Shown here piece after piece: positions 1 through 36,490 of a DNA stretch of 36,490 nt; the first letter of the stretch is position 1; each line of letters starts with the position of its first letter. The translations under genes were made by a program, and so were the position numbers. The notes beneath the pieces were generated by a model. That model saw nothing but the letters and a program-made list of their open reading frames with translations, was not told the origin of the DNA and searched no databases. Source of the stretch: Verrucomicrobiota bacterium (GTDB taxonomy: Bacteria; Verrucomicrobiota; Verrucomicrobiia; Opitutales; Opitutaceae); contig JAUVVA010000028.1 in NCBI GenBank assembly GCA_030604905.1, positions 1-36,490 on the forward strand, written 5' to 3'.

Positions 1-672
1 CCCGCGCCTGCGCTCGCGCCGGCTCCCGCGCCCAATGCAGCTCGGTCGCCCGCGCCCGCGCCCGCGCCCGCGGCGCCGCGCCCCGCGCCCTCGACCGCGG
101 CCTGGCGTTTCATCGGATTGGCCCACGGCACCTATGCGCTTTTCGAGACTCCGGCCGGCCTGCTTCTGCTGGATCGCCGCGCGGCGCAGGAGCGCATCAC
201 CTTCGAGGAGCTCACGGCGCAGTTTGGCGCCGGCGCGGTGACGGTGCAGCGCCTGCTTTTGCCGGTGGTCCTGGAGCTGGATCCGGTGGGCGCGGCGCTG
301 CTTCGCGACCGCCTCGCGTTTCTCACCAAGCATGGCTTCGAGGTGGCGGAGTTTGGGCGTCAGACCTTTCGTCTGGAGGGCGTGCCGGCCGTGCTCGATC
401 CGGCCGACGCCGAGGCTTGCCTGCGCGACTTGCTCGACGGCTTTCGTGACGGGCGTTCGCCGGAGCGGGACCCGGAGGTGGCGCGCGAGCAGCTGGCGCG
501 ACTCGCGGCCGCGCGGTCGGTGCGTTTGCCCTCGCAGGTGGATGCCGCCGCGATGCGCGCTCTCGTGACGCGGCTCTTTGCTTGCAGGGCGCCGCACACC
601 AGTCCCGGCGGACGCCCGACGCAGGTGGAGCTCAGCCAGGGCGAGCTCGCCCGCCGCTTCGGACGAGCTTGA
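1..672 (+). CDS. mutL: DNA mismatch repair protein MutL, C-terminal part (5' end outside window)
   Basis: The frame is open from base 1 to the TGA at 670-672, so the ATPase half lies outside the window. The visible part starts with a Pro/Ala-rich linker (about 35 residues), as expected between the MutL ATPase and dimerisation domains. It continues with WRFIGLAHGTYALFETPAG, which matches the start of the MutL C-terminal domain. MutL couples MutS mismatch recognition to strand incision or excision. In endonuclease-type MutL the domain carries DQHA(x)2E(x)4E; here the aligned segment is DRRAAQERITFE, with Gln-His replaced by Arg-Arg. The final CPHGRP-type motif reads SPGGRP, so the metal-binding Cys and His are also missing. 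The family call rests on this domain order. Loss of endonuclease activity is inference. Confidence 0.85.
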   Translation, partial: PAPALAPAPAPNAARSPAPAPAPAAPRPAPSTAAWRFIGLAHGTYALFETPAGLLLLDRRAAQERITFEELTAQFGAGAVTVQRLLLPVVLELDPVGAALLRDRLAFLTKHGFEVAEFGRQTFRLEGVPAVLDPADAEACLRDLLDGFRDGRSPERDPEVAREQLARLAAARSVRLPSQVDAAAMRALVTRLFACRAPHTSPGGRPTQVELSQGELARRFGRA

Positions 673-977
673 TCCCAAGCAACGCAGCTCGATCCAACCC
701 CGGATAGCACCGATTGCCACGGATCAAGCCAGACACGACAGAAGCGAACCCGGTGGAAGACTCACCCTGCGGCGGACGTGGCACGGGCGTCTCACCCGTG
801 GGTTTGGAACAGGGGGCGGGGACGCCCAATCCTGTTGCTTGAGCTGCTTGTGCCGGTCGCCTCAAGCCGGCTCCAGCTTCGGATGAACCGGGATCATTCA
901 GCCCGCGCGCCCCATTCGAATTCCGAAGCCAATCGCGGAAATCGGGTTGATGATTCCGGATGAAACATCGCCCTAGT
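673..977. other. Intergenic region between convergent mutL and GH16 genes
   Basis: This stretch of about 300 bases lies between the 3' ends of mutL (+) and the GH16 gene (-). I see no convincing ORF. Its only structured content is a pair of adjacent palindromic elements at about 776-836, listed separately. No U-rich intrinsic terminator was found. Confidence 0.6.
776..836. repeat. Palindromic repeat pair of the GGCACGGGCGTC type
   Basis: The first hairpin has arms CACGGG (782-787) and CCCGTG (795-800). Directly after it, AACAGG (808-813) pairs with CCTGTT (831-836), and inside that GGGCG (814-818) pairs with CGCCC (823-827). A related palindrome with nearly the same core occurs at 19408-19430 between two other convergent genes. 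Two copies in similar settings suggest an interspersed REP-like family. There is no T-run, so a simple intrinsic terminator is unlikely. Confidence 0.55.
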
Positions 978-1838
978 CTAGTGCCTGAGCCGGTAGTAGC
1001 GGACGTGTTCGATTTCGAAACGGTGGGGAAACAAGGATTCGTCGATTCCTTTTTGGCCGCCCCAGGCGCCGCCGATCGCGAGGTTGAGCTTGAGGTAGTG
1101 CGGGTGGGCGAAGGGCCAGACCGCGATATCATCGGACTCGCGGCGGAAAACAAAGTAGCGCACGTCATCGCAGAAGAACTCGAGACGGTCTTCGTGCCAC
1201 TCGACCGCGAACTCGTGAAAGCGGGTCCAGGGTTGATCGATCGTGATGGCGGAGCCACGACCGGTGCCCTTTCTGTGATTGTAGGCGGTGGTATGGACGT
1301 TGGCGTGGATGCGGTGGGGGTCGAAGCCGACATACTCCATGATGTCGATCTCGCCTTGGGCCGGCCAGCGGGTGGGGGGATCGGTGCGACCGAGGGTCCA
1401 GATGGCGGGCCAGGTGCCGCGGCCGGTCGGCACCTTGGCGCGCACCGCGATGCGCCCGTAGAGGAACTCGCGTTTGCCGAGAGTGGTGAGGCTGCCCGAG
1501 GTGATCCGATGCGGCGCCTCGGGATCGGTGTGCAGATGCGCCTCGATGATGAGGCGGCCGCCCTCGACACGAACATTCTCCGCCCGGTTCGAGGTGTAGT
1601 ATTGGGCCTCCCGGTTCCGGACGTAGCCGGTTTCGTAGGACCAGGTCTCGGGATCGGGTTCGCCTTCGCGGTCGAATTCCTCCGACCAGACGAGTTCCCA
1701 TCGAGCGGGGTCAAAGGGGATGCGGACCTGCGCCACATCGTCCGCATTTCCCGCCCGACCGGCGAGTCCTTCGCCGGGATCGGTGGCGAAGGCAAAGAGG
1801 GGAGCGGTGAGAAAGGAAATCATCAGGCGGAGGTGCAT
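978..1838 (-). CDS. Secreted family 16 glycoside hydrolase (beta-glucanase type)
   Basis: The predicted protein has 286 residues. It has the GH16 jelly-roll hallmarks: WELVWSEEFD near the start (about 47-56), WSYETGYVRNREAQYYT (66-82), and the catalytic motif GEIDIMEYVG (162-171) with nucleophile E163, D165 and acid/base E168. The family hydrolyses beta-1,3, beta-1,3-1,4 or agar-type glucans and galactans; the substrate cannot be read from the motif alone. I chose the ATG at 1838 because MHLRLMISFLTAPLFAFA forms a signal peptide. The frame is open 20 codons further upstream, but those residues look non-coding, and a second ATG at 1823 is possible. It lies 147 bases downstream of the cyclophilin-Ig gene on the same strand and may be co-transcribed with it. 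Confidence 0.93.
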   Translation of the reverse strand: MHLRLMISFLTAPLFAFATDPGEGLAGRAGNADDVAQVRIPFDPARWELVWSEEFDREGEPDPETWSYETGYVRNREAQYYTSNRAENVRVEGGRLIIEAHLHTDPEAPHRITSGSLTTLGKREFLYGRIAVRAKVPTGRGTWPAIWTLGRTDPPTRWPAQGEIDIMEYVGFDPHRIHANVHTTAYNHRKGTGRGSAITIDQPWTRFHEFAVEWHEDRLEFFCDDVRYFVFRRESDDIAVWPFAHPHYLKLNLAIGGAWGGQKGIDESLFPHRFEIEHVRYYRLRH

Positions 1839-1932
1839 GGGGTGAAGACAAAGAAGAGCGGGCCGACCGCACAGTCCCGCGTTTTTTGACTGGTGCAATT
1901 GGCCGCGCGGAGGCGGTGCCGTGTTCGCGCGC

Positions 1933-1961
1933 GCAGCCGGGCGGGATCATTTCCCGGCTGC
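1933..1961 (-). other. Perfect 9-bp inverted repeat between cyclophilin-Ig and GH16 genes
   Basis: GCAGCCGGG (1933-1941) and CCCGGCTGC (1953-1961) form a perfect 9-bp stem with an 11-base loop, just after the stop of the upstream minus-strand gene. No T-run follows on the minus strand. It could be an attenuating or factor-dependent terminator, an mRNA-stabilising hairpin or an operator; the sequence alone does not decide. Confidence 0.45.
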
Positions 1962-1985
1962 ATGCGTGTGTGGTCCGGACCCGGG

Positions 1986-4900
1986 TCAGGGCGCGGGCCG
2001 GGCGCCAGGCTGGTGCAGGCGGAAGCGCTCGGTGCTGGGGCCGGCGGTGGAGCCGGCGGGCGCGGGGATAATGGCAAGCCCTTCGGCGGTGACGGTGCCG
2101 GCGGGGAGGAATTGGCCGTAGTCCGCGCGGGAAGGCACGAGCATGACACCGAGGAGGTTCACTCTGCGCCCATCGCTCAGCACGAGGGATCCGGTGAGGG
2201 CTCCGGTCCGCTCGTTCAGGGCGAGCCGGGACTGGGTGGGATCCACGGACGCGGCGGAGGTGAAGGTGAGGTTGGAGAAGTTGAGGCGGAGGCTGGCCGG
2301 GACGTTCGGGGGGCCGGCGACGGCGTTGGAGAGCACCGGGCCGTCGGTGGCGAGACCGATGGTGGCGGTGGCGGAGGAACCCGTGCCGGTGAAGAGCAGA
2401 CCTAGGTTCGTGCCATTGAAAAAGATCCAGGGTTGGACGAGCAGATCGAGGCCGAGGGGCCCGAAGCCGGCCCGGTATCCAGCCGGGCTGGTCACGCCTT
2501 CGGGGCGCGACCAGTAGGTCTCTCCGCCCGCGCCGGCGGCCAGTGCGTAGCGGGTGAAGGTGGTTCCGTTGGGGGCAAAAACCGTGGTGGGCGTGAGGCG
2601 GAAGTCGGAGGAGATCACGGCACCGGCGCGCGCACCATAGGGACGGGCGAAGAGGCGGTAGCTGCCATCGGTCGCGCTGGGCAGGGAGGCCGTGAAGGGG
2701 GCGCCGTCAGGGAGCCGGCCGCGGATGATCAGGCGGCCGCTAGCGTCGACGGGGGCCGTGGCAAAGCCGCTGCCGGCGGGAAGGGCGGCGGCGTCCTCGC
2801 CGGGCTCAGGCTCATGGAGCGGCTCCGGTTGGGTGAGCGCGAGGGAGTAGGAAGCGACCCTCGCCCAAGGCGCAGGATTGCCTGGTGAGAAAGTGGAGAG
2901 GCGCTTGCCGACGGTGCTGCCCGCGAGTTCGATCGGCTCCGCTCCCGGCCCATCAAGGGCGGAGAGGGAGACGGAGAGCACGCCGCCCGCGCTGATGCTG
3001 AAATTGGCCAGGCGATAGAGGCGCCCGGAGGGAGTGCCGGGGCGTCGGATGTCGATCGGGTTGGCGAGGCTGAGAACGCCGGAGGGAGAGCGAACCACGT
3101 TGCCGCGGAAGGGCAGCGGGGAGGACTCGACGGTGGTGCTGAGGGTGCCGGTGAAGGCTCCGTTGGCGGAGATGGTGAGCACCAGTTTGGCGTGCGGGGG
3201 GCTATCCTCGTCGGGGAGCAGGAGCGCTTCGAAGCCACCGGCGTTGTTGCCGGTCAGGGCTCGGACTTCGATGTAGTGGGCGCGGGTGCCGACCACCACG
3301 CCGTCCTGGCGGGTGGTGATGGTGATGCGGTAGAGGCCGGGGCGAGCGTTCGGGATGCCGGCGATCGCCCCCGACACGGGGTCGATGGTGAGGCCGCGGG
3401 GGAGTCCGGCGGCGGAGAAGCTGCGGCCTTCCGCGGGCGCGATCCCGGGGAGCACATGGCTCTCGGCCGTCACCAGGTTGTAGTTCTGAGTGACGACGCG
3501 GAGGCGGCTGGCGGAGGAGGTGGCGGAGCCGAGCGCGGGCACGGTGATGATGCAGCGGTAACGATCCTCATCGAGGTCGAGGGCGGCGAGTTGCGCGGTC
3601 ACATCGGCGCCACCGAGGTTGATGGTGAGGGTGCGCGTGTGGACGCCGGTGTAGCGGGTGGGGTTGGCCTCGGTGGAGTTGGATAGGTTTACCCAAGCGT
3701 CACGGGGAGCTCCAGCGGGGAGGCGTTGCCACTGGTAGCTCACCGGCGTGTTGGCGGCGGTGGGGCGCGCGGTGACGGAGAGGCTGGCGTTGCCGCCGAG
3801 GTGTCCGACCACCAAGGCGGGGGGCTGGGCGGAGAAGCCGACGCGGAGGGTGGTGATGCGGAGGGTGGTGGCGGTGCTCGCCGCGGATTGGGTGCCGAGG
3901 CCACGGTCATGACGGATCACGCAGCGATATTGCGAGCGGTCGAGGGCGAGGGTGGCGGCGGTGGAAATGCCGGTGCCGCTGGCGGGCGTGGTGCCGTTGA
4001 GGCGAATCGTAAGCGTGGGGCTGTCGACACCGGAATAGGGGCTGAGGACGGCGGGCTGGGCGGGGTCGTCGCCTTGGGCGGGGATGGCGGCGCGGGCGTT
4101 GACCAGCGGCTCCCAGACGGTGGAGCCGGGCGCGCGGCGCTCCCATTGATAGGTGGCGTAGGGCAGGGTCTCCGGCGTGGCGCGGGCGGTGAGCGAGATG
4201 GTGGACCCGAGGGCGGCGGTGGTGGTCGCGGGCAGTCGGTCGCGGAACGCGAGCGACGTGGTGACGGTGAAGGTGGTCGGCCGGCTTTCGAGGCGGGGCG
4301 CGTCAAAATCGGGCGATCCGCTCACGACGTAGCGGAATTGGGAGCCGGAGAGCGCGAAGCTTTCGGCGGATTCGGGAGTGGTCTCTCCGTAGAGGTAGAT
4401 TTGGAGATTCCGGGTGTTGGTGCCGACAAAGGGCGTAAACTCCTCGAAGCTGTCTTCGACGAGGTCTTCCCAGTCGGCGGTGGGCGAGCTGCGTCGCTGC
4501 CATTTGATGTAGAAGGGCCATCCCGTCGCCTCGGCCCTAAGGGTGGCGATGGTGCCGAGGCGGGCGGTGGCGGTGGTGGGAGGGGCTTTTACGATGGCGG
4601 GCGGGCCCAGCTTGGTGGTGGTGATGACGTGGTCCCAATGATGCCCGGAGGGCACCTGGGCGCGGACAGTGACTTGGGAACGGCCGCCGAAGCGGGTGGG
4701 GCGGAGCGTGAGCGCGCCGCCGGAAGAGACGGTGGCGCTGAGCGCGGCGGGATTGGTGTTCTCGTGGATCGAGTAAACGATGCTGGGCGTGCGGATGCCG
4801 GCCGGCACGGCGGAAGCGGGAACCTCGCGGAAGGTCCTCACGTTGATGAACTGCGAGAGGGCGGGACTGCCCTGTCCGTTGTAGCCGCGGAGCGGGAGCT

Positions 4901-5645
4901 CGTTGAAGGGGGGATTGAAGCCCCACGTGGGCAGGGCGCCGATGGCGTCGGCCACGCGGATGCCATTCCCGAGGATGCGGGCAAACACGACGTAGCCCCC
5001 GGTGTTGTCCGTGCCGAAAACCTGGCTGTTGTCGGCGAGGTTGATAAACCACTGGTTCGTCGCGGAGTCCGGGTCGGCGGTGCGCGCCATCGCGAGCGTG
5101 CCCCGGGTGTTGGCGGCGAGGAACTGGTTTTTGAGGGGCGGTTTCGGGGCGACGTCGACGATCTCGAGCCCGGGCTGCACCTTGAATCCGCCGGATTGAA
5201 TGATGGAAAAGTTCGGCCCGACCGAGGCGCGGTGAAAGAAGACTCCGTCAAAGGTGTTGGGGGATGCGTCCGCCGCGCTGCCGGTCGCCAGGTAGGAGCG
5301 AATCCGGTTAACGGTCGCGTTGGCTGGCGTCACGACGCCGCCGTTCTCAAGGGTGGCTCCGTTGACGAATTCGATGAAGATGTCGCCGAGCGTCGTCGTC
5401 AGGCGCGCGTAGATTCCCGTGGCCGAGGGCACTTCTAACGCCGGGCCGAACTGGATCGCAGGGGGCGCGGGGGTGGCGTCGAAATCGATCGTGCCGGGAA
5501 AGGTGAAGCCCTCCTTGAGCACGGGGCCGTTGACGACGATGCCGGGGTTGTTTTCCGCGGCGAGGCGAGCGGCGAAGGTGGACGTGATGAAGAGGATGGC
5601 GGCGCAGATCAGGCGGACGCCGAAGCGGCTGGGGAGGGAATTCAC
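1986..5645 (-). CDS. Giant secreted cyclophilin-type PPIase with Ig-like domains
   Basis: The protein has about 1219 residues. A signal peptide (RFGVRLICAAILFITSTFAARLAA) leads into a cyclophilin domain at about residues 78-260. Its landmarks are FFHR (the catalytic-Arg motif), IIQSGGF, TRGTLAMAR, NQWFINL and VVFARILGNG. Several Ig-like segments follow, each with a YQWERR or YQWQRL core, then a putative-Ig module (LPRGLTIDPVSGAIAGIP) and a C-terminal region with repeats of the FTGTL / GSLVLSDGRRVNLLGV type. Cyclophilins isomerise prolyl peptide bonds; the Ig chain suggests a cell-surface or matrix role (inference). I took the GTG at 5645 because it sits just before the signal peptide; a TTG at 5711 in the same frame would add 22 poorly signal-like residues. 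There is no membrane anchor or PEP-CTERM tail. Confidence 0.85.
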   Translation of the reverse strand: MNSLPSRFGVRLICAAILFITSTFAARLAAENNPGIVVNGPVLKEGFTFPGTIDFDATPAPPAIQFGPALEVPSATGIYARLTTTLGDIFIEFVNGATLENGGVVTPANATVNRIRSYLATGSAADASPNTFDGVFFHRASVGPNFSIIQSGGFKVQPGLEIVDVAPKPPLKNQFLAANTRGTLAMARTADPDSATNQWFINLADNSQVFGTDNTGGYVVFARILGNGIRVADAIGALPTWGFNPPFNELPLRGYNGQGSPALSQFINVRTFREVPASAVPAGIRTPSIVYSIHENTNPAALSATVSSGGALTLRPTRFGGRSQVTVRAQVPSGHHWDHVITTTKLGPPAIVKAPPTTATARLGTIATLRAEATGWPFYIKWQRRSSPTADWEDLVEDSFEEFTPFVGTNTRNLQIYLYGETTPESAESFALSGSQFRYVVSGSPDFDAPRLESRPTTFTVTTSLAFRDRLPATTTAALGSTISLTARATPETLPYATYQWERRAPGSTVWEPLVNARAAIPAQGDDPAQPAVLSPYSGVDSPTLTIRLNGTTPASGTGISTAATLALDRSQYRCVIRHDRGLGTQSAASTATTLRITTLRVGFSAQPPALVVGHLGGNASLSVTARPTAANTPVSYQWQRLPAGAPRDAWVNLSNSTEANPTRYTGVHTRTLTINLGGADVTAQLAALDLDEDRYRCIITVPALGSATSSASRLRVVTQNYNLVTAESHVLPGIAPAEGRSFSAAGLPRGLTIDPVSGAIAGIPNARPGLYRITITTRQDGVVVGTRAHYIEVRALTGNNAGGFEALLLPDEDSPPHAKLVLTISANGAFTGTLSTTVESSPLPFRGNVVRSPSGVLSLANPIDIRRPGTPSGRLYRLANFSISAGGVLSVSLSALDGPGAEPIELAGSTVGKRLSTFSPGNPAPWARVASYSLALTQPEPLHEPEPGEDAAALPAGSGFATAPVDASGRLIIRGRLPDGAPFTASLPSATDGSYRLFARPYGARAGAVISSDFRLTPTTVFAPNGTTFTRYALAAGAGGETYWSRPEGVTSPAGYRAGFGPLGLDLLVQPWIFFNGTNLGLLFTGTGSSATATIGLATDGPVLSNAVAGPPNVPASLRLNFSNLTFTSAASVDPTQSRLALNERTGALTGSLVLSDGRRVNLLGVMLVPSRADYGQFLPAGTVTAEGLAIIPAPAGSTAGPSTERFRLHQPGARPAP

Positions 5646-5732
5646 GGGCGAAAGCGGGGAAGTGTGCAGGCCGGGCGGGCTGGGGCCACGCCAAAAGCAG
5701 CTATCAGGCAAGGGAGGAGCGCGGCGCGGCTT

Positions 5733-6209
5733 TCACTTTTTCGAGACGAAAAGCGGGGCGAGGTCGGGGTCGTCGCGGGCGATGTCGCGCCAAGTCTTGT
5801 CGCGAGCGATGGCGACCGCGAGGAGACGTGTGGCCTCGGCGGTATCGCCGAGCAGGCAGGCGTAGCAGGCGAGGTTGTAGGGGACGAGCGGGCTGGGGTC
5901 CTTGATCAGGCGGGCGCCGGCGAGGAGGGTTTCCTGGGCCTCGGAGATTTTCTCGCGCTCGCGGAGGGCGTAGGCCCAGGCGATCCAAGGGCGCTCGAGG
6001 CTGGCGTCGTGTCCCACCAGCTCGGGAGCGATCTGGATGACTTCGTCCCAAGTCTCGTCCGCCATCGCGATCTCGAGGCGAACCGCCAGGGCCGGCGTGG
6101 CGCAGAGGACTTCCGGAGGCAGGGCGGCAAGCTCTTCGCGAGCCTCGGCGACAAGTCCGAGCTGGAGATAGCCCAATGCGTAGGAAAGGTGGGTTTCCGG
6201 CGGGATCAC
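5733..6209 (-). CDS. Small tetratricopeptide-repeat-like protein
   Basis: The protein has about 158 residues and consists of TPR-like helical pairs: LSYALGYLQLGLVAEAREEL near the N-terminus, PWIAWAYALREREKISEAQE in the middle, and VPYNLACYACLLGDTAEATR at the end, followed by an acidic C-terminal tail. TPR domains are protein-protein scaffolds; no enzymatic motif is present. It lacks an obvious signal peptide. The start is uncertain: the frame is open to a GTG at 6266, but the first 19 residues there look non-coding, so I use the GTG at 6209. It is followed 87 bases later by the cyclophilin-Ig gene on the same strand and is divergent from the Verru_Chthon A gene. Confidence 0.75.
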   Translation of the reverse strand: MIPPETHLSYALGYLQLGLVAEAREELAALPPEVLCATPALAVRLEIAMADETWDEVIQIAPELVGHDASLERPWIAWAYALREREKISEAQETLLAGARLIKDPSPLVPYNLACYACLLGDTAEATRLLAVAIARDKTWRDIARDDPDLAPLFVSKK

Positions 6210-6444
6210 GGGAGGAGAGCAGGGAGAGTGGCGGGAGCGGCGGTCGGACGCGCGCAGAAAATGCACGTATCGAGGTTCCCCGGGGCGCGGCGCACGCGGC
6301 TGTGCGGGGCCGCTCGCGGGCGGCGAGGCGGCTCGCTTTCCTCCGTGCTACGGAATGAACGGCGATCCCTTTGCGGGGGCAGATTTGGGGGCCGAAGGTC
6401 ACAAAGTCCCCCTCTTTCCGCGTCTCCCCGACCGCCCCCGAATA

Positions 6445-9400
6445 ATGCGTTTTCCTCGTCCGCGCCGCGCCCGCGGCTTTGCCCTTATTGTCACCATCGT
6501 GCTGGTGGCCTTCCTCGTGCTTATCTTGGTGGGCTTGGCGACCTTCACGCGCGTGGAGACTCAGGTGGCGAGCAACACCCAGCAGCTTTCGCAGGCGCGG
6601 CAAAACGCGCTCATGGCGCTCAACCTCGCCATCGGCGAACTGCAACGCACGGCCGGGCCCGACCAGCGGGTTACCGCGCCCTCCAATCTCGCGCCCGCCG
6701 CCCTCGCCAGCGGAGTCGGCAGTAGCGATGAGCAGCCGTTCATCACCGGCGTGTGGCGGCACGAGGCCGGCACCGCCACCGACCTGCCGACGCGGGCCTA
6801 CTCGCCGCGCCTGGTGAGCTGGCTGGTCAGCGGAAACGAGAACATGGCCGAAACCGCCGCTCCGCCGGTCACCCCCGCCTCGATCGCCGCCCTGCCCGTG
6901 CCCGCCGCCGGCAACGACGTGGTGTGGCTCGTGAACACCAACACGGTGGAGCAAAGCGGCACGATCTCCGCCGCCAATCCCGACAGGCGCATCCGCCTCA
7001 ACACGACGCCGATTCGCGCCGCCGCCGGCTCGGTGCCGGGCTTTGACGCCACGGGGCCCGATCCCACCATCGGCCACTACGCCTGGTGGGTCGGCGACGA
7101 GGGCGTGAAGGCGCGGCTTGATCTCATCGATCCCTATGCCGCCCAAGGCCAGCTCCTGAATCGCACCGGCCTCAGCGCGGATGAAACAGCGGCTCGTGTT
7201 TCCTCGCTCCAAAGTGCGAACCCCCGGCTGCTCAACGGCGCCGGAGGCGCCGCGCTCAGCGGATTCCCGGTCAACGATCCCGTTCTGCGCCGACTGGTGA
7301 CCCGCGAGCAGTTGCCCTTCATCGGGACCGGTGCGGTCGCCAACCCGGCGAGTTGGCGTCAAAATTTTCACGGGGTGACGCCTCATTCCTTCGGCCTTCT
7401 CACCGACACCCGCGCCGGCGGCCTGCGCCAAGACATGAGCTACCTTCTGTCGCGCACCACGCTCGGCGCCTTTCGCACCGCCCTCGGCCAATCCTACAAC
7501 CCGATCGTCACCGGCTACAATCCGGGGGCCAACACCTCCAACCAGATTGTTCAGCCCGGAGTAAGCGTGCCCGCTTGGATGCCGGCTTTTCCTTCCGCCG
7601 GCACGCTGCCGCCCGTCGGTCCCACTTGGGAGCAACTCTGGTCCTACTCCCGCATGCCGACGGAGGTCACCGGTCCTGGCACGGGCGTGCTCGAAGCGCG
7701 CACGCAGACACAGACCCGCCACGGCTTTAGTCCGGTGCTGCTCCAAGCAAAGGTGTTTTTCGGTATCCGTCGCGTGCCGACGGGCGTGGACGAAACTTAC
7801 AATCTGCATCTGCACATCTTCCCGGTGTTCGTGCTCGGCAACCCGCACTCGGTCGCGATGCATGGCACCTTCAACATCAACTTCGTGGCGAACAACGCAG
7901 TCCGCTGGCGTGCTCGCCCCGAGCCAGATGCCGCTCCGCCTGACACAGGCTTTGCAGCATTGGGCTTGAGCGACTTAAATAACGTTACTTTTCGCATCGT
8001 TGTCGATGCATCGGATCCACTTCCCGCCGGAGGGGCCCGAGCTTACTCACTGGAAACGGGCCTGAGCGGCAATGGTTGGGATGCGTCCTCCTTCTCCTAT
8101 CTGTTCGCCACCAATGGCGTGTATTTAATGGGCGACTACAGCACCGCGGTGAGCCTGCGGCACGTCATCACGGATGGCGACGGTGTTCCGGTGGTGCGTG
8201 TCGGACCCGATTCCGAGTCTCCCGCGCTCCTGGTCAACGGCGCCTTGCGCGCCTTGGCGATCCTTTGGGACGGATCCCCCTCCGGCCACGAGACCGTGCA
8301 TCAGTTCTACAACAGCGAACTGGCGGTGGACACCGCGGCGGCCTGGGCGTCGCCTCGGATCGGCAACAGCGACGAGATCGCGCGAGGGAACGGATACCAA
8401 CAGAGGCACATCGACCAGTTTGACGGACCGCTGGGCCCGCCGGCGCCTCCAGGAAGCGACAACGTGACCTCGGGCATCTTTGGCGACACCAACATGCGCG
8501 CGACCTATCTGAGGCCTTCGGTCAACACCACGCCTGCAGCTTCCGGCACTGGGTTCAATTCCTCGGATTCTCATTCCCGCTACCCGCTCTTCACCAACGG
8601 CCGATTCTGGCGCAACCACAGTTTCTTCGACGGCGTCAACGACCGCATCACCGTCCGTCCCGACAACAAGACGGTGCCTTGGGTGACCAACTACAAGAAC
8701 ACGGGCGCAGGAGGCCCGCCGCTGATTGACACCAACATCCTGTTCACGATTCCCCGCCAACCGCTGAACTCGATCGCCCAGCTCCAGCATTTCAACGCTT
8801 CGGGCTATCTCCACACCGGCTCGCAAGGCTTCAACATCAGTTTTGGAAGCGTGCCGGCCGTCAACAGCTTCGCGGGTCGCATCGCCGCCGCCGCCGCTTA
8901 CCAAGTCCCTTACCCGATCGGCAACTCCGCCGCGTCAAAGTTCATCGCTCGTGAGGCGTTGGAGCGCGACACGACCTTGGCCGGCGTGTATCGCGACGCA
9001 TCCTATCTCCTCAATTCCGCTCTCTGGGATCGTTTCCACTTTTCGAGTTTCACTTACGCGAGCTCGGATTCGAACGATTTCAACGATCGAAACCTCATCA
9101 CGCGGAACCACCGCCATACACCGTTTCCGAACGCGGGCGCTCCGGTGACTGTTGCCTCGACCACGCCGTCCACCGCGGCGACCCGGCTCGGCGTCGCGGG
9201 CGCTTTCAACGTCAACTCGACCTCGGTCGAGGCGTGGACCGCCTTTTTGGGCGGCATGCTCGGCGTCAGCTTCAGCGACAGCAGCGACGTGGCGATCGCG
9301 CCGTTTCCTCGCTCGCTCGCGCATACGAGCGGCAGCGCCAACGCCGGCGGCGGCGTGTCCGACAACGCGTGGGCCGGGCACCGGCCGCTCACCCGGGCGG

Positions 9401-9975
9401 AGTTGGAAACGCTTGCCACCGAGATCGTCGAGCAGGTGAAGGCCCGCGGACCCTTCCTCTCGCTCGCCGATTTCGTGAACCGCCGCCTCATCGCGGCCGC
9501 CGACGACGCCGCCGCGCCCGCGGCGGGCGCGAGAGATCTGCGCGTCGGCCTCGGTGGGGTCCTGCACCAAGCCATCCGGAGCGCCAATTTGAACGGTGTC
9601 ACCAACGCGCGGTATTCCCCGGCTCCGCCCAACCGCAGCGGCAACGTCGCCGATCCCGCGCATCTCCAGCCGCACCGCATCGTGGACTTCCCGGGCTGGG
9701 TGACCCAAGCCGATCTGCTGCAGTCCATCGGGCCCGCGCTCAGCGCGCGTTCCGACACCTTCGTGATTCGCACCTATGGCGATGTCCGCAACCCCGCGAC
9801 CGGCGAGATCGAGGGCAGAGCCTGGTGCGAGGCCGTCGTGCAACGTCGGATCGACTATGTGAACCCCGCCGATGCCGCCGACGCCAGTCTCGCCTCGCTG
9901 AGCCAGGAGAGTCGGGACTTTGGCCGACGTTTTGAGATCATCTCCTTCCGCTGGCTCGACCAAAACAGCTTATGA
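6445..9975 (+). CDS. Verru_Chthon cassette protein A-like giant pseudopilin-type protein
   Basis: The protein has 1176 residues. The N-terminus reads MRFPRPRRARG then FALIVTIVLVAFLVLILVGLATF, a type IV prepilin-like signal: basic leader, Gly11-Phe12 processing site and hydrophobic helix. It lacks Glu at mature position 5, like minor pseudopilin GspK. Next comes a conserved segment, QNALMALNLAIGELQRTAGPDQRVTAPS (about 51-78). Near the C-terminus are WAGHRPLTRAELETLATEIV, KARGPFLSLADFVNRRL and a final FGRRFEIISFRWLDQ. These match my knowledge of the Verru_Chthon cassette protein A family, whose function is unknown. In the described cassettes three prepilin-like partners (B, C, D) accompany A; none is visible here. 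I chose the ATG at 6445 because it places the prepilin leader correctly. Its stop overlaps the next start by 4 bases. Confidence 0.85.
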   Translation: MRFPRPRRARGFALIVTIVLVAFLVLILVGLATFTRVETQVASNTQQLSQARQNALMALNLAIGELQRTAGPDQRVTAPSNLAPAALASGVGSSDEQPFITGVWRHEAGTATDLPTRAYSPRLVSWLVSGNENMAETAAPPVTPASIAALPVPAAGNDVVWLVNTNTVEQSGTISAANPDRRIRLNTTPIRAAAGSVPGFDATGPDPTIGHYAWWVGDEGVKARLDLIDPYAAQGQLLNRTGLSADETAARVSSLQSANPRLLNGAGGAALSGFPVNDPVLRRLVTREQLPFIGTGAVANPASWRQNFHGVTPHSFGLLTDTRAGGLRQDMSYLLSRTTLGAFRTALGQSYNPIVTGYNPGANTSNQIVQPGVSVPAWMPAFPSAGTLPPVGPTWEQLWSYSRMPTEVTGPGTGVLEARTQTQTRHGFSPVLLQAKVFFGIRRVPTGVDETYNLHLHIFPVFVLGNPHSVAMHGTFNINFVANNAVRWRARPEPDAAPPDTGFAALGLSDLNNVTFRIVVDASDPLPAGGARAYSLETGLSGNGWDASSFSYLFATNGVYLMGDYSTAVSLRHVITDGDGVPVVRVGPDSESPALLVNGALRALAILWDGSPSGHETVHQFYNSELAVDTAAAWASPRIGNSDEIARGNGYQQRHIDQFDGPLGPPAPPGSDNVTSGIFGDTNMRATYLRPSVNTTPAASGTGFNSSDSHSRYPLFTNGRFWRNHSFFDGVNDRITVRPDNKTVPWVTNYKNTGAGGPPLIDTNILFTIPRQPLNSIAQLQHFNASGYLHTGSQGFNISFGSVPAVNSFAGRIAAAAAYQVPYPIGNSAASKFIAREALERDTTLAGVYRDASYLLNSALWDRFHFSSFTYASSDSNDFNDRNLITRNHRHTPFPNAGAPVTVASTTPSTAATRLGVAGAFNVNSTSVEAWTAFLGGMLGVSFSDSSDVAIAPFPRSLAHTSGSANAGGGVSDNAWAGHRPLTRAELETLATEIVEQVKARGPFLSLADFVNRRLIAAADDAAAPAAGARDLRVGLGGVLHQAIRSANLNGVTNARYSPAPPNRSGNVADPAHLQPHRIVDFPGWVTQADLLQSIGPALSARSDTFVIRTYGDVRNPATGEIEGRAWCEAVVQRRIDYVNPADAADASLASLSQESRDFGRRFEIISFRWLDQNSL

Positions 9976-10766
9976 GCCTCCGTTCCGTTCCCTTCTTCTT
10001 GGTCCTTCTTCTCCTTGTGCGCGGGCCGCTGCTCGCGAGTCCCGAGCAGCCAACGCCGTTCCGGGTAAACGCGTTCAGCTACGAGGTGCCTTTCGCCGGT
10101 CTGCATGTGTTGCGAGGCGTGGAGCATCTGCCGATCGACGTGCAGCCCTTCACGCCGGGACGGCACCTCGAGTTGCCCGGCACGTCCCGGTCGCTTGAAT
10201 TTTTCCTCGATGCCAAGGCACCCCGGGAAGCCGCCGCCGCGCCTGCGGAAGGGGCTGCTCCCGGCGCTCCGCCCCATGTGCCGGAGTGGCGCAAGGTGGC
10301 CACGGTGCAACTGCCGGCCACCGGACGGGATTTCACCTTGGTTTTCGTCCCGCAGCAGGGGCAAGCGGAGCCCTTCCGCGTGGTCACGATCGACAATTCA
10401 GCGGACGCCTTTCCGGCGGGGACGATCCGGCTGATAAACTTCAGCCCGCATCCGGTCGCTTTGCAGCTTGGTGCCGAGCAATCCACTCTCGCGCCCGGGG
10501 CGCAGATGCTGAAGACGCCGCAGCTCGACGACAAGTTCAGGTCCTATCTCCAGGTCGCCTATAGTGTAGGGGGCCAGTGGCAGGTCTTTCATCAAGGGCC
10601 GCTATCCCTGCTGCCCGAGCGTCGGGCCACGGTGATCATCACCTACTCGTCGACCTACTTGCACATGGTCGGCTCCGAGCGTCCGCGCGGGCGTGATGGG
10701 AGGATCGCGCCGGAGATGCTGACGATCCAGTGGGTGGACCGCCCGCGGGTGGAACGACGTGGATAG
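9972..10766 (+). CDS. Secreted protein of unknown function coupled to the Verru_Chthon A gene
   Basis: The protein has 264 residues. A signal peptide (MSLRSVPFFLVLLLLVRGPLLAS) is followed by an extracytoplasmic region without Cys pairs or catalytic motifs that I recognise. Residues about 24-75 carry FRVNAFSYEVPFAGLHVLRGVEHL. After an Ala/Pro-rich linker (about 85-100) comes a beta-rich module with FTLVFVPQ, IRLINFSPHPVALQLG and STLAPGAQML. This resembles the extracellular beta-sandwich logic of DUF4397-like domains, but only loosely. The ATG overlaps the stop of the upstream gene (ATGA), which implies translational coupling and probably a stoichiometric partnership with the giant pseudopilin-like protein. 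The function is unknown. Confidence 0.85.
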   Translation: MSLRSVPFFLVLLLLVRGPLLASPEQPTPFRVNAFSYEVPFAGLHVLRGVEHLPIDVQPFTPGRHLELPGTSRSLEFFLDAKAPREAAAAPAEGAAPGAPPHVPEWRKVATVQLPATGRDFTLVFVPQQGQAEPFRVVTIDNSADAFPAGTIRLINFSPHPVALQLGAEQSTLAPGAQMLKTPQLDDKFRSYLQVAYSVGGQWQVFHQGPLSLLPERRATVIITYSSTYLHMVGSERPRGRDGRIAPEMLTIQWVDRPRVERRG

Positions 10767-11144
10767 CGTCCCGCGGAGCGGGTGCGCGTCAGATGTGTGG
10801 AGATGTCGAGCGGGTCTCGGTGACCTGTTCCTGCTCGATTGATCCCGGACTCCGCGATTGTCTCGGCGGGGTATCGCGCAAGGTGGTGCGGCGGAAGCTT
10901 GTCGCGGAATCCCGACGTGCACCTGGAAGGTGCAGGGAGCGGATGACGCGGAGAGCTGGCGGCCATAAGCGTGGGTGAGACGACCCGCGACAAGCGCGCA
11001 TCGTTCGGCGGCCGGTGCTACATCCGGAGGCAGGTGTGGCGTCTACCCGCCAGCGCCCAATGAAACGCCCCGCTCCCGGCGGGGCCGGGATGGCGGGGCG
11101 GTGAAGCGGCGGCGCGGGGCGTCGCCAAGACGTGGGGCTCGAAC
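10767..11144. other. Structured intergenic region between convergent genes
   Basis: This 378-base stretch has no convincing ORF. After the stop codon a short CCCGC/GCGGG hairpin (10770-10782) lacks a T-run. A perfect 11-bp inverted repeat pairs GCTTGTCGCGG (10897-10907) with CCGCGACAAGC (10985-10995). Inside it TGCACCT (10918-10924) pairs with AGGTGCA (10928-10934). GCTGGCGG (10955-10962) pairs with CCGCCAGC (11047-11054), which crosses the first pairing. The region ends in the terminator of the opposite gene at 11066-11100. A small structured RNA is possible but not shown. Confidence 0.5.
11056..11100 (-). terminator. Intrinsic terminator of the PEP-CTERM gene
   Basis: Arms CGCCCCGC (11066-11073) and GCGGGGCG (11093-11100) continue into TCCCGGC (11074-11080) and GCCGGGA (11084-11090). 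This gives a 15-bp stem with a 2-base bulge and a GGG loop. On the minus strand it is followed by TTTCATTGG, a weak T-tract. It lies 45 bases after the stop of the minus-strand PEP-CTERM gene. Confidence 0.75.
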
Positions 11145-12785
11145 TTAGCGACGGCGGCGGCGCGAGGCGGCGAAGCCGAGGGCGCCAAGGCCGGCGAGCG
11201 CGGCGAAGGCCGAGGGCTCGGGGATCACTTGGGCCGTGAGAATGCCGGTGGCGACATCGAGGCTGAAGTTGTAGTTGTTGCTGGAGAAGGCGCTGATGTC
11301 GCCGTAACTGCCGCTGAAGCCGGAGCCGGAGAGATTCACGGAGGTGAAGGTGCCGGAGACGGTCGCATCCCAGAGGTTCCAGCTGCGCTCGTTGCCGAGA
11401 TTCGCGGTGGTAAAGACAAGCTCGAGGATCGAGTTGCTCAGCGTCAGCGAGGGGGCGACGAGACGGGCAGCCGTGATGTCGGCCGCGCCGAGGTCGAAGC
11501 GCAGGTCGCCGTTGGTGGAGTTGAGGCCGCGGCTGAAGGACAGCGCGCCGTCCCGGATGTGGATCACGCCGGTGTTGGCGTTGGTGCCGGAGGCTGCGGA
11601 TTGGATCTCGCTGATGCCCGCTCCGGATTTCACCAGAAGACCATCATTGGTGAAGATCGTATCCTTGGAGGAGTTTCCGATGCGGCTGGCATCGTTGAGG
11701 TTGATCACTCCGGTGCTCGTGTTGGTGACGACGAAAGACGCGAACTGCGCGGTGAGGTTGGTAAACTGGACAAACTCGGCGCGGCTGGTGCCGTGGAGGT
11801 TGATTGTGCCGCTGTTGGAGATGGCAGGAGCGTCGGCGGATCCCGTAAAGGCGGAGTTGGTGCGGTGGGTGAGCACCAGGCGACCGTTGCTGGAAGCATC
11901 GCCGGAGACGCCGAGGTTGATCGTGGCGCCGGCCTCGTTTGATACGAGGGAGGTCTTGCTGCCGTTCGAGTTGCTGCGTGAGGCGAGTTGGAGGGTGGAG
12001 CCGTTACCGATGTTGACCGTGCCGCCGCTGCTGTTGGTCAGCGTAGCTGCGCCGTTGGAGGTCGAAGCGGTGTTGAGTGTTCCGATGGTCGCCACGTTGG
12101 TGACGTTTATCGTGCCGGCGTTGGTCACGACCGTGTCGTAGCGGCGTTCTTGAGTGCCAAAGCCGCCGATCACCGCACCGCCGTCGCTGAGGGAGATCGC
12201 ACCGCTGGCCGATCCCATGTTGAGAACACCGAAGTTCTGGAAAGAGAGGTCACGGTTGGCGGCGGTCTGGCTACGCGCGATGAATCCGGCCGCGTTTCCG
12301 CTGCTCGGACCGTTGGTGAGATTGAAGGTGCCTCGGTTGATCAAACCCACATTCTCCGCGCCGCCTGCGCCTAAAATGATGCGACCGTCGCCGGAAAGCG
12401 TGGTGACCACCTGATCCACCCCGACTCCGCTCCCCAGATTCGTCTCAAAGGCTGTTCCCGCGGCGGATAGGGTGAGGGAGTTTTGAAGCGAAAAGGTGTT
12501 GGTGACGCCCGGCGTGCTGGTCGTCTGGTTGAAGGTGACCGTGTTGGCGACGGCATTGGTGCCGGAAGAGGTAACCGTGCGTGAGCCGGACGTGACGTCG
12601 TTTAAGCGAATGTTGTTGCCGGTTCCGGGCACGCTGTTTGTGGACCAGTTGCTGGCGGTGTTCCAGAGGCCGGAGGCGTTCGAGTCGCCGTTGCCGGTCC
12701 AGATGGTCTGGGCGCTGGCGGAGACAGCAACGAGAGACATGGCGGCCAGGAGGCGCGCCGCGTGGCGGGTGGGGGTGGGGTTCAT
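11145..12785 (-). CDS. PEP-CTERM sorting-domain protein with beta-helix-like repeats
   Basis: The protein has 546 residues. A Sec signal peptide (AARLLAAMSLVAVSASAQ) is followed by TIWTGNGDSNASGLWNTASNW, a segment typical of autotransporter-like passenger proteins. The middle is low in charge and rich in Asn, Gly, Ser and Thr, with recurring units such as NSGTINLHGTSRAEF, NTGVIHIRDGALSF and STGVINLNDASRIGN; this fits a right-handed beta-helix. The C-terminus is a complete PEP-CTERM signal: VIPEPSAFAALAGLGALGFA (520-539), then ASRRRRR. In this system an exosortase recognises PEP, processes the tail and sends the protein to the surface or the exopolysaccharide matrix. No exosortase gene is in the window. 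The ATG at 12785 has no evident ribosome binding site. Confidence 0.92.
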   Translation of the reverse strand: MNPTPTRHAARLLAAMSLVAVSASAQTIWTGNGDSNASGLWNTASNWSTNSVPGTGNNIRLNDVTSGSRTVTSSGTNAVANTVTFNQTTSTPGVTNTFSLQNSLTLSAAGTAFETNLGSGVGVDQVVTTLSGDGRIILGAGGAENVGLINRGTFNLTNGPSSGNAAGFIARSQTAANRDLSFQNFGVLNMGSASGAISLSDGGAVIGGFGTQERRYDTVVTNAGTINVTNVATIGTLNTASTSNGAATLTNSSGGTVNIGNGSTLQLASRSNSNGSKTSLVSNEAGATINLGVSGDASSNGRLVLTHRTNSAFTGSADAPAISNSGTINLHGTSRAEFVQFTNLTAQFASFVVTNTSTGVINLNDASRIGNSSKDTIFTNDGLLVKSGAGISEIQSAASGTNANTGVIHIRDGALSFSRGLNSTNGDLRFDLGAADITAARLVAPSLTLSNSILELVFTTANLGNERSWNLWDATVSGTFTSVNLSGSGFSGSYGDISAFSSNNYNFSLDVATGILTAQVIPEPSAFAALAGLGALGFAASRRRRR

Positions 12786-13008
12786 GTTTTGGCGGCTGGT
12801 GGGCCTTGCGAGGGAGTGTCTGCGCGAGGAAATCGAGCGCGACCAGCGGCGCCTTGTTCTTTCTGAAGACTAACCCGCGTGTCTCCCCCGAATCGGGTCG
12901 ACCGAAGGCGATCTGCGGCAGTTTCTTGGGCGGGTAATCGCGGTTCGCGGGCCGGGCTCCGCGTTGGCGCGCCGGGTTCTCCGTGATCTGGCCGCGGAAA
13001 AATCGTGC

Positions 13009-14049
13009 TTAGCGACGCGCTGGCGGCGGAGGCAGTCGGAACTCCACCGTCGGGGCGGTCTCCTCGCCGGGAGGCGTGGCCGGGGCGGGGGTCGCCGCGG
13101 GCGCGGCGGCGGGGGAAACCGGAACGACTCGCGTGACGCCGCTCGTTTGCGGCGCGACGGGCGAGGCGGGCGCGACCGGACGGAGTGCCACGGGCGGGCC
13201 GGTGAAGACGGAGTTGGCGGGGATCTTGGCGAATCCGTCCTCGATGAAGCGGCGCACATGCGCGTCGCGGGTTCGCGCGTCCGGGCTTCCCATCACGACG
13301 ACGATGACGCGTTTGGATCCGCGCTGGGCGGTGGCGACGAGGCAAAAGCCGGCGGCGCGGGTGAAGCCGGTCTTCAGGCCATCGCACCCTTCCACGGCGC
13401 CGAGGAGGCGGTTGTGGTTGCGCATGGGCAGGGGCTCGGGGCGGACGCCGGCGCCGAAGGGACGGACGCGCAGCGAGCTGAAGCGGGCGACGTCGGTGCG
13501 GGAAACGAGTTCACGGGCGAGCAGGGCGAGGTCGCGCGGGGACGTGAGGTCGCCGTCCTCGGTGCGGCGGCTGGCCGGGGGGAGGCCATGGGGGGAGCGA
13601 AAAACGGTGTTGCGCATGCCGAGGCTCTGCGCGCGGGCGTTCATGAGCGCGACGAAGGCCTCGCGGCCGCCGGCCAGCTGGGTGAGGGCGTGGGCGGCGT
13701 CGTTGGCGGACTCGACCATGGTCGCGAAGAGCAGCTCCTCGACGCTGAAGGTCTCGCCCTCGGCGAGGTGCACCTGGGTGCCGCCCATGCGCTGGTCGGC
13801 GAGGGTGGCGGTGACGGGGGTGTCGAGGCGGGCCTGGCCGGCGGCGATCAGGTCGTGCACGACGAGGAAGGTCATCAGCTTGGTCACGCTGGCGGGAGGC
13901 GAGACGAAGTCGGCGTTTTCCTCGTGCAGAATGGCGCCGCTGGCGGCGTCCATGACGATCGCGCCGCGGAATTCGGCGCGGGCGGCGGCGAGGCCGAGGA
14001 AGAGCAGAGTGACGAGGGCGAGGAGACGGGAGAGGCGCGGGGCCGACAT
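13009..14049 (-). CDS. D-alanyl-D-alanine carboxypeptidase, peptidase family S11
   Basis: The protein has 346 residues. A signal peptide (SRLLALVTLLFLGLAAARA) precedes a complete S11 penicillin-binding domain. The catalytic motifs are SVTK (54-57, nucleophile Ser54), SAN (114-116) and KTG (226-228), with DGLKTGFTRAAGFC around the last. The enzyme trims the terminal D-Ala from peptidoglycan pentapeptides in the periplasm and so limits cross-linking. The usual PBP5 C-terminal beta domain and amphipathic anchor are absent. Instead the last 75 or so residues are Pro/Ala/Val-rich and end in PTVEFRLPPPPARR, so the protein may be soluble or held through its tail (inference). It lies downstream of ispH on the same strand. 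Confidence 0.93.
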   Translation of the reverse strand: MSAPRLSRLLALVTLLFLGLAAARAEFRGAIVMDAASGAILHEENADFVSPPASVTKLMTFLVVHDLIAAGQARLDTPVTATLADQRMGGTQVHLAEGETFSVEELLFATMVESANDAAHALTQLAGGREAFVALMNARAQSLGMRNTVFRSPHGLPPASRRTEDGDLTSPRDLALLARELVSRTDVARFSSLRVRPFGAGVRPEPLPMRNHNRLLGAVEGCDGLKTGFTRAAGFCLVATAQRGSKRVIVVVMGSPDARTRDAHVRRFIEDGFAKIPANSVFTGPPVALRPVAPASPVAPQTSGVTRVVPVSPAAAPAATPAPATPPGEETAPTVEFRLPPPPARR

Positions 14050-14160
14050 GGCGGTGAAAAAAGTCGCCGAGGAGCGAGCGCGGGCAGGGGTGGGCGAGCG
14101 AGCGCGAAAGCGTCGCGGGAGTAGGAATGCGAGGGGCGGCGGGAGGGGGTGAGGAATAGC

Positions 14161-14220
14161 CCCTGGGACCTATGGGCCCCACCGGCACTCCGGCCCCACC
14201 GGCCCCCAGGACCTAGGGCC
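14161..14220. repeat. Short degenerate direct repeats at the ispH 3' end
   Basis: GGCCCCACCGGC occurs at 14175-14186 and again at 14192-14203. It is flanked by the near-repeats GGGACCTATGGGCC (14165-14178) and AGGACCTAGGGCC (14208-14220). The array overlaps the stop codon of ispH and fills part of the gap before the carboxypeptidase gene. It looks like a microsatellite-type array, not a terminator. Confidence 0.5.
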
Positions 14221-15925
14221 GCTCCAGCTCCGCCAGCACGCTCTCGATCGGACGGAGGAGGTGGGCGGGGAAGAGCGCGTTGATGCGGGTGATGACCGCC
14301 TGGATGAGGCCGTCGGGGCAACTGGCGCCGCCGGTGATGAGGATGCGGCGGGGCGCGGCGAAGTCTTCGCCGGGCCAGAGCGGGCGCGTCTCGGTGTGGC
14401 CGCCGGAGGCGTAACCGCCGCCGGCCGGGAAGACGTAGTGCGCGACCTCGTCGAGCGAGCGGATGTCGGCCTCGCTCTGGATGAAGAAAGCCATGCGGCC
14501 GAGCTTCTCCTCGCAGACGCGGTAGAGCTGGAAGGTGTTGGAGGAGTTTTTCCCGCCGATGACGAAGGCGGCGTCGAGAGGCTGGGCGAGGGCGCGACCG
14601 AGGGCGTCCTGATTGACCTGGGTGGCGTAACAGAGGGTGTCGGTGCGTCCGCTGCCGCCGACGCGCGCGGGGGTGCCGGGCTGGTCCGGGCCGCAGGCGG
14701 CGGCGTAGGCGAGGCGCAGGTGCTCGATGATTTCGCGGGTCTCGTTGACGAGGAGCGTGGTCTGGTTGACGACAGCGACGCGCTCGAGGTGTCGGGCCAC
14801 GGAGAAGCCCTCGGTGAAGCGGCCGGCGAAGGCGGCCTCGAAGCGGGCCTGCGCATCGGGCTGGTGACGGACCTGGAGCAGCCCGGCGAGGGCGCGGGCC
14901 TCGGCGAGGTTGCGCACGATGACGGCGGGCGCGTGGCGGCGGGTGTTGGAGAAGGTGGCCTTGGTCTCCTCGTGCTCGTGCTTGCCGTGGATGACGACGG
15001 TGTATCCATCGCGTCCATACGCGCGGGCGGCCTTCCAGACTTTCTCCACGAGCATGCAGGTGGCGTCGTAGGGGCGGACGGCGAGGCCGCGGCGCACGAG
15101 GCGGCGCTTGTCCTCGTCGGTGGCGCCAAAGGCGGGGATGATGACGATGTCCTCGGGCCGGAGCGTGTCCCAGCGCGCGGGGTCCTCCGGGGTGGCGGGC
15201 GAATCGGCGGTGATCTTGCGGCCGCGCACGGTGAAGGGCACGCCCTTGTCGGACTGGAGGTAGCGGAGGCCGCGGCGGAGGAGGTCGTCGTTGACGAAGG
15301 GGTTGTGGATGAGCTCCGAGAGCATGAAGACGCGCTTGCCGGGGTTTTCGGCGAGGGTCTCGTAGGCGCGCTCGATGGCGTTTTTCACGCCGAGGCAGAA
15401 GCCGAAGTGGCTGGGGAGCACGTAGCGCACGGCGCCGAAGTCGAGCGGCACGGGTTCGGCGGCGGAGCGCTCGTGGCGGCGGGCGAGGGCCTTGATCGCG
15501 GCGCAGAGCGAGGATTGGTAGAGCGCGCGGGAGAGCTGGTCCTGGGCGTAGATGGAGGTGTTGCGCTCGTGGGCGGGGCGAAACTTGTAGATGAAGTCGT
15601 TTTCGCCGAGGTGCAGGTAGGGTAGCTCGACGAGGCGCGGCTCGAGGGCGCTGAGGAGCGCGGCGAGCAGCGGGGTGTTCGCTCCGGGCGAGTGGAGCAA
15701 CTGGTCGTAGGAATAAAACACTACGCCGCTGTCGGCGGGCGGCTCGGCGAGGCTGGCGAGGACGACGCGGTGGGTCGCGCCGGCGTGGTGGAGCTCGAAG
15801 GCGAGGGAGGAGCGTTGCGCGCCCGGCAGGCTGGCGACGTCGGCGGGCTCGCGGCCCTGCGGGGTGAAGCGGATGGCGAGCCGGTTGTGGGCGTCGAAGG
15901 CGAGGATGATTTCGGAGGTGGGCAC
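14213..15925 (-). CDS. ispH: 4-hydroxy-3-methylbut-2-enyl diphosphate reductase with N-terminal extension
   Basis: IspH makes IPP and DMAPP from HMBPP in the last step of the MEP isoprenoid pathway, using a [4Fe-4S] cluster. The 570-residue protein has the three cluster cysteines in their family contexts: HFGFCLGVKNAIERAYE (C177), DATCMLVEKVWKAA (C290) and TDTLCYATQVNQDAL (C432). Substrate-site motifs are SELIHNPFV (H207), VIHGKHEHEETKAT (311-324) and FVIGGKNSSNT. HGK-HEET and NQTTLLVNET are typical of the plant/cyanobacterial branch. Residues 1 to about 165 precede the normal start of the fold and match no domain that I recognise. The GTG at 15925 is the first in-frame start after the vapC stop, 26 bases upstream, so co-transcription with vapBC is likely. 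Confidence 0.93.
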   Translation of the reverse strand: MPTSEIILAFDAHNRLAIRFTPQGREPADVASLPGAQRSSLAFELHHAGATHRVVLASLAEPPADSGVVFYSYDQLLHSPGANTPLLAALLSALEPRLVELPYLHLGENDFIYKFRPAHERNTSIYAQDQLSRALYQSSLCAAIKALARRHERSAAEPVPLDFGAVRYVLPSHFGFCLGVKNAIERAYETLAENPGKRVFMLSELIHNPFVNDDLLRRGLRYLQSDKGVPFTVRGRKITADSPATPEDPARWDTLRPEDIVIIPAFGATDEDKRRLVRRGLAVRPYDATCMLVEKVWKAARAYGRDGYTVVIHGKHEHEETKATFSNTRRHAPAVIVRNLAEARALAGLLQVRHQPDAQARFEAAFAGRFTEGFSVARHLERVAVVNQTTLLVNETREIIEHLRLAYAAACGPDQPGTPARVGGSGRTDTLCYATQVNQDALGRALAQPLDAAFVIGGKNSSNTFQLYRVCEEKLGRMAFFIQSEADIRSLDEVAHYVFPAGGGYASGGHTETRPLWPGEDFAAPRRILITGGASCPDGLIQAVITRINALFPAHLLRPIESVLAELERP

Positions 15926-15951
15926 GCGGGAGCGGTTCGGCGGTCAACGAG

Positions 15952-16356
15952 TCAAGGGTCGAGATCGGGAGGCAGGGAGAGCAGGTGGAGACCGGGGACG
16001 CGTTGGAAGTCCGAATCGAGCGTGAGCACGGAAGCGGAGAGTCGGAGCGCGGCGGCGGCGATGAGGGCGTCGGTGGCCTGGATGGGGTGGCCGGCGCGGT
16101 CCATTCGCCAGACGAGATCCCCGGTGGCGCGCCAGAGGCGCTCGTCGGTCGGCACATATTGCATGACCGCCATGAAGGCCTCGAGACGCTCGCGCACCCG
16201 TGGCACGCGAACGCCGCGCAAGACCTCGAGGCGGACCATGCCGCAGGTGACGAGGTTTACCGTGTCGTAGTGCTCAAAGAGGACGGAGACGGGGTCGAGC
16301 CGTCGCCGCATGAGCCGGATGTAGACGCTGCTATCGACGAGGATCGGAATGTCCAT
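15952..16356 (-). CDS. vapC: Type II toxin VapC, PIN-domain ribonuclease
   Basis: The protein has 134 residues, the usual VapC length. PIN-domain acidic residues are all visible: D8 in ILVDSSVYI, E44 in VRLEVLRG, D96 in ATDALIAAAAL, and D114/D116 in LTLDSDF. VapC toxins are Mg-dependent RNases that cleave tRNA or rRNA and are held inactive by VapB. I chose the ATG at 16356 because it starts directly before the conserved first strand; the frame is open for 22 more codons upstream, but these lie inside vapB. The start overlaps the vapB 3' end by 26 bases, the typical antitoxin-toxin arrangement. All catalytic residues are present, so the toxin is probably functional. Confidence 0.92.
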   Translation of the reverse strand: MDIPILVDSSVYIRLMRRRLDPVSVLFEHYDTVNLVTCGMVRLEVLRGVRVPRVRERLEAFMAVMQYVPTDERLWRATGDLVWRMDRAGHPIQATDALIAAAALRLSASVLTLDSDFQRVPGLHLLSLPPDLDP

Positions 16357-16624
16357 CGGCGTCGTAGAGCTTCGGATCTTCGGCCACCGCGTCGAGCGGG
16401 GCCGGGTAGACATTGCGGGCAAGCTTCTCGTCGTAGAGCGGGTCGATGGCGTCGGCGAGCTCGTCGGGGCTGAAGCCCAAGCCGTTTTTGCGGAAATCGC
16501 GGATGCGCATCTGACGATCCAGCTCCTTTAGCGCGGCCTCCACGGCCTCGGTCTTGCTCGGGAACTCGTATTCGCGCATCACCCTCTCCAGCAGGGCCTC
16601 GTCGATGTGCATGGTCATTTTCAT
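16331..16624 (-). CDS. vapB: Type II antitoxin, VapB family
   Basis: The protein has 97 residues. The N-terminus, MKMTMHIDEALLERVMREY followed by SKTEAVEAALKELDR, is the ribbon-helix-helix DNA-binding fold common in VapB antitoxins. The C-terminal half is acidic and is expected to wrap the toxin. It precedes vapC on the same strand and overlaps it by 26 bases. A perfect palindrome lies one base before the start codon, so the VapB-VapC complex probably represses its own operon there. No Shine-Dalgarno site fits in front of this ATG. A second ATG two codons later (MTMHIDEA) is possible. Confidence 0.9.
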   Translation of the reverse strand: MKMTMHIDEALLERVMREYEFPSKTEAVEAALKELDRQMRIRDFRKNGLGFSPDELADAIDPLYDEKLARNVYPAPLDAVAEDPKLYDADGHSDPRR

Positions 16625-16625
16625 C

Positions 16626-16646
16626 TTGCCATATCAGATATGGCAA
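16626..16646 (-). promoter_or_regulatory. Palindromic operator of the vapBC operon
   Basis: Arms TTGCCATATC (16626-16635) and GATATGGCAA (16637-16646) form a perfect 10-bp inverted repeat around a single A. It ends one base from the vapB start codon. On the minus strand a possible -35 TTGCCC lies 17 bases before TATCTG inside the palindrome, which would put the transcript start within a few bases of the ATG. Autorepression by VapBC through such a site is usual for the family. The promoter assignment is inference. Confidence 0.7.
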
Positions 16647-16686
16647 GGCGCCCTCGAGGGCAAGAAAAAAAGCCATACAGATGCCA

Positions 16687-17139
16687 TCAAGCTTTCCCGC
16701 CGTAGCTTGCGTAGTCGTCGAGGTCGAGGCGGTCGAAGTAGGTGACGATGTCCTCGCGGGCCGGGCCGTAGTTCTCGATGGTCTCGGCAAAGAAGCGGTG
16801 GCGCTTGGCGTCGCCGGCGGAGAGCTTGCTCAGGTAGTCGGACCAGGCGGCGATTTCCCAAGCCTGGCGGGTGGGGGAAGCGTTGGCCAAGACCCAGGCG
16901 AGCATCTCGGAGTCGGAGCGGCCCTTGGCGACCTCGGCCAGCAGGGCCTCGGGGGTGATGCCGACGAAGCTGAAGAAGCGTTGATCGAGGGGGCAGGGGT
17001 AGATGAACTCGCCCAGGCGGCCGGCGGCGGAGGCGCGGGCCTTGTCAAGGAGGCGGGGGAGGTGGACGAAGCCCCCGAGTTTGACGCGCGGACTGCGCGG
17101 TGGGTGGGCGCTAAGATCGGGTGCGGAGAAGTTGATCAT
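16687..17139 (-). CDS. DUF5069 domain protein
   Basis: The protein has 150 residues. It shows the DUF5069 pattern along its whole length: NFSAPDLSAHPPRSPRVKLGG (3-23), FVHLPRLLDKARA, GEFIYPCPLDQRFFSFVGI, then the acidic SDSEMLAWVLANA, and a C-terminal helix-rich part ending LDDYASYGG. The family is found in Verrucomicrobia and relatives and has no known function. There is no signal peptide and no membrane segment. I chose the ATG at 17139 because family members begin at this point, although the frame is open to 17352. It is divergent from infA and lies 62 bases upstream of vapB on the same strand. Confidence 0.88.
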   Translation of the reverse strand: MINFSAPDLSAHPPRSPRVKLGGFVHLPRLLDKARASAAGRLGEFIYPCPLDQRFFSFVGITPEALLAEVAKGRSDSEMLAWVLANASPTRQAWEIAAWSDYLSKLSAGDAKRHRFFAETIENYGPAREDIVTYFDRLDLDDYASYGGKA

Positions 17140-17283
17140 GGCGCGGGCAAAGGGAGGCGCGGCCGGCCGGGAGGCAAACGCGTTTTCCACCCGGGGCGCG
17201 GTGCGCGTGGCGGAAGCGGGTGGGGCCGTTGACGCTTTGATGGGGCCTTTCGGGAGCGGATGGATGGTGTGGGGAGGAAAGCC

Positions 17284-17315
17284 TTGACTAGCGGGGCGCG
17301 CATCGGGCTTACCAA
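17284..17315 (+). promoter_or_regulatory. Possible infA promoter
   Basis: TTGACT (17284-17289) is a good -35 hexamer. The best -10 candidates, TTACCA or TACCAA (from 17309), lie 19 to 20 bases later, which is a little long and weak. The site is about 65 bases before the infA start, in the divergent gap with the DUF5069 gene. Confidence 0.35.
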
Positions 17316-17378
17316 TACCCTTTACGAACCTCACACGCATGTTCCAACCCATATCCTCCGGCCTCCGCGCCCACCGCT

Positions 17379-17648
17379 ATGTCTGACTCTGACGGCAAAT
17401 CGATCGAAGTGGAGGGCACGATTGTCACGGTCCTGCCGGGCACGATGTTCAAGGTGGAGTTGGCCAACGGCCACGTGGTGCTGGCGCACATCTCGGGCAA
17501 GCTGCGGAAGAATTTCATCCGCATCTCCACCGGCGACCGCGTGAAGATGGAGATGAGCCCTTACGATCTGGAGAAGGCGCGCATCACCTATCGCATCCGC
17601 GAACAGAATCCGGGCCCCCGCCCGCCGCCGCCGCGCCGCCGGTATTGA
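17379..17648 (+). CDS. infA: Translation initiation factor IF-1
   Basis: The protein has 89 residues, of which about 72 form the S1-like OB fold. Signature stretches are [40 protein letters not shown], and [19 protein letters not shown] ending in TYR. IF-1 binds the ribosomal A site and assists IF-2 and IF-3 in start selection. It has an unusual Pro/Arg-rich tail, [13 protein letters not shown], beyond the normal end. The ATG at 17379 has no Shine-Dalgarno site. An intrinsic terminator follows directly, so infA is probably transcribed alone. Confidence 0.96.
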
Positions 17649-17660
17649 TCCCCGCGCTCG

Positions 17661-17686
17661 ACGCCCCGTGCTCCGGGGCGTTTTTT
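17661..17686 (+). terminator. Intrinsic terminator of infA
   Basis: ACGCCCCG (17661-17668) pairs with CGGGGCGT (17674-17681) around a 5-base loop, followed by a run of six T (17681-17686). It begins 13 bases after the infA stop codon. Confidence 0.88.
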
Positions 17687-17805
17687 GTGTCCGCATGCCG
17701 CGTCCCGCCAGAGCCTCCGCACCCGATCCCGTGGAAAATCCCCGGAGTGGCGCGGGGACGCCCGCGAAGGCTCGGGGCGGCCCCGGCGGGGCGGACGACC
17801 CGGGA

Positions 17806-18723
17806 ATGGCCGGGGTGCCCGAGGGGATGCGTGCGGAGGTGGAGGATTTTGGCAACGTGCTCTCGCTGGAGCGCGGGAGGTCGGCGCACACCGTGTCGGC
17901 CTACGAGAGCGATCTGTTCCAGTGCGCGGCGTGGCTGGTGGCGCACAAAGGCGTGCGGGACTGGCGCGAGGTGAGCGCGGCGCAGGCGATGGATTGGCTC
18001 TATGCCTTGGGCGGCGAGAAACTGGCGGTGGCCAGCACGGCGCGAAAGCTCTCGGCCCTGCGCGGCTTCGCCCGGCATCTGGTGCGGGAGGGGCGCCGGC
18101 CGGATGATTTCACGGCGCTGCTGCAGGGACCGAAGCGGGTCCGGCGCGTGCCGGCGACGCTGAGCGCGGGCGAAGTGGACAAACTGCTCGCCGCGCCGGG
18201 CGGGGGGGATGCGCTGGCGCTGCGGGATCGGGCGATCCTGGAGTTGTTCTATTCCTCGGGGCTGCGGGTTTCGGAGCTGGCGGGACTCAGTCTCCAGCAG
18301 CTCGATCTGGACCAGGGTTACCTGCGGGTCTTCGGCAAGGGCTCGAAGGAGCGGGTGGTGCCGGTGGGGGGCAAGGCGAGCGAGGCGCTTCGCGTCTATC
18401 TGGCGGCGGGCCGGCCTGGCTTGGTGAAGGCGAAGACGGGGAGCGTCTTGTTTCTGAGCGAGCGCGGGGGACCGCTCTCGCGAAAGACCCTGTGGTATCT
18501 GGTGCAGAAACACGCGGCGGCGGCGGGAATCGCGCGCGGGGTGAAGCCCCACCAACTGCGACACAGCTTTGCCTCGCATCTGTTGAGCGGAGGAGCGGAT
18601 TTGCGCGCGATCCAGGAGATGCTCGGGCACGCCAACCTGGAGACGACGCAGATCTACACGGCGGTGGAGGAGAAACGGCTGGTGGAGCAACACGGGCGTT
18701 TTCACCCGCGGAATCGGGAGTGA
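17806..18723 (+). CDS. Tyrosine recombinase XerC/XerD
   Basis: Site-specific recombinase of the XerC/XerD type, which resolves chromosome dimers at dif during division. From the chosen ATG it has 305 residues, close to the family length. The core-binding domain (HTVSAYESDL, TARKLSALRGFARHL) is followed by the catalytic domain with all six residues: R154 (SSGLRVSEL), K178 (GKGSKERVVP), H249 and R252 (HQLRHSFASHLL), H275 (LGHANLETTQIY) and nucleophile Y284. LGHANL is XerC-like and the end RLVEQHGRFHPR is XerD-like, so I do not assign one letter. An earlier ATG at 17695 lies just after the infA terminator and would add a low-complexity Pro/Ala/Gly segment; the ATG at 17827 is a third option. There are no integron or phage genes beside it. 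Confidence 0.92.
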   Translation: MAGVPEGMRAEVEDFGNVLSLERGRSAHTVSAYESDLFQCAAWLVAHKGVRDWREVSAAQAMDWLYALGGEKLAVASTARKLSALRGFARHLVREGRRPDDFTALLQGPKRVRRVPATLSAGEVDKLLAAPGGGDALALRDRAILELFYSSGLRVSELAGLSLQQLDLDQGYLRVFGKGSKERVVPVGGKASEALRVYLAAGRPGLVKAKTGSVLFLSERGGPLSRKTLWYLVQKHAAAAGIARGVKPHQLRHSFASHLLSGGADLRAIQEMLGHANLETTQIYTAVEEKRLVEQHGRFHPRNRE

Positions 18724-18779
18724 CCCCCCGCGAAATTCTGTCGCGCCCCGCCGCGGGCTTCTGTTCCCCTCCTTCCTTC

Positions 18780-19397
18780 ATGTCCTCCGAATATCCTCTC
18801 GATACCGTCGAACAACGCGTGAGCTATGGCATCGCGCTCAACATGGGCGCCAATCTCGCCCGTCAAGGCTTGGAAATCGACCTCGGCTCCTTCGTGGTCG
18901 GCCTCCAGGACGGTCTTGCGGGGATGAAGCCCCGTGTGAGCGAGGCCGCGCTCAAGGCGGCCTTTGAGACCGCGCAGGAGCGTGTCGAGGCGGTGGCGGC
19001 GGAGCGCGCCGCGGCCCAGGCTGGCGAAGCGCAGGCGTTTCTGGAGGAAAACAAAGCCCGGCCGGGCGTGGTCGTCACTCCCTCGGGCCTGCAATATGAA
19101 GTGCTGCGCGCCGGCAGCGGCGCCAAGCCGAGCAGCGAACAGACCGTCGAGGTGCACTACCATGGCACGCTCACCGACGGCACGGTCTTCGACAGCTCGG
19201 TCCAGCGCGGCGAGACGGTGAGCTTCCCCGTGACCGGCGTCATTCCCGGCTGGGTCGAGGCCCTGCAGATGATGCAAGTGGGCTCGAAGTGGCGCCTCTT
19301 CATTCCGTCGGATCTCGCCTACGGCGATCGCGGCACCGGCCCGATCCCCGGCGGCGCGACGCTGATCTTCGACGTCGAACTGATCGGCATCAAGTAA
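18780..19397 (+). CDS. FKBP-type peptidyl-prolyl cis-trans isomerase
   Basis: The protein has 205 residues with a FklB/Mip-like layout. An N-terminal helical dimerisation domain (RVSYGIALNMGANLARQGLEI, then a long Ala/Glu-rich helix around residues 58-95) leads into an FKBP catalytic domain from about residue 98. Landmarks are VEVHYHGTLTDGTVFDSS, SFPVTGVIPGWVEALQMM, GSKWRLFIPSDLAYGDRG and PGGATLIFDVELIGIK. It speeds proline isomerisation during protein folding. There is no signal peptide, so it is probably cytoplasmic. It starts 56 bases after the xer stop on the same strand and may be read from that transcript. Confidence 0.94.
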   Translation: MSSEYPLDTVEQRVSYGIALNMGANLARQGLEIDLGSFVVGLQDGLAGMKPRVSEAALKAAFETAQERVEAVAAERAAAQAGEAQAFLEENKARPGVVVTPSGLQYEVLRAGSGAKPSSEQTVEVHYHGTLTDGTVFDSSVQRGETVSFPVTGVIPGWVEALQMMQVGSKWRLFIPSDLAYGDRGTGPIPGGATLIFDVELIGIK

Positions 19398-19407
19398 GGC
19401 TTGGCGC

Positions 19408-19430
19408 GGCATGGGCGTCCCGCCCGTGCC
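19408..19430. repeat. Palindromic repeat between FKBP and ligase genes
   Basis: GGCATGGGCG (19408-19417) and CGCCCGTGCC (19421-19430) form a 10-bp stem with one G-T mismatch and a 3-base loop. It has the same core as the element at 776-800 and again sits between convergent genes. It may act as a bidirectional transcription block, but no T-run is present. Confidence 0.55.
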
Positions 19431-19439
19431 ACCTGCCCG

Positions 19440-20471
19440 CTACCGTGATGGCGCCGGATCGCGGGCCACTTGCTCGGGGTCTTTGTCCGCGCGCAGGGCG
19501 AGGAAGACCGGGTGGCGGAGCAGGCCCTCCTGGGTCCACTCGGTGAAGCGCACCTGTGCGACGAGCTCCGGGCTCAGCCAGGTGACGCGCCGCATCTCGG
19601 CCGCGTCCATGCCGCGACCGAAGCGTGAGCGGCCGCTCAGCGGCAGGTTGTGGAAGGGGCAGTCCGCGATGCGCAGCGGCAGGAAACGCGCGTGCAGGGC
19701 CGCCAGCCCTCGCGCGTCGAAGCCCGTGCCCACGCGCCCGGCGTAGACGAGGCGGCCGCGCTCGTCGTGGTAGCCGACCAGGATCGCGCCGAAATGACTG
19801 CGTCCCCCGCGCGGCGGGGTGAAGCCGCCGATCACGAATTCCTGCTCGGCCTGCACCTTGCACTTCACCCAGGCGCCGCTGCGGCGACCGGCCTCGTAGG
19901 CGGAGCCGGGGCGCTTCGCCACGATGCCCTCGAGCCCCTGCTCGCGCGCGGCGGCGAGCAGCACCGCGGGCTCCGTTTCGAAGCAAGGCGAGAGCAGGAG
20001 CGGCACGGGCGCCGCCGCGAGCAGGCGGGCGAGGCGCGCCTGGCGTTCCTCGAGCGGAAGCGCGCGGAGATCCTCGCCCGCGAGGCGCGGCAAGTCGAAG
20101 ACGTAGTAGCGCAGGATCGGGCGCGCGCCGCTGTCGCGGGCCTGGAGCGCTTGGAAACGCGAGCGCCCGCGTTCATCCAAGGCGACGATCTCGCCGTCGA
20201 GGATCGTGCCCTGGAGCTTGAGCCGGCGCAGCGCGGCGACGATCTCGGGGAACTCGGCGTCGAGGCGCTTCTCGTTGCGCGACCAAAGCTCGACGCCCCC
20301 GCCGTGGAGCACGGCGAGGGCGCGGTAACCGTCGAATTTGATCTCGCAGCGCCAGAGCCCCGCGGGCGGGGCCTCGCTCGCCAGCGCCTTCATCGGCTCG
20401 AGGAAGGTCGGCGGCTCGGGCGTCGTCGGCGGCCCGGGCGGGCGGCGGGATTTGGTGGAGCTGCCGGGCAT
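19440..20471 (-). CDS. ATP-dependent DNA ligase (LigD ligase-domain type)
   Basis: The protein has 343 residues. Motif I is EIKFDGYR (43-50) with K45 as the AMP-accepting lysine. Motif III-like LDGEIVALDERGR, motif IV EGIVAKRPGSAYEAGR, motif V WVKCK and an OB-fold start EFVIGGFTPPRGG follow. This is the LIG domain found in bacterial LigD, a non-homologous end-joining enzyme. The phosphoesterase and polymerase domains of full LigD are missing, and no ku gene is in the window. The short Ser/Pro-rich N-terminus (about 20 residues) looks like a leftover linker (inference). It starts 21 bases after ohr on the same strand and is probably co-transcribed with it. Confidence 0.92.
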   Translation of the reverse strand: MPGSSTKSRRPPGPPTTPEPPTFLEPMKALASEAPPAGLWRCEIKFDGYRALAVLHGGGVELWSRNEKRLDAEFPEIVAALRRLKLQGTILDGEIVALDERGRSRFQALQARDSGARPILRYYVFDLPRLAGEDLRALPLEERQARLARLLAAAPVPLLLSPCFETEPAVLLAAAREQGLEGIVAKRPGSAYEAGRRSGAWVKCKVQAEQEFVIGGFTPPRGGRSHFGAILVGYHDERGRLVYAGRVGTGFDARGLAALHARFLPLRIADCPFHNLPLSGRSRFGRGMDAAEMRRVTWLSPELVAQVRFTEWTQEGLLRHPVFLALRADKDPEQVARDPAPSR

Positions 20472-20492
20472 GGGAGGACGCCCGCGCGCGGC

Positions 20493-20897
20493 TCAATCGG
20501 TGACGAGCTTGACGTCGATGTTTCCGCGCACGGCGCGGGAGTAAGGGCAGGTGGAGTGGGCTTGGTTGAGGAGCTTGCGGCCGGTGCTTTCGTCGACACC
20601 GGGAATGGCGCAGCGCAACTCGACGGTGAGGTGGGACGTGTCGCCGCTGGCGTCGTCGGCCAGGCCGACGCGGGCGATCACCGAGGAGCCGGGGATCTCC
20701 ACGTGCGCGGTCCGCGCGGCTTTTTTGAGCGCGGAGTGAAAGCAGGCCGCGTAGGCGGCGCCGAAGAGATGCTCGGGCGTGGGCGCCTGCTCGGCGGCGA
20801 GATCGAGGCGCAGCGCGTTGTCGGAGGATTCAACCACGCCTTCGCGGCCCCGGTTGGAGACCACTTCGGCGACAAAGGAGGAGGTGGACGGAATCAT
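20493..20897 (-). CDS. ohr: Organic hydroperoxide resistance protein (OsmC/Ohr family)
   Basis: The protein has 134 residues, the Ohr length. The two redox cysteines are C52 in AAYAACFHSAL and C117 in AHSTCPYSRAVRGNIDVKL, and the N-terminal REGVVESSDNALRL carries the Ohr arginine region. Ohr reduces organic and lipid hydroperoxides with dithiols. The loop before PEHLFGAAYAACF is shorter than usual and lacks the Gly-rich GGxGGxTNPEQ form (AAEQAPTPEH here). The ATG at 20897 is at the correct family start. It is divergent from a dehydrogenase gene, and the gap of about 190 bases should hold both promoters. Confidence 0.9.
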   Translation of the reverse strand: MIPSTSSFVAEVVSNRGREGVVESSDNALRLDLAAEQAPTPEHLFGAAYAACFHSALKKAARTAHVEIPGSSVIARVGLADDASGDTSHLTVELRCAIPGVDESTGRKLLNQAHSTCPYSRAVRGNIDVKLVTD

Positions 20898-21051
20898 GGT
20901 CGCGCAAGGTAGTCCCGCGCGGGTCTCCGCGACATCGGGTTGGCGGCGGGCGCTCCCATCCGGCCCCCGGGCGGAGCCGCCGCGCCGAAGGAGGCGAACC
21001 CGTGAATCGGCCGGAGTTTTCACCAACCCGGTCTTGGCGGCGGCCCCGATT

Positions 21052-21080
21052 TTGAGAGCTCCCGCGCTGGCGCATAGTAA
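21052..21080 (+). promoter_or_regulatory. Putative promoter of the SDR gene, almost leaderless
   Basis: TTGAGA (21052-21057) and TAGTAA (21075-21080) are 17 bases apart, an ideal sigma-70 spacing. The GTG start is only 4 bases after the -10 element, so the transcript would begin at or within a few bases of the start codon. The -10 match is only moderate. Confidence 0.45.
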
Positions 21081-21084
21081 ACGC

Positions 21085-21954
21085 GTGCCCACCAAATCCG
21101 AGAAGCCCAGCAAGCAACGCTCCGCCAAGACGCAGGCGCGTCGTCCGGGAAGCGAGAGCGAGATGGACCCGAAGCCCCAGGCCGAGCGGCCCGAGAAGGG
21201 CTCGGATCGTCTTGTCGGCAAGGTGGCCTTGATCACCGGTGGCGACAGCGGCATCGGCCGCGCCGTCGCGATCGCCTTCGCCCGCGAGGGCGCCGACGTG
21301 GCCATAGCGTATCTGGAGGAGGACGATGACGCGCAGGATACCGCCGCGGCGGTGGAGAAGTTTGGCCGCCGCTGCCTGTTGCTTCCGGGCGACGTCGCCG
21401 AGACCCGCACCTGCGAGAAGCACGTGAAGAAGGTCCTCAAGAAGTTCGGTCGTCTCGACGTGCTGGTGAACAACGCCGCCGAGCAGCATCCGCAGGAATC
21501 GATCGAGGACATCAGCGACGAGCAGCTCGAGCGCACTTTCGCGACCAACATCTTCGCTTACTTCCGCCTTACCCGCGCCGCCTTGCCCCACCTCGGCGAG
21601 GGTGCGGCCATCATCAACACCACCTCGGTCACCGCCTACCGCGGCAGCCCCAAGCTCCTCGACTACTCTTCCACCAAGGGGGCCATCGTCTCCTTCACCC
21701 GCTCTCTCGCCAAGGGGCTCGCCGAGCGCGGCATCCGCGTGAACGGCGTGGCCCCGGGTCCGGTATGGCCCCCCCTCATCCCCTCGACCTTTCCCCCGGA
21801 GAAGGTCGAGAAATTCGGCTCCGACGTGCCCATGAAGCGCGTCGGCGAGCCCGCCGAGATCGCCTCGGCCTTCGTCTTTCTCGCCTCCCTCGAATCGAGC
21901 TACATGACCGGTCAGGTCCTGCACCCGAACGGTGGAGAAGTCGTCAACGGTTGA
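21085..21954 (+). CDS. Short-chain dehydrogenase/reductase (YghA-like)
   Basis: The protein has 289 residues. NAD(P)-dependent oxidoreductase of the SDR superfamily: cofactor motif [10 protein letters not shown] (51-60), NNAA (129-132), and the catalytic triad S181, Y194 and K198 in YSSTK. The N-terminal extension contains [14 protein letters not shown], a conserved lead-in of the YghA-type glucose/ribitol dehydrogenase-like branch often linked to general stress. For that reason I prefer the GTG at 21085 over the ATG at 21163. The substrate is unknown. It is divergent from ohr and is followed 19 bases later by the sigma-54 activator gene, so the two may form an operon. Confidence 0.9.
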
Positions 21955-21973
21955 GTCTCGTCCACTCCCCACC

Positions 21974-23482
21974 ATGAAAATCCTCCTTGTCGGAGACGAG
22001 GCGCGCATGCGCCGCCTGATGGCCTTTGGCCTCGCCACCTCGTCGGATCAAGCCTCCTTGGTCGGCTCGCTCGCCGAGCTCGGCCGCGTGCCCAGCCTGC
22101 GCGACTACGACGCCGCGCTGCTCGACTGGGAGATGCGCGCGGAGGAGGCGAGCGAGGTGATGGCGCGCCTGCGCCAGCTCGCGCCCGCCGTGCCGGTGGT
22201 CGCGATCACCTCTCGCGAGGCCCGCGTGGCCGATGCGCTCGCGGCCGGAGCGGTGGACGCCCTGATGAAGCCGATCGATATCGACGTCGCCCGCGCCGCG
22301 CTCGCCCGCGTGGCCTTGCCTCCGGCCGGCGATGAAATGGCCGAGGCCGGCGTGATTGTCGCGGCCTCCGCCTCCGCCTGCGGCGGCGCGAAGCCCGCGA
22401 GCGTGGCCGCCGCGGAAAAGCCCGCGCATGCGCCGGAGCGGGTGGCGCCGGCTCCCCTCGCCGCCACGGCGCATCCGCCCGCGGCCGGCGTCCCGGCCAC
22501 GCGTCCCGGCGCGCCGGCCTCCGAACTCTCGACCAAGAGCCCCTTGCTGCGCCGCCAGTTGCTGGTCGCGACCAAGGCGGCCAAGACCATGGTCAACGTG
22601 CTCCTGCTCGGCGAGAACGGCACCGGCAAAACCCATCTCGCGCGCAGCATCCACAACCAGAGCACGCGCCGGGACCAGCCCTTCGTCACGGTCAACTGCC
22701 CCTGCTTGCAGGCCCAGTTGTTGGAGAGCGAGCTCTTCGGCCACGTGCGCGGCGCCTTCACCGGCGCGGTCGCGGATTCGCCGGGCCTGGTGGCCGCGGC
22801 GGAAGGGGGCACGCTGTTTCTCGACGAGATCGGCGAGCTGCCGCCGGCCCTGCAGCCCAAGCTCCTGCGCCTGCTCCAGGAGCGCTGCTACGAGCGCGTC
22901 GGCGAGGCCAAGACGCGCACGGCGGACATCCGCATCATCGCCGCGACCAACCGCGACCTCGCGGCCGAGGTGGCGGCGGGGCGTTTCCGCGAGGACTTGT
23001 TCTATCGACTTAACGTGATCGCGCTCGACCTGCCGGCCCTGCGGCAGCGCCCCGAGGACATCCTGCCGATGGCGCAGCAACTCCTGCAGGAGTTTGCCCA
23101 GGCGACGGGCCGCAAGCTCGAGGGCTTCTCGGCCGAGGCGCGCACCGCGCTGCAACGGCATAGCTGGCCGGGCAACCTGCGCGAGCTGCGCAACTGCATC
23201 GAGCGCGCGGTGATCCTGTGCGAGCGCGAGGTCGTCGGCCTCGAAGATCTTCCCAACCTCGCCGCGCCGCCCGCCGCGCTCGAGCCCCAGGTGGGCGACT
23301 TCGTGACGCTCGCGGAGCTGGAAGAGGCGCATATCCGCCGCGTGGTGGAGAAGGCGGGCAGCTTCATGCAGGCCGCGCGTCTGCTCGGCATCAACAAGAC
23401 CACGCTCTACCGGCGCCGTCGTCGCCAGGACGAGAACACCTTGCCCTTCGACGAGGACCTTCGGGCCGCGATGACGGGCTGA
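21974..23482 (+). CDS. Sigma-54-dependent response regulator
   Basis: The protein has 502 residues in three domains. The receiver (1 to about 115) has D8, phospho-acceptor D51 and K99. An Ala/Pro-rich linker (about 120-185) leads to the AAA+ domain, with Walker A GENGTGKT (213-220), the sigma-54 contact loop GAFTGA (260-265) and Walker B TLFLDE (280-285), followed by the conserved [11 protein letters not shown] Fis-type helix-turn-helix closes it ([20 protein letters not shown]). It is expected to drive sigma-54 promoters when phosphorylated. No histidine kinase is encoded next to it, so the partner is unknown. The ATG at 21974 starts directly at the receiver fold. The neighbouring SDR and DUF3309 genes suggest a stress role (inference). 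Confidence 0.94.
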
Positions 23483-23534
23483 ACCGCCCGCCGCGCGCAT
23501 TTCTTTTCCCACGCTTCCAATCCCCCTGTTCACC

Positions 23535-23693
23535 ATGACCACCTCGACCATCCTGCTGATCATCCTGCTCCTGCTCGTCATCGGCGCGGTGCCGACCTGG
23601 CCGCACAGCCGGGGCTGGGGCTACGGCCCGAGCGGCGTGCTCGGGCTGATCCTGATCGTCTTGTTGATCATGGTGCTGACCGGGCGCATCTGA
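23535..23693 (+). CDS. DUF3309 small membrane protein
   Basis: The protein has 52 residues. Two hydrophobic helices (TILLIILLLLVIGAVPTW and VLGLILIVLLIMVLTG) flank the highly conserved loop WPHSRGWGYGPSG. This is the DUF3309 signature as I know it; the family is widespread and uncharacterised. It is probably inner-membrane. It lies 52 bases after the sigma-54 activator and 70 before hrpB on the same strand. No Shine-Dalgarno site is visible. Confidence 0.9.
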   Translation: MTTSTILLIILLLLVIGAVPTWPHSRGWGYGPSGVLGLILIVLLIMVLTGRI

Positions 23694-23763
23694 CGCCCGT
23701 CCTCGGACGGGGCTTGCCCAGCCCGCCGGGGCGGCTTGGGGTGGCGGCTTTTCTCGCCGCCCG

Positions 23764-26325
<2,562 letters not shown>

Positions 26326-26348
26326 CGGTCGGGGCGCGGACGGCGCGC

Positions 26349-26381
26349 AAAAAAACACGCTCCCCCGGGCGGGGGAGCGTG
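26349..26381 (-). terminator. Strong intrinsic terminator between hrpB and the PRC-barrel gene
   Basis: CACGCTCCCCC (26356-26366) and GGGGGAGCGTG (26371-26381) form a perfect 11-bp stem with a GGGC loop. Seven A precede it on + (26349-26355), which give a seven-T tail on the minus strand, so it terminates the PRC-barrel gene. It may also block hrpB readthrough from the other side. Confidence 0.9.
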
Positions 26382-26412
26382 GTCTGATCGATCGAGGCGA
26401 GCCGGGGCCGGC

Positions 26413-27792
26413 TTAGTTGCGGTCGCGGTCGCGCGAGACGCGGAGCTCGCTCTCGACGTCCCAGCCGCGGGCGGCGTTCTCGGCGCGGCTCTCGATGCGC
26501 TCCTTGGTGTCGCGATCCGGCACGGTGCCGCGGAGGACGATGCGGTTCTCCTTCGCCTCGACGCGCACGTTGCCCTGCATCTGCGCGCCCTCGGCCTGCT
26601 GCACGGCGCGGCGCACCTCCTCGACGGGGGGCTGGGCGCCTACGCGGGGCTCGGCTTCCATGTTGCCGGCGCCGGGGAGGCCGGCTCCGGGAAGGCCGCC
26701 GGGGGAGGCATAGGGCTGCTGGCCCGCGATGGCGGGGCTGCGGTCGCGGTCGTGGTCGCGGCCGCCGGTGCCGGCGAGGCCGGGCTCGGTGGTGTGGCCG
26801 CCGCGCTGGGTGCCGGCGACGCGGGGCTCGGTGGCGCGCTCATAGTTGTCGTGCCACAGGTAGATGCCGCCCTGCTGGCCGCCCTGCTGCTGCTGGCCCA
26901 TCTGCTGCTGGCCGGCCTGCTGTTGCGCGGTGGCCCAGCCGGAGTCCATCGCGGGAGTGGCGTTGGCGAAGTCCTGCCGGGTGAGCTGGGTGGCGAGGCC
27001 GTCATCGTGGCCAAAGCCTTGGAAGCGGGCGAGGGGCACGAGGAAGTCTTCGTTCACCCCGGCGAAGTCGCGGTTGGCGTCGAAGATGGCGACGACCTGG
27101 CGGGACTCGAGGCTGATGAGCAGGTCGTCGATGCGGCCGACGCGGTCGTCACCGACGTTCACGTCCTGGCCGCGGATGTCGGAGGCGAGGGCGAGCTGTT
27201 GGGGTGCGTCGCGGTCCTGGAGTCGTTCACGCGCGTCCTGCTGCCGTTCGCCGGCTTGCTGCCCGAAGAAGGCGGCGATCTCCTGGATGCGGGTGCCGCG
27301 GTTGAGGTCCTGCAACTGCTCGCGGGTGAGCACGGGGGCCTGTTCCCAGCGCTCTTCGTTCATGTTGATCACGAAGTGATCCTCGGCGTGGTTGTAGCGG
27401 ATGGCGTCGATGGGCACGGCGCGGAGGTTGGCGCCGAAACCAAGGATGCCCCCGCTGGAGACGACGGCGTGGGTGATCTTGCCCGAGCGGGTGTCGACGA
27501 CGAAGTCACGGAGGTCGCCGAGGCGCTCGTTGTCGCTGCCCTGCACGTTGGTGCGGAAAAGATCGCTGGCCTTCTTGCCGCGAGGATCGCGGTCGGAATC
27601 GGCGCGGAGGCCGCCGATGTTGGCGGTGCGGTCCCGCTCGAGGGTGTCGGCCTGGCGTGCGGGCTGGTTATGGTCGTCGCGGGTGGTGCCATCGCGGTAG
27701 ACCTGCGTCTGGGCCACGAGGGCGGGAGACACGCCGGCCAAGATCACGGCGAGGGCGGCGGGCTTGAGGTGACGGGAGCTGTTCTTGTTCAT
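26413..27792 (-). CDS. Secreted PRC-barrel and BON domain protein
   Basis: The protein has 459 residues. A signal peptide (HLKPAALAVILAGVSPALVA) is followed by PRC-barrel 1 (about 75-150, with NERLGDLRDFVVDTRSGKITHAVV), PRC-barrel 2 (about 202-265, with DDRVGRIDDLLISLESRQVVAIF), a Gln/Gly-rich linker (289-309), an acidic Arg/Gly segment with two TEPxxAGT repeats, and a BON domain (about 389-455, with NVRVEAKENRIVLRGTVPDRDTKERIE). BON domains bind membranes or phospholipids, and PRC-barrels mediate assembly. A periplasmic stress or envelope role is likely (inference). This gene has one of the few clear ribosome binding sites here: AGGA eight bases before the ATG. Confidence 0.9.
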   Translation of the reverse strand: MNKNSSRHLKPAALAVILAGVSPALVAQTQVYRDGTTRDDHNQPARQADTLERDRTANIGGLRADSDRDPRGKKASDLFRTNVQGSDNERLGDLRDFVVDTRSGKITHAVVSSGGILGFGANLRAVPIDAIRYNHAEDHFVINMNEERWEQAPVLTREQLQDLNRGTRIQEIAAFFGQQAGERQQDARERLQDRDAPQQLALASDIRGQDVNVGDDRVGRIDDLLISLESRQVVAIFDANRDFAGVNEDFLVPLARFQGFGHDDGLATQLTRQDFANATPAMDSGWATAQQQAGQQQMGQQQQGGQQGGIYLWHDNYERATEPRVAGTQRGGHTTEPGLAGTGGRDHDRDRSPAIAGQQPYASPGGLPGAGLPGAGNMEAEPRVGAQPPVEEVRRAVQQAEGAQMQGNVRVEAKENRIVLRGTVPDRDTKERIESRAENAARGWDVESELRVSRDRDRN

Positions 27793-28100
27793 GGTTGGTT
27801 TCCTGAGTTGGCCCGCGGTCCTTCGCGTCCGTGGGGTCGCTGGGAGCGGCGGGCGGGGTTGCACATGGATTTCTGACGAATGATCCACGGCGGCCGTCAG
27901 GGGGACGGGGCCGTATGCGGGCAAGCTACTCGCCGGGGCTGCGCGGCGAAAGGGGCCGCGACCTGATGAGGGGCCGGTAATCGGAGTCGGGGGAGCGGTG
28001 GAGTTCGCTTCGGAAAGGAAGCGAGGGGGATTTTCCCCAAATCCGGCTTCTCACCCGGCCCGGGCGGAACCCCGCCGCGTGGTGGCCGGACCCAAGCGGG
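27793..28100. other. Divergent intergenic region with small inverted repeats
   Basis: This stretch of about 300 bases separates the PRC-barrel/BON gene (-) from a small membrane protein gene (+). It should hold both promoters, but I could not identify clear hexamers. Two inverted repeats stand out: TCGCTTC (28005-28011) with GAAGCGA (28018-28024), and GGATTT (28028-28033) with AAATCC (28039-28044). They could be operators for either gene. Confidence 0.4.
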
Positions 28101-28544
28101 ATGACGACCTTCGACGCCGAACTCCGCGGTTCCTCGCTTACGTGGGCGGTGCTCGTCCCGCCGCTTCTTTATTGGACCTTGGTGCAGGTGTTTGCGATGC
28201 AGGCGGGGGATGGCGTGATGCCGCTGGGGAGGCTGGCGCTTTTGATCGCGCTGGCGCAGGCTTTGCCCCTGGCGGCGCTGGCGTGGATGCTGGCCAGCAC
28301 GGCGGCCTACAGCGTGCGGCCGGGCCGTTTGGTGCGCCACAGTGTGTTGCGGGATCGCGAGTATGCGCTGGGGCCGGACGCGGAACTGGCGGCTCGGGAG
28401 GATGGCTCGATCCTGGTGCGCTGGCCGGAGCAGTCCTTGTGCCTGCGGGTGAAGAACGCCGCGGAGTGCTTGGAGCGTTTGCGGGATGCGGTCGGCCCGC
28501 CGCGCCAGGAGGAGGCGCGCTGGCAAGGGCATCAGGCGAGTTAG
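28101..28544 (+). CDS. Small two-helix membrane protein of unknown function
   Basis: The protein has 147 residues. Two hydrophobic segments at about 13-33 (TWAVLVPPLLYWTLVQVFAM) and 44-68 (RLALLIALAQALPLAALAWM) form a hairpin. A soluble C-terminal domain with beta-strand character follows (RHSVLRDREYALGPDAELAA, DGSILVRWPEQSLCLRVKNA). Two helices followed by such a strand-rich domain recall small PH-like (bPH) membrane proteins, but I see no decisive motif. The ATG has no Shine-Dalgarno site. Confidence 0.65.
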   Translation: MTTFDAELRGSSLTWAVLVPPLLYWTLVQVFAMQAGDGVMPLGRLALLIALAQALPLAALAWMLASTAAYSVRPGRLVRHSVLRDREYALGPDAELAAREDGSILVRWPEQSLCLRVKNAAECLERLRDAVGPPRQEEARWQGHQAS

Positions 28545-28600
28545 CCCGGCGGCCGTTTCCGCCTCGCCAGCGAACGAGCGCGTGAGGTCGAGGGGCGATA

Positions 28601-28744
28601 GAGGGTGGGGGTGTGTGCCGTGGCGCCGTCGCCTTCGACAACTTCGACGTTTCCGCCATTCCCGAGCCCTCCAGCGCGGCGGCGCTTGTGGGGGTGATGG
28701 TGCTCGCAAGCGCGGCCCTTCGTCGGCGTCGGTCGGCGGTCTGA
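28601..28744 (+). pseudogene. 3' remnant of a PEP-CTERM protein gene
   Basis: Between an in-frame TAG (28598-28600) and the TGA at 28742-28744, the + frame encodes FDNFDVSAIPEPSSAAALVG followed by VMVLASAALRRRRSAV. This is a textbook PEP-CTERM tail: the AFDNFDVSAIPEPS context, a hydrophobic helix and an Arg cluster. The upstream stop, with no passenger domain, shows that only the last 40 or so codons survive. A hairpin with a T-run overlaps the stop codon, as expected for a former gene end. Assembly error or an upstream frameshift is the main alternative. Confidence 0.7.
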
Positions 28745-28753
28745 CGTTTTTTT
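28727..28753 (+). terminator. Terminator-like hairpin at the PEP-CTERM remnant
   Basis: CGTCGG (28727-28732) pairs with CTGACG (28741-28746), one pair being G-T, around an 8-base loop. A run of seven T follows (28747-28753). The stop codon of the remnant lies inside the right arm. Confidence 0.6.
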
Positions 28754-29098
28754 CCGTGGTCTTGGGAGGCGACCGCGCGGTCGGCAAGCGGCCGCGCACG
28801 GCTGCGCCGCGGCGACCGGCTTTGTCGCGGCCGACGCCAACGCCGCGTCAGGTCGCGGCGATCTTTTGCGGCGAGCAAGAGACCGGGTTTTCCGGCGGTG
28901 CCGCCCGGTGAAAAGGTGATGAAGCGGCGCAAAGGATTGCGCGGGCCCGGGTCGAGTGGGCGGGGCTCGGACGTGCTATCGGAAGAGCCGGGGGCGCGTT
29001 GAGGCGCGGGCCCGGGGCGCGCAGCGAGGGGGTCTCCCCGGTCGCTTCCCCTTTTCAGCACGGCGACCAAAACCCCAACCCCCCAACGAAGGTATCCT

Positions 29099-31075
29099 AT
29101 GCGATTGCTTCCTCGCGTCCTGACGGGCGCATTGTCTTCGCGGCTCGCCAGCCGCTTCACCGCCGGTTTTGTCGCCGCGTCCTGCGGATTCGCGTTCACC
29201 TCGCCGATCCTCGCTCCCTCCGCCCGAGCGCAAACTCCGGAGACCTTGCAGATCGAGGTCGGCACGACGCCGCGTCAGGCCTACCAAGGCCTCGGCGCGA
29301 GTTTCCGCGGCTACAACGTGATTCCCGAGGCGAAGCGTCTCGAGCTGGCCGACCTCGTCGTGCGTGATCTGGGCATGCGCTACAATCGCGTCTGGATCAG
29401 TGATCTCGACACGCGCACGGTGGACCAGGCGGTGAACTCCTTCGTGAGCACCGTGATCAACACCGGCCAGCTGACCGCCTTCGCGAACCGCGGCATCACC
29501 CACACCATCGTCACACCGGCGCGCGGCCCGCATGTGCCGCCGGATATCAACGCCTACTCCGACATGATCGCGGAGATCCTTTTCCGCCTGCGGCGCGATC
29601 ATAACGTCAACATCTACGCGACCACCTTCACCAACGAGCCGGCCGTCGGCAACGCGGCGCCGAAGTGGACGGCGCTGCAGATCCGGCAAGGCATGACGCG
29701 CCTGCGCGAGCGCCTCGACGCCCGTCCCGAAACCGCCTCGATCCATCTGCTCGGGCCGGAGACCGACAACTCCAACAAGGAGATGCGCGACGTGCTCAAT
29801 CTGCTGCGTGGCGACCCGATCTGGCAGCGCCTTCACGGGGTCTCGAGCCATAGCTACTCCAACGGTGGCAACGACTGGACCACGCCCGTGCTCGACGACA
29901 AGCCTTGGTGGCAGACGGAATCTTCCGAACTCGGCAACGAGCAGTTGGGCGATGACGTCCGCGGAGTGAAGAACGCCTCGCGTTTCCTCAACGACATGAA
30001 CCACCTGATCACCCACTGGTTCTACTTCATCGGCTTCCAGCAGTCGCCGACCGGGGACCCTGATCGCGGCGCCAAGCTCATCGCGTGGAATCCCAACACG
30101 AACGAAAATCTGATTTTTCTGAAGTATCATTACCTGAAGCGCCTCACCGAGACCTTCGAGCCCGGCGCGGTCTTCCGTCGGACGACCAACCCGAACCGCG
30201 TGCGCAACCAACCCGCGAGCATGCAGTGGAAGGACCCGGAGAAGCCCGCGACCAATGCCGCCGTGGCGCGCAACCAGGACGGCTCCTGGGCCATCGGCAT
30301 CACCAACAACACCGGCTTGCCGGCCTACAGCAACGACACCTTCCGCGCCACCCAGCACTACAACACGCGGATCAACATCCCCGAGTTGGCCAACGCCGGC
30401 AACATCACCTTCAACGTCTGGCGCACCTCGAAGGCCAACGTGAAGGAAGCGCTGGGCACCGTGACGATGGTGGACGGAGTGATCAACCTGAGCGGCATCC
30501 ACGTGCTCAATCCGCGCGACCTCATCACGCTGCGCTCCGGCCCGGTCGGGTCGAAGTCGCACTCGAAGGATCCGATCGCGGACGCGCACGTGCGCGGTGG
30601 CACCCATGAGACGACCAATCAGCACGCGATCGAGCCCACCGTCCTCGTGGTCAAGGGCACGACCAACGCGAGCTTTGTGCGCCACGCTCTGCTGAAGTTT
30701 GACGTCGGCGGCCTGCAAAACATCGCCGGCGCCGGGCTCAACCTCGTGGTCAGCCATCTGGAAACCGGCGTGAGCCCGAGCAACCCCGTGACCATCACCG
30801 CCCACGTCTGCAACAATGACGATTGGGTGGAGGCCATGGTGAACTTCAAAACGGATCGTCCGATCGGCGCCTCCATCGGCAGCTTCCAGGTGACGCATGT
30901 CGGCCAATCGATCACGCTCCCCGTGACCAACGCGGTGAGAGCCGAGGCGGCCAAGGACGGCCGACTGACGATCATCCTGCGCGACACCGCGAACAAGAAC
31001 CTGCAGGTCGCCTTCCACAGCAAGGAGACCGCCAACCAGAACGCGCGGCCGATCCTCGTGGTGACGCGGCCCTGA
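29099..31075 (+). CDS. Secreted GH30-like (clan GH-A) glycoside hydrolase with C-terminal binding-type domain
   Basis: The protein has 658 residues. A long signal peptide ends at SARA-QT (about 44/45). The barrel begins with AYQGLGASFRGYNVIPEAKR, which recalls the GH30 GxGxSF start. Acid/base Glu180 lies in TTFTNEPAVG (TxNEP) and the probable nucleophile Glu274 in PWWQTESSE. A beta-domain follows (VARNQDGSWAIGITNNTG ... VHVLNPRDLITL, about 383-480). The last 160 or so residues (DAHVRGG ... FVRHALLKFDV ... ILVVTRP) look like a DNRLRE/CBM96-type beta-sandwich. The substrate is unknown; beta-xylan, beta-glucan or galactan would suit the clan. GAAGG six bases before the ATG is a good ribosome binding site. 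It has its own terminator. Confidence 0.85.
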   Translation: MRLLPRVLTGALSSRLASRFTAGFVAASCGFAFTSPILAPSARAQTPETLQIEVGTTPRQAYQGLGASFRGYNVIPEAKRLELADLVVRDLGMRYNRVWISDLDTRTVDQAVNSFVSTVINTGQLTAFANRGITHTIVTPARGPHVPPDINAYSDMIAEILFRLRRDHNVNIYATTFTNEPAVGNAAPKWTALQIRQGMTRLRERLDARPETASIHLLGPETDNSNKEMRDVLNLLRGDPIWQRLHGVSSHSYSNGGNDWTTPVLDDKPWWQTESSELGNEQLGDDVRGVKNASRFLNDMNHLITHWFYFIGFQQSPTGDPDRGAKLIAWNPNTNENLIFLKYHYLKRLTETFEPGAVFRRTTNPNRVRNQPASMQWKDPEKPATNAAVARNQDGSWAIGITNNTGLPAYSNDTFRATQHYNTRINIPELANAGNITFNVWRTSKANVKEALGTVTMVDGVINLSGIHVLNPRDLITLRSGPVGSKSHSKDPIADAHVRGGTHETTNQHAIEPTVLVVKGTTNASFVRHALLKFDVGGLQNIAGAGLNLVVSHLETGVSPSNPVTITAHVCNNDDWVEAMVNFKTDRPIGASIGSFQVTHVGQSITLPVTNAVRAEAAKDGRLTIILRDTANKNLQVAFHSKETANQNARPILVVTRP

Positions 31076-31101
31076 GCGAGCCGCGGCATTTGCCCATCCC
31101 C

Positions 31102-31130
31102 GGGGGCGCTTTGGCGCCCCCTTTTTCTTT
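31102..31130 (+). terminator. Intrinsic terminator of the GH30-like gene
   Basis: GGGGGCGC (31102-31109) pairs perfectly with GCGCCCCC (31114-31121) around a TTTG loop, followed by TTTTTCTTT (31122-31130). It starts 26 bases after the stop codon. Confidence 0.9.
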
Positions 31131-31131
31131 G

Positions 31132-31217
31132 GGCCGCAAAGAGGCGCAGAAGTCGCAAAATCAATCCAAAGCTCCGGCAACTCTGCTTTTTTGCGCCGCT
31201 CGCGCCTTTTCGCGGCC
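31132..31217. repeat. Imperfect long inverted repeat (GCAAAGAGGCGC type)
   Basis: The left arm GGCCGCAAAGAGGCGC (31132-31147) faces the right arm GCGCCTTTTCGCGGCC (31202-31217) with two mismatches. Inner parts also pair (TCGCAAAA near 31153-31160 with TTTTGCGC near 31189-31196). The arm sequence resembles the AT-richer GCAAAGA-type interspersed repeats of high-GC bacteria. It follows the GH30 terminator and is non-coding. Confidence 0.5.
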
Positions 31218-31345
31218 ATTCTCTGACCGCATTTCCCCAAGTCACTTCGGTGACAGGACACCAGGGGCGCGCGGGAGCGCCGCGACGGCAGCAACGATCT
31301 TGGTGCTTTCTGCGGGCTGGTTTCGGCGTCTCGCCGCCTCAGACC

Positions 31346-32377
31346 CTATGGGGCGCGGCGCGGCGGCGCGCAGGTGTCGCCCTCGCGGAGCACGAAAGGC
31401 ACCACGACCGAGGCGTGGTGGCGACCGCGGTCGGCGAGGCGGCGCGTGAGCAGCGAGACCGCCTCGGCCGCGAGCCGCTCGAAGGGATGGTCGAAACGCG
31501 CCGGCACGAGATCGTCCATCGCGGTTTCGTCGGAGTGAAATTGAATCACCGAGAGGTCGGCGGGGACCTTGAGGCCAAGGGAACGCGCGGCGAAGAGCAC
31601 CGCCTCGCAATCGCCGTAGGTGATGACCGCGGTGGGGCGCTCGCGCCCCGACAGCCACTCACGCATGAGGGCGACGCGGCGGTTGGAGGGCGTGGGCGCC
31701 TCGCAGAGGCGTGAGATCGGGCGCAGCCCGAGCTCACGCATCGCGGCGCGATAGCCCTCCATGCGGTCGACCTGGCTGTAATGCACCGGGTGCTTGAAAG
31801 TCTCCGGCGCATGCACGGCGTCAAAGTAGGCGATGCGACGGTGACCAAGCGCGTGGAGTCTGAGCACCCCTTCGCGCGCGGCGGCGAGGTCGTCGAAATA
31901 GACGGCGTCGGTGGCGCGGCGGGTATTCACCCAGACGGCGGTGACGTGCGCCTGCTCGACGAGATCGGCGACGTCGGGGGGCAAATCGACCTGATGAAAG
32001 ATGAGCAGGCCGTCGGCGGTCCAGTCCTGGAGCAGGCCCGACACGTGTTGCGGCTCGGCGAGCCGGGCGGCGGGCACCTCGCCGACGATGAGCCGGCATT
32101 TCTGCGCGCAGAGCGCCTCGTTGACGCCCGAGAGGAAGCGCCAGGGCAGGCCGAAGCGCAGGCCGGTCGAGGAGTAGACGAGGCCGACGAGGCCGGTGCG
32201 GCCCTGGCGGATGGAGCGGGCGAGGGTGTTGGGCCGGTAGTGCAGCTGCTCGGCCGCGCGGCGCACCCGCGCGCGGGTGGCGGGGGAGAGGCGGCCGCCG
32301 CCGTTGAGCGCACGGCTGACGCTGGCGGGGCTGAGCCCCACGGCCTCGGCGATGGTTTTCAGGGTGGCGTGGGGCAT
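31346..32377 (-). CDS. LacI family transcriptional regulator
   Basis: The protein has 343 residues. The N-terminal LacI helix-turn-helix is clear (LKTIAEAVGLSPASVSRALN, 6-25), with the hinge helix RPNTLARSIRQGRTGLVGLV after it. The periplasmic-binding-protein-like effector domain follows (GLLIFHQVDLPPDVADLV, FDDLAAAREGVLRLHALGHRRIAYF, PTAVITYGDCEAVLFAARSLG, VPADLSVIQFHSDETAMDDL, and HPFERLAAEAVSLLTRRL). Such proteins repress sugar-use genes until the sugar binds. The effector is not known. It is 63 bases downstream of the solute-binding protein gene on the same strand and probably regulates that operon and itself. The ATG at 32377 fits the family start. Confidence 0.94.
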   Translation of the reverse strand: MPHATLKTIAEAVGLSPASVSRALNGGGRLSPATRARVRRAAEQLHYRPNTLARSIRQGRTGLVGLVYSSTGLRFGLPWRFLSGVNEALCAQKCRLIVGEVPAARLAEPQHVSGLLQDWTADGLLIFHQVDLPPDVADLVEQAHVTAVWVNTRRATDAVYFDDLAAAREGVLRLHALGHRRIAYFDAVHAPETFKHPVHYSQVDRMEGYRAAMRELGLRPISRLCEAPTPSNRRVALMREWLSGRERPTAVITYGDCEAVLFAARSLGLKVPADLSVIQFHSDETAMDDLVPARFDHPFERLAAEAVSLLTRRLADRGRHHASVVVPFVLREGDTCAPPRRAP

Positions 32378-32440
32378 GGGCGGGGAAACCGGAGCGCGGG
32401 GCCCGACCCGCTACTCAGCCGGTGAGGATATCGTCACGGC

Positions 32441-34042
32441 TCAGCGGGGTCGGGCGAGCAGGAGGCGGGCGTGGAGGATGCGCGCCTCGAGGTCGTTTTG
32501 CGCCTCGAGCAGGTCGGCCGTCAGCTCGGAGGAGCCGGGGCCGTAGGGCGCAAGCCCTTCGCGGCGGTGGAGCGCCTCGATCGTGATGTCGTTGCGCGTG
32601 AGGGTGCGCGAACGGTTGTTGGCGGTGCGGGTGGTGTCGCTGCGCAGGGCGGTCTCGAAGCCGGCGCGGTAGGCGGCGAAGAAATCCTCGAGCGTGGAGT
32701 TGGGACTGAAGAGGAGGTGCTGCTGGTTGGCGAAGAGGCGTTGCAGGTCGGGCGCCTGGGTGAAGGCGGGGCCGTTGAAAACCCCTTCGAAGTCGGGCAT
32801 GAAGCCGCGCATGAACTCGGCGGGCTCGACGCCGTGGATGACCGGCAGCCAGCCGCTGATGCGGGTGAACTTCTGGTTGGAGGTCTTGCTGGTGAGGAAG
32901 CGGAGAAAATCGATCGCGGCCTCGGGGTTCCTGGAGAGGCGGGTGAGGTGGAGGCCGCCGTACGTGCGGAGATCGCCCTCGGAGTTGCGCGCGATGACGC
33001 CGGCGCCGAACTGCGGGTGCCCGGGCGTGGGGATGGGGGCGCGGAAGACTCCGAGCTCGAAGGGCACCTGCTGGCGGATGCTGGTGACATCCCAGGAGCC
33101 GGTCATGAGCATGAGGGCGCGCTGTTGCACGAAGTAGAACATGGCGTCGTCGCGCTCGAGCTGCGTGAAGCCGCGGGGCATGAAGCGGGAGGCGTCGCGC
33201 ATGAGGGCGAAGCCGTTTCGGATCTCGGGGTTGTCGAGGTTCCAGTGGCCTTCGAGGTAGGCGAGGCGGAAGGCCTCGGGGGACCAGGGGAAGTCCTGGA
33301 GGGGGTTGGCGTCGCGGGCCAGGCGCTGGAGCTGGCTGCCGAAGAGCTGGTCGAGCAGCATGGGCGCGTTGTAGCGCGAGCCGGCGAGGGGGTGGAGGTT
33401 GCGGCCGGTGCGGGCGGCAAACTCCTGCACTTTCTCGGAGAGGGCGACGAACTCCTCGTAGGTGCGGGGCGTCTGGGTGGAGCCGGTGATGAGGCGGAGG
33501 AGCGGGAGGTTGATGTAGACGCGGACGGTGGTGGTGAAGGGGGAGACGCTGTAGGTGTCGAAGAGGTCGATGTTGTAGGCGCCCTCCATGCCGTCGATGA
33601 AGGTGTCGCGCCAGGGGCGGCCCTCGAGGTCGGTGCCGACGTTGTAGGGGTTGGGGGCGGAGATGGCGTGGGAGACGGGGGTGAAGAAGCGGGCGACGCG
33701 GGCGGGATCGAGGGTGGTGTTGCCGAGCTGGATGAGGTCGGGGGCGGTGCCGCCGATGAGCTGGGTGGTGATCCAGTTGGTGTAGTAGCGCTCGGGGATG
33801 AGGAGCTGCTCGACGCGCACGTTGGGGTGGAGGGCCTCGTAGTCGCGGGCGATGGCGTTGAAGGCGTCGCGCACGCCGCCCTCGAGCTGCCAGTGGGCGA
33901 AGCGGATGGTGATGCGGTCGGGGTCGGCCTCGGCGACGCTGCGGCCCATGACGCGCCAGGCGGCGATGCCGAAGCAGATCGCGAGGAGCAGGAGGCCGAA
34001 GCCGTTGAGGTAGAAACTGAACTTGGATTCGGCGGATTTCAT
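32441..34042 (-). CDS. Membrane-anchored extracellular solute-binding protein (sugar ABC type)
   Basis: The protein has 533 residues. The N-terminus (FSFYLNGFGLLLLAICFGIAAWRVMG) is a hydrophobic anchor without a lipobox Cys, so the protein probably stays tethered to the inner membrane. The remainder is a family 1 solute-binding fold: ITIRFAHWQLEGGVRDAFNAIARDYEALHP (41-70), TQLIGGTAPDLIQLGN, a typical FTTTVRVYINLPLLRLI, MLMTGSWDVTSIRQQ, LSRNPEAAIDFLRFLTS and a Trp-containing SGWLPVIHG. It should capture an oligosaccharide for an ABC importer, but no permease or ATPase gene is in view. The start ATG overlaps the TPR gene stop by 4 bases, so the two are translationally coupled. Confidence 0.88.
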   Translation of the reverse strand: MKSAESKFSFYLNGFGLLLLAICFGIAAWRVMGRSVAEADPDRITIRFAHWQLEGGVRDAFNAIARDYEALHPNVRVEQLLIPERYYTNWITTQLIGGTAPDLIQLGNTTLDPARVARFFTPVSHAISAPNPYNVGTDLEGRPWRDTFIDGMEGAYNIDLFDTYSVSPFTTTVRVYINLPLLRLITGSTQTPRTYEEFVALSEKVQEFAARTGRNLHPLAGSRYNAPMLLDQLFGSQLQRLARDANPLQDFPWSPEAFRLAYLEGHWNLDNPEIRNGFALMRDASRFMPRGFTQLERDDAMFYFVQQRALMLMTGSWDVTSIRQQVPFELGVFRAPIPTPGHPQFGAGVIARNSEGDLRTYGGLHLTRLSRNPEAAIDFLRFLTSKTSNQKFTRISGWLPVIHGVEPAEFMRGFMPDFEGVFNGPAFTQAPDLQRLFANQQHLLFSPNSTLEDFFAAYRAGFETALRSDTTRTANNRSRTLTRNDITIEALHRREGLAPYGPGSSELTADLLEAQNDLEARILHARLLLARPR

Positions 34043-34866
34043 CGGGTGGCGGCGGCGGCGCTTTGGCGGAGGCTGGCGAGGACCTGGCGGATCTCGTGTC
34101 CGCGGACGTCGAAGGGGTAGGCCCGGACGAAGTCCTCGTAGAAGGCGAGGGCGCGGGGGATGTCGCCGAGGAGGCGGGCGGACTCGGCGGCCTGGAGGAG
34201 GACGATCTTGTGGCGGTTGACGCGCAGGGGGACGCCGCTCTCGAGGGCGGCGATGAAGAAGGGGAGGGCGAGGGCGTGGTCCGCGTGCATGCGGAGGGCG
34301 GCGCCGGCGAGGACGAGGCGGGCGTCGCGCAGGGCCTCGGGCGAGGCCATGTCGGGGAGGAGGGCGACCAGCTCGGCGAAGCGGGCGTCCCACTCGGCGC
34401 GGGGGATGTCCTGGTGGAGGACGATGATGGCGAGCTTGGCGATGGCGGCGTCGGCGTAAGGGTTTCCCGGATACGAAGCGATGAGCTCGCGGTAGGCGGC
34501 TTCGGCTTCGGCGGGGCGGGCGGGGCTGGCGTGGAGTTGGAAGAGGCGGGCTAGGTGGTAGCGGGCGGCCGGGGCCTGCGGGGACTCGGCGCGGCCGGCG
34601 AGGGCGGAGAGCAGCTCCTCGGCGCGGCGGACGTTGGCCTGGGTCTTGGGCTGGAGGTTGAGGAGGGCGACGGCCTCGCCGAGGCGGGCCTCCTCGCCCT
34701 CGGCGGCGGCAAAGGCGCCGAGGGCATCGGCGGTCTGGAGGCGCGAGAGGAGGTCCCAGGCGGCGGAGGTGGCGGCCGCTGGCGCGGAATGACCAAGGAC
34801 CAAGGTCCAATGACCAAGGGCGCAGGCGAGCAGGGCGGCGCGGAGGAGCGAAGGGGGGCGGAGCAT
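34039..34866 (-). CDS. Secreted TPR-type protein coupled to the solute-binding protein
   Basis: The protein has 275 residues. The signal peptide (LLRAALLACALGHWTLVLGHSAPAAA) is followed by tetratricopeptide-like helix pairs: TQANVRRAEELLSALAGRA, AAYRELIASYPGNPYADAAIAKL, RHKIVLLQAAESARLLGDIP and RALAFYEDFVRAYPFDVRGHEI. Part of the signal peptide is encoded by a run of heptads (see the repeat at 34791-34818). The stop overlaps the start of the solute-binding protein gene by 4 bases, so it is likely a partner scaffold for that protein in the periplasm (inference). I chose the ATG at 34866 because it gives a proper signal peptide; the frame is open to 34926. Confidence 0.82.
   Translation of the reverse strand: MLRPPSLLRAALLACALGHWTLVLGHSAPAAATSAAWDLLSRLQTADALGAFAAAEGEEARLGEAVALLNLQPKTQANVRRAEELLSALAGRAESPQAPAARYHLARLFQLHASPARPAEAEAAYRELIASYPGNPYADAAIAKLAIIVLHQDIPRAEWDARFAELVALLPDMASPEALRDARLVLAGAALRMHADHALALPFFIAALESGVPLRVNRHKIVLLQAAESARLLGDIPRALAFYEDFVRAYPFDVRGHEIRQVLASLRQSAAAATR
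34791..34818. repeat. Tandem heptamer array inside the TPR gene signal peptide
   Basis: Four consecutive heptamers on +: GACCAAG (34791-34797), GACCAAG (34798-34804), GTCCAAT (34805-34811) and GACCAAG (34812-34818). On the coding (minus) strand they read CTTGGTC/ATTGGAC units and encode the LGHWTLVLGH part of the signal peptide. Similar TTGGTC-type heptads are known to me as intergenic repeats in related genomes. Confidence 0.65.
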
Positions 34867-34922
34867 GGGCGGGGGAGGGACGGGCGGAGCAGACTGATCG
34901 GGCGAGATGGCCGGACGGGAAG

Positions 34923-36490
34923 TCAATTTGGCGGCAGGACCTTGGATAGGCTAACGTCGTCGAGGAGGAGCTGGCCGGTGGCGGGGTGCAGGCCGACGTA
35001 GAGCAGGAAGCGGGTGGCGCCCGGGGGGACGGTGACGCGTTGGCGGACCTCGGTCCAATCGTAGGTGCCGGAGACGAGCTCGCGGCGGGCGCCTTCGCCG
35101 ACGAGGTGAATGGTCTGGCGCTGGTGGCCGGTCCAATCGGTGAAGACGGCGACGACCTCGGCACCGCGCGCGGGATCGGCGGGTTTCAGGTCGGTGCCCC
35201 GGAGGTGGACGGCGAGATCGAGCTCGATGCCGGGGGTGACGGGGATGGACTGGGTGCGCCAGCCGAGGCCGCCCTCGGGGATGCGGGCGGGATCGGCGGA
35301 GGGGTTGGCGATGGTGAGGGCGCGGAAGCCGGAGCGGGCGAGGGGGAGGCGGGTCCACTGGCGGGCGTCGCCGGTCCAGACGCGGTCGGAGCCGAAGCGG
35401 CCGCGGGTCTGGCCGGGGCCGGGCTCGGTGGAGGCGGCGGCGGCGCGGAACCAGCCGTAGGGCTCGGGCTCGGAGTCGATCCAGATGCCGCGGGCCCAGC
35501 GGGCCACGCCGACGGGGACGGAGCGCTCGGCGCCGCCATCGTAGTCGAAGGCGAGCGGCAGGTCGGGGTGGCGCGAATCGGGCTGGAGGGTCCAGCCGAT
35601 CTGGAGGCCGATGTCGGCGGGCTTGAAGTCGCCGACGCGGCTGTGGGCGTCCATGCCGGAGGCGCGTTGCCACTCCTCGAAGGTGTCGATCTGCCGGTCG
35701 GGGAACCAGGCGAAGCCGGCGAAGGCGCGCGCGGGGGACCAGTTGTAGAGATTGCGGTCGATGAGGTTGTCGAGGGGGGAGTTGAAGGAGCGGCGGACGG
35801 TAGTGTAGTCGATGTCCACTACAAGGTTGTCGGGCACTTCGGAGGGATCGATGACCATGTAGGCGGCGACATCGCGGCGGACCTCGGGTGTCATCTCTCC
35901 GGGGACGGGGATGGAGACGGGGCGGCCGGAGGTCTGGATGAGATTGTCGACGACGATGTTGTGCTGCGAGGCGCGGGCGTTGGCGGTCTGGTAGAGGTTG
36001 ATGCCGTCGAGGCGTTCGCGGGCCCACTCTGGGTGGTCGAGGGGGCGGTTGCGGAAGGTGGGCATGTTGTCGAAGTCGACGGACGGGCGGCCCCACTGGG
36101 AGACGGTGCAGGAGATCCAGTTTTCGGGGATGACGTTGCCGGAGGACTGGCGGGTGGAGATGCCGACCGGGTTGTCCTGGAGCGCGTTCCACATGACGGT
36201 GGAGCGGTTGGTGAGGAATTCGAGGTAGATGCCGGTGTGGCCCTGGCGGGTGACGGAGTTGCCGTAGATGCGGTTGTCGTAGCAGTGGATGTCGCCCCAG
36301 ATACCGCCGAAGACGTGGACGTCCTTGCGCACGGTGCCGTCGGGGAAACGGGTCTCGGAGGGCGGGCGGTCGGCGAGGAAGTTGTGGCGGGCGGTGATGT
36401 AGGAGCCGCCGTTGAACTTGAGGACGCCGACCCAGGCCTCGGCGGCGGGCTCGCCGCGGGTGCCGGTGGTCTGGAAGACGTTTTCCTCGA
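34923..36490 (-). CDS. Parallel beta-helix protein (pectate-lyase-like fold), 5' end outside window
   Basis: The frame is open from the stop at 34923 to the right edge, so at least 522 residues are present and the N-terminus is missing. The first part has beta-helix coils with Asn/Gly turns: FQTTGTRGEPAAEAWVGVLK, GSYITARHNFLADRPP, DIHCYDNRIYGNSVTRQGHT, GIYLEFLTNRSTVMWNALQD and NPVGISTRQSSGNVIPENW. A middle region follows (FAWFPDRQIDTFEEWQRASG), then a C-terminal jelly-roll that looks like a carbohydrate-binding module (VTPGIELDLAVHLRGTDLKP, YDWTEVRQRVTVPPGATRFL, LYVGLHPATGQLLLDDVSLS). It is probably a secreted polysaccharide lyase, hydrolase or epimerase; catalytic residues cannot be fixed. 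It heads the solute-binding protein/TPR/LacI gene row. The GTG at 36332 is internal. Confidence 0.85.
   Translation of the reverse strand, partial: EENVFQTTGTRGEPAAEAWVGVLKFNGGSYITARHNFLADRPPSETRFPDGTVRKDVHVFGGIWGDIHCYDNRIYGNSVTRQGHTGIYLEFLTNRSTVMWNALQDNPVGISTRQSSGNVIPENWISCTVSQWGRPSVDFDNMPTFRNRPLDHPEWARERLDGINLYQTANARASQHNIVVDNLIQTSGRPVSIPVPGEMTPEVRRDVAAYMVIDPSEVPDNLVVDIDYTTVRRSFNSPLDNLIDRNLYNWSPARAFAGFAWFPDRQIDTFEEWQRASGMDAHSRVGDFKPADIGLQIGWTLQPDSRHPDLPLAFDYDGGAERSVPVGVARWARGIWIDSEPEPYGWFRAAAASTEPGPGQTRGRFGSDRVWTGDARQWTRLPLARSGFRALTIANPSADPARIPEGGLGWRTQSIPVTPGIELDLAVHLRGTDLKPADPARGAEVVAVFTDWTGHQRQTIHLVGEGARRELVSGTYDWTEVRQRVTVPPGATRFLLYVGLHPATGQLLLDDVSLSKVLPPN

Follow-up and report, generated by a model that had tools for sequence, protein, structure and literature searches.

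A giant GspK-like pseudopilin and its beta-sandwich partner as candidate exchangeable tip modules of a shared pseudopilus in Verrucomicrobiota

What role could a giant pseudopilin-like protein have when its gene is coupled to that of a small secreted protein? Such a pair, here called A and the partner, lies on the forward strand of a 36,490-nucleotide stretch of DNA from a Verrucomicrobiota bacterium (the window). An earlier note on this DNA had read the pair as a reduced two-gene version of the Verru_Chthon cassette, in which the partner replaces the B, C, and D genes and the product perhaps forms a filament tip. The features of the pair are as follows.

6445..9975, + strand: A gene, encoding a giant minor pseudopilin of 1176 aa, GspK-like by its predicted fold (start ATG at 6445 within the open reading frame 6355-9975)
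6445..6477, + strand: prepilin-type leader MRFPRPRRARG, A residues 1-11 (sequence reading; cleavage predicted)
6478..6654, + strand: mature N-terminal helix, A residues 12-70, with Val at position 5 (DSSP; mean pairwise identity 0.47, n=60)
7735..8424, + strand: variable inserted beta-rich region, A residues 431-660 (strands in the AlphaFold model; mean pairwise identity 0.20)
8965..9972, + strand: conserved C-terminal part, A residues 841-1176 (identity 0.40-0.43; motifs GAFN.NSTS and SDTF.IR.YG)
9972..9975, + strand: ATGA, the 4 bases that the stop of A shares with the start of the partner
9972..10766, + strand: partner gene, 264 aa, two predicted beta-sandwich domains (open reading frame and AlphaFold model; signal peptide by eye)

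By reading of the sequence, the A leader MRFPRPRRARG is followed by FALIVTIVLVAFLVLILVGLATFTRVE, with Val and not Glu as residue 5 of the mature protein; a prepilin leader without Glu5 is also a feature of GspK. The earlier note's description of a 1176-residue pseudopilin-like protein without Glu5, joined by a 4-base overlap to a 264-residue secreted partner, was thus confirmed, the signal peptide of the latter being recognized by eye. The pair stands alone, because the flanking genes (a 177-aa gene, the gene of a cyclophilin-Ig protein, and, downstream, that of a 546-aa protein) lie on the opposite strand. The cyclophilin-Ig gene (1986-5711, - strand) encodes a protein of 1241 aa in which a cyclophilin-type peptidyl-prolyl isomerase domain precedes Ig-like domains, and the 546-aa protein (11145-12785, - strand), which has a PEP-CTERM-like tail by reading, is encoded directly downstream of the pair and convergent with it. 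A promoter scan found none, and terminator-like sites numbered 5 vs 3.8 in shuffled sequence. Neither strand of the window has an open reading frame of at least 80 aa with a Glu5 prepilin motif. The lack of B, C, and D that the earlier note had recorded therefore holds for the locus and the window; it does not hold for the genome, where genes with weak B-, C-, and D-like matches occur in an operon elsewhere (C150).

The sequence models placed A only loosely. The NCBIfam GspK model NF037980 matched A with 27.4 bits (cut-off 130) at the N-terminus only, and the NCBIfam Verru_Chthon A model TIGR02600 with 25.1 bits (cut-off 332.3) at residues 11-69 only. When a profile of 69 A-family sequences was compared with a profile of 10 classic Verru_Chthon A proteins, the match was limited to 69 N-terminal columns, and membership of A in the Verru_Chthon A family, as the earlier note had it, was rejected. 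PF03934 (the GspK domain) had no match at any counted A place, and the window A was absent from the 65 matches of the generic prepilin model PF07963 in the same genome. Those 65 matches, many of them open reading frames of about 230-310 aa over scattered contigs, are apparently a second, separate pseudopilin expansion.

The predicted structure was more informative. An AlphaFold model of A from 69 sequences (pLDDT 80.3, pTM 0.87) matched the GspK/XcpX chains with Z 11.7 (3ci0_K and 9a1f_T), 11.2 (5vtm_X), and 10.9 (6utu_C), and the next-best chain after these four entries had Z 3.5. In 3ci0_K, 246 of 280 residues were covered by the model (residues 10 to 1176), and in 9a1f_T, 260 of 295; the model thus contains the greater part of the GspK body, split by long insertions. 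The insert at residues 431-660 gave just weak C2/CBM3-like matches (Z up to 3.5). Foldseek alone found nothing for A at E 0.001, with 3ci0_K (GspK) ranked first at E 0.35, and a sequence-profile search of the PDB with the A profile found nothing. By its modelled fold, A is an oversized GspK-like protein with long inserts in the GspK body, the earlier note having likened it to GspK for its lack of Glu5; being under the NF037980 cut-off and without PF03934, it is GspK-like in looks and outside those models. The large, so far unnamed gene family to which A belongs may thereby be identified. PF03934 did match other open frames, 282 to 1348 aa long, away from the counted A places, and also matched controls such as Corynebacterium glutamicum. 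We took these frames for putative helix-hairpin-helix proteins, so that a divergent plain GspK may also be encoded elsewhere.

The partner had no match to any Pfam or NCBIfam model, in line with the earlier note, which had seen no recognised domain in it. Among 65 partners, NCBIfam gave no match at 0.01, and DUF4397 (PF14344) matched a single one at E 0.0008, the window partner having no match. The partners form a family that no Pfam or NCBIfam model covers. An AlphaFold model from 65 sequences (pLDDT 88.4, pTM 0.81) comprised two beta-sandwich domains at residues about 28-145 and 146-258, the boundary being estimated. The nearest solved folds were the extracellular domains of PepT2 and PepT1 (7pmy_A, Z 13.6, rmsd 3.0, 179 residues aligned; Foldseek E 3.6e-7 against the PepT extracellular domain), and further matches to single domains included HGSNAT, cytolysin domains, and AlgF (6d10, Z 8.3; 6czt, Z 7.6). 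No function follows from the shared PepT-like fold. A sequence-profile search of the PDB found nothing for the partner. The reading of the partner as a fourth pilin was rejected as well, as no pilin model matched and the predicted fold is a beta-sandwich instead.

Is the pair a regular association? Relatives of A were searched in genome_contigs with 14 aligned A proteins as the query, whose patterns favour near relatives, and were found to be encoded in 416 stretches. The best 80 of the 416 were kept and represent 79 loci, whose titles include Opitutaceae, Cerasicoccus, Akkermansiaceae, Verrucomicrobiaceae, one Spartobacteria, and one Kiritimatiellota record. Five of the 79 were cut at or too near the A stop, and the partner directly followed A at 69 of the 74 testable loci, some of the matches being partial. 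Likewise, 12 genomes held 82 A places, a few of them fragments, and 76 of these had the partner behind them. Conversely, the 12 genomes had 77 partner places, of which 76 were preceded by an A match at a distance of 0.5 kb or less and one was a tandem second copy. Regular adjacency, which the earlier note had proposed to check, was therefore borne out, and in these 12 genomes the partner was not found away from A. The window genome itself has nine pairs. With 416 A relatives and the order of A and partner kept, the pair is not due to chance, and members of the A family normally occur in the two-gene form.

The partner was absent behind A at five of the 74 loci, at six of the 82 places in the 12 genomes, and at locus L196 of genome G291. 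At the last, which was read outside the counts (A at 5826-9419, 734 bits), A is followed by genes of 772 and 437 aa, and the opposite strand carries a partner-like frame close to the far end of the stretch. Three of the five partnerless loci (L088, L117, and L118; Opitutia) form one A clade, and L117 and L118 have four pseudopilin genes downstream of the partnerless A. Tandem partner duplicates behind one A were seen at G055:C1:2419588-2420980 and L129:9285-10755. In G126, G108, G116, and G005, some partner matches ran through one stop codon and represent decayed copies or extensions past the gene end.

The source of the other filament parts was sought elsewhere in the genomes. At C150 of the window genome, an operon of five Glu5 pseudopilins is followed by another A and partner. 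The first two pseudopilins matched best to GspG, at 56.6 and 50.2 bits and under the cut-off of 88.85, and the weak matches of the next three include Verru_Chthon D, B, and C. Since this operon combines pseudopilins with A and the partner in the same genome, the partner comes in addition to A; the earlier note's view of it as a substitute for B, C, and D does not hold. In the stretches read, pseudopilins lie upstream of one of the nine A genes of the window genome (the C150 copy) and are not found upstream of the window gene. A profile search found a J/C-like pseudopilin in 16 of 17 genomes, as two genes in G013 and G019 and otherwise as one, and 12 of those 17 genomes had 0-23 A places each. 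In eight genomes (G055, G126, G140, G108, G110, G128, G121, and G136), the core operon ends after J and is followed by unrelated genes; three to five Glu5 pilin genes, and no A, were found beside it within the 15-16 kb read. These eight genomes have 2 to 21 partner places each; one of the scans behind these counts scored at most 19 candidates per genome, and A itself was counted in G055, G126, G140, and G108 only.

Over 141 genomes, 66 had the partner together with a J-like gene, five the partner only, 32 the J-like gene only, and 38 neither (Fisher 4e-10, related genomes being non-independent). The five with a partner match and no J-like match are G005, G008, G044, G120, and G134, of which G005 is 99% complete. 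Positions were further compared in 26 of the 50 single-partner genomes, picked because the places of both genes were available. The partner and the J-like gene lay within 6 kb of each other in 11 of the 26, 10 of which belong to the family of the window genome, and apart in 15, including one with 355 kb between them on the same contig and 14 with different contigs, a separation that contig fragmentation can produce. Several pairs per genome against a single set of the other filament parts suggest one secretion machine wearing exchangeable tips. Seven genomes, each with 8-12 matches to pilus-type ATPases and 3-5 to secretins, offer more than one candidate machine, which counts against this account. 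The genomes with only one of the two genes, the As without a partner, and the low scores of A against the GspK sequence models count against it as well.

A quick tree of 96 A proteins, with SH-aLRT support only, showed operon-linked and solitary As intermixed. The seven operon-linked rows required seven changes on the tree, at least four of them forced by starred branches, and this was no fewer than with shuffled labels. The operon A of the window genome (L052) groups with solitary As; it is 44% identical to L054 of the same genome vs 38% to the operon A of the congener G013, the other five genes of the two operons being 46-56% identical. Distances among A proteins were correlated with those among their partners (r 0.92, 60 pairs, Mantel p 0.001), also within genomes (r 0.88, 34 comparisons). 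By region of A, the correlation with the partner was r 0.91 for the insert at residues 431-660 vs r 0.34 for the N-terminal helix, the latter being lowered by the little variation in the helix. This correlated divergence fits contact between the partner and the insert, and also joint descent of the two genes.

A survey of the genes next to solitary pairs scanned 78 of 90 on the upstream side and 73 of 85 on the downstream side. Operon-linked loci, L117, and L118 were set aside, L055-L057 and L077 were excluded as duplicates, and L074 and L131 (upstream) and L086, L110, L123, and L129 (downstream) were dropped by hand. GH5 was the commonest upstream neighbour family (7 of 78), and GH5 and MotA/ExbB tied downstream (4 of 73 each); other neighbours were GH16, GH1, GH92, sulfatase, and GDSL families. 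For control, 100 of the 124 genes predicted in 16 arbitrary regions were scanned; the 25 of 130 families that were listed do not include GH5, and a single case may be hidden in the rest. Linkage of the pairs to regulators was also considered and is not supported, regulators being not clearly commoner there than in the control, where LacI and Peripla_BP_3 occur too (two each). In one A clade, 11 of the 16 rows had a GH5 gene no more than 6 kb from A, vs 2 of the 80 other rows, in a comparison for which the clade was picked after the tree was seen, the rows are related, the flanks are unequal, and one match is at a contig edge. Both GH5 rows outside the clade belong to a 23-row group around it; the window pair belongs to the same group, and no GH5 gene was found in the window.

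Taken together, the best-supported account is that A and its partner are probably exchangeable tip modules for one shared pseudopilus. A would be the minor pseudopilin at the tip of a type II secretion system (T2SS) pseudopilus, its GspK body enlarged by hundreds of inserted residues. The partner, a small secreted protein of beta-sandwich fold that is produced together with A, may dock on the variable insert at the filament tip, in the periplasm or outside, and the pair would form a self-contained module that can be exchanged for another. The GspG-, H-, I-, and J-like parts would come from the single shared operon elsewhere in the genome, and different modules, several of them near secreted sugar-cleaving enzymes, might let one machine select various cargoes or grip various polysaccharides. 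We infer assembly at the tip, contact between partner and insert, and a role with cargo or glycan. The reduced two-gene Verru_Chthon cassette is thereby superseded by a widespread GspK-like module with a regular partner, and the tip role suspected in the earlier note is kept as probable. A tentative extension, which falls somewhat short of probable, is a combinatorial T2SS in which one shaft carries up to about twenty GspK-plus-partner tips, each matched to an enzyme or polysaccharide; if it is true, one secretion machine would be retargeted by a tip swap.

Cargo recognition by the T2SS is, to our knowledge, still open as to its mechanism. The T2SS tip consists of four minor pseudopilins, which one paper (PMC6211770) calls critical for substrate recognition, and the same paper presents the tip complex as a candidate for recognizing cargo. 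It also reports that milk was still cleared by xcpX mutants of Pseudomonas aeruginosa (PMC6211770); therefore, an intact tip GspK is not always required, which counts against our best explanation.

Among the alternatives, the pairs could form the tips of a type IV-like filament exposed on the cell surface and bind polysaccharide there in the manner of glycan-binding minor pilins, no cargo being secreted through them. The variable insert and the partner are both beta-rich in the models, the CAZyme neighbours agree equally well with glycan contact, and a glycan-binding minor-pilin complex has been described (PMC9934059). We nevertheless regard such an adhesive tip as rather unlikely, as the sole strong folds for A are those of T2SS GspK/XcpX and the first two core-operon pseudopilins match best to GspG, though under the cut-off (56.6 and 50.2 vs 88.85 bits). 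A less probable alternative is that A is a dedicated exporter and the partner its cargo, an inhibitor, or a receptor domain travelling with it. This would suit a protein encoded directly behind A with a signal peptide by inspection and a transporter domain (PepT2) as its closest fold, but the partners have been retained as a family, with a mean identity of about 21%, next to neighbours of many kinds, and they diverge in step with A. Finally, an independent two-gene system with the partner in place of B, C, and D, as the earlier note proposed, is very improbable: although the window has no pilin genes and five genomes have a partner match without a J-like match, the partner is by model matches and predicted fold not a pilin, B-, C-, and D-like genes share one operon of the window genome with A and the partner, and partner and J-like genes co-occur over the 141 genomes.

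Genomes with one J-like gene and up to some twenty tip variants, with one clade near GH5, lend themselves naturally to experiments on tip specificity. Our literature search found nothing on the A-partner family. Exchangeable tips as such are already published for the Tad pilus (PMC12075869), according to the abstract. In the Tad (Kil) pilus of Myxococcus, as in the arrangement proposed here, several tip complexes with variable domains occur on one filament; that abstract, however, concerns a Tad system with four minor pilin complexes that serves predation, and mentions neither GspK nor a beta-sandwich partner (PMC12075869).

Within Opitutales, the isolate Verruconatronum alginivorum likewise has a pseudopilin expansion. 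A 2026 paper (PMC13274419) reports 67 pulG-like pseudopilin homologues in its genome; a pseudopilin gene lies in a cluster for polysaccharide use, which was upregulated on alginate in single proteomes for each condition. The paper calls these genes PulG-like and not GspK-like, and the parts consulted contain no idea of a partner or a shared core (PMC13274419).

For the partner, the likeness to the PepT1/PepT2 extracellular domains extends over both beta-sandwiches (7pmy_A, Z 13.6) and that to AlgF over one domain (6d10, Z 8.3; 6czt, Z 7.6), whereas identity in the aligned rows is 8-15%. Verru_Chthon A (TIGR02600) resembles A in its N-terminal 59-69 residues, its giant size, and its multiple copies within one phylum, but has no profile match to A beyond the helix. 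Only four of 194 genomes drawn across the phylum passed the TIGR02600 cut-off, and the ten loci over the cut-off that were read in those four, on the strand of A only and for open reading frames of at least 100 aa, had Glu5 prepilin genes beside A and no partner match. The closest known relatives by predicted fold are thus GspK, XcpX, and PulK (3ci0_K, 5vtm_X, and 9a1f_T), with which A shares a prepilin-type leader, the lack of Glu5, and the modelled GspK fold and, in its operon-linked copies, the occurrence beside G-, H-, I-, and J-like pseudopilins. Unlike them, A has about four times their length, reaches 27 bits against the 130-bit cut-off of the NCBI GspK model, and is encoded in multiple copies, mostly apart from other pseudopilins and with a regular beta-sandwich partner.
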